Positions 1-55,564 of a stretch of DNA of 55,564 nt are shown here, piece after piece (positions within the stretch are counted from its first letter, which is position 1; each line of letters opens with the position of its first letter). The stretch is taken from positions 1 to 55,564 of the forward strand of contig JAHFED010000046.1 in NCBI GenBank assembly GCA_023248635.1, read 5' to 3'. Below the pieces are notes generated by a model that saw only the letters and a program-made list of their open reading frames with translations, was not told the origin of the DNA and made no database searches. The DNA is from Myxococcales bacterium (GTDB lineage Bacteria > Myxococcota > UBA727 > VGSZ01). Made by a program: the position numbers and the translations under genes.

Positions 1-22
1 AGACGCGTCCTTGGGAGGGAGG

Positions 23-116
23 CTCGTCGAGGCTTCGCCTCGACGAGGGAGGGTCTGGGACAGACCCTCCGGAAGTACAGCAGGGTGCGAAAAACGGAGT
101 TTTTCCGCACCCTGCT
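23..116. repeat. cluster of three hairpins at the NUDIX 3' end
   Basis: Three perfect or near-perfect inverted repeats lie side by side. Stem 23-32/38-47 is CTCGTCGAGG with its complement and a 5-base loop. Stem 48-57/61-70 is GGAGGGTCTG with its complement and a 3-base loop. Stem 79-89/106-116 is AGCAGGGTGCG with its complement and an inner AAAAAC/GTTTTT pairing. The last overlaps the stop codon of the minus-strand NUDIX gene and carries T-rich arms, so it could end that transcript. The middle hairpin resembles the GGAGGTCTG...CAGACCTCC hairpin inside the 19.1 kb and 21.7 kb repeat elements. Confidence 0.7.
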
Positions 117-732
117 AGCCCGCCTCGAGGGTGTGCAGCTTCCACAGCTGCAAGGCCACGAGCACCAGGGAATTGTCCATCAACGCATCCGCCGTGGCTG
201 GGTTCGTCATCGGGGCGCTTGGGTTGGCGCAGCGCTCGGCGCCCCGCCGCGCCAGGTCGTCGACGTCGTGACGCGGGACCCGCAGCACCTCCACTTCCTC
301 GGTGGCATCGAGGGCCTGCGCGCGGGTCTTCTTCGCGCGGGGCACGAAGATGCTGAAGCAACGGTTGTTCATGAAGGCGGCGTTGGGACGGGTCGCCCCC
401 AGCAAGACGACGGCGGCGTCGTCGACGGGGGTGTAGCCCGTCTCTTCGACCAGCTCGCGCAGGCCGCCGACGAGGGGGTCTTCACCCGGCTCCAGCGCTC
501 CCGCGGGAATCTCCACCGAGAACTCCCTCGTGCCAAAGCGCCACTGGCGCACCAACAAGAGGTGGTCGTCGTCGTCGAAGGCCACCACGTTCACCCAGTC
601 CGGGGCCAGGATGCGATCGACCCGCATCTCGCGCCCGGTCGACCCGCTGCGCACCCGATCTTGGCGCAAGGCGAAGATGCGCTTGCGCTCGATGGCTCCC
701 TCTTCGACCTCGACAAAGGGCAGCAGGCTCAT
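115..732 (-). CDS. NUDIX hydrolase (ADP-ribose pyrophosphatase-like)
   Basis: A 205-residue NUDIX-fold hydrolase, probably cleaving a nucleoside diphosphate linked to another moiety, such as ADP-ribose or a nucleotide sugar. The full Nudix box is present: G-x5-E-x7-RE-L-V-EE-T-G-Y, seen as GALEPGEDPL then GLRELVEETGY. The upstream strands (DRILAPDWVNVVAFDDDDHLLLVRQWRFG) match the ADP-ribose pyrophosphatase subgroup, but substrate cannot be read from sequence. The ATG at 732 was chosen because it overlaps the stop of the upstream ThiF-like gene by four bases (ATGA). An open frame continues upstream, but it lies inside the other gene. The two genes form a translationally coupled pair. Confidence 0.9.
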   Translation of the reverse strand: MSLLPFVEVEEGAIERKRIFALRQDRVRSGSTGREMRVDRILAPDWVNVVAFDDDDHLLLVRQWRFGTREFSVEIPAGALEPGEDPLVGGLRELVEETGYTPVDDAAVVLLGATRPNAAFMNNRCFSIFVPRAKKTRAQALDATEEVEVLRVPRHDVDDLARRGAERCANPSAPMTNPATADALMDNSLVLVALQLWKLHTLEAG

Positions 733-1532
733 GGTTCGTCCTCGCAGGCGGGCGGCAGCGCGTAGTCGGCGTCGTCGAGGGCGCGCAGGGAAGGGGCGTC
801 GCCGCAGGCTGGACAGGCCGGATCGCGCTCGAAGCGCAGCGTCTTGGTGGAGCCCCCTTTGACGTCGACGGCGACGAAGCGACCCCCAGGCGGCCGGACC
901 ACTCCCAACAGCAGCCGCAAGACCGCGCCCGCCTGCAGGCTGCCGACGACGCCGGTGACCGGGGCCAGGATGCCGCCGCTGCGACAGGTGGGCACAACGT
1001 CGCGCCCCGGCAGCACCGGAAAGAGGCAGCGCAAGCAGGGGCCGGCGGCGCCGCCGACGACGACGACCTGGCCGCTCCACCCCGTGGCCGCACCGTGCAC
1101 CAAGGGTCGGTCCTCTCGCACGCAGGCGTCGTTCAAGAGGTATTTGGTCGGCAGGCCGTCGGCGCAGTCGACGACGACGTCGTGGTCGCGAATCCAGGGG
1201 CGGGCCCGCGCGGCGATCAGGCGCTCGACCCGCGGCTGCACCTCGATGCTCTCGTCGAGGGCGGCGACGAAGGCGGCGGCGACGAGGGCCTTGCGCTTGC
1301 CGACGTCGGCGCTGCCAAAGAGGGTCTGGCGGTTGAGATTGGAGCCCTCGACGACGTCGTCATCGACGAGGGTCAGGTGCCCCACGCCGGCGGCGGCCAG
1401 CGCGCTGATCACGGGCGCCCCGAGGCCCCCGCACCCCACGATGAGCACGCGGGCGGCCCCCAGACGGCGCTGGCCAGCGACCCCGACCTCGGGCAGCACC
1501 AGCTGGCGGGCATGACGATCGAGCAGGGCCAC
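729..1532 (-). CDS. ThiF/MoeB/HesA-family E1-like adenylyltransferase
   Basis: About 267 residues. Enzymes of this family adenylate the C-terminal glycine of a ubiquitin-like sulfur carrier (ThiS, MoaD or similar). The nucleotide-binding motif VLIVGCGGLGAPV is followed by the Asp/Arg region DDDVVEGSNLNRQTLF and DCADGLPTKYLLNDAC. Two CxxC pairs (CLRC and CPAC) should bind zinc, and CRSGGILAPVTGVVGS corresponds to the crossover-loop region with a cysteine. GTG 1532 gives a normal family N-terminus (LDRHARQLVLPEVG); an in-frame start at 1571 would add 13 residues. No sulfur-carrier gene is adjacent, so thiamine, molybdopterin and other thiolation roles cannot be separated. Confidence 0.88.
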   Translation of the reverse strand: MALLDRHARQLVLPEVGVAGQRRLGAARVLIVGCGGLGAPVISALAAAGVGHLTLVDDDVVEGSNLNRQTLFGSADVGKRKALVAAAFVAALDESIEVQPRVERLIAARARPWIRDHDVVVDCADGLPTKYLLNDACVREDRPLVHGAATGWSGQVVVVGGAAGPCLRCLFPVLPGRDVVPTCRSGGILAPVTGVVGSLQAGAVLRLLLGVVRPPGGRFVAVDVKGGSTKTLRFERDPACPACGDAPSLRALDDADYALPPACEDEP

Positions 1533-1711
1533 GGCCCAACCGAGCACGCTCACGACAACGATGGAAGGCACGATCTGGGGCGGGTGGTGGGGGCGGCCGC
1601 GCCGACAACCCCAAAACCGGCGCCCCCAAAACCCAAGAACCAGCGCCCCAAGAAGGCGCGAACACGCCGAGTCCTGTGCTATCTGCCAAGCTGCCGAGCG
1701 GTCGCTCAGGC

Positions 1712-2983
1712 ATGTGGAGGATGGACGTGGCGGAAGTCGTCGTCGAGCTCGGCGGCAAAGAGATTCTGCGGATCCCGCTCAAGGGTCCGACGATGACGAT
1801 CGGTCGCGATCCGCAGTGCGATCTCCACCTCGACAATCGAGCACTGTCGCGTCGGCATGCACAGATCGAAAAGCGCGGCGCCGCCATCTGGGTGCGCGAT
1901 CTCGAGAGCCAGAACGGCACCTTCGTCAACGGCGCTCGCATCGCTGATCCCCAGGCCCTCAACGGGGGCGATCGCATCGAGGTGGGTCGCTACGAAGTGC
2001 GCATCGACGGCGTCGAAGAGGCCCGCCAAGACACGCCTGTTCTCACGCTCACCGGGCCCGAGGGACGACACCGCTTCGCCATGGTCGGCGACGAAATCAT
2101 CCTGGGTCGCGCCCCCTCCTGCGACATCGCCATCGGCCACAAGAGCATCAGTCGTCGTCACATGCGCATCGCCGTCGAAGCGGATCACTTCGTCGCCGAA
2201 GACCTGGGCAGCCAAAACGGCAGCCGCATCAACAACAAGCGCATCAATGGTCCGACGGCCTTTCGCATCGGCGACAAGATCCAGATGAGCGAGTTCACCA
2301 TCGAGGTCGGCTACCTAGAGGCCCCCGAGACCAACGCCGGCACCGGTGGCGCGGCGCCGCAGCAAAAGGTCAGCAAGACCATGATGATCGACCGCTCCGA
2401 GCTGGCCAAAGCGGCCTACGTCGGCGGCGACTTCGAAAAGATGGGCAACAACGCCGGCAACATCTCGATGGGCGCCCAGCAACAGCCCGGCGGCAAGAAC
2501 CAGACGGGCGAGTTCGAGGCCGTGAACCGCGAGGCCAACTCCGAGCAGGAATCCACCCGCGGCATTCCCCCGGCCCAAAGTGACGACGGCCTGACCCCGC
2601 CGCCAGCGCCCGCCCGCCAACCGCCGGCCCAGCCCCAGCCGCCCCCGCCGGCCGCGAAGAAGAAGCAGCAGCAGCCGCCGCAGCCCCAGGGACCGATTCT
2701 CACCGTCAACCACCCCGACGCCACCGAGCGGGCCGTGGTCCTCGACGGCGAAGTGACCATCCTTGGCGAGGACGGCAGCGACGGCGACGGTACCGAGGGG
2801 CGCAGCTACGCCAACCAAGGCTACGTCGTCTTCGTCAAAGGCCCCCGCAGCGTCATGGCCACCGTCGTCGGCGACCGCCGCCTGCTCACGGTCAATGGCA
2901 AGGCGCTGCTGACGGCGGTGCTGAGTGAAGGCGACAGCCTCGAGCTCGGCCTGCTCACAGTCGTGTTCCACCACCAGGGCTGA
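1712..2983 (+). CDS. multi-FHA-domain protein
   Basis: About 423 residues, cytoplasmic, a phosphothreonine-reading adaptor. FHA domain 1 (about residues 15-95) has GRDPQCDLHL, SRRHAQI and SQNGTFVNG. FHA domain 2 (about 115-205) has GRAPSCDIAI, SRRHMRI and SQNGSRINN. A Pro/Gln/Lys-rich linker (about 285-325) leads to a third, degenerate FHA-like fold (about 325-423) that keeps VNGKALLTAVLSEGDSLELG but lacks the GR...S/RH signature. The family acts with Ser/Thr kinases, of which this window has three. The start is uncertain: ATG 1712 or ATG 1721, the latter with GGAGG touching it. It is followed 27 bases later by a sensor kinase gene on the same strand. Confidence 0.88.
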   Translation: MWRMDVAEVVVELGGKEILRIPLKGPTMTIGRDPQCDLHLDNRALSRRHAQIEKRGAAIWVRDLESQNGTFVNGARIADPQALNGGDRIEVGRYEVRIDGVEEARQDTPVLTLTGPEGRHRFAMVGDEIILGRAPSCDIAIGHKSISRRHMRIAVEADHFVAEDLGSQNGSRINNKRINGPTAFRIGDKIQMSEFTIEVGYLEAPETNAGTGGAAPQQKVSKTMMIDRSELAKAAYVGGDFEKMGNNAGNISMGAQQQPGGKNQTGEFEAVNREANSEQESTRGIPPAQSDDGLTPPPAPARQPPAQPQPPPPAAKKKQQQPPQPQGPILTVNHPDATERAVVLDGEVTILGEDGSDGDGTEGRSYANQGYVVFVKGPRSVMATVVGDRRLLTVNGKALLTAVLSEGDSLELGLLTVVFHHQG

Positions 2984-3010
2984 CGCTTCGACTGCGCGAG
3001 CGGAGACGGA

Positions 3011-4258
3011 ATGACGACGAGCGTTGCTCCTGCAGCTCCGACGGCCGTGGTGCGCATCGGCGTCCGCGAAGCCCAGCGCTTGAAAGAGCGCTTTCTCACC
3101 AGAGCGACGGCGGTGTTTTACGCGCGCTGCGCTTTCCTGTTTTTGGGTTTGGGCATCTTGCTCCTGCCCTCGTGGCAACGGGCTTTCGTCATCGAGGGCA
3201 AGCTGCCGTGGTTTGGTCTCGTCGTGGGCGTGCTCTCGGCCGTGGTTTGTCAAGGCTTTGCAGCCCACGCGCAGCATGGGCGTCGCGTGATGTTTGTGAC
3301 CTTGCTGGTCGATCTGACGGTGCTGCTCTTTCTGGTCGCTCGCAGCGGTGGTCTCGAGAGCCCGGCGATGCCGGCGCAGCTCTTGTTCACCATCTTTTTC
3401 GCGCTGCTCTTTCCAAACCCCATCGCCATCTTGCCGCCCCTGTTGGTGTTGCCCGCCGCAATCCTCGTCGGCCAACTCGATCTGCTGCCGGCGGCGACGA
3501 CGAAGGCGCCACTGGCTTCGCAGGTCTTGCACCTAGCCTGGATGGCCGCGCTCAATGGTGTGGCAGTTTATGTGATGGTGTATTTGACAAGTCGCGAGGA
3601 AAAACAAAATCGAGAAATTCTAGAATTGGAGCAATCACTCGGTAGAATGGCACTCATTGAGGAGCGGAACCGTCTGGCCCGCGACATCCACGATGGGTTG
3701 GGTGCGAGCTTGTCAGGGGTGATTATTCAGGCCGAGTATCTAATGACATTGACGCGCAAAAACGTCGATCTTCACTCAGAGGTGAAAGAGCTCAAGACCG
3801 GGGCGGAAGAAGCAATCGACGAAGTCCGCCGCGCGGTCAGCATGTGGCGCGATGATTTCTTGTTGGTGCCCCAGCTCGAGAACATGTGCACCACCTATAC
3901 GACGCGCCACAAGCTGCCGATCGAGCTCTCCGTCGACGGCGACGCCTTCGACTGCGCCGAAGAGCAAGAGCTGACCGTCTTTCGCATCTTGCAGGAGTGC
4001 CTGACCAACATCGCCAAGCACGCCGCGCCGACCAAGGTGATCGTGAAGGTGCGCTTCGCTCGCGACCGGGTCTCCCTCAGCATCGTTGACGACGGCAAGG
4101 GCTTCGATGTCACCAGGACGCCGAAGAACCACTATGGCCTCATCAACATGAAGGAGCGCGCGCGCAAGGCCAACGGCGAAGTCGCCATCGAGTCTCAGCC
4201 GGGCAAGGGCACCACCGTGGTGCTCGCCGTGAAGCCGCTCCCTCGCAAGAAGGCCTGA
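3011..4258 (+). CDS. NarL/DesK-type membrane sensor histidine kinase
   Basis: 415 residues. The N-terminal half holds about five or six hydrophobic membrane segments (residues about 35-200) and no large extracytoplasmic domain. A HisKA_3 dimerisation region follows (EERNRLARDIHDGLGASLSG, phospho-His about residue 226). The HATPase_c domain shows FRILQECLTNIAKHA, DDGKGFD and GKGTTVVL. Such kinases normally signal to LuxR-type regulators, but none is adjacent, so this one is an orphan. ATG 3011 is preceded by a purine-rich GCGGAGACGGA. A stretch around 3590-3670 uses AT-rich codons unlike the rest of the gene. The stop lies three bases from the stop of the convergent QueA-like gene. Confidence 0.9.
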   Translation: MTTSVAPAAPTAVVRIGVREAQRLKERFLTRATAVFYARCAFLFLGLGILLLPSWQRAFVIEGKLPWFGLVVGVLSAVVCQGFAAHAQHGRRVMFVTLLVDLTVLLFLVARSGGLESPAMPAQLLFTIFFALLFPNPIAILPPLLVLPAAILVGQLDLLPAATTKAPLASQVLHLAWMAALNGVAVYVMVYLTSREEKQNREILELEQSLGRMALIEERNRLARDIHDGLGASLSGVIIQAEYLMTLTRKNVDLHSEVKELKTGAEEAIDEVRRAVSMWRDDFLLVPQLENMCTTYTTRHKLPIELSVDGDAFDCAEEQELTVFRILQECLTNIAKHAAPTKVIVKVRFARDRVSLSIVDDGKGFDVTRTPKNHYGLINMKERARKANGEVAIESQPGKGTTVVLAVKPLPRKKA

Positions 4259-4261
4259 GGC

Positions 4262-5277
4262 TCAGGCAAAGATCAGACAGGAATCGCCGAACTCATGCTC
4301 GGTGAAGCCGCGGGCCCGAGCGTGGGCATAAGCGCGTTGGAGCAATGGTGCGGGGGCGAAGGCGTGCAGCAGCTGGAAATGGCTCGACGACAGCTCGTGC
4401 ATGCCGGTGAAGAGGGCGTCGACGACGACGCTGCGGAAGTGGGGTCCGATCTTGAGGTCGGTGACGCCGGTGCCGGCGACCAGGTCCCCGTGTTCGCGCG
4501 CGCAGCCCTCGAGGGCGCGCACCACGGTGGTGCCCACTGCGATCACCCGTCCACCGCGGGCGCGGGTGCGGGCGATGGCCTCAACGGTCGCCTGCGGAAG
4601 GTCGTAGCGCTCGGGCAAGGGCAGGGCCGCGTCGATGACGTCGTCGCCGGTGGCGGAGAGGCCCGCCGCATGGGTGAGGGTGACGACGTCGACGCCCTGG
4701 TCGCGCAGCGCTTGCAGCAAAGGCCAGCGCAAAGGACGGCCGGCCGAGGGCAGCTCAACGGCCCACGGGCGCGCCGCATAGGGAGTCTGCGTGTGCCAGA
4801 GTTCGAGGTCGCGATCGAGGTGGGCGTACTGCACGGGGCGGCCGATGCGGTAGAGGGCCGACCAAAGGGCGTCTTCGTCGTCGACGTCGAAGCGCACGGT
4901 GATCAGGCGAGCCGACAGCGGCGACACGAAAACGACGCTGCAGCCCAGATCGCCAAACACCAGGACGTCGCCGACGTCGACGGGCGGCGGAGCAGCGCGA
5001 TGCTCGGTGCGCGTGTGCCAATCGCCGGCGCCAAAGAGCACCGCGTGCCAGGTGAGACCGTCGACGAGGGCCAGGAGGCGCAGCTCGATGGCCGCGCCGC
5101 GCACCGATCCCGAAAGAGAAGCAGGCAAAGTCGCGGCGTCATTGACGACGACGAGATCGCCGGCCTGCAGCTCGCGCGTGAGGTGGCGCACCTCATGGTC
5201 GTGCACCGCGCCGGTGGAGGCATCGATCACCAACAGTCGTTCGCTGAGCGAGTCGTCGCGGGGCCAGGTCGCCGGGC

Positions 5278-5281
<4 letters not shown>
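4262..5281 (-). CDS. QueA-like S-adenosylmethionine:tRNA ribosyltransferase-isomerase, divergent
   Basis: 339 residues, the usual QueA length. QueA transfers the ribosyl part of SAM to 7-aminomethyl-7-deazaguanine in tRNA, making epoxyqueuosine. Family landmarks are recognisable: GDLVVVNDAATLPASL, the RPVQYAHLDRDLELWHTQTPYA region, GTTVVRALEG, and VVDALFTGMHELSSSHFQLLHAF. Several canonical blocks are altered: APTAGLHF is replaced by ELPSAGRP, and the FI-x-PGY-x-F block by LKIGPHF. This may therefore be a paralogous subfamily with another substrate. The ATG at 5281 overlaps the upstream SDR stop (ATGA), so the two are coupled. No tgt, queC, queD or queG gene is nearby. Confidence 0.75.
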
Positions 5282-6045
<764 letters not shown>

Positions 6046-6097
6046 GGTCGTCTCCTCTGCTCAAAGAGATGCGCGACCTGCCAAGAAAGGAGCGAGC

Positions 6098-6123
6098 TTG
6101 CTCGTGTATTGGAGACGCGCCAA
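6098..6123. repeat. 26-bp direct repeat, copy 1
   Basis: TTGCTCGTGTATTGGAGACG followed by CGCCAA. It is repeated with one mismatch at 7442-7467. Flanking bases (GAGCGA before it, forming a small GAGC...GCTC hairpin) are also similar. Read on the minus strand, the core GGCGCGTCTCC resembles one arm of the palindrome family described at 19392. The two copies bracket the MBL-fold gene. Confidence 0.8.
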
Positions 6124-6228
6124 CGTGTCGGCATGGCAGCGCGCTCCCCCTGTTTTTCTGTCCTCCGCGCCGGGCGCCGCCCCTCCTCCGTGTGGTCCCC
6201 CCGGGGCGCCCGACTGCGGAGAACGGTG

Positions 6229-7389
6229 ATGGGCCTCGTGCTCGCGTTCGTCCACGTCGGTTGCGCCAGTCCCCGACACGAGAGGCCCGCGCGGTTCGAT
6301 AGCGCGGCGAACGATGGCCACGATCGCGATGCGGCGGCCGTCGCCCCGGCGGCCGCTCCCGTGCCGGAGAAGGTCGCCTTCGACCCCGAGCGCAGCATGA
6401 GCGTGCACCTGCTCGACGTCGGCCAGGGCGCCGCGACGCTCATCGAGCTGCCCTGCGGGGCCATGCTCGTCGACACCGGCGGCGAGCTGAACGAGTCCTT
6501 CGACAGCGTGCCGGCACTGCAGGCCCAGCTCGACGCGTTCTTCGCGCGTCGCACCGATCTCGAGCGCACCATCGGCCTGCTGGTCATCACTCATCCGCAC
6601 ATCGATCACGTCCGCGGCATCCCCGCGGTGTTGAGTCACTTTCGGGTGGAAAACGTCGTCGACAACGGCAAGCCCTTCGATGAGCTCGTGCGGACCGAGA
6701 TGGGAGCCTTGCGCAGCTACGTCGACGACCACAGCAAAGGCGAGGCCCCGGTCGGCTACCGCGGTGTGAAAACCACCGACATCGTCAAGAAAAACGGCTT
6801 CACCGACGGCGTCGTCGACCCCTTTGTCTGCGAGCGCTTCGATCCCGTGGTGCGCGTGCTCTCGGGGGGCTGGGACATCGATCCAGGTTGGGGCACCGAC
6901 AACTATGGACATCTGCTCTTCGACGATCCCAACAACCACTCCGTCGTCGTGCGCGTCGACGCCGGCAACGCTTCGCTCTTGATCACCGGCGACCTCGAGA
7001 AGATCGCCATCGCCGGCTTGATGAAGCGCTACCGCGACACCCGCTGGCTCGACGTCGACGTCTACGAGGCTGGCCACCACGGCTCCGCCAACGGCACCAC
7101 CCGCGAGCTGCTCGCGGTGACCACGCCCCTGGTAGCCTTGATCTCGGCCGGTCCGGCGTCCCGCCAACGAAGCTGGACGGCCTGGTCCTACGGTCACCCC
7201 CGCGCCGGTGTCGTCGAGCTCTTGCAAGAAGGCGTGGGCCAACGGCGCGCTGAGGTGGAGGTGGCGGTGGGTACGGGGATGAAACGCTTCGTGAACCGCG
7301 CCGTCGATCGCGCGATCTTCTCCACCGGCTGGGATGGCAACGTCGTCGTCGACATGGCCATCGATGGCACGGTGGCGGTGCGGCCGTGA
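6229..7389 (+). CDS. exported MBL-fold hydrolase, ComEC/Rec2-like domain
   Basis: About 386 residues. After a short hydrophobic N-terminus ending in a Cys (LVLAFVHVGC, an imperfect lipobox) comes a metallo-beta-lactamase fold of the stand-alone ComEC type. It shows LLDVGQGAATLIELP, the metal ligands THPHIDH (about residue 121), ITGDLE, and EAGHHGSANGT (about 281), followed by WSYGHPR. ComEC C-terminal domains of this type are thought to degrade one DNA strand during uptake; stand-alone members are of unknown function. ATG 6229 has GGAGA six bases upstream. An in-frame ATG at 6133 would give a long Arg-rich extension. No ComEC membrane channel is present here. Confidence 0.82.
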   Translation: MGLVLAFVHVGCASPRHERPARFDSAANDGHDRDAAAVAPAAAPVPEKVAFDPERSMSVHLLDVGQGAATLIELPCGAMLVDTGGELNESFDSVPALQAQLDAFFARRTDLERTIGLLVITHPHIDHVRGIPAVLSHFRVENVVDNGKPFDELVRTEMGALRSYVDDHSKGEAPVGYRGVKTTDIVKKNGFTDGVVDPFVCERFDPVVRVLSGGWDIDPGWGTDNYGHLLFDDPNNHSVVVRVDAGNASLLITGDLEKIAIAGLMKRYRDTRWLDVDVYEAGHHGSANGTTRELLAVTTPLVALISAGPASRQRSWTAWSYGHPRAGVVELLQEGVGQRRAEVEVAVGTGMKRFVNRAVDRAIFSTGWDGNVVVDMAIDGTVAVRP

Positions 7390-7441
7390 AATTCGCTGCC
7401 CTCAGGCCGGGCGGCCGGTCGCTGACAAAAGACGAGCGCTA

Positions 7442-7467
7442 TTGCTCGTGTATTGGAGACGGGCCAA
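7442..7467. repeat. 26-bp direct repeat, copy 2
   Basis: Second copy of the 6098-6123 sequence, with G for C at one position (GGGCCAA). It lies 10 bases upstream of the XRE-cupin start codon. Confidence 0.8.
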
Positions 7468-7477
7468 GCTGGGAGAT

Positions 7478-8050
7478 GTGCACAAGCCCAGCGCCGCCGA
7501 CGTCGACCTTGCTGAACGCCTGGGCAAGAATGTCAGCCACTTGCGGGCCAGCCGGGGCCTGACCCAACAGCAGTTGGCCAAGCTCGCCGGCATCCCCCGC
7601 GCTACTTGGGGACACCTCGAGTCCGGCGCGGGCAACCCCACTTTGGCCGTGCTGCACCGGGTCGCGGGGGCGCTGCAGGTCAGCATCGAGGAATTGGTCA
7701 GCCCGCCACGAGCATCGGCACGCCACCACCCGTCGTCGTCGTTGACGACGAAGGTGCGGGGGCACGCCACCGTGCGGAAGCTCCTTCCCGACCCCATCCC
7801 CGGCATGGAGATCGACCGCTTCGAGCTGCCCCCGGGTGGGCGCATGATCGGCGTTCCCCACACGCCGGGAACCACCGAATACCTGATGTGTGAAAAAGGA
7901 ACGCTCGAGCTGGTCGCGTCAGGCGAGACCTACCTCTTGGCCGCTGGCGACGTCGTCGTCTTTCGCGGCGATCAGCGCCACTCGTACAGCAACCCGGGCA
8001 ACGTCAGCGCCGTCGGCTACTCGGTGGTCGTGATCGCGCGGGTCGCCTGA
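7478..8050 (+). CDS. XRE-family regulator with C-terminal cupin domain
   Basis: About 190 residues, DNA-binding, probably a repressor or activator that senses a small ligand. The N-terminal helix-turn-helix (about 10-70) reads LRASRGLTQQQLAKLAG then WGHLESGAGNPTLAVLHRVA. The C-terminal cupin barrel (about 110-188) has YLMCEKGTLELVASGETYLL and GDVVVFRGDQRHSY. This architecture is shared with SutR- and PuuR-type regulators. GTG 7478 (GGGAG just upstream) gives the usual length for the family; an in-frame frame extends further upstream through the repeat. The ligand and target genes are unknown. The convergent gene downstream ends three bases away. Confidence 0.85.
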   Translation: MHKPSAADVDLAERLGKNVSHLRASRGLTQQQLAKLAGIPRATWGHLESGAGNPTLAVLHRVAGALQVSIEELVSPPRASARHHPSSSLTTKVRGHATVRKLLPDPIPGMEIDRFELPPGGRMIGVPHTPGTTEYLMCEKGTLELVASGETYLLAAGDVVVFRGDQRHSYSNPGNVSAVGYSVVVIARVA

Positions 8051-8052
8051 GG

Positions 8053-9102
8053 TCAGGACTTCTTGGCCGCCAAGGCCTCGACCAGCTTCTTCACATCTTC
8101 GGCGCGCGACTTCGGCATCACCAGCGTGCGCTTGCCGGCGCGCACGACCACCAGGCCCTCGACCCCGACGACGGCGACCTCTTCGCTGGCGTCTTCGCAC
8201 CAGACGACGTTGTCCTTGGCGTCGAGGGTGTGGAGCAGCGCGCGGTGGGCGTTGCCCTTGCCATCGCTGGGAAGATGCTCGGCCAGCGCTGGGAAGCTGC
8301 CGACGTCGGACCAGCGGAAGCGCGCGGGCACGCAGAGCACGGGGCTGTGCTTTTCCATGACCCCCTTGTCGATGGAGATCTTTGGCAGCTTGGCGAAAGC
8401 CGCGGCGAAGGTCGGGGAAGCGCTGTCATCGTCGATCACCCCGGAGAGCAGCTCGAGGTGCAGGGGCAGCCAGGTGTGCAGCGCGGCGATCATGGCGTCG
8501 ACGGCGAAGACGAACATTCCCGAGTTCCACAAGAAGCGACCCGAAGAGACGTAGGCGGCGGCGGTGGCGGCATCGGGCTTCTCGACGAAGCGCAGCACCG
8601 CGTGCTCGTCCGACGGCGCTTCATCGACCTCGACGTAGCCGAAGCCGGTGGCTGCATAGGTCGGCACGATCCCGAAGGTGACGATGGACCGCGGTTCGCG
8701 CTCCGTGGCAGCAACGGCGTCTCGCACGACGTCGGCGAAGGCTTCGACCGGCGTGATCAAATGATCGGCGGTGAGGATGGCGAGACGCTGCCCGCCTCGA
8801 CGACGCACCAGCAGGGTGGCCAGGGCGACGGCGGCGGCGGTATCTCTACGGCTGGGCTCGGCGATGACGTTGTCGTGTTTGAGCTCGGGCAGCTGGGCCC
8901 GGACGGCGTCGGCCAACAAGGCGTTGGTGACGACAAGGATCCGCGCCGGCGGGACGAGCGCGCGAGCGCGATCCACGGCCAGCTGCAGCAACGACCGATC
9001 GCCCGTGAGCGTGAGGAGCTGCTTCGGCGACTGCTCCGTCGACGCCGGCCAAAAACGTGTGCCAGCCCCGCCGGCCATGATCACGCAAAAGAGCTCATCC
9101 AT
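8053..9102 (-). CDS. manC: mannose-1-phosphate guanylyltransferase
   Basis: 349 residues. The enzyme makes GDP-mannose from mannose 1-phosphate and GTP, a precursor for polysaccharides and glycans. The nucleotidyltransferase signature is intact near the start (VIMAGGAGTRFWPAS then PKQLL). Further blocks are EPSRRDTAAAVALA, ILTADHLI, FGYVEV, FVEKPD, WNSGMFVF and RFRWSDVGS. It is the short form without a C-terminal phosphomannose isomerase domain. ATG 9102 overlaps the upstream corA stop by one base (TGATG), implying coupled translation. That two-gene unit is odd, because the functions are unrelated. Confidence 0.92.
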   Translation of the reverse strand: MDELFCVIMAGGAGTRFWPASTEQSPKQLLTLTGDRSLLQLAVDRARALVPPARILVVTNALLADAVRAQLPELKHDNVIAEPSRRDTAAAVALATLLVRRRGGQRLAILTADHLITPVEAFADVVRDAVAATEREPRSIVTFGIVPTYAATGFGYVEVDEAPSDEHAVLRFVEKPDAATAAAYVSSGRFLWNSGMFVFAVDAMIAALHTWLPLHLELLSGVIDDDSASPTFAAAFAKLPKISIDKGVMEKHSPVLCVPARFRWSDVGSFPALAEHLPSDGKGNAHRALLHTLDAKDNVVWCEDASEEVAVVGVEGLVVVRAGKRTLVMPKSRAEDVKKLVEALAAKKS

Positions 9103-10202
9103 CACAGCCACCGCGTCCGCTTCATGTAGAGAAACATCACCACGGCCACCACGGCCATCACGCCGAGACAGAGGAAATATCCATAGTCCCATTTGAGCTC
9201 AGGCATGTGTTCAAAGTTCATGCCGTAGATGCCAACGATAAAGGTCAGAGGCATAAATATGGTCGAGATGACTGTTAGCACTCGCATGATTTCATTCATG
9301 CGGTTTGACTGGGTGGAATGAAAAATCTCGAGCAGCGAGGTGAGCATCTCTCGCGTCGTCTCGAGGGACTCTGCCACCTGCAGCACGTGGTCGTGGACGT
9401 CACGGAAGTAGACGTCGACGCTGTCGCTGATGAGCTCATTTTCCTCGTGGCGCGCCAACTGACCCATCACCTCGCGCGCGGGCAGAATCGAGCGGCGCAG
9501 GTAGAGCAGCTCGCGCTTCAAGATATGAATATCATTGGCGGCGACGTCTTCGGGGTGATCATGAAGTCGTTGCTCGACATCCTCGACCAATCCTGACATG
9601 TTTTCGAGCACCACAAAGTAATTATCAACGATTGCATCGATCAGCGCATAAGACAGATAGTCCGCGCCCATCTTTCTGATCTTGCCCTTGTGGTGCTTGA
9701 TGCGATCGCGCACCCCTTCGAAGACGTCGCCGGCTCTCTCTTGGAAGGTCAGGACGAAGCCGCTGCCCAGCACCAGGGAGATCTGCTCGATCATCACTTT
9801 GTCGGCGTTGTCGTCGACGTCGAGCATCTTGAGCACGCAGAACAGGCAGTCGTCGTAGTCCTCGAGCTTGGGGCGTTGACCGACGTTCATCACGTCTTCG
9901 AGCACGAGCGGGTGCAGCGAAAAGAGCTGGCCGAGCTCCTCGATGAAGCTCGCATCGTGGACGCCGTCGATGTTGATCCACACCACGGTCTTGCGCTCGG
10001 CGTGGGCGCGGCACTGGGCCTTGGCTTCTTTGAGATCGGGGAGCTCGCGCACCGTGAGCACTTGGTCGTCGTACTCGATGACCGTGATGCGCGGGCTGTC
10101 CATGCGCCGTTCGCCGATGTGCACGAGGGAGCCCGGCGAGAGGCCGGCCTTCTGGCTCTGCCGATACCCAGCGGCGGCGGGTGGGGTGGTCGTCGTGCTC
10201 AT
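9102..10202 (-). CDS. corA: CorA-family magnesium/cobalt transporter
   Basis: 366 residues, inner-membrane divalent-cation channel. The cytoplasmic N-terminal domain (about 35-260) includes VLEDVMNVGQRPKLEDYDD. Two C-terminal transmembrane helices are present (TVISTIFMPLTFIVGIYGMN and the YGYFLCLGVMAVVAVVMFLY helix), with the invariant YGMNF loop between them. The tail ends with MKRTRWL, giving the usual positive charge. ATG 10202 was taken because no better start exists before the conserved region. Long stretches at 9170-9310 and 9500-9670 use AT-richer codons than neighbouring genes. It is followed directly by the guanylyltransferase gene. Confidence 0.93.
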   Translation of the reverse strand: MSTTTTPPAAAGYRQSQKAGLSPGSLVHIGERRMDSPRITVIEYDDQVLTVRELPDLKEAKAQCRAHAERKTVVWINIDGVHDASFIEELGQLFSLHPLVLEDVMNVGQRPKLEDYDDCLFCVLKMLDVDDNADKVMIEQISLVLGSGFVLTFQERAGDVFEGVRDRIKHHKGKIRKMGADYLSYALIDAIVDNYFVVLENMSGLVEDVEQRLHDHPEDVAANDIHILKRELLYLRRSILPAREVMGQLARHEENELISDSVDVYFRDVHDHVLQVAESLETTREMLTSLLEIFHSTQSNRMNEIMRVLTVISTIFMPLTFIVGIYGMNFEHMPELKWDYGYFLCLGVMAVVAVVMFLYMKRTRWL

Positions 10203-10266
10203 CGGCGGCACGCTAACAGCCCTGCTGGGGGCTCTGGGACCCTTCCGCAAGACAGCGACGTGTGCC

Positions 10267-12063
10267 ATGCGGACGGCGATGCCCACCCGCTCCTTGCTCG
10301 CATTTGTCGTCGTCGCCGCTCTGTCCTGCGCGGACTCCACCGACGGCCCACGTCGAGCCCCCCCCCCCGCGGCCAAGGACAAGGATCCGTCGTCGTCGTC
10401 GTCAGCCCGTGATCTCCAGCGGCCCCCCCACCCCAACATGGCGTCGGCGGCTTGGGGGGAGCACGTGGCGGCCACGCTGGCCAAGGACCTCGTCGTCGGC
10501 GCCGGCGACGTGGGCAGCTTGCAGATGGAAGCACTCAGCGCCTTGCGCAGCCTCGATCCGGGAAGCGAGGCCCGCGCCCGTGATCTCGCCTTGCGCCACT
10601 GGAAGGCCGCGACGACGGATGCTGGTCGGGGCCTCGGTCTCGCGCTGGCGGCGGTCGCGCTGGTGCTCGATCCCACCGTCGACGGCTACGGCGAACGCCT
10701 CACCGACGCGGCGGGGCTCTCCATCTACGCTGGCACTGTCGACAGCAGCGATTCCGTCGGCCAATGCGCGCGGGCTGTGGTTGGCGCCGCAGCCGGTTCG
10801 CTGCGTCAGGCGCGCGAGTTGATCAAGCTCGTCGACGAAACGCCCGCGGTGCCGGGCTCGGTGGCCGACGTGCGCGGCTGGCTCGCCATCGCCAGAGACA
10901 GCACCTTCGATGGCAGCGACGCCTTCTTCGCTGACGCCGACCAGGGCCTGGTCCAGCACCCCGACAACGTGCGGCTGCGGGTCCTCGTCGTCGGCCACCT
11001 GCTCGAGCTCGGCTTCGTCGACGACGCCCTCAAGAGCCTCGGCACGCGCACCGAGCTGCCGCTGGTGTTGCTGCGGGGCCGCGCGGAGCTCGCGCGCGCG
11101 CAACCGGCGGCAGCGGTGGCTCTGCTGGCGCCCTTGGCCCAAGGGCTGATCGGTGTCGACGAGCCGCGGCGGGCCGAGGCCTTGTTCTGGCTCGCGCTGG
11201 CCCAGCTCGACGTCGGCGCAGCGCCCGGCAGCGATCTCACCTCGGCGAGAGCCAGCATCGCCGCCCTCGAGCCCCGGCCGGGATGGAAGAAAGAGACGAT
11301 CTTGCTCAACGCCGTCCTCGCGCGCCGCGAAGGTCGCACCGACGACGCCAAGAAGGCTCTGCTGCCCCTGGGAACGGGCACGCCGACGTCGACGGTGGTC
11401 ATCGAGCGCCGCATCGCCGCCGAGCTGCTCGACATGTGCGCGGTGGCGACCCAGGACATGCCCTGCGTCGAGAAAACCGTCCGGCACCTGGCGCTCCTCG
11501 ACGTGGACGTCGCCCGGGTCGCCCTTGCACGCGCGCAGGTCTTGACCGCCGCCGGCACGTTCAAGCCCGAAGACCACGCCGTCACCACCGAAGCCGCCCG
11601 CCTGGCCCCCGGCGACGAGGCGTTGGCGGGCCGGCTCCTGGCCGTGCGCCGTGCGCTGGATGCCCGAGCTCCGCTCCTGGCGGCCCCCCACCTCAAGCAG
11701 CTGCTCAAGGACCGCGAGCTGCGCGTCGCCCGAGCGCTGCGTGTGCAGGTGGCCCGTGATCCGCCCGAGACCGCGCGCTTCGCCGCCGCCGCCATCACCG
11801 GCCTCGGCCTACCCTTGGCAGAGAGCGATCTCGTCGACGTCGTCGCCGGGCTGGGCGCCTTCAAGCTCAAAGAAAGCGAGAGCCTGTTGACGCTGCTTGA
11901 CAAAGACGAGCGCCCGGCCGTGCGCAGCGCGGTGCAACTGGCGCGCAACGATCTCAAGGACCCCGACGCGCGCAAGAAACGGCTCGCGGCCGATCGCGGC
12001 GAGGTCACAGGCACCAGCGAGCACAACGACGACCACCAGCTGCCTGGCGGAGCGGTCCCATGA
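10267..12063 (+). CDS. putative lipoprotein with helical (TPR-like) repeats
   Basis: About 598 residues, function unknown. The N-terminus MRTAMPTRSLLAFVVVAALSC is a signal sequence with a lipobox-like ALSC, followed by a Ser/Pro-rich spacer. The rest is Ala/Leu/Asp-rich helical sequence. Segments such as ADQGLVQHPDNVRLRVLVV and EPRRAEALFWLALAQLDVG look like degenerate TPR units, and a run of similar helices continues to about residue 590. A periplasm-facing scaffold is plausible. The stop overlaps the next start (ATGA), making it the first gene of a three-gene operon with a YidD-domain protein and a TPR membrane protein. The start may be ATG 10267 or the ATG four codons later. Confidence 0.7.
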   Translation: MRTAMPTRSLLAFVVVAALSCADSTDGPRRAPPPAAKDKDPSSSSSARDLQRPPHPNMASAAWGEHVAATLAKDLVVGAGDVGSLQMEALSALRSLDPGSEARARDLALRHWKAATTDAGRGLGLALAAVALVLDPTVDGYGERLTDAAGLSIYAGTVDSSDSVGQCARAVVGAAAGSLRQARELIKLVDETPAVPGSVADVRGWLAIARDSTFDGSDAFFADADQGLVQHPDNVRLRVLVVGHLLELGFVDDALKSLGTRTELPLVLLRGRAELARAQPAAAVALLAPLAQGLIGVDEPRRAEALFWLALAQLDVGAAPGSDLTSARASIAALEPRPGWKKETILLNAVLARREGRTDDAKKALLPLGTGTPTSTVVIERRIAAELLDMCAVATQDMPCVEKTVRHLALLDVDVARVALARAQVLTAAGTFKPEDHAVTTEAARLAPGDEALAGRLLAVRRALDARAPLLAAPHLKQLLKDRELRVARALRVQVARDPPETARFAAAAITGLGLPLAESDLVDVVAGLGAFKLKESESLLTLLDKDERPAVRSAVQLARNDLKDPDARKKRLAADRGEVTGTSEHNDDHQLPGGAVP

Positions 12064-12728
12064 ACGCCCTGCTCCTGCTCTCGCTGCTGCCGCTCGTGGC
12101 CCCCGGTGCGAAAGAAGGCCCGTCGACGTCGAAGTCTCCGCAGCTCTCCGATTTGGCCGCCCGGCATGAGGGCACAGAATTCGGTCCTTTCGATGCTGGC
12201 AGCGCTCGCCCGGTCACGCGCCACGGCGACAGGGGCCGCTCGCGTCGTCCGCACCCTGCCGTCGGCGACAAAGGCCACATCCCCGGCGGCGGTGCTCCCG
12301 AGCCGATGCTGCGCACCGACCCTGACCTCCCGGAGTTGGCGGCGTCGGCGCCCAATGCTGCGGCGGTGGGTCTCTCGTCGAACCCGCTCTTTTTGGCGTC
12401 GCTGGTCTATTCGAACTTCCTGACGCGCATGGACGGACCGCGTTGTCAGCACCTGCCCACCTGTTCGCGTTTCGCGAGCCAAGCGGTGGGCCGGCACGGG
12501 CTGCTCGGCATCACCATGGGGCTCGATCGCATCTTGCAGCCGCCGTCGTCGTCGTCGGTGCGCTTGCTGCCCGAGCTCGAGTATGGCGGCGTGTTTCGCC
12601 ACTACGACCCGCTGGAAAACTACGAGTTCTGGCACCCCGAGCGCTTCACCGGACTCCCTCCCCCCGTCGACGAACAACCCCTGGTCCTGACCGCAGTTGC
12701 CGAGTCTCCCACCCCGAGCGCGCCATGA
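12060..12728 (+). CDS. YidD-domain (membrane insertion efficiency factor-like) protein
   Basis: 222 residues. The C-terminal half holds the YidD/DUF37 signature: RCQHLPTCSRFASQAVGRHG then GITMGLDRI, with the conserved Cys, His, PTCSR and HG. Classical YidD is about 85 residues and sits beside yidC and rnpA, where it helps membrane protein insertion. This protein differs: it has a putative signal sequence (MNALLLLSLLPLVAPG), an about 80-residue low-complexity region, and a long C-terminal extension (YDPLENYEFWHPERF). It is in a tight operon with predicted envelope proteins instead. It overlaps both neighbours by four bases. Whether it still works with YidC is unknown. Confidence 0.82.
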   Translation: MNALLLLSLLPLVAPGAKEGPSTSKSPQLSDLAARHEGTEFGPFDAGSARPVTRHGDRGRSRRPHPAVGDKGHIPGGGAPEPMLRTDPDLPELAASAPNAAAVGLSSNPLFLASLVYSNFLTRMDGPRCQHLPTCSRFASQAVGRHGLLGITMGLDRILQPPSSSSVRLLPELEYGGVFRHYDPLENYEFWHPERFTGLPPPVDEQPLVLTAVAESPTPSAP

Positions 12729-13717
12729 TCCTCCCCTTGTTGCTCGCGCTCGTCGCGGCCGCCGAGTCCGCCGCCGCCGACGAAACGGCTGCCGAAACGC
12801 CCGCCGCCGTTGAAGCCCCGGCGGAACCAACACCCACGGCCGAGGATGCGCGCGACGCCAAACTCAGCCTGCGCTTTGCCGACCATCTCTTTGGCGACGG
12901 CGACTACTACCGAGCGATCAGCGAGTACCGTCGCTTTCTCTTTCTCACCAAGGGTCGAGGCCTCGAGTCTCCGCGCGCGGCCCTCGCCATCGGCGAGGCT
13001 CTCTTGCGCGGCGAACAATTCGACGCCGCCGGCCGCCAGCTCGACGGCGTCGCCACCCGCACTCTCGACATGGAGCTGCGCCGCACCGCCCTCTTTGGCG
13101 CCGCGCGAGCCTATCTCGAAGATGGCCGCCCCGAGCTCGCCAAGCCCCGCTTCCGCCTCATCGTCGAGGACAAAGAGACCGACGCGGCGCTGGCCACCCA
13201 ATCGCGCTGGTTGCTGGCCTGGGGACACTTCGACGCCGGTGAGCTCGACAAAGCCCGTGAAATTTTCCAAGGCATTGCAAGCTCGACCTCACCCTTTGCC
13301 AAGGATGCCCAGGGCGTCGTCGACGCCATCGAAAAGAAAGGCGAGCTCGAGACCAAGGACCCGCTGGTAGCAGCGCTCTTGTCCATCGTGCCCGGCGGCG
13401 GCCACTTCTATTTGGGGCAATGGGGCACCGGTTTCACCTCGCTGACCTGGAACGCGCTCTTCATCTTCGCGGCCGTGTCGGCGTGGATCACGGGCGACTG
13501 GGGCATCGCCACCGTGCTCACCTTCGCCGAGCTCGGCTGGTATTCGGGCAGCATGTTCGGCGCCATCGCTGGCGCCTTTCGCCACAACCGCGACGTCGTC
13601 AAGAACTGGCGCGACGAGACCTTGACGACCTACGGCGCCAGCCGCGCGCTGCCCGAGCTTCACGACGTGCAAGACCAGCCACCCGGCTCACTCCTTCGCT
13701 TCCGGGGCACCTTCTGA
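12725..13717 (+). CDS. TPR protein with C-terminal membrane domain
   Basis: 330 residues. A signal sequence (MILPLLLALVAAAES) and a Glu/Pro/Ala spacer precede TPR-like helices (about 45-205), including DGDYYRAISEYRRFL, DAAGRQLDGVATRT and LEDGRPELAKPRFR. From about 215 the sequence becomes membrane-like: LLSIVPGGGHFYLGQWGTGF followed by WNALFIFAAVSAWITGDWGI and GWYSGSMFGAIAGAF. The GGGHFYLGQW motif recalls TM2-domain proteins. Its start overlaps the YidD-like stop (ATGA). The three-gene operon probably builds one envelope complex; its job is unknown. Confidence 0.78.
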   Translation: MILPLLLALVAAAESAAADETAAETPAAVEAPAEPTPTAEDARDAKLSLRFADHLFGDGDYYRAISEYRRFLFLTKGRGLESPRAALAIGEALLRGEQFDAAGRQLDGVATRTLDMELRRTALFGAARAYLEDGRPELAKPRFRLIVEDKETDAALATQSRWLLAWGHFDAGELDKAREIFQGIASSTSPFAKDAQGVVDAIEKKGELETKDPLVAALLSIVPGGGHFYLGQWGTGFTSLTWNALFIFAAVSAWITGDWGIATVLTFAELGWYSGSMFGAIAGAFRHNRDVVKNWRDETLTTYGASRALPELHDVQDQPPGSLLRFRGTF

Positions 13718-13751
13718 TTTCAGGTCCGGGCAAGCATCGTCGGGACGCGAG

Positions 13752-15824
13752 ATGACCGCTCTCGCGCGCCGCCTCGCCGTGGTGCGCCGCGGGGCTCCGC
13801 AGGGACGCGACGCGCCCGAAGACGACGTCGCCGTCGAGGAGCCCCTCGAGATCCAGCTGCACGATGGCTCGGGTTGGCGCTCGTTGGCGGTGCTGATGCG
13901 CACTCCGGACGACGACGACAGCGTCGACGAAGAGCTGGCGGTGGGCTTTCTCTGCTGCGAGGGCATCGTGTCGTCGGCCTCGAGCATCGAGAGCATCCGA
14001 GCCTGCACGGTAGCGCCTTCCCCGCAGGCCGAAGGCAATGTGCTGCAGGTGAAGCTGGCCGCCGGCGTCGTCGTCGACTGGGCCCGCTTGGTGCGTCACA
14101 CCTTCGCGTCATCGAGCTGCGGCGTGTGTGGCAAGGCCAGCATCGAGAGCGCCTGCGCCCGAGCCCAACCCCTCGAGAGCACCCTCGTCGTCGACGTCGA
14201 CGTCGTCTTGGGCTTGGTGCAGCGCTTGCGCGGCCTGCAACCGGTCTTTTCACGCACCGGCGGCTTGCACGGCGCGTTGCTCGGAACCGCCACCGGCGAT
14301 GTCCTGGTGGTGCGCGAAGACGTTGGTCGGCACAACGCCGTCGACAAAGTCATCGGGCACCTCTTGAGGCGCGGCCTCGATCCCGCGGGGCTCGTGCTGG
14401 TGGTGTCGGGCCGCGTCGGCTTCGAGCTGGTGCAAAAAGCGCTCGCGGCCCGCCTCCCCCTCATCGTCGGGGTCGGGGCCCCCACCTCCCTCGCTGTGGA
14501 ATTGGGGCGGGAAGGCGGCGTCGCCGTCGCCGGTTTCGCCAAGGAGCATTCCTGCAACGTCTACGCGCACCCCAAGCGCGTGAAGGACTCGGCGCGCAGG
14601 CCGGAGGATGCAGCTTTGGGGCCGGAGGCGGGAGCGGCCCAAGGACGCAGCGCCGGAGGCCGGAGCGCCCATGGATCGAGCGTGACGACATCGTTGGAGG
14701 CCTTCTGCGCCCAGAAGCTGGCGGTGCTCGAGGCCCGCTCTCAGCGTCGATCCCCTGTCGGCACGCGGCGCGGGCACAACGCCCGCATCGAGCGCGTCGT
14801 CGAAGGCCAGATGCGCGCGCTGGTGGATTTCTCTAGCAACGACAGCCTCGGCCTCAGCCACCATCCCGAGGTGCTGGCGGCGGCGTCAGCGGCGTTGCAC
14901 GAAGGCGCCGGCAGCGGAGGCTCGCGCCTGGTGTCGGGTTCCCACCCCAGCTGTGAGGCCTTCGAGGCGCGCCTGGCGACCCTTTCGCAGCAGGCGGCGG
15001 CGCTGGTGGTCGGGTCGGGATGGCTGGCCAACATCGGCGTCGTCCCGGCCCTGGTCGGCAGCAACGACGTCGTCGTCATCGACGCCTTGGCCCACGCGAG
15101 CCTCATGGCTGGGGCGCGCCTCTCGGGCGCTCGGGTGGTGATCGTTGCGCACAACGACCTCGTCGGCTTCGGCCGCGCTCTCGCCGGCGAGCGCGCGGGC
15201 CGGGCCGACGGAGCCATCCTCGTCGTCACCGAGAGCGTGTTTTCGATGGATGGCGACCGCGCGCCGCTGCCGTCCTTGGTGGCGCTGTGCCGCGCCCACG
15301 ACGCCTGGCTGCTCGTCGACGACGCGCATGGTTTCTTGATCGGCGATGGCAGCACCGCTGGCGCCGACGTGGTGACGGGCACGCTCAGCAAGGCCAGCGG
15401 CAGCTATGGCGGGACCATCGCTGGACCCCGGGCGTTGATCGACCTGCTCTTCACGCGCTGTCGTCCGATGTTGTTTGGTAGCGCGCTCCCCCCCGCGGTC
15501 ATCGCCGCCGCCGCCGCCGCCGTCGACGTCGCCCTGCGCGAGCCCGACCGCCGCCTGCGGCCGCTGCAGCACGCGCGACGCTTCTGCCTGGCGGTGGGCC
15601 TGCCGCTGCCGGCGAGCCACATCGTGCCCCTCGTCGTTGGTGAAGAGCGCGCGACCCTGGCGTTGATGGCCGGCCTCGTCGACGACGGACACCTCGCGGT
15701 GGCCATCCGCCCGCCGACGGTGCCTGCGGGCTCCAGCCGCCTGCGCCTGGCCTTTTCGGCAGCCCACAGCGAGGACGACGTCGACGCCCTCGCTGCGGCC
15801 GTGATCAGACGGTGGCAGCGATGA
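13752..15824 (+). CDS. fdhD-bioF: FdhD - BioF fusion: sulfurtransferase FdhD joined to 8-amino-7-oxononanoate synthase
   Basis: One uninterrupted 690-residue frame holds two complete enzymes. Residues about 1-278 are FdhD, which delivers sulfur to the molybdenum cofactor of formate dehydrogenase. It has VDEELAVGFLCCEGI, the sulfur-carrying SSCGVCGK, RTGGLHGA, REDVGRHNAVDKVIG and the normal C-terminal block HSCNVYAHPKRV. Residues about 312-690 are a BioF-type alpha-oxoamine synthase, which makes 8-amino-7-oxononanoate from pimeloyl thioester and alanine using PLP. It has SSNDSLGLS, GAGSGGSRLVSGSHPSC, LLVDDAHGF and GTLSKASGSYGG with the PLP Lys. The join is a Gly/Ala/Arg-rich linker. GTG 14682 could start BioF separately (380 residues), so fusion versus overlap with a separate start is open. 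The stop overlaps bioD (ATGA). No formate dehydrogenase is nearby. Confidence 0.85.
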   Translation: MTALARRLAVVRRGAPQGRDAPEDDVAVEEPLEIQLHDGSGWRSLAVLMRTPDDDDSVDEELAVGFLCCEGIVSSASSIESIRACTVAPSPQAEGNVLQVKLAAGVVVDWARLVRHTFASSSCGVCGKASIESACARAQPLESTLVVDVDVVLGLVQRLRGLQPVFSRTGGLHGALLGTATGDVLVVREDVGRHNAVDKVIGHLLRRGLDPAGLVLVVSGRVGFELVQKALAARLPLIVGVGAPTSLAVELGREGGVAVAGFAKEHSCNVYAHPKRVKDSARRPEDAALGPEAGAAQGRSAGGRSAHGSSVTTSLEAFCAQKLAVLEARSQRRSPVGTRRGHNARIERVVEGQMRALVDFSSNDSLGLSHHPEVLAAASAALHEGAGSGGSRLVSGSHPSCEAFEARLATLSQQAAALVVGSGWLANIGVVPALVGSNDVVVIDALAHASLMAGARLSGARVVIVAHNDLVGFGRALAGERAGRADGAILVVTESVFSMDGDRAPLPSLVALCRAHDAWLLVDDAHGFLIGDGSTAGADVVTGTLSKASGSYGGTIAGPRALIDLLFTRCRPMLFGSALPPAVIAAAAAAVDVALREPDRRLRPLQHARRFCLAVGLPLPASHIVPLVVGEERATLALMAGLVDDGHLAVAIRPPTVPAGSSRLRLAFSAAHSEDDVDALAAAVIRRWQR
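14584..14681 (+). other. low-complexity linker between FdhD and BioF
   Basis: GC-rich stretch in which GCCGGAGG-like units recur four times. It encodes Ala/Gly/Arg/Ser-rich sequence without recognisable motifs. No stop codon occurs in the reading frame. A GGAG lies about 15 bases before GTG 14682, too far for a typical ribosome binding site, which mildly favours read-through as a fusion. Confidence 0.6.
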
Positions 15825-16480
15825 AGGGGCGCGATCGCGTCGTCGTCGTCGGCAGCGGCACCAACGCTGGCAAGACCTTCGTGGCCTGTAGGCTCATCGA
15901 GGACCTGGTGGTCCAGGGTCGCACCGTGGCGGTGTGCAAGCCCGTGGTCTCGGGCTTCGTCGACGACGACCAATCGGATCCGGCCCGGCTGATGGCTGCT
16001 GCCAGCAGCGCCAGCCTTTCGCTCCAGCAGGTCAGCCCCTGGCGCTTTGCCGACGCCGTGGCCCCCGACGAAGCCGCCCGACGCGCGGGGGTGACGATCC
16101 AGTTCGACGACGTCGTCGCGGCCTGCGCCGCTGGACCCGCAGAGATCACGCTCATCGAGACCGCTGGCGGGGTCATGAGCCCGCTGACGGAGCAGCACAC
16201 GCAGGTGGATCTGGTGGTCGCCCTCGCTGCGCCCACCGTGCTCGTGGTCGACGCCTCCTATTTGGGGAGCATCAGCCATGGGCTCAGCGCCTGGCAGGTG
16301 CTGAAAGCCCGGGGCGTCGTCGTCGCCGCCGTCGTCTGCAACCGCGGTCCCTCGGAGCCTTTTGCGCGCTTTGCGGGCGACACACTGGTGCTCGACGTCG
16401 ACGAGCGCGAACGCCTGGCCGCTAGAATCACCGCTCTGCTGCCGTCGTCGTTGTTCCAGCAACCTGGTCGGGTGTCCTGA
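15821..16480 (+). CDS. bioD: dethiobiotin synthetase
   Basis: 219 residues. It closes the ureido ring of dethiobiotin from 7,8-diaminopelargonate, CO2 and ATP. The P-loop is GSGTNAGKTFVACRL; CKPVVSGF supplies the substrate-binding Lys, ETAGGVMSPL matches the E-x-AGG-x-x-x-P motif, and VVCNR closes the nucleotide site. ATG 15821 overlaps the BioF stop by four bases, which supports its biotin role. bioA and bioB are not in the window. The stop overlaps the next start by one base (TGATG). Confidence 0.93.
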   Translation: MKGRDRVVVVGSGTNAGKTFVACRLIEDLVVQGRTVAVCKPVVSGFVDDDQSDPARLMAAASSASLSLQQVSPWRFADAVAPDEAARRAGVTIQFDDVVAACAAGPAEITLIETAGGVMSPLTEQHTQVDLVVALAAPTVLVVDASYLGSISHGLSAWQVLKARGVVVAAVVCNRGPSEPFARFAGDTLVLDVDERERLAARITALLPSSLFQQPGRVS

Positions 16481-17565
16481 TGCGTGTTTTGGTTTGGGTT
16501 TTCCTGGTGGTTTCGTTGTGCGCGGTCCCGGCCGCGGCCCAAGGGAGCTCCTCGGGCCGCGCCAAGGGGCCCTACGTCGACACCAAGAAGCGCTTCGAGA
16601 TGGAGTTGGCCGGCGGCTGGGAGCTGTCCCCTCTCCCCGGGGACACGCAGGGGATGAACTTCCGCAAGAAGATCGACGCCGTGCCCGGTCTGCTGCACGT
16701 CAGCGTCGACGCCCTGCTGCCCGGGCAGACCCTGAAGCAGACTCTCGACGCCGCTGAAGCTCCCTTGCGCGCCGAGATTGGGTTCAACCCAGGCACCGAG
16801 GTGCCCGTCGCCATCGGCGCCTTCGGCGGCAGCCGTCGCAGTCTCAGCGTGTTTGCGTCGGGGGACAAAAACACCGTGCGCTCGATCGAGATCTATGCGT
16901 TGCACGCCTATGGATTTGCCCATATTTTGCACTTTGAAACTCTCGAAAAAAAGCGGCCATCGTTTACGCGCGATCTCGATCGAATGCTGGCGTCTTATGT
17001 ACCGCTCGTCGGCAAGGATCTGGCGGCGCCGCTGGCTGCGCTCTGGATCAACACGGGCGGCGGTCCCGACCTCACCCTCAATGACAGCGGGGCGTTTTCC
17101 ATGGGCCCATTGAGCGGAGGTTGGCGCGGCGACGGCGGCCTGATCGAGCTGAAGATCTCCAGCGGCACGGAGAAATACCGCTATGCGCTGAACGGCGATA
17201 CGCTGACGCTTTCATCACCAAATCTCGGTGGCGATCTCGTGTTTCGCCGCTCGACGACGACGCCGACCAAGGTAGCGGCTCCTGCCGCTGCGGCCCGCAC
17301 GCCCGGCGCCGTCACTCGCGAAGAGCTGATCGGACGGTGGCGGGTGATCGATCAGCCGGCGACGGAGGCCCTGAAGATGGTGCTGGCGCCGACTGGCAGC
17401 GTGTCTTTTGGTCCCCTCGCCGGTCGTTGGCGCTTTGCCACGGGCCGGTTGACGATTACGTCGACGGCGGGATCCACCCTCACCTACGCCGCCTCGCTGA
17501 ACGACGGGCACCTGGTGCTGTCGGGCGGCGACCTCGACAAAGATCTCACCCTTGAGCGCGAGTAG
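16480..17565 (+). CDS. secreted protein with two C-terminal repeat domains, function unknown
   Basis: 361 residues. A clear signal peptide (MRVLVWVFLVVSLCAVPAAA) is followed by an about 160-residue domain that may resemble PsbP/MOG1-like secreted folds (KRFEMELAGGWELSPLP). Two related beta-rich repeats of about 70 residues follow (about 185-255 and 283-361). They share the pattern W...L-x-L-x-x-x-G-x-x-S/F-G-P-L-x-G-x-W-R, then a short beta-hairpin and DLVF/DLTL. This repeat pattern recalls lipocalin-like YceI/copper-resistance barrels only loosely. It is the fourth function in the fdhD-bioF-bioD run and overlaps both neighbours by one base. Its link to biotin is not evident. Confidence 0.72.
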   Translation: MRVLVWVFLVVSLCAVPAAAQGSSSGRAKGPYVDTKKRFEMELAGGWELSPLPGDTQGMNFRKKIDAVPGLLHVSVDALLPGQTLKQTLDAAEAPLRAEIGFNPGTEVPVAIGAFGGSRRSLSVFASGDKNTVRSIEIYALHAYGFAHILHFETLEKKRPSFTRDLDRMLASYVPLVGKDLAAPLAALWINTGGGPDLTLNDSGAFSMGPLSGGWRGDGGLIELKISSGTEKYRYALNGDTLTLSSPNLGGDLVFRRSTTTPTKVAAPAAAARTPGAVTREELIGRWRVIDQPATEALKMVLAPTGSVSFGPLAGRWRFATGRLTITSTAGSTLTYAASLNDGHLVLSGGDLDKDLTLERE

Positions 17566-19085
17566 TGATCGACCGCTACGATCCCCAGGCGACCACGAGG
17601 ATTCTGATGGGCCAGCCTCAGCCGTCACGCCTGGCCAGCACGAACACCAGGTTCCTGTTGGTGTTCGGATTTCTGGGCACCCTCGTGTTGTCGGCGCTGA
17701 CGATGGGGGTGGCTGCGGTCGAGATCACCCGCGTCGAGCAAGACATTCTGCTGGTGGCCGACGAGAGCCAGCAAGCGACCTACTTCCTCGGCGACGTCGG
17801 CGAACAGCTCGCTCGCCTGCGTTCCCATGTCGCGCTCGGGCTGCGCGAGACGCCCGCCAAGTTCGGTGAACGCGCAGCCACCATCGCCGCCATCCAGTCG
17901 ATTCTCGATACGGCCCTGGGTGAGATCCCCGTCCACCTCGAGCACGGCTTGGTGCGGGATTGGGGCGCGCTCCAACCCGAGGTGCGCCGCCTGCGCCAAA
18001 CCTACGTCGACGCCGCCGACGCCCTGCGCGCGGGCGAGTCCTGGCGGGCTTCGGAGATCTTGGAACAAGAGGCGGTCGCTGCCACGGCGGTTCACGATTC
18101 CCTCGATGAGCTCCTCGAGACCCACCGCGACGTCGTTCAGACTCGCTTGGATGCGGCGCACCGGCGCGCCTCGCTGGTGCGGCGCCTGGCGGCCTGGCTC
18201 GGGGGCGTGTTCGTCACCGGCCTGCTGGCCATCTGGGGCTCGTTGGTCGTGCTCTTGGGGCGCCAGCGTCGACGCTTGGACGAGCACGCCAAACGACTCG
18301 AAGCCATCAACGCCGACCTCGACGCCTTCGCCGGCCGGGTGGCCCACGACCTGAAAAACGCCTTGGCTCCCGTGCAGATCGCCCCCGCGCTGTTGAGGCG
18401 CGCCCAGGATCCGAATCGAGTTCTCGATGTCGCCGACCGTCTGGAGCGTTGCTCCCGCAAGGCCGTCGCTGTGCTCGACGCGCTGCTCGCCTTCTCTCGA
18501 GCGTCAGGCACTGTCGATCCCGGCGAGTCCGCGCCCTTGTCGGTGGCGGTGCAGAGCGTGCTCGAGGAGCTCGCGCCCGAGATCGAACGCCTCGCGGTCG
18601 CCGTCGAAGTGGCCGACCTTCCTCAGCTGCGGGTGCGCTGCAGTCCCGGGCTGCTGCACATCGTGCTCGCGAACCTCTGTGGCAACGCGATCAAATACCT
18701 CGAAGGACAGCCAGAACGCCGGGTGCGCATCTCGGCCCAGCGCGATGGCCCCCAATGCCGCATCGACGTCGAGGATACTGGTCCTGGTATTCCAAAAGGA
18801 GCCCAGCAGCGGATTTTCGAGCCATTCTATCGCGTTGAAGGAACTGTCGCACCCGGTACCGGCATCGGCTTGGCCACGGTGCGCCGGGTGGTCGAGCAAC
18901 GCGGCGGGCACATCACGGTGACCTCGGTCGAGGGGCACGGCGCCCGCTTTCAGGTCTGGCTCCCCGTCGCGGCCGAGGTCAACGCCGCTGTGGATGCAGC
19001 ACCCGTCGATCGCATCGGTCGCTTCGGTGCAGCCCTAGCCGACGCCCAAGCGAGCAGTCGCAGCGAGGCGCCTCTGCGCGACTGA
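17565..19085 (+). CDS. membrane sensor histidine kinase (HisKA/HATPase_c)
   Basis: 506 residues. Two transmembrane helices (about 29-52 and 207-235) frame a helical extracytoplasmic sensor of about 155 residues resembling four-helix-bundle sensors. The kinase core has FAGRVAHDLKNALAPV (phospho-His about 261), NLCGNAIKYL, DTGPGIP, IFEPFYR and GTGIGLATVRRVV. A 45-residue tail follows. GTG 17565 overlaps the previous stop by one base. No response regulator is adjacent. The segment 18770-18845 is richer in A/T codons than its surroundings. The stop codon TGA is followed immediately by structured repeat copy A. Confidence 0.9.
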   Translation: MIDRYDPQATTRILMGQPQPSRLASTNTRFLLVFGFLGTLVLSALTMGVAAVEITRVEQDILLVADESQQATYFLGDVGEQLARLRSHVALGLRETPAKFGERAATIAAIQSILDTALGEIPVHLEHGLVRDWGALQPEVRRLRQTYVDAADALRAGESWRASEILEQEAVAATAVHDSLDELLETHRDVVQTRLDAAHRRASLVRRLAAWLGGVFVTGLLAIWGSLVVLLGRQRRRLDEHAKRLEAINADLDAFAGRVAHDLKNALAPVQIAPALLRRAQDPNRVLDVADRLERCSRKAVAVLDALLAFSRASGTVDPGESAPLSVAVQSVLEELAPEIERLAVAVEVADLPQLRVRCSPGLLHIVLANLCGNAIKYLEGQPERRVRISAQRDGPQCRIDVEDTGPGIPKGAQQRIFEPFYRVEGTVAPGTGIGLATVRRVVEQRGGHITVTSVEGHGARFQVWLPVAAEVNAAVDAAPVDRIGRFGAALADAQASSRSEAPLRD

Positions 19086-19294
19086 TCCCCGATCTCGCTG
19101 AACTTCGACCGCGGAGCGGTCTCGTTCATCGCCGTCGGGGATGCTCTTCTGGGAGGTCTGGTGCAGACCTCCCCCCGCGCCGACGGAGCCGGACGCGGGG
19201 CCCCCCACCAACTCCGCGTTCCGCGGGCGCGCTTCACGCGCATCATCCCGCGTCTTCCCATCTCGGAACGCGGTCGAACATCAAGCGGACGCGG
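19086..19294. repeat. structured intergenic element, copy A (about 209 bp)
   Basis: It begins with TCCCCGATCTCGCTGAACTT directly after the histidine kinase stop codon. The sequence contains nested inverted repeats: ATCCCCGA...TCGGGGAT enclosing GACCGC...GCGGTC, then GGAGGTCTG...CAGACCTCC, then CCGCG-rich arms. The reverse complement of 46329-46523 matches with about six substitutions and one 14-15-base gap. A more diverged copy is at 21605-21750. It lies between convergent genes, so it could act as a bidirectional terminator. Confidence 0.85.
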
Positions 19295-19437
19295 GATGAT
19301 TCCGGGTCCGGATGATTTTGTCGGCTGCGCCGACTGCATCACCTGGGCGGCACTTCTTCCGCTGCGCTTCGCTCGCGATAAAGTTTCGACGTTCAAGACG
19401 CTGGCGCGTCTTGAAGCCACGAATCATCTTGGGATGA
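19295..19437. other. remainder of the convergent spacer 19086-19437
   Basis: After copy A ends, the spacer holds a short stretch GGATGATTCCGGGTCCGGATGA, an unremarkable segment with GCTGCGCCGACTGC, and one copy of the 24-bp palindrome at 19392-19415. No open frame with a credible start was seen. Confidence 0.6.
19392..19415. repeat. 24-bp palindromic repeat (family P), reference copy
   Basis: Arms TTCAAGACGC and GCGTCTTGAA around TGGC, a perfect 10-bp inverted repeat. The same unit, or a close variant, recurs near 20109, 20135, 20168, 32437, 35216, 35250, 46170 and 50717. All are between genes except for a related segment at 32204, inside a kinase gene. Many copies are trailed by CATCA or GAACATCAA. 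Confidence 0.88.
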
Positions 19438-20046
19438 TCAACCGCCCAGGAGGATGGCCTTGATGGCGCCGTAGTCTTGGTCGTGCACGCTGCCAGTGCG
19501 CACGCAGCGCAATTGGCCCTTGGCATCGACGAGGGCGTGGACCGGCACCCCCGCGCTCTTGTCGACGCCAAAGCTCTCGAGCACCGCCGGCAGATCGGCG
19601 GCGCCGCCCTTCAACCAATGCATGGTGCCCGGCATCGTTGACTTTTGGAGCCAGCCCGTGAGCGCGCCTTCGTCGTCGTCGACGGAATAGAGCTCGAGGT
19701 CGATGGCGATGCCGTCCTTGTGCAACGACTGCTGCCATTTTCCGAGCAAGCCGATCTCGTCGATGCAGGGGTGGCACCACGTCGCCCACAGGTTGATCCA
19801 CTTCCATCCGCCGCCGGTCGCCTTCTTCCCTTCGGGAAGACCCGGGATGGGCCTCTCCGCGGGCGCGGTGAACCCTCGGGCCCCGGCCCCGTCGGGAAAG
19901 CTGACCTCGCAAAAGGACTTCGTCGCCGCGTTGTTCTGGGTTCTTTTCACACCGTCGAAGCGCGACGGTCCGCGTTCGGCCGCCTTGTCGTCGTCACAGG
20001 CCGCCACCGTCACCAAGAGAGCCAACAAGAGCAGGCGCTTGAGCAT
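19438..20046 (-). CDS. TlpA-like thioredoxin-fold lipoprotein
   Basis: 202 residues. The signal sequence MLKRLLLLALLVTVAAC ends in a good lipobox (VAAC), so it is predicted to be membrane-anchored outside the cytoplasm. The thioredoxin fold has WINLWATWCHPCIDEI with the redox CxxC (CHPC), the cis-Pro segment AGVPVHALVDAKGQLRC, and an insertion rich in Asp (YSVDDDEGALTGWL). Relatives reduce disulfides in cytochrome c maturation or in periplasmic redox tasks; the partner here is unknown. The ATG at 20046 directly precedes the signal sequence. A cluster of three family P palindromes lies upstream. Confidence 0.9.
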   Translation of the reverse strand: MLKRLLLLALLVTVAACDDDKAAERGPSRFDGVKRTQNNAATKSFCEVSFPDGAGARGFTAPAERPIPGLPEGKKATGGGWKWINLWATWCHPCIDEIGLLGKWQQSLHKDGIAIDLELYSVDDDEGALTGWLQKSTMPGTMHWLKGGAADLPAVLESFGVDKSAGVPVHALVDAKGQLRCVRTGSVHDQDYGAIKAILLGG

Positions 20047-20108
20047 GCGGCATCATCGACGAAGACCGAGGCCTTTGCTATTGGCCGCCCGGCCCGCGGG
20101 CACAGAAT

Positions 20109-20191
20109 TTCAGGGCGCGCCAGCGTTCTTGCACATCAAGACGCGCCAGCGTCTTGAAGTTTGGATGTTCAAGACGCTGGCGCGTCTTGAA
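20109..20191. repeat. three family P palindromes in a row
   Basis: Three copies: a degenerate one at about 20109-20131 (TTCAGGGCGCGCCAGCG then TTCTTG), a good one at 20135-20158 (ATCAAGACGCGCCAGCG then TCTTGAA), and a perfect one at 20168-20191 with the same sequence as 19392-19415. Spacers are 3 and 9 bases. The cluster is in the divergent spacer between the TlpA-like gene and the aminotransferase, so promoters must lie around it. Confidence 0.85.
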
Positions 20192-20245
20192 CCGGCAGAA
20201 CTTCAACAGTTCGACGACGAGGTCGAGGGGCGGTGGAGGTTGGTC

Positions 20246-21580
20246 ATGAGCACGGTGGGGATGAGCGCGGCGGAGATCGTCGACAAGTGCAAGCAGTACA
20301 CGATGTACTCGTGGTCCGCCGGCGACAGCGTCGACCCCATTCCCTTCGCGCGTGGCGAGGGCGTGTGGCTGTGGGACCGCAACGGCAAGCGCTACCTCGA
20401 CTGGAACAGTCAGGCCATGAGCGTGCACGTCGGCCACGGCCACAAGAAGATCATCCAGGCCATCCAGCGCCAGGCCGAGGAGCTCGTCTACGTTTACGCC
20501 GGCGCCGCCACCGAGGTGCGGGCCCGCCTGGGCGAACGTCTCGCGCGGCTGATGCCGGGTCATCTGAATACCTCGTTTTTCACCCTCGGTGGAGGAGAGG
20601 CCAACGAGAACGCCGTGCGCGCGGCGCGGGGCGTGACGGGGCGGCAGAAGATCATGGCGCGGGCGCGCAGCTACCACGGCGCCACCTCCCTCGCGATCAA
20701 CCTCACCGGCGACCACCGCCGCTGGGCCAACGAGCCCGGACCCCCCGGCATCGTGCGAGTGCTCGATCCCTATCCATACAATTTCTCTTTCGGAAGAACG
20801 CCGGAAGAAATTAGCAAAAACAACCTCGACTACCTCGCTGAAATCATCGCCACCGAGGGTGGCCACACCATCGCCGCCATGCTCATCGAGACCATCACCG
20901 GTACCAACGGTGTGCTGCCGCCGCCGCCGGGCTGGTTGCAGGGCTTGAAGGCGCTGCTCGAACAGCACGACATCTTGCTGATCTGCGACGAGGTCATGTC
21001 GGGCTTCGGGCGCACCGGCAAGATGTTCGCCTTCGACCACGGTCCCATCGTCCCCGACCTGATGACCATGGCCAAGGGGCTGACGTCGTCGTACTTGCCG
21101 CTGGGTGCGGTCGGCCTCTCGGATCGCGTTGCTAAACACTACAAGAAAAATGTCTTCTACGGCGGGCACACCTACAACAGTCATCCCATGTGTTTGGCCG
21201 CAGCCCTTGCGAACCTCGACGTCATCGAAGAAGAAGGCCTGGTCGACAACGCGCGTCGGCTCGAGCCGGTGATGAAAGCAGAGATGGCGCGCTTGCAGCT
21301 TAAGCACCCCTCGATGAAGGCCGGCCGCGCCATCGGTCTCTTCGGGATGATTGATCTGCAAAAGGACGCCACGGGCACACCCTTCGCGCCCTATCCGTCG
21401 ACGTCGCCGGTGATGACCTCGCTGGGCCAGTTCTTTCGCGAGCAGGGTCTGTTCACCTTTCTGAAGAGCTCCAACTTCACCTGCATCCCGCCGCTGTGCA
21501 TCACCGAAGCCGAGCTGCGCGAGGGCTTCGCCATCGTCGACAAGGGCCTCGACCTCACGGATCGCCACGTTGCAGGCTGA
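20246..21580 (+). CDS. class III PLP-dependent aminotransferase
   Basis: 444 residues. It moves an amino group from an omega-amino compound to a keto acid. The family blocks are present: WDRNGKRYLDWNSQAM, TLGGGEANENAVRAAR, YHGAT, ICDEVMSGFGRTGKMFAF, the PLP Lys in MTMAKGLTSSYLPLGAV, and GGHTYNSHPMCLAAALAN. The sequence suggests the group that contains taurine- or beta-alanine-pyruvate transaminases; the substrate cannot be fixed. ATG 20246 has GGAGG seven bases upstream. Around 20770-20825 and 21130-21165 codons switch to AT-rich forms. The 3' end faces repeat copy B. Confidence 0.88.
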   Translation: MSTVGMSAAEIVDKCKQYTMYSWSAGDSVDPIPFARGEGVWLWDRNGKRYLDWNSQAMSVHVGHGHKKIIQAIQRQAEELVYVYAGAATEVRARLGERLARLMPGHLNTSFFTLGGGEANENAVRAARGVTGRQKIMARARSYHGATSLAINLTGDHRRWANEPGPPGIVRVLDPYPYNFSFGRTPEEISKNNLDYLAEIIATEGGHTIAAMLIETITGTNGVLPPPPGWLQGLKALLEQHDILLICDEVMSGFGRTGKMFAFDHGPIVPDLMTMAKGLTSSYLPLGAVGLSDRVAKHYKKNVFYGGHTYNSHPMCLAAALANLDVIEEEGLVDNARRLEPVMKAEMARLQLKHPSMKAGRAIGLFGMIDLQKDATGTPFAPYPSTSPVMTSLGQFFREQGLFTFLKSSNFTCIPPLCITEAELREGFAIVDKGLDLTDRHVAG

Positions 21581-21604
21581 CGAATCATCCCAAATCCGGT
21601 TGAA

Positions 21605-21750
21605 GTTCGCTCAGGCGCGGGGAGCGCGCGCGAAGCGGAGTTGGGTGGGGGCCCCACCGTCCGGCTCCGCCGGCGTGGGGGAGGTCTGCAACAGACCCTC
21701 CAGGAAGAACATCCCCGACCTCGGTGAACGAAGTTCAGCGAGATCGGGAA
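21605..21750. repeat. structured intergenic element, copy B (about 145 bp)
   Basis: It is oriented opposite to copy A and is more diverged. It ends exactly at 21750, next to the stop codon (TCA on this strand, 21751-21753) of the minus-strand hybrid kinase. Read from that stop it begins TTCCCGATCTCGCTGAACTT. It lacks the inner GACCGC/GCGGTC stem but keeps the GTCTG...CAGAC hairpin and the CCGGCTCCGCCGG segment. It fills nearly all of the convergent spacer. Confidence 0.8.
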
Positions 21751-24351
21751 TCACGTCTCCGCTGACGCTTCGATGGCCGGCGTCGCGCTCTCGTCGATGA
21801 GAGAGCGCAGCGTACGGGCGAGCTCCTCGGGGCTGACGGGTTTGCGCAGCATGCGATAGGGGTGCGTGAGCTCGACGGCGCGGGCGCCATAGCCCGTGAG
21901 CAACACCGCCGGCAGCCTGGGTTGCTTGGTGCGCAAGAGGCCGACCAGCGCGTCGCCCTGCAGCCCGGGCATCACCAAGTCAGCGACGACGGCGTCGACG
22001 CCGCCTTTGGCCAGCTCTTCCGCCGCGGCCGCCGACGACGCCGACATCACCACGAAGCCGCGCGAGGAGAGCGCCCGCTCCGTGGCCCGGCGCACGCCGT
22101 CGTCGTCGTCGACCACCAGGATGCGCTCGCGCCCCAAAGAGTCCGCTGCAGCCACCGGGGGCTCGGCGTCGTTGTGCAACAGTGTCCCTCGCTCGGGCAG
22201 CCAGACGCGAAAGGTGGTGCCGGCGCCGGGGATGCTCTCGACAGCGATGTGCCCGGCGGACTGCTTGACGATGCCGTAGACCGTGGCCAGGCCGAGACCC
22301 ACGCCCTTGCCCGTAGGTTTGGTGGTGAAAAAGGGCTCGAAGACGTGGGACTTGGTCTCTTCGTCCATCCCTGTCCCACCGTCGCTGACGACGAGCTCAA
22401 CGAAGCGACCGGGGTCGGGCAGTCCGGCCGGCAAGGAGGCGGCGGCGGCGTCGACGTTGCGGGTGGTGACACGACAGGTGCCGCCGTTGGGCATGGCGTC
22501 GCGCGCGTTGGCAATCAGGTTCACCAAGACCTGCTCCAGCTGGGCTGGGTCGACGACGACGTGCCAGACGGGCTGCAGGTTGAGCTCGAGGACGACGTCG
22601 GCAGGGATGAGCCGTCGCAGCAGCTTCTCGAGGCCGCGCACCACGGCGCTGACATCGATGACCTTGGGCTCGCGGCGCTGTTGGCGGGCGAAGGTCAGCA
22701 GTTGGCTCGTCAGGTCCGCAGCTTTCTTGCCGCAATCCACGATCTCGGCGAGGTCAGCGCGGGCGGTGTCGTCGAGGTTCTTCTGCTCGCTCATCAGCCG
22801 GGCGTTGGTGAGGATGACGCTCAAGAGATTGTTGAAGTCGTGGGCGACGCCGCCGGCGAGCTGTCCCAGGGCTTCGAGCCGGCGGGCTGCGTACAGCTGT
22901 TGCTCGAGCTTCTCGCGCTGGCGCAGGGCCTCCACCCTGCCGGTGACCTCCCGCAAGGAGATGTCGAAGCGGCCGACGTCGTCGTCGTCTTTGGCGTGCA
23001 GCACCCGCATTTCCACGTGGGCGGTGCTGCCGTTGCCTCGGCTGAGGGTCATGGTGACGAAGTCGTCGCTGTCGGGGCGCGCGTGCCGGCTGTCGGACAG
23101 AGCGCGGGCGATCTTGCGAAGATCTTCAGCGGACACGGCCTCGATGTCGGCGAAAGAGCGGCCGGGCAGGGGTCCGCTTTGCTCTCCCTCTTCGGCGAAG
23201 ACCCCATCGAGCCCGAACAAGGAGTTGGCGGCGGGGTTGGCGTCGACGATGACGCCGCCGTCGTTGAGGATCAGCAGCCCATCGGGAGAGGTCTTCACCA
23301 ACGCGCCGCGGCGACGCTCCGACAGGCGCATGCGTCCGGCAGCATCGCGCCACTCGAAGGCGGCGGCGAACAGCGTCCCAGCTCCCACGACAATGGCGTC
23401 GTCGGCGCCAGGCTGGCCTTCGTCGTCGAGCTCGACCACCAACAATCCATGGGCCAGCGCGCCCGAGCGGATGGCAACGGCGCGACAGCGGTGGTGCTCC
23501 GATCCGTCGATCACCTCGACGACAGTCCCTCCGGTTTCGGCGACGACGCGGGCGGCTTCTTCGTCGCCGCCGACCAGCACCGGGGCGTGGAAACCAAAAT
23601 GGTGGCGCGCCCGCGGTCGCTCGGGGCCGCGCACAAAAAGGGCCACCGGACGTCCCCACACCTGGTGCAAGCGCAGCAAGGCTGGACGAAAAGATCGATC
23701 GACGTCGTCACCCTCGACCAACAGTCGGCCGATGCCGGCCAAGGCCTGCTCGTCGCGCACGCGTCGTCCGAGGTTGTCGTTGGCTTGTTTCAGGGCGCTC
23801 TTTTCGATGCGCAGCCGCCGCAGCAGCCCTCGACTCGAACGCGCCGCGGCGACCATCAAGAGGCCCCCGGCGCCGAGCTGCACGACGATGGCCGCGCCGA
23901 GATAGTCCTTGGCCAGGGGCAGAGGTTCCTCGGGCCGCACCCCCAGCACGATCAAGAAACCGCAGACGCCGGCGACGACGGTGGCGGCGGCAGCACGGGG
24001 GCCCAAGGTCAGGCCCGCCCACACCGTGGCTGTGGCCAAGGCCAGCGGACTGGCGCCCTCGCCGCCGGTGCCCCAGGTGCCAAAGAGACCAGCGATGAGC
24101 AGCATGAGCGACACCAGGGCGGCGCTGGTGCGCACATGGCCCAGGCGCAGCACGATCCTGGTGAGCGCCAGGGCCGCGACCGCGCCGCCGCCGATCAACA
24201 CGTGTCGGGCGGCGCCGAAATAGAGGAAATTTCCCAGGGTGTAGAAACTGGCGCCCGCGAGGCTTGCGCCCAGCATGAACTTCAGATCTGGGCGGCTGCC
24301 GGCTTCGTCGTCGTCAACATCGTCGGCTCGGAGGGGGGCTGCGCTGCTCAC
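21751..24351 (-). CDS. hybrid sensor histidine kinase (membrane, GAF/PAS-like, HisKA, HATPase_c, receiver)
   Basis: 866 residues. About six hydrophobic helices (residues 25-175) anchor the protein. A GAF-like region (about 200-345) and a PAS domain (about 350-475, DGLLILNDGGVIVDANPAA) follow. The kinase core has LAGGVAHDFNNLLSVI (phospho-His about 503), NLIANARDAMPNGG, DGGTGM, FEPFFTTKPTGKGVGLGLAT. A C-terminal receiver has VVDDDDG, VVADLVMPG (phospho-Asp about 790), LLTG and RKPV. GTG 24351 overlaps the stop of the NtrC-type gene by four bases (GTGA). The two should form a phosphorelay controlling sigma-54 promoters elsewhere. The signal is unknown. Confidence 0.92.
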   Translation of the reverse strand: MSSAAPLRADDVDDDEAGSRPDLKFMLGASLAGASFYTLGNFLYFGAARHVLIGGGAVAALALTRIVLRLGHVRTSAALVSLMLLIAGLFGTWGTGGEGASPLALATATVWAGLTLGPRAAAATVVAGVCGFLIVLGVRPEEPLPLAKDYLGAAIVVQLGAGGLLMVAAARSSRGLLRRLRIEKSALKQANDNLGRRVRDEQALAGIGRLLVEGDDVDRSFRPALLRLHQVWGRPVALFVRGPERPRARHHFGFHAPVLVGGDEEAARVVAETGGTVVEVIDGSEHHRCRAVAIRSGALAHGLLVVELDDEGQPGADDAIVVGAGTLFAAAFEWRDAAGRMRLSERRRGALVKTSPDGLLILNDGGVIVDANPAANSLFGLDGVFAEEGEQSGPLPGRSFADIEAVSAEDLRKIARALSDSRHARPDSDDFVTMTLSRGNGSTAHVEMRVLHAKDDDDVGRFDISLREVTGRVEALRQREKLEQQLYAARRLEALGQLAGGVAHDFNNLLSVILTNARLMSEQKNLDDTARADLAEIVDCGKKAADLTSQLLTFARQQRREPKVIDVSAVVRGLEKLLRRLIPADVVLELNLQPVWHVVVDPAQLEQVLVNLIANARDAMPNGGTCRVTTRNVDAAAASLPAGLPDPGRFVELVVSDGGTGMDEETKSHVFEPFFTTKPTGKGVGLGLATVYGIVKQSAGHIAVESIPGAGTTFRVWLPERGTLLHNDAEPPVAAADSLGRERILVVDDDDGVRRATERALSSRGFVVMSASSAAAAEELAKGGVDAVVADLVMPGLQGDALVGLLRTKQPRLPAVLLTGYGARAVELTHPYRMLRKPVSPEELARTLRSLIDESATPAIEASAET

Positions 24352-25781
24352 GGCGTCTTGGTGCGGCTGTCCCGCTCGGCCGAGGGCTCGTCGGAGCGAA
24401 CGCGTCGCTCCATCTCGAGACCGAAGCGGCGCATGCGCCGATAAAGGGCCTGGCGGGAGAGGCCCAGTTCAGCGGCGGCGTGGGCGACGACGCCAGCATG
24501 GCGGGCCAGGGCTCGCTCGATGCGCAAGCCTTCACCAGCATCGAGCTCGAGGGCAGGTTCCTCGCTCGACGCCGGAGACGATGTGATGCCGTCGAGTCCG
24601 AGATCTTCGACGCTGATGACATCGCGGGCACAAACGATGGCCGCCCGCTGGGCGCGGTTCTGCAGCTCGCGCACGTTGCCGGGCCAAGACCAGGCGTTGA
24701 GCGCGGAGACGGCGGCGTCGTCGAGCCGCAGCGGCCGGCCCCCGCCGTGCAGCTTGAGGAAATGCAGCGCGAGGGGCGTGATGTCGTCGACGCGGGCCCG
24801 CAACGGCGGCAGTCGGATCTCGATGACGTTGAGGCGGTAGTAGAGGTCCTCCCGAAAAGTGCCGCTCTTGATCGATGCGCTGAGATTGATGTTGGTGGCC
24901 GAGATCAGGCGCACCTTGACCTTGCGGGTCTTGTTGCTGCCCAGGCGCTCGAATTCGCCGGTCTGCAGCACGCGCAGCAGGGCCGACTGCCCGTGGGCCG
25001 AGAGGTTGCCGACTTCGTCGAGAAAGAGGGTGCCGCCGTCGGCGGCTTCGAAGCGGCCCTCGCGCGCTTTTTGTGCGCCGGTGAACGCACCCGCTTCGGC
25101 GCCAAAGAGCTCGGCCTCGAGAAGCTCACTCGGTAGCGCTCCCGCATTGACCTTGACGAAGGGCCCCGTCCTCACCGTCGAATTGCGCTGGATGATCTCG
25201 GCGATCACCTCTTTGCCCGAGCCGTTTTCGCCCGAGACCAGGATGGGGGCGTCCGAGCGCGCGACCTGGGCGGCCAGGGACACCGCGCGGTGCATTGCTG
25301 GGGCTCGATAGACGACGCCGCGGAGATCGAAGCGCGCCGAGAGCTCGTCGTGTTCGCGCTCTCGCTCCCCCACCAAGCGGCGGTTCTCCAGGCGCGTGCG
25401 ACGCAGCTCGAGGAGGTTCGTCAGCATGGGCACGAGCTTGTCGGGGTTCCAGGGCTTTTCGACGTAGTCAGCCGCACCGACGCGCACGAGGGCCACAGCT
25501 TTCTCGAGGCTCGCCCACGCCGTCATCAGCACCACCGGCAGCTCGGGATCGAGCTCGCGCAGGGCGAGAAACAGGCCCTCGCCTTCGTCGCCGTCGGTGC
25601 GGGTGGGCGAGAAATTCATGTCCGAAATCACGGCGCCGAAGGTCTCTTCGGACACCGCCGCGATGGCCGCCGCTGGGGTCGAAACCACGCGCGTCGAGAA
25701 GCCACGGCTGCCGAGCAGGCGATCGAGGGCCCGCGCCACGGCGGGTTCGTCGTCGACGATCAGCACTGCCAGCTCAGGCAT
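24348..25781 (-). CDS. NtrC-family sigma-54-dependent response regulator
   Basis: 477 residues. The receiver (1-125) has LIVDDEPAVARAL, phospho-Asp in VISDMNFSP (about 54) and a Lys in YVEKPWNP. The AAA+ domain (about 165-390) has Walker A GENGSGKEVIAE, the sigma-54 contact loop GAFTGA (about 232), Walker B GGTLFLDEVGN and arginine-finger region YRLNVIEIRLPPLR. A Fis-type helix-turn-helix closes it (HAAAELGLSRQALYRRMRRF). The receiver has an insert rich in Thr/Asp/Glu (SPTRTDGDEGEG) right after the phospho-Asp, which is uncommon. It is the first gene of the pair with the hybrid kinase. ATG 25781 begins directly at the receiver. Confidence 0.94.
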   Translation of the reverse strand: MPELAVLIVDDEPAVARALDRLLGSRGFSTRVVSTPAAAIAAVSEETFGAVISDMNFSPTRTDGDEGEGLFLALRELDPELPVVLMTAWASLEKAVALVRVGAADYVEKPWNPDKLVPMLTNLLELRRTRLENRRLVGEREREHDELSARFDLRGVVYRAPAMHRAVSLAAQVARSDAPILVSGENGSGKEVIAEIIQRNSTVRTGPFVKVNAGALPSELLEAELFGAEAGAFTGAQKAREGRFEAADGGTLFLDEVGNLSAHGQSALLRVLQTGEFERLGSNKTRKVKVRLISATNINLSASIKSGTFREDLYYRLNVIEIRLPPLRARVDDITPLALHFLKLHGGGRPLRLDDAAVSALNAWSWPGNVRELQNRAQRAAIVCARDVISVEDLGLDGITSSPASSEEPALELDAGEGLRIERALARHAGVVAHAAAELGLSRQALYRRMRRFGLEMERRVRSDEPSAERDSRTKTP

Positions 25782-25809
25782 CCTCGGGTTCCCCCGGGGC
25801 GAAGCTAGC

Positions 25810-27102
25810 TCAGGTGGCGCGCCGGAGCACCGCAGCGAAGAAGCCATCGGTGCCGTGGCGGACGGGATCCAGCGCCAGCACGTCGTCGTCGACGTCGGCG
25901 GCAGCGAGCGCGATGCCCAGCTCGGCCAGTCGGGCGTGGGCGGGCACAAGCTGAAACGTGGAGTCGCTCGCGAGGAAGGCGTCGACGATGTGTCGGTTCT
26001 CGTCGTCGAGCAGGGAACAGGTCGCGTAGACGAGGTGTCCGCCGGGCTTCACGAGGGCCGCATGGCGTCGCAGCAGCTCGGTCTGCAGGCCTTGCAGCCG
26101 TGAGACGTCCCCCTCCTGCAGTCGCCAGCCTGTATCGGGATTGCGCCGCAGCACCCCCGAGCCCGAGCAGGGAGCGTCGACGACGACGACGTCGCATTCG
26201 TTTCGGAGGCGCTTCAGGGCCTTCTTGTCGTCGTCGAGATCGTGGACCCGCACGTTGTGCACCCCCGCCCGCGCAGTGCGCTCGCGCAGGGCCTGCAGGC
26301 GACCCCCGTGCACATCCAGAGCGATGAGGGTGCCCTTGTTCTGCATGGCCGCCGCCAGCGCGAGGGTCTTGCCCCCCGCACCTGCGCAGCCGTCGACGAC
26401 GCGCATGCCCGCCCGGGCGCCGGCCAAGAGGGCGACCAATTGGCTGCCTTCGTCTTGCACCTCGAACAGGCCCTCACGAAAAGCCGCCGTGCGGAACACA
26501 TTGCTGCGGCGCTCGACGACGACGCCGACGGGGGACCGTGCGCAGGCCCTCACCACCACGCCGACGTCGGCCAAGGCGCGCACCAAGCCAGGTCGGTCGA
26601 TCTTGAGGGTGTTCACCCGCAGGGTCTGGGGCGGCGCTGTCGTCGACGACAGGGCCAGCGCTTCCCCGCCGCGGGCCACCAGGCGGGCGCACAACCACTC
26701 GGGCAAGGAGGCGCGCACAGCCAAGGATCCCCGGGCGACGACGTCGACGACGACATCCTGCAGGCGCTGCGATTGGGTTGGCGGCAGCGGGAGATCGAGG
26801 GCGCGCAGGCCTTCGAGCAGCAGCGCAGCCCACACGGCGGTCTCGGGCGCTTCGGGCGAGCCCTGCGCCAGGAGCTCGGCGGCGATCGCATCCAGCACAC
26901 GCCGCCGCCGCCACATCCCCTGGACCGTGTCGACCACGAAGGCCCGGGCGGGGTCGGGCCGACCCTTCATGTGCGCGCGCAAGAAGGCAGCCACGACGGG
27001 ATCCAAAGGCCGGTTGACGTCGAGGCCGGCGCGGTAGAGCCGTCCCGCTTCGCGCACTCCCATGGGATCCAGCCGCACCACCAGCAGGGCGTCGGCGAGC
27101 AC
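25810..27102 (-). CDS. rsmB: RsmB/NOP-family 16S rRNA (cytosine-5) methyltransferase
   Basis: 430 residues, matching E. coli RsmB (429). It methylates C967 of 16S rRNA with SAM. An N-terminal NusB-like helical domain (1-145) precedes the catalytic domain. SAM motif I is VVDGCAGAGGKTLALAAAM; the two catalytic cysteines are in VVVDAPCSGSGVLRRNPD and HLVYATCSLLDDEN. The start is GTG 27102 or the later ATG about 13 codons in. The gene is 28 bases from the NtrC-type gene and on the same strand, so it may be co-transcribed. A divergent small gene lies upstream. Confidence 0.9.
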   Translation of the reverse strand: MLADALLVVRLDPMGVREAGRLYRAGLDVNRPLDPVVAAFLRAHMKGRPDPARAFVVDTVQGMWRRRRVLDAIAAELLAQGSPEAPETAVWAALLLEGLRALDLPLPPTQSQRLQDVVVDVVARGSLAVRASLPEWLCARLVARGGEALALSSTTAPPQTLRVNTLKIDRPGLVRALADVGVVVRACARSPVGVVVERRSNVFRTAAFREGLFEVQDEGSQLVALLAGARAGMRVVDGCAGAGGKTLALAAAMQNKGTLIALDVHGGRLQALRERTARAGVHNVRVHDLDDDKKALKRLRNECDVVVVDAPCSGSGVLRRNPDTGWRLQEGDVSRLQGLQTELLRRHAALVKPGGHLVYATCSLLDDENRHIVDAFLASDSTFQLVPAHARLAELGIALAAADVDDDVLALDPVRHGTDGFFAAVLRRAT

Positions 27103-27252
27103 GGCGGGGCCGGCAACGGGGTGTTCTGCTTCTGCACGCTTGGCCTGGCACGCAGGCTGCTGAGTGCCTCAAATGCGGTTGACTCGTTCCGACGAAAGAG
27201 ACGAACGTGCCGAACCGCACTAACCTGCGACATCCCACCAGGAGGAACCACG

Positions 27253-27432
27253 ATGACTCTCCTTGCTACCCTTCTCGCGACCCTGTTGTCCTTCATCAAC
27301 CTGAGCGGAACCGGCAGCCGTGCCGACTTCATCAGCAAGGATCAGGACCTCCGCGACACCCGCAACCAGCAGGCCTTCCACGAGGAAGAAATGTTCTCGG
27401 CCGGCCAGATGGGTCACTGCCCCCACGGCTGA
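27253..27432 (+). CDS. 59-residue hydrophobic-leader peptide, function unknown
   Basis: A short gene supported by a strong ribosome binding site: AGGAGG at 27239-27244, eight bases before ATG 27253. The N-terminus MTLLATLLATLLSFINLSG is hydrophobic, like an export signal or membrane anchor. The rest is polar and charged (RADFISKDQDLRDTRNQQAF, then HEEEMFSAGQMGHCPHG) with one Cys near the end. It sits alone between divergent rsmB and hutH. A TTGACT at about 27179 could be a -35 box, but no clear -10 was found. Its stop codon is the first codon of a tandem hairpin array that ends in a terminator. No family is recognised. Confidence 0.6.
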   Translation: MTLLATLLATLLSFINLSGTGSRADFISKDQDLRDTRNQQAFHEEEMFSAGQMGHCPHG

Positions 27433-27591
27433 ATTGTCTAAGGTTCATCGCCTGGCGGCGATGAATTCACCGACAGCGCTTCGCGTGTCGGTGAATTGTC
27501 TAAGGTTCATCGCCTGGCGGCGATGAATTCACCGACAGCGCTTCGCGTGTCGGTGAATTGTCTAAGGTTCATCGCCTGGCGGCGATGAATT
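27430..27591. repeat. 62-bp tandem repeat, 2.6 copies, two hairpins per unit
   Basis: Units start at 27430, 27492 and 27554 (period 62; the third stops after 38 bases). Full units appear identical. Each contains TTCATCGCC-TGGC-GGCGATGAA and TTCACCGACA-(10-base loop)-TGTCGGTGAA, so the transcript could fold into a row of five hairpins. The first unit begins at the TGA stop codon of the 59-residue peptide gene. GAATTGTCT recurs at each unit start and once more at the array end. Confidence 0.93.
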
Positions 27592-27607
27592 GTCTTTGCT
27601 CTTGGAG

Positions 27608-27640
27608 CACGCAAAACCCCCGCTCGGCGGGGGTTTTGCG
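27608..27640 (+). terminator. intrinsic terminator after the tandem hairpin array
   Basis: GCAAAACCCCCGC and GCGGGGGTTTTGC form a perfect stem with a tiny loop, followed by G/T-rich sequence. The A/T outer pairs make it work in both directions. It separates the small peptide gene from hutH. The remainder of the spacer up to 27748 shows no gene. Confidence 0.85.
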
Positions 27641-27748
27641 TTTGGGGCCGCCGGCGTTGCCGCTGGTCGCCGGGGCAGGTGAAGCCCTGGGCTCCAGGAC
27701 GGGGATCGGGTCCTTCGCGGCTGGGTGGCGCTCTGGTAGCGCAGCGGC

Positions 27749-29306
<1,558 letters not shown>

Positions 29307-29308
<2 letters not shown>

Positions 29309-29352
29309 TCCCTGGATTCAGTTGAGTTTGCACTCAACTGAACCCAGGGATT
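29307..29352. terminator. 20-bp stem hairpin at the end of hutH
   Basis: Arms 29307-29326 and 29333-29352 (AATCCCTGG...GTTGAG and its complement) pair over 20 positions with one mismatch and a 6-base loop. The left arm includes the last two bases of the hutH stop. There is no U-tract beyond TTGTGTTT. A degenerate echo of the right arm (TTCAACTGATCTCTGGGATT) occurs at 29447-29466, next to the convergent SDR stop. A G/C hairpin (GGAGGGGGC...GCCCCCTCC) at about 29360-29380 sits between them. Confidence 0.8.
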
Positions 29353-29482
29353 GTGTTTCGGAGGGGGCTGCGCCCCCTCCCGTCGTCGAGCAAGTCGCCG
29401 ACGGGGCCCTCCCCATCCGTGGTCGCTCCGCTCCCGAAGATGCAGATTCAACTGATCTCTGGGATTAGGTCACGGGGTTCAC

Positions 29483-30208
29483 TCACCAGGGCAAGCGCTC
29501 GCCCAGGTGCAGGAGGGCAGCGTGCGGAAACTGCTCGCGGGCCATCGTGACCAGACCGACGACGGTCTTCGCGCCGTCTTGCACTTCCATGGGTGCGGCG
29601 TCGCTGCCCAGGTCGGTTTTTACCCAGCCCGGATGCGCGGCGGTGACGGCGATCTTCTTGTCTTTGAGCTTGTTGCTCTGCAGCACGGTCAGCATGTTCA
29701 AGGCTGCCTTCGACGTCGCGTAGCCCTCGGTGGAGTGGCCGCCCATCTGCTCCCACAACGTCTGCACGCTGCCCATGCTGCCGAGGATGCTCGAGTGGTT
29801 GATCACGCGCGCGTCGTCGCTCTTGGCCAGGAGGGGCAGGAAGCCCTCGGTGACCTGCCAGGGGCCGACGACGTTGGCGTCGTAGGTCTTGCGCATCTTG
29901 TCGGCGGTCATCGGCGAGCCATCCCAGTCGAGAGAGATGCCGGCGTTGTTCACCAGCACGTCAAGCTTGCCGAACTTGTCGGCGACGAACTTCACGGCGC
30001 TGGCGATGTGATCGGGGTTTGTGACCTCGAGACGGACGGCATGGGCGCTCACACCGTCTTTGGCGAGCAGCTCGACGGCGGCCTTGCCCGCGCGCTCATC
30101 GCGGCTGCCGACGACGACGACGTAGCCTTGCTTGCCGAGTTGGCGGGCGATTTCGAGGCCGAGACCTTTGTTGGCGCCGGTGATGAGGGCGATCTTCTGT
30201 GCGGTCAT
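29483..30208 (-). CDS. SDR oxidoreductase, carbonyl reductase-like
   Basis: 241 residues. Classical SDR with TGANKGLGLEIARQL (nucleotide site), NNAG in VLVNNAGISLD, the catalytic Ser region INHSSILGSMGS and YATSKAALNM. The extended loop between Ser and Tyr (LWEQMGGHSTEG) and the TGANKG motif resemble the carbonyl reductase 1 subgroup. ATG 30208 has GGAGAGATCA upstream. It stands alone, downstream of the Ser/Thr kinase but separated by about 90 bases on the same strand. Substrate unknown. Confidence 0.88.
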   Translation of the reverse strand: MTAQKIALITGANKGLGLEIARQLGKQGYVVVVGSRDERAGKAAVELLAKDGVSAHAVRLEVTNPDHIASAVKFVADKFGKLDVLVNNAGISLDWDGSPMTADKMRKTYDANVVGPWQVTEGFLPLLAKSDDARVINHSSILGSMGSVQTLWEQMGGHSTEGYATSKAALNMLTVLQSNKLKDKKIAVTAAHPGWVKTDLGSDAAPMEVQDGAKTVVGLVTMAREQFPHAALLHLGERLPW

Positions 30209-30297
30209 TGATCTCTCCGGGTTGTGGACTGCGGGCGTTGGATGAGCGACCCCGAGCTGCGTTGCGCGAGGGCTCGGCGTTTTTTCCCGGATCTACT

Positions 30298-32430
30298 TCA
30301 GCGCTGGCAGCGCTCGACGCAGCGGGGAGCCGCCTCTTTGAGGGAACGCAGCTCATCGGTGCTGAGGCTCATCACCGATCCCGCCGAGGTGACGACGGAG
30401 GGCGCGCAGGCGACGCGGGTCAGGCAGAACTGGCGCAAATACTCGACCTGATCCTTGAAGGACTTCGGCGTCCGAGGAGGCGGCGTCTTCGGCTTCGGGG
30501 CCTTCTTCTTGGCTGGGGGCTCCTCGACCCGGGCTGCGCCGGCGTCTGTCGCATCCGTCGTCCCAGCATCCGCCGCCGCCGCCAGCGCGCTCGCGCCGGC
30601 GTCGACGGAATCGTGGACCGCGCGGCCGGCATCGACGACTTCCATCAAGGCGGTCCCAGCGTCGATGACAAGGGGCGGCGGGGGGGGCACGAGCACGACG
30701 CCGGCGTCGACGAGGGGCGGCGGTGGTTCGGCGATGACGACGACGCCGGCATCGCTCTCGGGCTGCAGCGGTGTCGTCTTTGGCTTGAGCAGTCGGGGAA
30801 CGGCCACGATGGCCAGTCCGCCGATCAGCGCGACGACGACGAGCCCCAGCAAGAGCGCCAGCACCGGGGACGCCGCCTTCTTCTTCGGCGCCAAGGGCGG
30901 CAGGGGCTCGGGACGCGAACGCGCAGCCGCTCGTTTGGGGGGATCCGCAGTCTTCGGTTCGAGCTCGGCCTCGGTGTCGTTGGCGCGGGGTCCGAGTCGA
31001 CCGGCCACCGTGGCCTCGATCCTGTTGCCCCCTTGCTGGCCGAGCGGAGCAACGACCGCCCGCTCGGAGGCGCTCGAGAGCGAGTCGGCAGTGTCGACGT
31101 GGAAACTGTCGGGGACGTCGTCTTCGCTGATGGGATCGCGGGGGAGCTGGGTCTCGGCGTTTGGATCTGCGAAGCGCGACATCATGTTCTGCAGCTCGCG
31201 CAGGTGGTCGGCGCCGCGTCCGCCGAGCTGCGCAGGATCGAAGATCTGCGTCTTCACTTCGGCGGAGCGAGAGGCCCCGAGATCGCTGAGGGCGCTCTGC
31301 ATTTCACTCGGCGAGCGGAACAGGCGGGTGCGGGCCTCGGCAATGCCGGTGGCTTGCAGAATCATCTCGCGCTCGTGAGCCTGTTCGCTGCCAAACGCAT
31401 CCCGCATGAACTTGCTCGCGTCGCGGCGCATGTTCTTCAGATCGACGCCGCGGGCCTCGGCGACGTCGAGCAGGGCATCGCGGAATTCGCCGGCGCCGCG
31501 GTAGCGTTTCTGCGGATCGTTCTGCAGGGCGACGTCGAGCAGGTGGCGCCAGTCTTGGTCGATGTCGCGCCAGGAGTTGGGCCGGTGGTCGCCCTTCATC
31601 GCCACCCGCCACACCTGTTCTTCGGGCAGGCCCTCGTAGAAGCGCTCGTTGGCGATGAACTCGTACAGCACGACGGCAGCGGAGTAGACGTCGCTGCGGC
31701 CGTCGAGGGCCTTGTCGCGCACCTGCTCGGGCGCGTTGTAGCGCAGCTTGCCCACCATGACGCCTGGTCGCGTCAGCTCGCGTTTCAGCTCATGCGCCGC
31801 CAGACCGAAATCGATGAGCTTGGTGTTGCCGTCGAAGCCCAACATGACGTTGTGAGGCGATACGTCGCGGTGAACGATGTTCAGGGGCTGGTTGGTGTCG
31901 GCATCGTCGAGCCCATGGGCGTGAGCGAGGGCCTCGAGCATGTCGGCGACGACGTGGACCATGAGGGCTTCGGGCAGGGCGCGTCCGAGCTTTTGGGCCC
32001 GCGTCTGCACATCGCGCAGGTTGCGCCCCGAGATGAACTCGAGACTGAGAAAGTAGGTCTTGTCGATGATGCCGGCGTCGATGGTGCGAGCGATGCGCGG
32101 GTGGTGGAGCTTCTGCACCACCCGTGCTTCGTCGAGAAAGCGCCCCACTGCTTCACGATCCGCCTTGAGATCCGAGCGCACGGTTTTGACGACGCAGACT
32201 TCAGGCGCGCCAGCCCCGGAACTGATGAGCACTTCTTCGTGCGCGGTGCGGCCCGCTGGGCTTTGGCGTTTCGATGTCTCTTCGGTTGGCAACGGCCGCA
32301 GCGCCAGGAACACAGCGCCCATACCTCCCTGGGCAATGAGCCGCAGCAGGGTGAAAGGCCCGAAAGGCCGCGGCAGGTCTTGGGAGTCGACGGACACGGC
32401 GTCCCTGCTGCCTCGTCTTTCCTGGGTCAC
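30298..32430 (-). CDS. membrane-anchored Ser/Thr protein kinase
   Basis: 710 residues. The cytoplasmic kinase domain (about 22-320) has the glycine loop AQGGMGAVFLAL, Lys in VCVVKTVRS, HRDVSPHNVML (about 186), DFG in LIDFGLAA and APE in YNAPEQ, so all catalytic residues are present. The HRDVSPHN form is common in myxobacterial kinases. A linker leads to one transmembrane helix (about 520-545, ALLLGLVVVALIGGLAIVAV). The outer part is rich in DAG units (at least seven, e.g. SDAGVVVI, VDAGRAVHD) and Lys/Pro, ending in a four-Cys C-terminal segment. An extra about 30-residue insert in the N-lobe contains a repeat-derived peptide. Start is GTG 32430. Confidence 0.9.
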   Translation of the reverse strand: MTQERRGSRDAVSVDSQDLPRPFGPFTLLRLIAQGGMGAVFLALRPLPTEETSKRQSPAGRTAHEEVLISSGAGAPEVCVVKTVRSDLKADREAVGRFLDEARVVQKLHHPRIARTIDAGIIDKTYFLSLEFISGRNLRDVQTRAQKLGRALPEALMVHVVADMLEALAHAHGLDDADTNQPLNIVHRDVSPHNVMLGFDGNTKLIDFGLAAHELKRELTRPGVMVGKLRYNAPEQVRDKALDGRSDVYSAAVVLYEFIANERFYEGLPEEQVWRVAMKGDHRPNSWRDIDQDWRHLLDVALQNDPQKRYRGAGEFRDALLDVAEARGVDLKNMRRDASKFMRDAFGSEQAHEREMILQATGIAEARTRLFRSPSEMQSALSDLGASRSAEVKTQIFDPAQLGGRGADHLRELQNMMSRFADPNAETQLPRDPISEDDVPDSFHVDTADSLSSASERAVVAPLGQQGGNRIEATVAGRLGPRANDTEAELEPKTADPPKRAAARSRPEPLPPLAPKKKAASPVLALLLGLVVVALIGGLAIVAVPRLLKPKTTPLQPESDAGVVVIAEPPPPLVDAGVVLVPPPPPLVIDAGTALMEVVDAGRAVHDSVDAGASALAAAADAGTTDATDAGAARVEEPPAKKKAPKPKTPPPRTPKSFKDQVEYLRQFCLTRVACAPSVVTSAGSVMSLSTDELRSLKEAAPRCVERCQR
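32204..32243. repeat. repeat copy inside the kinase gene, N-lobe insert
   Basis: Bases 32204-32243 (TTCAGGCGCGCCAGCCCCGG and onward to ATGAGCACTTCTTCG) closely match 32437-32476 just upstream of the gene (TTCAGACGCGCCAGCGCCTG and onward to ATGAGCACTTCTTCG). In the kinase frame it encodes EEVLISSGAGAPEV, about residues 66-79, in a segment that other kinases lack. The core GGCGCGCC is a variant of family P. Confidence 0.75.
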
Positions 32431-32436
32431 GACAAT

Positions 32437-32476
32437 TCAGACGCGCCAGCGCCTGGAGCAATGAGCACTTCTTCGC
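32437..32476. repeat. family P variant upstream of the kinase start
   Basis: TTCAGACGCGCCAGCGCCTG followed by GAGCAATGAGCACTTCTTCG. About 33 of 40 positions agree with 32204-32243 by eye. It lies in the divergent spacer between the kinase and the secreted protein gene. Confidence 0.75.
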
Positions 32477-32542
32477 TGCCCGCGGCCGGACAATTGCGCG
32501 AAGGAGGATCCGACTGTTAGCACGGCAAGAGCGGTCGTCGTC

Positions 32543-33424
32543 GTGAACGGGTTCATTCACCTCCTGGTCTCAGCCTTCAGGTCCGCCCGCGACCCGGCCA
32601 TCGGCTCAGGCAGATCGAGGGCCGGGCGCGCGCTGGTAGTGCTGCTCACCCTCGCCAGCGCCGACGTCGCCCGCGCGCTGCCCCTGCTCGCGCTGCTCCC
32701 CACGACGGGCGAGGGCTCGCGCGAGCAGCGCACCAAGCTCGATGCAGCGGTGCGCAAGGCCGTCGTCGCCGACGGCGGCTACGTGGTGCAGAGCGCTCCC
32801 GAGACCCGCGAGCAAATCGCGTTCATGGCCGAGCAAGGCATCATCTGCACGGCGACGGACATTCCTTGCTTGCAGCGCCTCGGGATCTTGTGCGGCGCAC
32901 AGTTCCTCCTCGTCCCCGAAGCCCGCGGCGAGCACGAGCTCGATGTCTCGATGACCCTGCTGGGCGTCGAAGACGGCGTCGGCATCGTTCGCACCGTCTC
33001 GGGGCGTGTGAACCTCGGAAACGCGACGACCAAAGCCCTCACCCGCCAAACCCTGCACGGCGTCGACGACGTCGTGCCTGTCGAGGCTCCGGTCCCTGTG
33101 GCCGCTCCGCCACCGGTGCCCAGGCAGGAAAAAACGGCCGCGTCCGTCGATGAAACCAAGCTGACCGATGTGCAGTTTGCTGGCGCAGCCGTGGCCTCCG
33201 TCGGCGCGGGGCTGGGGGCCATCGCCTTGTTAGGTGCGTTGTCGTGCGAGGCGCTCTTCTGGACGGGCACGGGCAGCGCCAACGCACGCTCGAAGGTGGT
33301 GGCGCCGCTGGGATCGGCGCTTTGGATCGGCACCGTCGTCGGCCTGGCCGCAGCGGGCACCGGGGCGGGCCTCTTCGCGGCTGGAGCGCCCCGCGACGAC
33401 GAACGCCCCACCACGGTTCGATGA
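32543..33424 (+). CDS. secreted or membrane protein with C-terminal two-helix hairpin, function unknown
   Basis: 293 residues. A long signal sequence (RAGRALVVLLTLASADVARA) is followed by an about 130-residue alpha/beta domain containing four cysteines (GIICTATDIPCLQRLGILCG). A Pro/Val spacer follows, then two hydrophobic helices (about 210-232 and 258-282). The first part recalls FlgO/CsgG-like domains that bind a partner outside the cytoplasm (QFLLVPEARGEHELDVSMTL), but this is inference. The two-helix ending is shared with the partial gene at the right edge and with many myxobacterial TPR/PEGA proteins. GTG 32543 is the first start after the repeat. Confidence 0.65.
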   Translation: MNGFIHLLVSAFRSARDPAIGSGRSRAGRALVVLLTLASADVARALPLLALLPTTGEGSREQRTKLDAAVRKAVVADGGYVVQSAPETREQIAFMAEQGIICTATDIPCLQRLGILCGAQFLLVPEARGEHELDVSMTLLGVEDGVGIVRTVSGRVNLGNATTKALTRQTLHGVDDVVPVEAPVPVAAPPPVPRQEKTAASVDETKLTDVQFAGAAVASVGAGLGAIALLGALSCEALFWTGTGSANARSKVVAPLGSALWIGTVVGLAAAGTGAGLFAAGAPRDDERPTTVR

Positions 33425-33496
33425 AGGTTCCAGACCTGCCGCGTGTGGAAGTGCCGATGGTTTGCGCCTGGCACGGCTCAAACGCTCCAACGAAAA

Positions 33497-33528
33497 GCGG
33501 CTCCGCAACTCGCGGGAGTCGCGGAGCC
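33497..33528 (-). terminator. terminator of glnA
   Basis: CGGCTCCGC and GCGGAGCCG form a 9-bp stem with an inner GACTC/GAGTT pairing. On the minus strand it is followed by CTTTTCG. It lies about 20 bases past the glnA stop. Confidence 0.75.
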
Positions 33529-33547
33529 GTCCCGTCGACGCCGTCGT

Positions 33548-34969
<1,422 letters not shown>

Positions 34970-35315
34970 GTGATCTCCGGGAAGGGCAGAACGGCGCTGG
35001 GACACGTCGTCTGCTTCGACTGTGGTTCGGGGTCAACAACGCAGGCTCAGGCGCCGGCTGCGCCTCTTTGGAATCACGGGTCGCAGCCGACACGATGCCC
35101 GCACAGGCACCATGCCTTCGCTACGACCCCATCACTGCTGTTGTTGTTGAGCGCGCAGGGCCCGCATCGCCGACGCCATTGCCCTCGAGGGACCCAGAGG
35201 GCCCTTCGTCGACCCTTCAAGGTGCGCCAGCGTCTTGAACATCAGAACGGCAAGACGCGTCAGCGTCTCGAACATCAACACGGTGGGCACCTGCGCCAAA
35301 GCCATCGATGTCAGT
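34970..35315. other. divergent spacer between glnA and the phospholipase D gene
   Basis: About 345 bases without a convincing gene. The left half must hold the glnA promoter; a small AGGCGC...GCGCCT hairpin is at about 35050. The right end holds two family P copies (35216-35239 and 35250-35272) and no clear ribosome binding site. Confidence 0.6.
35216..35272. repeat. two family P palindromes
   Basis: First copy: arms TTCAAGGTGC/GCGTCTTGAA around GCCA, 35216-35239. Second copy: GCAAGACGCGTCAGCGTC followed by TCGAA, about 35250-35272. Each is followed by CATCA. Confidence 0.85.
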
Positions 35316-36566
35316 ATGCAGTCCCACCACTTTCTCTGTCCATCGAGATTCCCGCTGACTGTTGCTCTCGACGCCTGGCAGAAAACCGCGGGTCGCCTGT
35401 TGCGTCTCGGCGGCGCCTCGCAGGGAAACGAACTCACGCTCTTCGTCGACGGCGACGACACCTTCGAGGCCATGCTGCGGGCCATCGCCAGCGCGCGCGC
35501 GCGTGTGTGGCTCGAGTCCTACATCTTCACGCCCGATCGCATCGGCAGCGCCATCCTCCACGCTTTGGTTGCGGCCGCTGCCCGCGGTGTCGAGGTGCGT
35601 CTGTTGGTCGACGCCTTTGGTTCGCCGGCCATGGACCAAGAGCACGCCGCACCCCTGCTCCAAGCCGGCGGAAAGTTCGCAGCCTTCAACCCGGTCACCT
35701 GGCTGACACGCACGGTATCGATGTTGGGGCCCTTGGCCCGCTTCAAGCCGCGCCACCGGCATCGACACTTCAAGTTGCCCTGGTTCATGCGGGACCACCG
35801 CAAGATCCTCGTGGTCGACGACGACGTCGCCTTCTGCGGCGGGATGAACGTCTCGGTCGACTATGGGAGCTCGCGCCACGGCAACGGGATGTTTCGGGAC
35901 ACCCATCTCCTGCTGATGGGACCGGCCTGTCGCGACCTCGCCGCCGTCTTCGCCGTCTCTTGGCAGCATGCGACCAACGAGAGGCTCGCGGTTTTTCCGG
36001 CGGCGCGCGAGCGAGTCGACGGCAGCCACGTCCAGATCCTCGGCAGCGATCGCTTCCGTCGACGTCGGGGCATTCAGAAGGCGCTGCACCAGGCGGTCAC
36101 GCGGGCGCAACGCAGCATTCGCCTCACCACGCCGTATTTCGTGCCGCCGCCGCCCCTGCTGCGGGCGCTGTGTCGGGCGGCCCGCCGTGGCGTCGACGTC
36201 GCGGTTCTCACCGCTGGGGTCTCAGACGTTCCCATCGCGGCGACGGCTGCGCGCCACCTTTATGGATCGCTGCTGAAGAGCGGGGTCGCCATCTACGAGA
36301 TGACCGGACGAACCCTCCACGCAAAGACGGCGTCCATCGACGGCATCTACGCCCACGTCGGCTCCTTCAATCTCGACCGGTGGAGCTTCGAGCGAAACCT
36401 CGAGGTGTGCGCCATGGCCCTGGATCCTGGCTTTGCCACCGCCCTCGACGGCGTCTTTGAGCGGGACCTGGCCTTGTGCGAGCGCATCACCATCGATCGT
36501 TGGCAGCAGCGCTCCATCGTCGACGTCGTCGTTGGTTGGTTTGCTTGGCATGTGGCGCGCTTGTGA
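35316..36566 (+). CDS. phospholipase D superfamily protein, cardiolipin synthase-like
   Basis: About 416 residues with two HKD motifs, so complete. Motif 1 is MRDHRKILVVDDDVAFCGG (H-x-K-x4-D), motif 2 LHAKTASIDGIYAHVGSFN. The segment VWLESYIFTPDRIGSAILHAL matches cardiolipin synthases, which join two phosphatidylglycerols at the membrane. No N-terminal transmembrane pair of the ClsA type is seen, so ClsB/ClsC-like. A C-terminal hydrophobic WFAWHV stretch is short. ATG 35316 is a guess; TTG 35235 and others are in frame, and there is no good ribosome binding site. Confidence 0.88.
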   Translation: MQSHHFLCPSRFPLTVALDAWQKTAGRLLRLGGASQGNELTLFVDGDDTFEAMLRAIASARARVWLESYIFTPDRIGSAILHALVAAAARGVEVRLLVDAFGSPAMDQEHAAPLLQAGGKFAAFNPVTWLTRTVSMLGPLARFKPRHRHRHFKLPWFMRDHRKILVVDDDVAFCGGMNVSVDYGSSRHGNGMFRDTHLLLMGPACRDLAAVFAVSWQHATNERLAVFPAARERVDGSHVQILGSDRFRRRRGIQKALHQAVTRAQRSIRLTTPYFVPPPPLLRALCRAARRGVDVAVLTAGVSDVPIAATAARHLYGSLLKSGVAIYEMTGRTLHAKTASIDGIYAHVGSFNLDRWSFERNLEVCAMALDPGFATALDGVFERDLALCERITIDRWQQRSIVDVVVGWFAWHVARL

Positions 36567-36751
36567 GGCAGCCGCGCGGGGTCCTTCTCTGTGATTGCCC
36601 ACTCCGCGTCAGCGGGAAGAGACCCGGAGCGGCCAACGGACCGCGCCCTTGTGCGATCATCGTGACGGCCAACACCTTTGGCGATCCCCCTTCGAACACC
36701 CGCGCCCCGGCCGTCGTTTCTGACTGCCCCTGACCCAACCAAAGAGAGCCC

Positions 36752-37519
36752 ATGCTCCAAGTCGTCCTGGTCCTCGCTCCTTTGTTTGCTGGTCACGACG
36801 CCCCCGCCCGCCCAGAGCTGGGACCGGGCATCACGCTGCAGGCCTCCGACGACGTCGACGTCATCGACGCCGCCTCGCGCAACCCGCGCCGCCGCCCTCC
36901 GATTCGGCGTCCTCCGCCTCCCCAGGAGCGCAAGAGCGTGGGCGATGCCTCTCCCTTGAACATTGGTCTTGCCGGCGCTGGCGGCGCAGCCATCGGCGCA
37001 GCAGTGGGGTTGGCAGGCATTACGACGGCGGGCTTGTTCGCATCACAGACCGTCGGGCCTCAGCCGCCGGAGGTCGTCTTGGCCACCGCCGCCATCGCCA
37101 TCGGCATCGCCGTCGCCACGCCTTTTATGGCCGGGCTGGGGGGCGGGGCTGGGGTGCTGCTGGCCGATCCCCGCGCGCGTCCCGAGGAGTGGCAGGGGCT
37201 GCTGCAGTGCGCGGCCAGCGGCTACTGCGCGGGCCTGTCGGCCGTCGCTGGATCTTTGCTGGGCTGCAACCTTGGCTTTGCGCCCGGTGGTGACTGTCTG
37301 AATGTGCCAGGGCCCGATCGCCCGGCCGAGTGGACAGCCGGGGCCTCGATCGGCGGCTTGGTCGCCGGCGGTCTGGCGGGCCTCGTCGTCGGCTACCTCG
37401 CGGCACCCGACAAGACCGACCCCGCGGCGGCCATGAGCGTCGGCACCCTCGCTGGCGCGCTGGTGGGCTCCGCCACCCTCGGCGGCGTCGCCGGCGGCAT
37501 CGCAGCCTCGCTGCGCTGA
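36752..37519 (+). CDS. Gly/Ala-rich multi-helix membrane protein, function unknown
   Basis: 255 residues. A hydrophobic N-terminus (MLQVVLVLAPLFAG) may be a signal sequence. An Arg/Pro-rich segment (RNPRRRPPIRRPPPP) precedes about five hydrophobic Gly/Ala-rich helices (e.g. GLAGAGGAAIGAAVGLAGI, VLATAAIAIGIAVATPFMAG, IGGLVAGGLAGLVVGYLA). Four cysteines sit in the middle (LQCAASGYCAGLS, LLGCN, GDCLN). The glycine spacing resembles glycine-zipper membrane proteins. ATG 36752 has AAAGAGAG upstream. The gene is isolated and ends three bases from the convergent tandem-kinase gene. Confidence 0.6.
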   Translation: MLQVVLVLAPLFAGHDAPARPELGPGITLQASDDVDVIDAASRNPRRRPPIRRPPPPQERKSVGDASPLNIGLAGAGGAAIGAAVGLAGITTAGLFASQTVGPQPPEVVLATAAIAIGIAVATPFMAGLGGGAGVLLADPRARPEEWQGLLQCAASGYCAGLSAVAGSLLGCNLGFAPGGDCLNVPGPDRPAEWTAGASIGGLVAGGLAGLVVGYLAAPDKTDPAAAMSVGTLAGALVGSATLGGVAGGIAASLR

Positions 37520-37522
37520 CCG

Positions 37523-40432
37523 TCAATCGGTGAGCGTTTGGGAGGCTTGGTCCCCCACCGCCGAGAGGGCCACTGCGGCTTCGCGCAACAAGGCCACGGC
37601 GTCCTTCACGCGCGGGCGCAAGATGGCGTCGCGGTGATCGGCATAGAACAAGAAGGCCGGGTGGCCCTCTCGCTGCAGGCCGCCCACGAACATCGCGCCG
37701 GGCGCCGATCCTCCCAGGGAGCCGTACCAAGGCATCCAGTCGGCGTTGACGATGGGCGGCCCATAGTAGGCGTCGGTGCGGGTGGCCAGCTCGAGGATCC
37801 CCTGGCAGCGGGGCAGGGCATAGACGATCGGCGGCCAGGACAACACTTGACCCGACGCCGTCGCCGACGCCAAGGGCACCACGCCGCGCATGTCCACCAC
37901 CAGCGCCCGGTCGAAACGGGTGACAAGGAAGGCGCAACACAACTCGCCCACGCTCCGCGCCGTCTTCGCCGTCGACAACCAGCCGACGACCTGGGCGAGA
38001 GATTCGATGCGCGGTGCGGCCTGGGGCACGGTCATGACCAAGTGTTCGTCGACGGGGGGCCGGAGAAATTCCTGAGTGGGTTGGCGCGGGGTCTGGAGGC
38101 TGATCGGCGGCGGCGGCGTAGGCGGGGGCATGGAGTCGATGCGCACGCCGGCCGACGTCGGCTTCTTGCGGGTGAGCAGCACCGGGTCGTCGGGGATGAG
38201 CGCAGGCCGCGGTTTCTTTTTCACCAACGGCAAGGGCTCACCCTCCTCGACGGAGAAGCTCAAGGTCTCGCCGTCGCTCACCCTGCCTGCGTCGGCCGCA
38301 AAACTCTGCAGCGCGCTGTCGTGTTGGCCGCGGCGTCCGACGTCGTGGGTGCGACCGACGTGCCAGCCAGAGGGCCGCGCCAAGACATCGAGGCGATCGA
38401 GCAGCGCCTGCGCCGATGCCGGTCGGTGCTCGGGGGCCTTCTCCAGGAGCTCCAAGACGATGGCGTCGATGAAGGGCGGAATGGGGTTCTTGGGCTGGGC
38501 AAACGACGGGCGGCGCGGCGCCTCGTGGATGTGGCGCAAGATGACCTTGATCGACACCTCCCCCGGAAAGGGAGCCTCGCCGGTGAGCAGCTCGAACCAC
38601 ACGGCTCCGAGGGCGTAGAGGTCGCTGCGCGGATCGTTGGAGATGCCGTTGGCCCGCTCGGGACTCATGTACGCCGGCGTGCCCGGGATGACGTCGTGCC
38701 GCGTGATGGCGGGCTGGTGGCTCTCGATGCTGCGCGCCAAGCCGAAGTCCAGCACTTTGGCGAAGTCGAGGTCGCCGTTGCTTTCGACGAGCATGACGTT
38801 TTCGGGCTTGAGATCGCGGTGCACCATGTTCTGCGTGTGGGCGGCGACCAGTGCCCGGCACATGCCCTGGATGATGTGAAGCGAGCGCTCCCAAGGCACG
38901 AAGCCGGCGGCGTCGAGGAGGTCGCGCAGGCTCTGGCCCTGCAGATACTCCATGGCGATGTAGAGGTCGCCGTTTTCGGTGTGGCCGAAGTCGTAGAGCA
39001 TGACGATGTGGGCGTGGGCCAAGCGGGCGACGGCGGCGGCCTCCTTTTCGAAGCGCCGCAGCGCGGTTTCGTCGTCGGCGTGCTTCTTCAGCAGGACTTT
39101 GAGGGCCACGGGGCGATCGAGGGGCCGCTGCATGGCCAGGTAGACGACGCCGACGCCGCCCTGGTTGAGCTTTTTCACCACTTCGTAGCGGCCCGCGATC
39201 AGACGGCCGACCAGGGAATGGGGACCGCTGACCGATCCTGGATCCTCGGGGCGCTGGGCCCGCGGTGCCGGCGGCGCGAGCACCGTGGCTCGCGTTGGCG
39301 TCGCGGCCGGTGGCGCCAAGGAAGGGAGAGCGACGGGCGAGCCGGCCTGGGTCGGTTGTTGGCTCGTCGACCCGCCCTCGACCCGCGGCATGGTCGCGAA
39401 CACCGAGACTTCGATGGCGCTGTCGTTGAACTCGGGGATGAGGGTGGTGGGTTCGGCGCCGGGTCCGAGTCTGGCTGCTGGGGCCGGAGCAGAGAGTGGC
39501 GGCGCCATCGGGACCTTGACGATGGCAGTCTCGACGTTGGCGGAGACGGCCTTGGGCGCTTGCAGCCCGGCCTCGAGGGCGGCGGCGAGCTCCCTCATGG
39601 ACTGCCAGCGTCGGGCAGGATCCTTCTCCAGGCACTTCAGCACGACGGCGTCGATGATGGGGGTGAACTCGGCATTGCTGACGCGCTCGAACATCGACGC
39701 CGGCACCGACGAAAGCTGGTGCCGCACGATGTCCGAGAGGCTCTCGGCGTCCCAGACCGTGAGCCCGGTGAACATGCGGTAGAGGATGATGCCGAGCGCA
39801 TAGATGTCGGTGCGCGCGTCTACCGGTTTGCCCGTGAACTGCTCGGGGGCCATGAAGGGCAGGGTGCCAAGCAACACCCCCGCCTGCGTCAGGCCTTGGC
39901 GGGCGCCGTCGTCCTGCACCTTGGCGACGCCGAAATCAAGGATCTTGGCGACGTCGACCTGCCCGTCTTCTTCCACCAGCATCACGTTGGCTGGCTTGAG
40001 ATCGCGGTGGACGATGCCGAGATCGTGGGCGGCTTGCATGCCGTGACAGATCTGCACCGCGATGTGCACGGCGCGGGCGGGCTTCATGCCTCCGCCGCGG
40101 GTCATCACCTTGCTCAGCCGCGCCCCGACCAGGAGCTCCATCACCATATAAGCGTCGCCGTCGTCGTTGGTGCCCAGCTGCAGCACATGCACGACGTTGC
40201 GGCTTTTGATCTTGGCCGCCGCCTTGGCCTCGCGCAGAAAACGCTCGCCCATCTCGCTGACATGAGCGGCGCTGGCGTCGTCGTCGAGCTGCTCGGCGGC
40301 GTGCATCATCTTGATGGCCACCGGCCGGTCGAGCAGGGTGTCGATGGCGCGGTAGACGACGCCCATGCCGCCAGACCCGAGCTTCTCCTCGAGCAGGTAG
40401 TGGCCCATGTGCCGTGGCAAGTCCTTGGCCAT
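37523..40432 (-). CDS. tandem Ser/Thr protein kinase (two kinase domains in one chain)
   Basis: 969 residues, cytoplasmic, no transmembrane helix. Kinase domain 1 (about 12-290) has GSGGMGVVYRAID, Lys 41, HRDLKPANVML (about 143), DFGVAKV and MAPEQF. Kinase domain 2 (about 412-690) has NQGGVGVVYLAMQ, ALKVLL, HRDLKPENVML (about 537), DFGLARS and MSPERAN. Both look catalytically complete. A Pro/Ala-rich linker joins them, and a second linker (about 700-800) leads to a C-terminal globular domain (about 805-969). That domain (FLVTRFDRALVVDMRGVVPLAS...) resembles a GAF-like fold, so it may sense a ligand. The start ATG 40432 is the natural N-terminus of domain 1. Confidence 0.92.
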   Translation of the reverse strand: MAKDLPRHMGHYLLEEKLGSGGMGVVYRAIDTLLDRPVAIKMMHAAEQLDDDASAAHVSEMGERFLREAKAAAKIKSRNVVHVLQLGTNDDGDAYMVMELLVGARLSKVMTRGGGMKPARAVHIAVQICHGMQAAHDLGIVHRDLKPANVMLVEEDGQVDVAKILDFGVAKVQDDGARQGLTQAGVLLGTLPFMAPEQFTGKPVDARTDIYALGIILYRMFTGLTVWDAESLSDIVRHQLSSVPASMFERVSNAEFTPIIDAVVLKCLEKDPARRWQSMRELAAALEAGLQAPKAVSANVETAIVKVPMAPPLSAPAPAARLGPGAEPTTLIPEFNDSAIEVSVFATMPRVEGGSTSQQPTQAGSPVALPSLAPPAATPTRATVLAPPAPRAQRPEDPGSVSGPHSLVGRLIAGRYEVVKKLNQGGVGVVYLAMQRPLDRPVALKVLLKKHADDETALRRFEKEAAAVARLAHAHIVMLYDFGHTENGDLYIAMEYLQGQSLRDLLDAAGFVPWERSLHIIQGMCRALVAAHTQNMVHRDLKPENVMLVESNGDLDFAKVLDFGLARSIESHQPAITRHDVIPGTPAYMSPERANGISNDPRSDLYALGAVWFELLTGEAPFPGEVSIKVILRHIHEAPRRPSFAQPKNPIPPFIDAIVLELLEKAPEHRPASAQALLDRLDVLARPSGWHVGRTHDVGRRGQHDSALQSFAADAGRVSDGETLSFSVEEGEPLPLVKKKPRPALIPDDPVLLTRKKPTSAGVRIDSMPPPTPPPPISLQTPRQPTQEFLRPPVDEHLVMTVPQAAPRIESLAQVVGWLSTAKTARSVGELCCAFLVTRFDRALVVDMRGVVPLASATASGQVLSWPPIVYALPRCQGILELATRTDAYYGPPIVNADWMPWYGSLGGSAPGAMFVGGLQREGHPAFLFYADHRDAILRPRVKDAVALLREAAVALSAVGDQASQTLTD

Positions 40433-40518
40433 CGCCGCGCAGAGTCCGCCGGTGTCGAGGTCAAGTGCAAGCCTGAGACGTGTGCGCAGATGTGTGCGCT
40501 CGTCGGCGTCGGCCTAGG

Positions 40519-40551
40519 TCACCAGGATCGCCCGCGGCGCGATCCTGGTGA
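40519..40551 (-). terminator. hairpin after the ferritin-like gene
   Basis: TCACCAGGATCGC and GCGATCCTGGTGA form a perfect 13-bp stem with a 7-base loop in the 128-base spacer after the ferritin-like gene. There is no U-tract, so intrinsic termination is not certain; it might be a mixed terminator or protect the 3' end. Confidence 0.6.
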
Positions 40552-40560
40552 GCACCCGCT

Positions 40561-41124
40561 TTAGTGTTCGAGCATGGGCTCACCTTCGCGGGCCACGAGC
40601 AAGTCGTGCATGTCCTCAGCATGCTCCTCTTCGGTGGCGAGGATGGTCTCGAGCATGCGGCGCGTGGTCGGATCGTGGCCGCTGAAGTAGCGGATCATCT
40701 TGCGGTAGGCGTCGATGGCGATGCGCTCGGCGACCAGATCTTCCTTGATCATGTCGATCAGATTCTCACCCTCGATGTACTGGGTGGCGGAGTGCGCGGC
40801 GATGGCGCTGGGGTCGTAGTGGGGCCGGCCACCCAGCTGGGTGATGCGTCTGGCAATCATGTCGGCGTGTTCTTGCTCTTCGCGGGCGTGCTCGGCGAAC
40901 TCCTTGCGCACCCCCTCGCTGTTGATGCCCTGCGCCGCTGACGCGTGGAATCTGTAGCGGAGCACGCACAAGAGCTCGGTCGCGAGCGCGTCGTTGAGGA
41001 TCCCGATGGCGGCGTCGACGGAGCCGCCGTAGCCGGCGGTGACCGCGCCGTGCTCAAGCTTTTCGCGGGCCCGCTGCCGGATCTGCTCGACGTCGAGAAT
41101 GAATTGGCTGCGTGGTTCGGACAT
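40561..41124 (-). CDS. ferritin-like/bacterioferritin-type protein
   Basis: 187 residues, predominantly helical. The di-iron pattern is seen as ELLCVLRYRFHA, then EEQEHADMIARRI, the LVAERIAIDAYRKMI helix and LATEEEHAEDMHDL, giving two E-x-x-H pairs and two further Glu. This matches bacterioferritins and their relatives (DPS-like ferritin-like domains), which store or oxidise iron. The bacterioferritin haem-binding Met is not evident in the expected place, so haem binding is doubtful. It is followed by a hairpin and then the tandem-kinase gene. Confidence 0.88.
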   Translation of the reverse strand: MSEPRSQFILDVEQIRQRAREKLEHGAVTAGYGGSVDAAIGILNDALATELLCVLRYRFHASAAQGINSEGVRKEFAEHAREEQEHADMIARRITQLGGRPHYDPSAIAAHSATQYIEGENLIDMIKEDLVAERIAIDAYRKMIRYFSGHDPTTRRMLETILATEEEHAEDMHDLLVAREGEPMLEH

Positions 41125-41242
41125 GGTCGCTCCTGCCCAGGTGTTCCTTCTTTCTGTAGCGATCCATGGGGGCGCCAGCGGATCAGCGGGCCAACAACCC
41201 CACCCGACTTGCAGTATCCGCGCGACCGACGATGATCACCCC

Positions 41243-41932
41243 ATGCGTGTGTCCTGGTCGACCCTCGTCGTTGTCGTCGCTGTCGCCGTCGCTCCGGGGC
41301 CCGTGCTCGCCGCCGACGCCAACGTGCCCCACGAGCACCGGGGCAAGCTCAAGCCCTACCCGCGTCCTCCGAAGCCCCTGGTGCTGACGCCCGCCGAAAA
41401 GGCCGTGCTGCTCACCGGCAAGCCCGTGATGCGCTTGACCGAAGGCGAAGGCGGCGGCCGGGGTCTGGCGGTCTTCCTCGTCAACGCTCCGCCCGATCCC
41501 ACCTGGGCCACCATCCAGGAATTCAAGTCGTATCCGAAGTGGATCCCCGAAGTGAAGAAGTGCGAGGTGTATCATAAAGACGGCGGAAAGATCGACGTCG
41601 ACTTCGAGATTTCGAGTTTCCCGGTCACCATCGAATATTATATTCACCACGAGTACGACCTCGCCAACCGCTGGGGCACCTGGACCCTGGACTACGACCG
41701 CCAGTCCGACCTCGACGACTCCGTTGGCTTCTGGCGCGTGTCGCCCGTCGACGGCGAGCCGGACAAGTCTCAGGTGGAGTACTCCGTCGACATCGCCCTC
41801 AAGGGTTGGGTGCCTGCTTTCGTGCGCTCCATTTTGGTCGACAACGGGCTCAAGCAGGCCACCGCCTGGGTCAAGGTGCAGAGCGAGAAGCGCTTCACGA
41901 GTCAGCCGAAGCCGGCGCCGGCCTCGCCCTGA
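41243..41932 (+). CDS. exported SRPBCC/START-like protein
   Basis: 229 residues. Signal peptide MRVSWSTLVVVVAVAVAP followed by ADA (cleavage likely around VLAADA). The mature part has the SRPBCC pattern: VNAPPDPTWATIQEFKSYPKWIPEVKKCEVY, FEISSFPVTIEYYIHHEYDL, DDSVGFWRVSPVDGEPDKSQVEY and a C-terminal helix FVRSILVDNGLKQATAWVK. Such folds bind hydrophobic ligands such as lipids or coenzyme Q. Codons at 41570-41650 (TAT CAT AAA, GAA TAT TAT ATT) are AT-rich. It is upstream of the polysaccharide ligase group but separated by 130 bases. Confidence 0.85.
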   Translation: MRVSWSTLVVVVAVAVAPGPVLAADANVPHEHRGKLKPYPRPPKPLVLTPAEKAVLLTGKPVMRLTEGEGGGRGLAVFLVNAPPDPTWATIQEFKSYPKWIPEVKKCEVYHKDGGKIDVDFEISSFPVTIEYYIHHEYDLANRWGTWTLDYDRQSDLDDSVGFWRVSPVDGEPDKSQVEYSVDIALKGWVPAFVRSILVDNGLKQATAWVKVQSEKRFTSQPKPAPASP

Positions 41933-42062
41933 TTCTGCCCAGCGACTCCATGGCAAAAATTCATTGGGTGAATGGGCTTATCCTGTCTCTTTCAGAGTAG
42001 GATGAGGTTTCGATGCAGGCGCCCCGTCGCCGGGCTGGGTCGAAGCGCGGTACGCTGCCTCG

Positions 42063-43076
42063 ATGAACGTCGCCGGCCTTGGCTCCCTGGTCTTCGTCTT
42101 CGCTGCCGGCGCTCCCGCGATCCTCGTCGAGCCGAGCAGCCTCGCCAAGCTGGTGAAGAGCGCCGACAAAGCCGTCGTCGACAGTGCTCTGACCAGCGCG
42201 GGGCTCCTCGAGCGCTGTCAGGGCGCGTTGCAAAAGACGGATTTCAACGGGCTGCACTGCCGCCTCGCCGTCGTCGAAGCGGTGGCGGGCCGACCGCTGC
42301 TCACCACCGTCGACGTCGAGACGCGCGCTGCTCTTGCAGCCGATGCTTTGGGCGCAGCCGATTACATCGCAGGCACCACGCCCAAGGCCCCAGAGCCCGG
42401 GCTGCGGCGCACCCGCTTCGAGGCGCACAAGCGCGCCTGCCGCATCGCCTTTGCAGCCCTCAGCGACCTCGAGGGTTTGCCTGCGGCCCATGTCGCGGCG
42501 TCGCGGGCGAAGGTGCTCACCGCGGGGACGCCACGCGACGCCACCGGCACCCCGAGCAAGACCCCGCCGATCGTGGGTCTGCGCGACGGCGCCTGCGCCT
42601 GCGGCCAGCGCACCGTCGACCTGGGCGTGGGTGCCGAGGTGACGTCGGACGAGGACGCGGCGGCCCGCGGCGTGTTGTCTCGCAACCACTGCGGCTTGGC
42701 AGGCGAGACCCTGCGCATCGCCGAGCGCAAGGATCCCGCGCGCGCACTGCAGACCGGCGACGAAAGCCTGCGCTCGGTGGCGGAGGCGTCGTCGGCGGCC
42801 GGGCGCCTGGTCGCCATGGCCAAGGGACGCACCGTCGAGTTCACGCGCTGCACCGACAAGCACATCGACGACGGCAAGGTGAAGGACAAGGCAAAGCTCT
42901 CGACCTGCGCGTGCGGGATCATCTCGCGCTGGAGCCTGCCGCTGAAGAAGGACGATCCAAAGGTGCAGGCGCGTTTGCCCATCCTCGACGGCGACAAGCT
43001 CTTTGTGCCCATCACCGTCGAGGGCAACGCCATCACGGCCTGCGGCGACGTCGAGGGGCCTCTGCTTCCACCGTGA
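42063..43076 (+). CDS. Cys-containing secreted protein, function unknown
   Basis: 337 residues. N-terminal hydrophobic segment (MNVAGLGSLVFVFAAGAPA) suggests export. About ten cysteines occur through the mature chain (ERCQG, GLHCRL, KRACRI, DGACACGQR, RNHCGL, FTRCTD, LSTCACGI, ITACGD); the repeated CxCG near 172-176 and 283-285 may pair or bind metal. No known family is recognised. The stop overlaps the GTG of the next gene (GTGA), so it leads a translationally coupled pair with the Wzy-like protein. A 130-base spacer upstream carries a TTCATT...AATG hairpin-like patch and TTATCC, a possible promoter. Confidence 0.65.
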   Translation: MNVAGLGSLVFVFAAGAPAILVEPSSLAKLVKSADKAVVDSALTSAGLLERCQGALQKTDFNGLHCRLAVVEAVAGRPLLTTVDVETRAALAADALGAADYIAGTTPKAPEPGLRRTRFEAHKRACRIAFAALSDLEGLPAAHVAASRAKVLTAGTPRDATGTPSKTPPIVGLRDGACACGQRTVDLGVGAEVTSDEDAAARGVLSRNHCGLAGETLRIAERKDPARALQTGDESLRSVAEASSAAGRLVAMAKGRTVEFTRCTDKHIDDGKVKDKAKLSTCACGIISRWSLPLKKDDPKVQARLPILDGDKLFVPITVEGNAITACGDVEGPLLPP

Positions 43077-44635
43077 CGCCCGTCGAGCTGCCCTTTCCCT
43101 TGCTCGCCTGCGCCCTGGTGGTCTTGCGCGTGTCGATGGTCGGTCACGCTCCCGACGACGGCGACACCCTCATCGCTGGGCTGGCGGCGGGCCTGTGGCT
43201 GCGCTTTGGATCGAGCCGGGCTGTCGACGTCGTCGTCGCTGCCCTCTTGCTGGGGGCCGGCTGCGCGGTTCCTTGGTCGCGCGATCCCTGGATCTCGCTG
43301 CTCTCGTGCTCGCTGGTGGCTGGATGTGGTGCCTGCTTGGCCGTCGGCAGCGCGCAGCCCTTGCGCCACGGCTTGTGGGCTGGCCTCGCCCTGGGTGGCG
43401 CCGCGCACGCGTTCGTCGCTGCCCACCAGCGCTTCATCGTGTGGCCCGACGCGCTGGCCCACCAGGTCGAGCTCGAGCTCGAGCCCTCGATGATCGAGCG
43501 TCTCGCGTCTTTGCGTCCCCTCGGCCTGTCGATCTCGCCCGACCTGTCCGCCGCGGTCGGCATCGCTGGCGTCGTCGGCGCCGCCGCCCTCGTCGTCGAC
43601 CAGGGCCTGCCTCTGGCGCAGCGCCGCTGGGCGGGAATGCTCGGCGGGGTTTCGCTGGGGGCGCTCTTGTTGTCGCGCTCCTTCGGCGCGTTGTTGGCGG
43701 TGGCGGTGGGCGTCGTCGTCGTTGCCGTGCTGTCACGATCTCTACGGGCCCTCTTGGTGCTGGGGCTGTGCGCCCTGGGGGCCCTCTTTGCCGTCGTCGG
43801 TCGCGGCATGGGGGCCATGTCCGCCTCGGCTGCTGAACGGCTGGAGAACTGGCGCATCGCATTGCAGGCCTTCGTCGACGCGCCGCTGGTCGGGCAGGGC
43901 TTGATGCGCTTTGCGCCGGCCTATCTCGAGCGCCGCGGCCCCGACGACAACGTCACCCGCTATGCGCACTCCCTGCCCCTGCAGTGGTTGGCAGAGACTG
44001 GACTGGTGGGGGCCGTGGCCGCCGTCGTGGTCGTCGTCGTCGTCGCCACCCAACTCTTTGGTGGAGCCATGTCCCTGCAGCGCCGCTTGCTCGTCGGCGG
44101 CACCATCGCGCTGTGGAGCCGGGGGCTCATCGACTACGACTTCGAAGTCGGCCAAACCGCCATGCTCGCCTCACTCGTGTTGGGCACCGCGCTGGTGGAT
44201 GCCCCTCGGCGTCGCAGCCGCGTCCTTGTCGTCGCCGCCGTCGCCATCTTGCTCTGTGGCCTCGCCCAGGTCGTGCGGCTGTTGAGTCCGGCCACGGTGC
44301 TGAGCGTGGACGTTGACGCTGCTCTCAGTGCCGTCGTTGACGAAGGCGCGCCTGCCGAGCCCACCTTGAGCCCTTTCATGCACAAGCTGGCCCCGGTGGC
44401 CTTGCTGGTGGTGCAAGAACGTCTGGCCCACGACGACGTCGTCGGCGCCCAGCTGCTGCTCGTCGAAGCGCTCCGGGCCGATCCGGGCAATGCGACCGCT
44501 TTGCAACTGAGAGTGGCCCTCGCCCGCGCCACCGAGCCGGCAGCGCCAGGTGCCCTCGCGAAAGCACGCGCCGAAGCCGCCCGTTGGCACGTCGATGCGG
44601 GGCCCGATCCTGTGATCGTCGACGAGAAGCGTTAG
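43073..44635 (+). CDS. O-antigen ligase/polymerase (Wzy_C)-like membrane protein
   Basis: 520 residues with about ten to twelve transmembrane helices. The central region RLENWRIALQAFVDAPLVGQGLMRF followed by YLERRGPDDNVTRYAHSLPLQWLAETGLVG has the Wzy_C signature (R-x-x-W...P-x-x-G-x-G, H-x-x-x-L-x-x-x-x-E-x-G). Such proteins join or polymerise glycans at the membrane. The C-terminal portion (about 415-520) is soluble and helical with a TPR-like HDDVVGAQLLLVEALRADPG. GTG 43073 overlaps the previous stop; an open frame upstream of it is only the other gene's shadow. The next gene starts nine bases after. Confidence 0.82.
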   Translation: MTPVELPFPLLACALVVLRVSMVGHAPDDGDTLIAGLAAGLWLRFGSSRAVDVVVAALLLGAGCAVPWSRDPWISLLSCSLVAGCGACLAVGSAQPLRHGLWAGLALGGAAHAFVAAHQRFIVWPDALAHQVELELEPSMIERLASLRPLGLSISPDLSAAVGIAGVVGAAALVVDQGLPLAQRRWAGMLGGVSLGALLLSRSFGALLAVAVGVVVVAVLSRSLRALLVLGLCALGALFAVVGRGMGAMSASAAERLENWRIALQAFVDAPLVGQGLMRFAPAYLERRGPDDNVTRYAHSLPLQWLAETGLVGAVAAVVVVVVVATQLFGGAMSLQRRLLVGGTIALWSRGLIDYDFEVGQTAMLASLVLGTALVDAPRRRSRVLVVAAVAILLCGLAQVVRLLSPATVLSVDVDAALSAVVDEGAPAEPTLSPFMHKLAPVALLVVQERLAHDDVVGAQLLLVEALRADPGNATALQLRVALARATEPAAPGALAKARAEAARWHVDAGPDPVIVDEKR

Positions 44636-44644
44636 AATCCCTCG

Positions 44645-46135
44645 GTGGGCCTCGTCGATCGTTGGATGAAGAAATTCCTCGGCGCCGAAGGCGTGGTGCC
44701 GGATCGCGCGCCGGCTGAGCCACCCAGCGAAGCGCCCGACGAAGGCCTGCCCCAGGAGCCAGCCCGGCAGCCCTCAGATCCCCTCGACCAGAACATCGCC
44801 CGGGCCCGCGCGCGTCTCACGGTCGACCGCGAGGGGCGCCGCTACGCCGAGAGCGCCGATCTTCAGGCCGAGCTCTCCGCCCTCGATGGCGGCGGACGAC
44901 GCAAGGCCGCCGATGAGCTGCTGGCCGACGCCCTGCTGTGCACGCCGTCGACGGAGCTGCGGCGGCAGCTGGCCGAGCGACTCTTGCATCGCGGTGAGCG
45001 GGCGCGGGCCAAGGGATTGTTGGTGCGTCTCGTCGACGACGGCCCAGAGGAATCGGTGCATGCCGCCTTTGCCCTGACCGCGCTGGGCGAGATCGCCGAG
45101 CTCGAAGGCGACGTCGACGAAGCCCTGCGCTGCTACGAGCGCGTGCTCGCCCTCGACATCTCGTTGCCCCAACCCAAGGCCCGCGCTCGGCGTCTGCGCG
45201 CCGGGCAAGAGCGAAAAGAAGGCGCCAGCGAACGCGCTGCTCTTGCTCGTTTCTTGGGAACACGCGCCGCCGGTGCCCGCTACGCCGTCGTCGACGAAAT
45301 CGGTCGCGGTGGCGCGGCCACGGTGTTTCGCGCCCGTGACCGCCGCGTCTTGCGCGATGTGGCCCTCAAGATTTTCCACCCGCGTGGCAACCGCGAAGAG
45401 CGCAAGAAACGCCTCGTCGAAGAAGCCCGCATCGCCGGCTCCTTCGATCACCCCCATGTGGTGCCCGTGCTCGACCTCGACGAGGAGCGCGATCTGCTGG
45501 TGATGGTCTTGTGCGACGGCGGCTCGCTCCAGCGCTCGATCCAGCAGCAGGGCAAACTGCGGACGGCGTCGGCGGTGGAGCTTGGTGCTGTGCTCTTGCG
45601 CACCCTCGCCGACATCCACGACGCCGGCCAGCTGCACCTCGACATCAAGCCCTCGAACCTGCTCTTTCACGAAGGGCAGCTGATGGTCTGCGACTTCGGC
45701 ACCGCCGGACTCAAGGAGCTGGGTGCAGCAGCGGGCACGCGCGCCTACATGGCCCCCGAGCAGCTGGGTTTTCTGGCGGCGCCGGTGGGCCCCCAGGCCG
45801 ATCTCTGGGCGGCAGGCCTCGTCGTCGCCGAAGCCATCGAAGGCCGGTTACCGCACCGCGGATCCGTGGAGCTGCCGACCTTGGCGATCGGTCCGCGTCG
45901 TCGTGCCCTCGAGCGCGTGTTGTCGATGTTGACCTCAGTGGAGCTGACGCAACGGCCCCTGAGCGGGCGCACCGCCGCCGAGCTCCTGCTCGAGGCAGGC
46001 GCCTTGCCGCAGGGTGATCTCGAGGGCACGCAGCTCGCGACCCACGTCGAGATGCTGGCGCGCCGCGAAGGCGAAGAAGCCCTCGCACGCTTGAAGAGCC
46101 ACCCCTTGGTGTCTGCGCTGCGTCCGCCGACGTGA
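44645..46135 (+). CDS. TPR - Ser/Thr kinase with altered HRD motif
   Basis: 496 residues, cytoplasmic. A disordered N-terminus (1-60, Pro/Glu-rich) precedes helical TPR-like repeats (about 60-200, e.g. GEIAELEGDVDEALRCYERV). The kinase domain (about 215-470) has IGRGGAATVFRARD, VALKIF, and the catalytic loop LHLDIKPSNLLF with Leu in place of Arg of HRD, so it is a non-RD kinase. DFGTAG and MAPEQLG are intact. Activation-loop control by phosphorylation should therefore differ from the RD kinases here. Start is GTG 44645, nine bases from the previous gene, so it may be in the same operon. A possible terminator is at 46246-46269. Confidence 0.85.
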   Translation: MGLVDRWMKKFLGAEGVVPDRAPAEPPSEAPDEGLPQEPARQPSDPLDQNIARARARLTVDREGRRYAESADLQAELSALDGGGRRKAADELLADALLCTPSTELRRQLAERLLHRGERARAKGLLVRLVDDGPEESVHAAFALTALGEIAELEGDVDEALRCYERVLALDISLPQPKARARRLRAGQERKEGASERAALARFLGTRAAGARYAVVDEIGRGGAATVFRARDRRVLRDVALKIFHPRGNREERKKRLVEEARIAGSFDHPHVVPVLDLDEERDLLVMVLCDGGSLQRSIQQQGKLRTASAVELGAVLLRTLADIHDAGQLHLDIKPSNLLFHEGQLMVCDFGTAGLKELGAAAGTRAYMAPEQLGFLAAPVGPQADLWAAGLVVAEAIEGRLPHRGSVELPTLAIGPRRRALERVLSMLTSVELTQRPLSGRTAAELLLEAGALPQGDLEGTQLATHVEMLARREGEEALARLKSHPLVSALRPPT

Positions 46136-46169
46136 GGCGCTCAGCGACTCATCGTTGGAGTGTTGTCGG

Positions 46170-46193
46170 TTCAAGATGCGCCAGTGTCTTGAA
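46170..46193. repeat. family P palindrome
   Basis: Arms TTCAAGATGC / GTGTCTTGAA around GCCA. It is a slightly diverged copy of 19392-19415 and is followed by CATCAATACTTCAAG. Confidence 0.85.
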
Positions 46194-46245
46194 CATCAAT
46201 ACTTCAAGTCTCCCAGGGCTGCCGGTTCGAACAATACAACAAAGA

Positions 46246-46269
46246 GAAAGCACCCGTGAGGGTGCTTTC
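46246..46269 (+). terminator. hairpin terminator after the TPR-kinase gene
   Basis: GAAAGCACCC-GTGA-GGGTGCTTTC is a perfect 10-bp stem with a tetraloop, followed by CTGTTG. The stem has A/T outer pairs, so it can serve both directions. Confidence 0.75.
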
Positions 46270-46328
46270 CTGTTGCTGCTCCGTCGACGATGGCGACTGC
46301 AGTGAGCAATCACTTCGTTATCATTATG

Positions 46329-46523
46329 CCGCGTCCGCTTGATGTTCGAACGCGTTCCGAGATGGGAAGACGCGGGATGATGCGCGTGAAGCGCGCCCGC
46401 GGAACGCGGAGTTGGTGGGGGGCCCCGCGTCCGGCTCCGCCGGCGCGGGGGGACTCCCAGAAGGGCATCCCCGACGGAGATGAACGAGGCCGGTCCGCGG
46501 TCGAAGTTCAGCGAGATCGGGGA
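46329..46523. repeat. structured intergenic element, copy C (about 195 bp)
   Basis: Reverse complement of copy A: about 190 of 195 aligned positions agree, and it lacks 14-15 bases around the GTCTGGTGCAGAC hairpin. The end next to the cytochrome gene again abuts a stop codon exactly (TTA on this strand, 46524-46526). Read outward from the stop it begins TCCCCGATCTCGCTGAACTT. Confidence 0.88.
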
Positions 46524-46970
46524 TTACTTGCCGAAGGAGCGGACCTTGGCCACCAAGGCCCTGACGACCTCGGGCTTGTCCTTGAGGTCGGCGTTGGGGG
46601 GCATGAGCGGGCTCTTGCCGACGGCGGCGCCGCCTTCGAGGATGGCCTTGCTGATTTCTTCGTCCTTGGTGGCGGCCTGCCACGCCTTGTCGTTGTAGTT
46701 GCGGGGCTTGGGGTTGAGGCTGGCGGAGGCCATGCCATCTCCTTTGCCCGCGGCGCCGTGGCACACGACGCAGCGCGTGTTGAAGATGGACTCGGCCTCG
46801 GCGACGGGGTCAGCAGCGGCGACGGGAGGCGCAAGGGGTGGCGGCGGCGGTGGCGGCGGCGGTGGAGCCTCGACGTGCGGGGGTGGTGGCGGCGGCGGAG
46901 GCGCCTCAGCAGCGGAGCAGCCTGCGAGCGACAGGGTGCCAAGAGCAACGACGACGACGAGCTTGAGCAT
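46524..46970 (-). CDS. monohaem cytochrome c lipoprotein
   Basis: 148 residues. The signal sequence MLKLVVVVALGTLSLAGC ends in an ideal lipobox (LAGC). A spacer with two runs of eight and ten prolines (PPPPPPPPHVEAPPPPPPP region) follows. The class I cytochrome c domain (about 55-148) has haem-binding CVVCHGAAGKGDG and a distal Met in SPLMPPNAD. The Pro stretch probably acts as a rigid tether. ATG 46970 has GGAGGCTCC upstream (ribosome binding site at 46975-46980). It is 26 bases after ribD on the same strand. Copy C of the repeat touches its stop codon. Confidence 0.92.
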   Translation of the reverse strand: MLKLVVVVALGTLSLAGCSAAEAPPPPPPPPHVEAPPPPPPPPPPLAPPVAAADPVAEAESIFNTRCVVCHGAAGKGDGMASASLNPKPRNYNDKAWQAATKDEEISKAILEGGAAVGKSPLMPPNADLKDKPEVVRALVAKVRSFGK

Positions 46971-46996
46971 GGAGCCTCCGAGGCGCTGGATCTGCA

Positions 46997-48121
46997 TCAG
47001 CCGGCCCGGACCGACAAGGTGGGCCTTTGCCACAGCCCGCCGCCGAGCACCGTCAGACCGTCGTTGCCCACTTCTGCCCGGGTGACGACGTCGAAGCGCG
47101 GCGCCTGCTGGATGTGATCGACCTGCCCGAAGTCGACGGCCGAGAGCCCGTCATTGCCCACCAGCAAGGGCGCGTGAAACCACCACAGCTCGTCGACGAC
47201 GTCGGCCTGCAAGAAGGCGGCAGCAAGCCGGGGCCCGGCCTCCACCAAGACCGCGAGCAGCCCCCGCCTGTGCAGCTCTTTGAGCACGTCCGAAATGGAG
47301 GCCAAGCCCAGCACGCAGACGTTGTCGTCGGCGAAGACGCGGGCGCTGCGGGGCACCCGGGCGTGGCGATCGAGGATCACGCGCAGGGGATCTCGACCGG
47401 GCAGGTCGCGCACCGTGAGGGCTGGATCGTCGGCGAGCACAGTGTCAGCGCCGACGACGACGGCGTCGACAGCGTCCCGCAACGCGTGCACCAGGGCGCG
47501 ACTGGCCGGTCCCGTGATGCCTCGCGAGGAGCCCGTGCGCGTCGCCACTTTGCCGTCGAGCGAGGTCGCCGTCTTCAACACCACGTAAGGACGCGCCAGC
47601 TGCTGCGTCGTGGCAAAGGGTGCGATCAAGGCTTGGCAGCGCAACGCATCGGCGCCCTCAGCGATGACGACGTCGACGCCGGCGGCCCGCAAGCGTCGCA
47701 CCCCCTGTTGGTGCACCCGGGGGTTCGGATCGATGGCGCCGACGACGACGCGGGACACGCCTTCGTCCAGGAGGCGATCCACGCAGGGTGGCGTGCGGCC
47801 GTGGTGGGTGCAGGGCTCGAGCGTGACGACGACGGTCTTGCCCCGCGCGGCACCCGGAGCCAATGCGTCGAGCGCCTTGATCTCGGCGTGGCGCTCGCCG
47901 GCTTTTTCATGAAAGCCCCGCGCGATGATGGTGCCGTCGTCGTCGACGATGACGCAACCCACGGGCGGGTTGGGGTGGGTGCGGCCGATGCCCTTGAGGG
48001 CCTCGCGCCAAGCCTCGTGCAGCGGCGCAGCGGTGCTGATGTCCAAGACGCCGGCGCATCCTGAAGTGCTGCTCGCCGGAGCCGCCGGGGGCAGCAGGTG
48101 GGCAAAAGCAGAGATCCCCAC
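46997..48121 (-). CDS. ribD: bifunctional riboflavin biosynthesis deaminase/reductase
   Basis: 374 residues. The N-terminal deaminase domain (about 30-175) has the zinc ligands in HAEIKAL and CTHHGRTPPCVDRLL, with THPNPPVGCVIV. The C-terminal reductase (about 178-370) has LKTATSLDGKVATRTGSSRGITG and VEAGPRLAAAFL. Together they perform the second and third steps of riboflavin synthesis in the cytoplasm. GTG 48121 directly follows the nrdR stop without a gap; it gives about 30 residues before the conserved deaminase part, so the true start may be a few codons later. No FMN riboswitch is visible because the gene is internal to the operon. Confidence 0.92.
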   Translation of the reverse strand: MGISAFAHLLPPAAPASSTSGCAGVLDISTAAPLHEAWREALKGIGRTHPNPPVGCVIVDDDGTIIARGFHEKAGERHAEIKALDALAPGAARGKTVVVTLEPCTHHGRTPPCVDRLLDEGVSRVVVGAIDPNPRVHQQGVRRLRAAGVDVVIAEGADALRCQALIAPFATTQQLARPYVVLKTATSLDGKVATRTGSSRGITGPASRALVHALRDAVDAVVVGADTVLADDPALTVRDLPGRDPLRVILDRHARVPRSARVFADDNVCVLGLASISDVLKELHRRGLLAVLVEAGPRLAAAFLQADVVDELWWFHAPLLVGNDGLSAVDFGQVDHIQQAPRFDVVTRAEVGNDGLTVLGGGLWQRPTLSVRAG

Positions 48122-48595
48122 TCAGGTCTCGACGTCGTCGGCGCCCTTGCGCTTGAGCCCCTCGAGCTCGCGGGCGAATTCGTCGACGTCCTTGAACGAG
48201 CGGTACACGCTGGCGAAGCGGACGTACGCGACCTGATCGACGTCTTTGAGCGCGCTCATCACCTGCTCGCCGAACCAACGCGAAGAGAGCTCGCGCTCGC
48301 CCAGCTCGAGGGCGCGCTTTTCGATCTCGATGGCCAGCCTGTCGATCACCGCCGCCGGCACCGGTCTCTTCTCGCAGGCCCGCGTCATGCCCGCCGTGAG
48401 CTTGCTGCGGTCAAAGCCGATGCGCGAGCCGTCCTTCTTGATGACGACCAGGGGCATCTCCTCGATGCGCTCATAGGTCGTGAAGCGCCGTGCACAGCCC
48501 GTGCAGTTGCGCCGCCGTCGGATGGCCCGCCCGTCGTCGGTCTCTCTCGAGTCGACAACACCGTTGTCCGACGAGGCGCAAAAGGGACACTTCAC
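48122..48595 (-). CDS. nrdR: transcriptional repressor NrdR
   Basis: 157 residues. NrdR represses ribonucleotide reductase genes in response to dATP/ATP. The zinc ribbon has CPFCASSDNGVVDSR and RRRNCTGCARRFTTYE, and the ATP-cone has VVIKKDGSRIGFDRSKL. DQVAYVRFASVYRSFKDV matches the conserved C-terminal block. No nrd gene is present, so targets are elsewhere. It lies 12 bases downstream of glyA and directly before ribD. Confidence 0.96.
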   Translation of the reverse strand: MKCPFCASSDNGVVDSRETDDGRAIRRRRNCTGCARRFTTYERIEEMPLVVIKKDGSRIGFDRSKLTAGMTRACEKRPVPAAVIDRLAIEIEKRALELGERELSSRWFGEQVMSALKDVDQVAYVRFASVYRSFKDVDEFARELEGLKRKGADDVET

Positions 48596-48607
48596 GCAAG
48601 GATTCCT

Positions 48608-49885
48608 TCAGGTCAGGCGCTGCAGAAGATCGAGATAAAGAGGGTACTTCTTCGTCAGAGCGTGCACGCTTTCTTTTACCGACGAAATCACGGCGTCGTC
48701 GCTGGGATTTTCCAGCACACGCGCGATGGCGTCGGCGACGAGGTCCATCTGGGGCTCTTGGAATCCGCGCGTCGTGACGGCGGGGGTTCCGACGCGGATG
48801 CCCGAGGCTACCATGGGCGGCGACGGATCGTAGGGAATCATATTCTTATTGACGGTAATATCGGCCTTACCAAGCGATTCTTCGCCCTGTTTTCCCGTGA
48901 CTGATCGACCGCGCAAATCCAGCAGCATCATGTGGTTGTCGGTGCCGCCGGTGGTCAGCTTCCAACCGCGGGACAAAAGACCGGCGGCCAGGGCTTTGGC
49001 ATTGGCCACAATCTGTTTCTGATAGCCGGCGAAGCTCGGATCGAGGGCTTCCTTGAGCATGACCGCTTTGGCGGCGACGGCGTGCATCAGGGGTCCGCCC
49101 TGGGCGCCGGGAAACACCCGCGAGTCGATGACTTTCTGGTGTTCCGCGGTTGTTAGGATCATGCCCCCGCGTGGGCCGCGCAGCGTCTTGTGCGTTGTCG
49201 TCGTCACGAAATCGGCCCAGGGCACCGGCGAGGGGTGCAGCCCCGCGGCCACCAGACCCGCGATATGGGCCATGTCGACGAAGAAGAAGGCGCCGACGTC
49301 TTTGGCGATCTTGCCGAGGCGCTCGAACTCGATGGTGCGCGGATAGGCCGACGCCCCCGCCACCAACATCTTGGGCTTGTGCTCTTGGGCCAGCCTTTCG
49401 ACTTCGGCGTAGTCGATGCGCTGCTCGGCCTCGGTGACGCCGTAACCGACAAAGTTGTACAAACGACCGGAGAAGTTTACGGCGCTTCCATGGGTCAGAT
49501 GACCGCCCATGTCGAGGCGCATGGCCAGCACGGTGTCGCCGGGCTTCAGCACCGCCGAGTAGACGGCGAAGTTGGCGCTGGCGCCGGAATGGGGCTGCAC
49601 GTTGGCGTGGACGGCGCCAAAGAGCTTCTTGGCTCGCTCGATCGCGATGGTTTCAATTTCGTCGTAGAATGCGCAGCCGCCGTAATAGCGTTTTCCGGGA
49701 TATCCTTCGGCGTATTTATTGGTGAGGATCGAGCCCTGGGCTTCCAGCACCGCGCGACTGACGAAGTTCTCGCTGGCGATGAGCTCGAGGCCTTCTTCTT
49801 GGCGGCCGTGCTCGCGCTTCATCAGCGCGTAGACGTCGGGGTCGGTCTCTTTGACGTGTTGCAGAGGGTTGAGCGACGCAGTCAC
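48608..49885 (-). CDS. glyA: serine hydroxymethyltransferase
   Basis: 425 residues, cytoplasmic PLP enzyme interconverting serine and glycine with tetrahydrofolate. Signatures include [59 protein letters not shown] and the PLP Lys in [17 protein letters not shown] 49885 overlaps the stop of the zinc-ribbon protein (GTGA), so those two are coupled. AT-rich codon patches occur at 48840-48890 and 49675-49725. Confidence 0.97.
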
Positions 49886-50634
49886 GATGCACCCCCGGGA
49901 GCCTCGACCCGCGTCATCGAGTGGTGGACCAAGAGTCGATTGCAGGCCGGACAGCTCTCGACGACCTGGCCCTTCATGATCTGAATGACGAGCTGCGGCG
50001 GCACCGCGCGGTGGCAGGCGTCGCAGTCGTCTTTGACGCTGATGATCGCGACGCCGACGCCCTGGCGCTTGTTGGCGATGACCTCATAGCGCTTGATCAC
50101 CGCAGCCGGCAGCTTGTCGAGCAGGGCTTTCTTGCCGACGCCGAAGTTGGCGAACTCCGCGCGCAGCGCCTTGAGGTCGTCGTCGACCTTGTCCCATTCA
50201 GCCTTGGCATCAATCACTGCCGCTGCGTGCTTCTTCTCGAGGGCTGCGAGGTCTTTATCGACCTGTTCGAGGGCCTCCATGTGCTCGAGGACGGCGTCTT
50301 CGAGCTGCTTGATCTGGCGCTTGGCGGTGCCGATCTCGGAGCCCAGCGCGGCGTGCTCGCGTTCGCCCTTCAGCTCGCTGGCGCGCGACTCCCACTTGCG
50401 GATCTTGTGGCGCTCCTCGGTGATCTCGTTTTCTCCCTGCTTCTTGGCCAGCAAGGCGCTGTTCTTGCGGACGTGGGCGGCATCGAGCTCAGCCTTGAGC
50501 TTGGCGACGACGGCGTCGGCCTTCTTGGCAGCCTGGGGCAGAGTCTCGAGCTTGTCGGCGACGACCTTGGCGCGTTGGTCGAGGCGCGCCAGCTCGGCCA
50601 GGTGCACGAGCTGCTCGGAAACGGACACGGACAT
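49882..50634 (-). CDS. coiled-coil protein with C4 zinc ribbon (CdsZ/DUF164 type)
   Basis: 250 residues. A long coiled coil (about 5-180, Lys/Glu/Ala heptads such as [20 protein letters not shown]) is followed by a zinc ribbon (about 204-240): [17 protein letters not shown] then [11 protein letters not shown], a CxxC...CxxC pair. Proteins of this family are widespread; structural relatives include ribosome- or flagella-associated factors, but the role here is unproven. It heads the glyA-nrdR-ribD unit. Confidence 0.9.
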
Positions 50635-50753
50635 GAGGGCCTCGGGGCTGGAGGTGACGACGTCGGACTAGGGACCTGACCCCGGTTCGGCAATGCACCT
50701 TGTGCGGCGTCAGGCTTGGAGATGCGCCGGCGTCTTGACTCAGAACCTCAACA
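50635..50753. other. spacer with a decayed family P copy
   Basis: The 119-base spacer holds a degenerate palindrome copy at 50717-50738 (GGAGATGCGCCGGCGTCTTG), followed by CAGAACCTCAACATCAAG, the same trailing motif as at other copies. Promoter elements for the zinc-ribbon operon should also lie here. Confidence 0.6.
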
Positions 50754-53700
50754 TCAAGGGAAGCGCCGCAACTCGACCACAAAACCCTGGCAGGCGTCGA
50801 CGACGTCGATGACGCCTTCGGCGCGCTCGGCGACGCCCGAGAGGCAAAAGGTCGAGTCCGCCGGGAACGCGTTGCGGGGCGAGGCGCCGTAGAGGGTCAC
50901 CACGCCGCTCTTCCCATCGACCCCGCCGAGGTCGTCGGCGGTCACCAGCCGCACGGTGCGCGTGGAGGTGACCAGGAGGTTGCCGAAGGAGTCGAAGGCG
51001 AGCCCGCGCGGGGACTCGACCGGGAAGCTGGGAGAGGGGAAGCCGTCGCCCGCCGAAGCCGCTTCGCCCGTTCCCAGCACCGTCGAGGTCGTGCCGTCGT
51101 CGACGCGGACCACCCGATGGTTGCCCGTGTCGGCGACGTAGACGGCGCCGCTTGCGTTCACGGCGACGGCCTCAGGTCCGTTGAGCTGGCCGTCGCCGTC
51201 GCCCGGAGCACCCGAGCCCACCACCGTGTCGACGTTGGCCGCCGCCAGATCGATCACCCGCAGGCGGTGGCCGCCGGCGTCGACGACGAAGAGTCGATCA
51301 CCCGCAACGTCGTAGGCCAGGCCCGCTGGACGGATGAAGCGCGCGCTCGCCAGGGGGCCGTCGGCGTGGGTGTTGACCCCTTCAGCGCCCCCGAGCAGGG
51401 ACACCGTCCAGGTCGCGGCGTCGGCGCGATCGATCATCGCGATCTGCAGGATGGTGCCGGCGGCGCCTTCGCTGACGAAGAGGGTCTGGTCGCCGTCGAA
51501 GGCCACACCGCTCGCTCCCTCCAGCGCGCGGAAGAAGAGGCTTTGGTTGGGTCCAGTCGGGTCGCCCCCCAGACCGAAGCCACCATCCCGGCCAGCGACG
51601 ACGTCGACCGATCCCGCGCCGTCGAAGTCCAGCCTCAAGATGCGACCAGCGCTTTGAGACGTCGCCAGCAGATCGCCGTCCATCAAGGTCAGCGCCGCCG
51701 GCGTCGGCACGGCGGCAACGGCGAAGGGCCCGCCGAAGGGATGCAGCCCCCCCGCGATGGTGGTGATGGTGCCGTCGAGCTCGATGCGGCGCAGACGGGC
51801 GTCGGCGCCCGAGTTGGCGATCACCAGCCGACCGACGGAATCGAGCACCATGCCGGCGAACACCTGGGTACTGGCAGCCGTGGCGGGTCCGCCATCGCCC
51901 AAGTCACCCAGGGGCGCAGCCGCGCCGCCTGCAAAGAGGGAGATGATGCCGGCGCCGTCGACGCGCCGCACCGTGCCTCGGCCGAACTCGCCAATGAAGA
52001 ACTCGTCGCCGACCCCAGCCGCCAGTGCCTTTGGATTGGTGAGCTGGGCGTTGATCGCCAGGCCGTTGTCGCCGCCGGTGCCCTGGCCATTGCCTGCCAC
52101 GGTGACGATGGTGCCGTCGCCGTTGACGCGTCGCACCCGCCCGCCCAGGAATTCGGCGATCAACAAGCGATCGCTGCCGTCGACGGCGATCCCGTCGCCT
52201 TGGATCTGAGCCGCCGTCGCCTGCAAACCGTCGCCGAGCAGGCCCGAGACCCCGGTACCAGCGATGGTCTTGATGGTGCCGTCGAGCTCCACCCTTCGCA
52301 CCCGCGCGCTGGCGTCGCCGATGATCAAGCGGCCGGTGCTGTCGATGGCCAGACTGTGGGGAGAGTCGAGCTGCGCAGCCGTCGCCGCCACGCCGTCGGC
52401 GCCCGCGGTGCCCGGCGTGCCGGTCCCCGCTACGGTGCTGATGGTCCCGTCGACGGCGTCGATGCGGCGCACCACGCTGGCGTTGAACTCCCCAAAGAAC
52501 ACGTTGCCGTCGTCGTCGACCGCAAGTCCGAAGGGCTGTTGAATCTGGGCCGCAGTCGCTGGACCGCCGTCGCCGGTGACGCCGGGAATGCCGGTGCCGG
52601 CCAAATTCGTCAAGGTGCCGTTGGGCTCGAGGCGTCGAACGCGACCACCGCTGCCGAAGTCGCCTTCGCTGAAGAGCACCCGCCCCAGGGCGTCGATGGC
52701 GACGGAGTTTGGCGCGCTGGCGACGCTGAGCGCGGAGTTGCCCCCACCATCGACGGCGTCGGCCCCCGTCCCGGCCACCGTCGAGAGCGTGCCGTCGTCT
52801 TCGATGCGGCGCACGCGGCTGTTTCGATCGGAGAAGATCACGTGTCCGTCGACGAAGGCCACCGCCTGGGGGGCCACGAGCGTCGCCGCGAGGGCCGCGG
52901 TGCCGTCGGGCGCTTTGGCGATGGCGCCGCCGCCGGCGATGGTGCGCACCACGCGCGTGGCGTCGAGGCCGGGGTCGATGCGGCGGATGCGGTTGTTGCT
53001 GCTGTCGGCGATGAAAATGGTGCCGGTGACGAGGTCGACGGCGATGCCTTCGGGGGCGTTGAACTCCGCATCGACCGCCGGACCTTCGTCGCCGCTGAAA
53101 CCCGAGCTCGCACCGCCCAGGAGGGTGAGGGAGCCGTCGTCTTCGATGCGCTGCAGCGCGCCCGCCCCACTGCGACTGAGCACCAAGATGCGTCCATCCT
53201 CATCGAGGGCCAGGCCGCACGGGTTGGACAGCCCACCCGGTCCGGCGATGGTCTCGATGCCACCCTCGTCGGTCACCCGCCGCACCCGGCGGCTCAGCGG
53301 ATCGGCAAAGACGATGCGCCCCTGGACGTCGACGATGGCAGCCTCGGGTCGGCCGATGGCCACCTCGAGGGCGGGCCCATCGTCGTCTTGGGGATCGCCC
53401 CCGCCGGCGCCCTGTTGGTTGCCGTTGCCGGCGACGATGCGCAGCGTGCCATTGGCCTCGACCCTCAAGATGTGGTTCACGTTGGTGGCAGCGATCAACA
53501 CGCGACCGAAGCCGTCGACGCCGACGCCGTTGACGTCGCGACCAATGGGAACGCCGGTGGCCGGGACGCCGTCTCTCACCGAGCTGGGGTTCTGGTTGAC
53601 GTCGTCGGTCCCCGCGATGGCGGTCATTTGCCCGTTGGTGATGCGAAAGACCTGGCTGCTCGAGGCGATGACCACATGGCCGACCTGGTCCACCGCCAGC

Positions 53701-55316
53701 GCGCGCGGGTTTTCGATGGCCGTGCGCCCAGGAGCGCCGCCGCTGGGCCCAAAGCCCGTTGGCACCGAGATGCCCCAAGAAACCAGCCGACAGCCGCCGC
53801 AGGTGTCGCTGGGATTCAGGTTGCCGTCGTCGCATTCCTCGCCGCTGTCGACGACGCCGTCGCCGCAGAGCTCGATCTTGGCGCAGTCGCCTTTGCACCC
53901 ATCGCCGGAGGCCCGGTTGCCGTCGTCGCAGGCCTCTACGCCCTCGAGCACCTTGCCGTCGCCGCAGATGTTGAGGCGACACAAGCTGGTGCAGGGGCTC
54001 GCGTCGCTGTTGGCGTCGTCGCCTTCGTCGCATTGCTCGCCGGCGCCCAGCTGCAAGATGCGGTCGCCGCAGCGGGGGTCGAGGCACTTGTTGGTGCAGG
54101 TGTCTTCGTCGACCTGGTTGCCGTCGTCACATTGCTCGGCGCCAGAGGCTTGCTCGATGCCGTCTCCGCACCTCGGCGCGGTGCAGGCGTTGGAGCAGGC
54201 GTTGTCGTTGACGTCGTCGCCGTCGTCGCAGTCTTCGACGCCGGTGAGCACCTTGTTGTCGCCGCACTCGTTCAGGGCGCAAGCGAGAGTGCAGAGCTCG
54301 TCATCGCCGTTGGCGCCGTCGCCGTCGTCGCAGTCCTCGCCGAGCTGGATGATGGCGTCGCCGCAACGCGCGGATTGGCAGTCGTTGGTGCAGGCATCGG
54401 TATCCACCAGGTTGCCGTCGTCGCAGCCCTCGGACACGCCGAGCTGGGTGATGCCGTCGCCGCAGCGGGGCAGGGTGCAGGCGTTGCTGCAGTCGTCGTC
54501 GTCGTCGTCGTTGCCGTCGTCGCAGTCCTCGTCGCCGTTGTCGAGGTGAAGGCCGTCGCCGCACACATTGTCTTGGCAATCATCGGTGCAGGGGGCCTGG
54601 TCGTCGTTGTCGACGCCCTCGTCGCAGTCTTCGCCGAGCTGAACGAAGGCGTCGCCGCAGGTGGGCAGCTTGCAGACATTGGTGCAGGCGTCGACGTTGC
54701 TCTGGTTGCCGTCGTCGCAGTCCTCGCCCGGCTGAACGATCGCGTCGCCACAGGTCGGCAGCGCGCAGGCGTTGGTGCAGGCGTTGTCGTCGACGGTGTC
54801 GCCGTCGTCGCAGCCTTCGATGTCGATCTGCACATGGCCATCACCACAGCGCGCCGCCGCACAGCTGGCCGTGCAGGGGCCGCCATCGCGGTTGCCGAGC
54901 AGGACATCGATGCCGTCGTCGCAAGCCTCAAATTCCAGCTGCACCACTCCGTCGCCGCAGGCCCGGCAGTCGGTGCGACAACCAACGTCGTCGTCGCAGG
55001 CCTCACCAGCGTCGCCGTCGACGATGCCGTCTCCGCAGCGGGGCAGGGTGCAGTCCAAGCGACAGGGTGCGTCGGGTGCGTCGGCGTTTGCCTTGCCGGC
55101 GTCACAGGCCTCGTCACCTCCCAACACGCCGTCACCGCAGATCTCGCCGAATTGTTCGGCGCGAATGCAGGTGGGCGCAGCTGCGTCGACGGCGCAGACG
55201 AAGCCGTTGAGGCAGTCGGCATCCGAGGCGCAGAGCACCTGCACGTCATCGGGCAGGTCGGCGCGCTTGCAGCCGCTCACGACGACGACAGCGATCCAGC
55301 ACAGATGTTTCCTCAT
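50754..55316 (-). CDS. very large lipoprotein: 14 Cys-rich CGDG repeats plus NHL-type beta-propellers
   Basis: 1520 residues. Signal sequence with lipobox ([16 protein letters not shown]) at ATG 55316. Residues about 45-525 hold 14 tandem repeats of about 30-38 residues with CGDG/CGDA, a central E-x-CDDG and a terminal C-x-x-x-C, the DUF4215/myxococcus Cys-rich type. These should form disulfide-linked, possibly Ca-binding modules (Asp-rich). Residues about 530-1515 consist of many NHL-like blades: [48 protein letters not shown], with IRRID or VRRVD before each turn, and IxTVAGxG. This indicates two or three six-bladed propellers for binding ligands at the cell surface. The start overlaps the stop of the upstream partial gene by four bases. 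Confidence 0.93.
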
Positions 55317-55564
55317 TGGAGATCCTCTGCGCGGCCGTGTTGGCGATAACCAGCCCAGTCGACGAAGCCGACCAGCGCCCCCGATGCGGCCGCGAAAGCG
55401 GCGCCCACCACCCAGGTCGTCGCCGCCAGGGCAAAGAGGCTGTCGGCGCGATCGCGGGCTTTGATGAACTCGCCTCCGTCGATCACGCGCTTTTCGGCGA
55501 AGGCAGCCAAGTCTTGCTCGGAGACGGCCCACACGACGCTGGCTGTGCCCGAGACCGCCAACGC
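55313..55564 (-). CDS. partial gene at the window edge: C-terminal two-helix membrane segment
   Basis: The frame is open from the right edge to a TGA at 55313-55315, giving the last 83 residues only. It has two hydrophobic helices ([40 protein letters not shown]) separated by a charged 30-residue segment ([20 protein letters not shown]). This helix-loop-helix ending resembles the C-termini of myxobacterial TPR/PEGA membrane proteins and of the protein at 32543. It is coupled (ATGA) to the large lipoprotein gene. The N-terminus lies outside the window. Confidence 0.75.

Follow-up and report, generated by a model that had tools for sequence, protein, structure and literature searches.

Repeats adjoining stop codons in a Myxococcales genome as probable copies of a MITE with a TNA target

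Three repeats (copies A, B and C) located in the 55,564-nucleotide stretch of contig JAHFED010000046.1 analyzed here (the window) are very probably copies of a non-autonomous DNA transposon (a MITE) presumably mobilized in an IS5/IS1031-like manner, for which stop codons are harmless TNA targets. A previous sequence-only reading of this DNA had noticed that the repeats start directly behind the stop codons of unrelated genes and lie in convergent spacers. This was borne out: the left ends (TCCCCGATC or TTCCCGATC) start one base past TGA, TGA and TAA stops, which belong, according to Pfam, to a histidine kinase, a hybrid histidine kinase and a cytochrome c, and the three copies are housed in convergent gaps. 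The coordinates of the elements were refined from the flanking target duplications (Table 1), which are TGA/TGA for A, TCA/TCA for B (TGA when read on the strand of the gene) and, for C, minus-strand TAA/TAA. In the case of B, TCA is found on the plus strand right before 21588 and right after 21750, and the duplication at the far side from the kinase gene lies 4 bases past the TGA of an aminotransferase gene (20261-21580). Copy A is 98.8% identical to the family consensus. The match of about 97% reported between A and C, which are inverted with respect to each other, held over 131 nt but fell to 91% over a further 78 nt, and C carries a short deletion.

Table 1. Coordinates of MITE copies, target-site duplications and core palindrome in the window
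Feature	Position	Strand	Description
MITE copy A	19086..19296	+	211 bp, full length; left end TCCCCGATC, right end GCGGGA
Left target-site duplication of A, TGA	19083..19085	+	Stop codon of histidine kinase gene 17661-19085
Right target-site duplication of A, TGA	19297..19299	+	
Core double palindrome	19151..19210	+	GGGAGGTCTG..CAGACCTCCC + GCGCCGACGGAGCCGGACGCGGGGCCCCCC
MITE copy B	21588..21750	-	163 bp, diverged subfamily, right end ...GATTTGGGA
Target-site duplication of B	21751..21753	-	TGA stop of hybrid histidine kinase 21751-24276
Second target-site duplication of B	21585..21587	-	TCA on +, TGA on -
MITE copy C	46327..46523	-	197 bp, without most of the first core hairpin
Target-site duplication of C, TAA	46524..46526	-	Stop codon of cytochrome c gene 46524-46997
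Second target-site duplication of C, TAA	46324..46326	-	

Searching the whole draft genome (6.53 Mb) extended the family far beyond the three copies of the window. When one mismatch was allowed, 141 + 121 = 262 matches to the left-end pattern TNANCCCCGATCTCG were obtained, against 1 + 0 for the reversed pattern used as control, and BLAST with copy A retrieved at least 40 near-full copies at 96-100% identity from 323 candidates. Full copies are mostly of approximately 212 bp, within a size range of 37-245 bp, and contain no transposase gene. Paired copies carry imperfect terminal inverted repeats of approximately 20 bp (TCCCCGATCTCG...GCGGGA), which read inward as TCCCCGATCTCGCTGAACTT at the left end and as TCCCGCGTCCGCTTGATGTT or TCCCAAGTCCAGTTGAAGTT at the right one. 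Identical 3-bp flanks were present in 79 of 82 left-right end pairs, 39 being expected and 54 being the maximum in 20,000 permutations. The duplicated trinucleotides comprised all four TNA types (TGA 53, TCA 17, TAA 7 and TTA 3); their length is given as 3 bp by convention and may be shorter, given that T and A are the first and last bases of the element. The smallest copy (L105:3004-3040) consists of only the two terminal repeats joined in 37 bp, with a TGA/TGA duplication and the same right-end type as copy B. Palindromic versions of 57 bp were found at two loci (L087 and L100), and some copies were nested within others, inserted at an internal CTGA (GGTCTGATGCAGACC). No partner within 260 bp was found for 68 of 150 left ends, some of which are at contig ends while others face diverged or truncated right ends. 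The suggestion of a small mobile element was therefore sustained by several hundred dispersed copies with paired ends and 3-bp target duplications. Among sixty copies of 195-225 bp the median pairwise identity was 0.96, and therefore the burst was fairly recent; the proposal of a recent spread also agreed with the finding that copies with such ends, including full-length ones, were absent from 39 relatives. Read inward, all three end types contain TGA at bases 14-16, and in four copies a called gene ends on this element-internal TGA.

In order to interpret the position at stop codons, the choice of insertion sites must be considered. Genes were called with a custom script. The genome was read in stretches totaling 2.09 Mb, approximately 1.4 Mb of which had been picked for holding copies; densities are biased by this sampling, and site-choice tests inside gaps are much less affected. 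The rule that the element always begins at a stop did not hold beyond the window, since within 1.43 Mb sampled from this genome only 49 of 92 TGA/TAA-flanked copies started at a called stop. In 70 analyzable gaps, the insertion site was a stop codon for 36 copies, and the gaps were in their majority, though not all, convergent (43 convergent and 6 divergent). None of 80 paired-end copies was contained in a called gene, though 87% of the sample is coding. Full copies showed C at position -1 in 45 of 69 cases and G at position +3 in 47 of 69, which defines C|TNA|G as the preferred target. In a discrete-choice model, where each insertion is a choice among all TNA sites of its element-excised gap, a match of both flanking bases raised the choice by exp(3.1). 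Uniform choice of TNA sites predicted 22.1 stop insertions in the 70 gaps, and a preference estimated from the non-stop insertions alone predicted 27.6 (36 seen, p=0.003); the residual stop excess over all gaps had a likelihood-ratio p=0.007. In the 36 clean convergent gaps, 23 stop insertions were seen versus 22.3 predicted (p=0.44).

These results indicated that most of the stop effect arises from target preference plus selection, which fully explain the clean convergent gaps. The excess over uniform choice is mostly predicted because C-TGA-G contexts are good C|TNA|G targets. TGA and TAA stops, being TNA trinucleotides, are valid landing sites; the duplicated TNA restores the stop codon, so that the exact end of the gene is kept, and insertions into coding DNA are lost by selection. 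Since the TNA target fits TGA and TAA stops, special stop-codon machinery is unneeded for most of the position effect. The targeting of gene 3' ends proposed earlier was mostly an indirect effect, and what stands of it is the small stop excess over all gaps. Could this excess reflect active targeting of gene 3' ends beyond C|TNA|G, for example by sensing the termination of translation or transcription? Tandem gaps, with 9 stop insertions versus 5.3 expected, lean in the same direction as the 36 versus 27.6 of the whole set. The lack of residual excess in clean convergent gaps and the location of about half of the copies away from stops argue against it, and selection against disruption of promoters or ribosome-binding sites can yield an excess in tandem gaps. 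The orientation of the insertions also speaks against active targeting: the left end was on the purine-centered (TGA/TAA) side of the target in 32 of 39 stop insertions (32:7) and in 28 of 41 insertions elsewhere (28:13). Because the bias is present at non-stop sites too, the constant left-end orientation is to be attributed largely to asymmetry of the integration reaction rather than to selection at stops. Active targeting is accordingly considered quite unlikely. It is also unlikely that a selfish element with a cut site matching stop codons shelters, through some added gene-end preference, at the stops it duplicates in a genome densely packed with genes. The residual excess possibly comes from selection in tandem gaps or from overlooked short genes. 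The family offers a countable case in which a short transposon target and its duplication turn stop codons into harmless landing sites, through which a parasite can fill an 87%-coding genome, and it illustrates that a pattern of the "always at the stop codon" kind can arise largely from target chemistry and selection.

Regarding mobilization of the MITE, the 3-bp TNA duplication at a C|TNA|G target is the feature on which the IS1031-like/PHIS assignment is based. NuwaII transposons of the PHIS group (PIF/Harbinger-ISL2EU-Spy, IS5-related) use C|TNA|G and share with this MITE both the target and the 3-bp TNA duplication; the likeness rests on the target, and NuwaII elements are eukaryotic and were described with their transposase genes, whereas only non-autonomous bacterial copies were seen here (PMC4482050). 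The IS1031 group of the IS5 family prefers TNA with a 3-bp repeat, and its subgroup member ISLrh has in common with the MITE a 3-bp TNA duplication (TGA in ISLrh); its termini GAACCTGTCTAGTATCT differ from the MITE end TCCCCGATCTCG (PMC12016507). The IS1031 and NuwaII groups both belong to the IS5/PIF-Harbinger superfamily. Based on these likenesses, the enzyme would be a DDE transposase resembling those of IS5/IS1031 (PIF/Harbinger-like, PHIS), making cuts staggered by 3 nt at TNA and joining the element ends there. Such an enzyme would be supplied in trans, from a gene missing from the assembly or lost. No IS5-type transposase of the PF13586, PF13340 or PF13359 families was found in the draft assembly, and neither the sampled sequence nor the searches for these three families yielded an autonomous partner with shared ends. 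One left-right pair spaced by 1.6 kb, the single long pair found, was considered as an autonomous element and judged to be two separate elements. Several contigs (C6, C9, C25, C28 and C31) end at a distance of approximately 100-120 bp from the left end of a MITE. Assembly breaks thus tend to fall within the element, and an autonomous copy could have disappeared from the draft in this way. Knowing the ends and target of the MITE should help to spot the missing autonomous transposase, and this enzyme would extend to bacteria the use of C|TNA|G, a target known from the eukaryotic NuwaII elements.

A different enzyme was suggested by matches to PF01609. In the relatives, these were IS elements for which no matching ends were found, two copies in G005 sharing CTAG-containing ends unlike those of the MITE; in the own genome, only a Tn5-like IS of the IS4 family was found, with its own ends CCTCATGAT..CACATCTT. 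This IS lies in the MITE core palindrome at C5 (L031 1264-2700), C59 (L032) and C76 (L145 2880-3150), so that MITE arms adjoin all three genomic occurrences of its transposase. The abutment looked decisive for a role of this transposase in moving the MITE. Nevertheless, its terminal repeats are not shared with the MITE, a homologue in the relative G015 is bounded by ends of its own, CCTCATGATTGATCACATCTT, and this motif recurs at the C5 and C76 junctions; therefore, the IS is an insertion within the core of the MITE, and its own terminal repeats speak against it as the mobilizer. Furthermore, IS4-family elements make longer target duplications than the 3-bp TNA found here. Mobilization by the Tn5-like transposase is consequently regarded as highly improbable. 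Both junctions (CGC|CCTCATGAT) are at one same core position, which suggests that the Tn5-like IS favors the MITE core palindrome.

The family also resembles REP elements moved by a RAYT (Y1) transposase, in being palindromic, extragenic, located behind genes and present in hundreds of copies, and the core found alone in relatives (see below) resembles a REP. Y1 single-strand transposition makes no target duplications or terminal inverted repeats, whereas 79 of 82 copies here have target duplications, in addition to terminal inverted repeats, which makes a REP/RAYT origin extremely improbable. REP elements are also short, being described as 20-40 bp (PMC3733652), in contrast to this long MITE with paired ends and duplications. 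Closer in kind to the present MITE is Chunjie of Geobacter uraniireducens, for which a review lists 38 copies that measure 178-235 bp and have conserved ends (PMC10969869). The two are alike in size, terminal repeats, direct repeats, nested and truncated copies, intergenic location and a foldable transcript, and differ in sequence and in the higher copy number of the present family. This MITE is GC-rich, whereas the norm for such elements is AT-rich, and the passages of the review on prokaryotic MITEs do not mention exact insertion at stop codons by duplication (PMC10969869).

The sequence-only reading had also considered a conserved terminator-like RNA structure. The RNA of copy A was predicted to fold with -108 kcal/mol (z -3.8; z -4.2 for the left 95 nt), in agreement with the strong structure expected behind the stop; such a fold is also expected because the element has inverted repeats. 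These folds would suit terminators or mRNA 3'-end stabilizers kept at stops by selection, and so would a related core palindrome found 0-9 bp behind the stops of several genes in the relative G003. No intrinsic terminator (a GC-rich hairpin followed by a T tract) was present in copies A and B, half of the copies are off stops, and 6 of the 70 lie in divergent gaps, so that terminator-like RNA was not supported as the cause of the position. Moreover, the exact duplications at paired ends, together with copies of nearly the same sequence at genes without relationship, point to transposition. This explanation is thus very unlikely. Searches against Rfam gave only miRNA-like matches; these scored far under the threshold and concerned another palindrome (20136-20190).

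Comparison with relatives was informative for one host gene. In G001 and G002, homologues of the gene followed by the element at L043:18550 end at the same residue (LLRSGQL[T/S]I*), without an element behind the stop, and the DNA past it is unrelated sequence. This shows that the gene end is intact and that the sites in the relatives are empty but diverged, rather than an allelic empty site. For A and B, no usable orthologous empty sites were obtained, the relatives being too diverged or lacking synteny; the closest named relative found was the deltaproteobacterial MAG VGSZ01000049, with 78% protein identity in the aminotransferase. No copies were detected in plasmids or phages, and behind three viral 18-mer matches the remainder of the element was absent. 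The core double palindrome is present alone in G002 and G003. At the G003 loci (L155-L160), the related palindrome lacks MITE ends and lies past TGA stops of unrelated genes, and no target duplications were recognized there by eye. Another repeat, at L043:19643-19819, has matches of approximately 80% at many places in G001-G003.

Other repeats were observed in the window. A second dispersed palindrome, TTCAAGACGC(TGGC/GCCA)GCGTCTTGAA, occurs at 19383-19416, 20125-20207, 35215-35271 and 46154-46208, and was found inside or beside MITE copies too. Between the divergent genes at 27102 and 27749, a tandem 62-bp unit containing hairpins is present as two identical copies and a partial one (27430-27615). 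Finally, the region 53799-55140 is part of a long gene made of repeats of approximately 33 codons.
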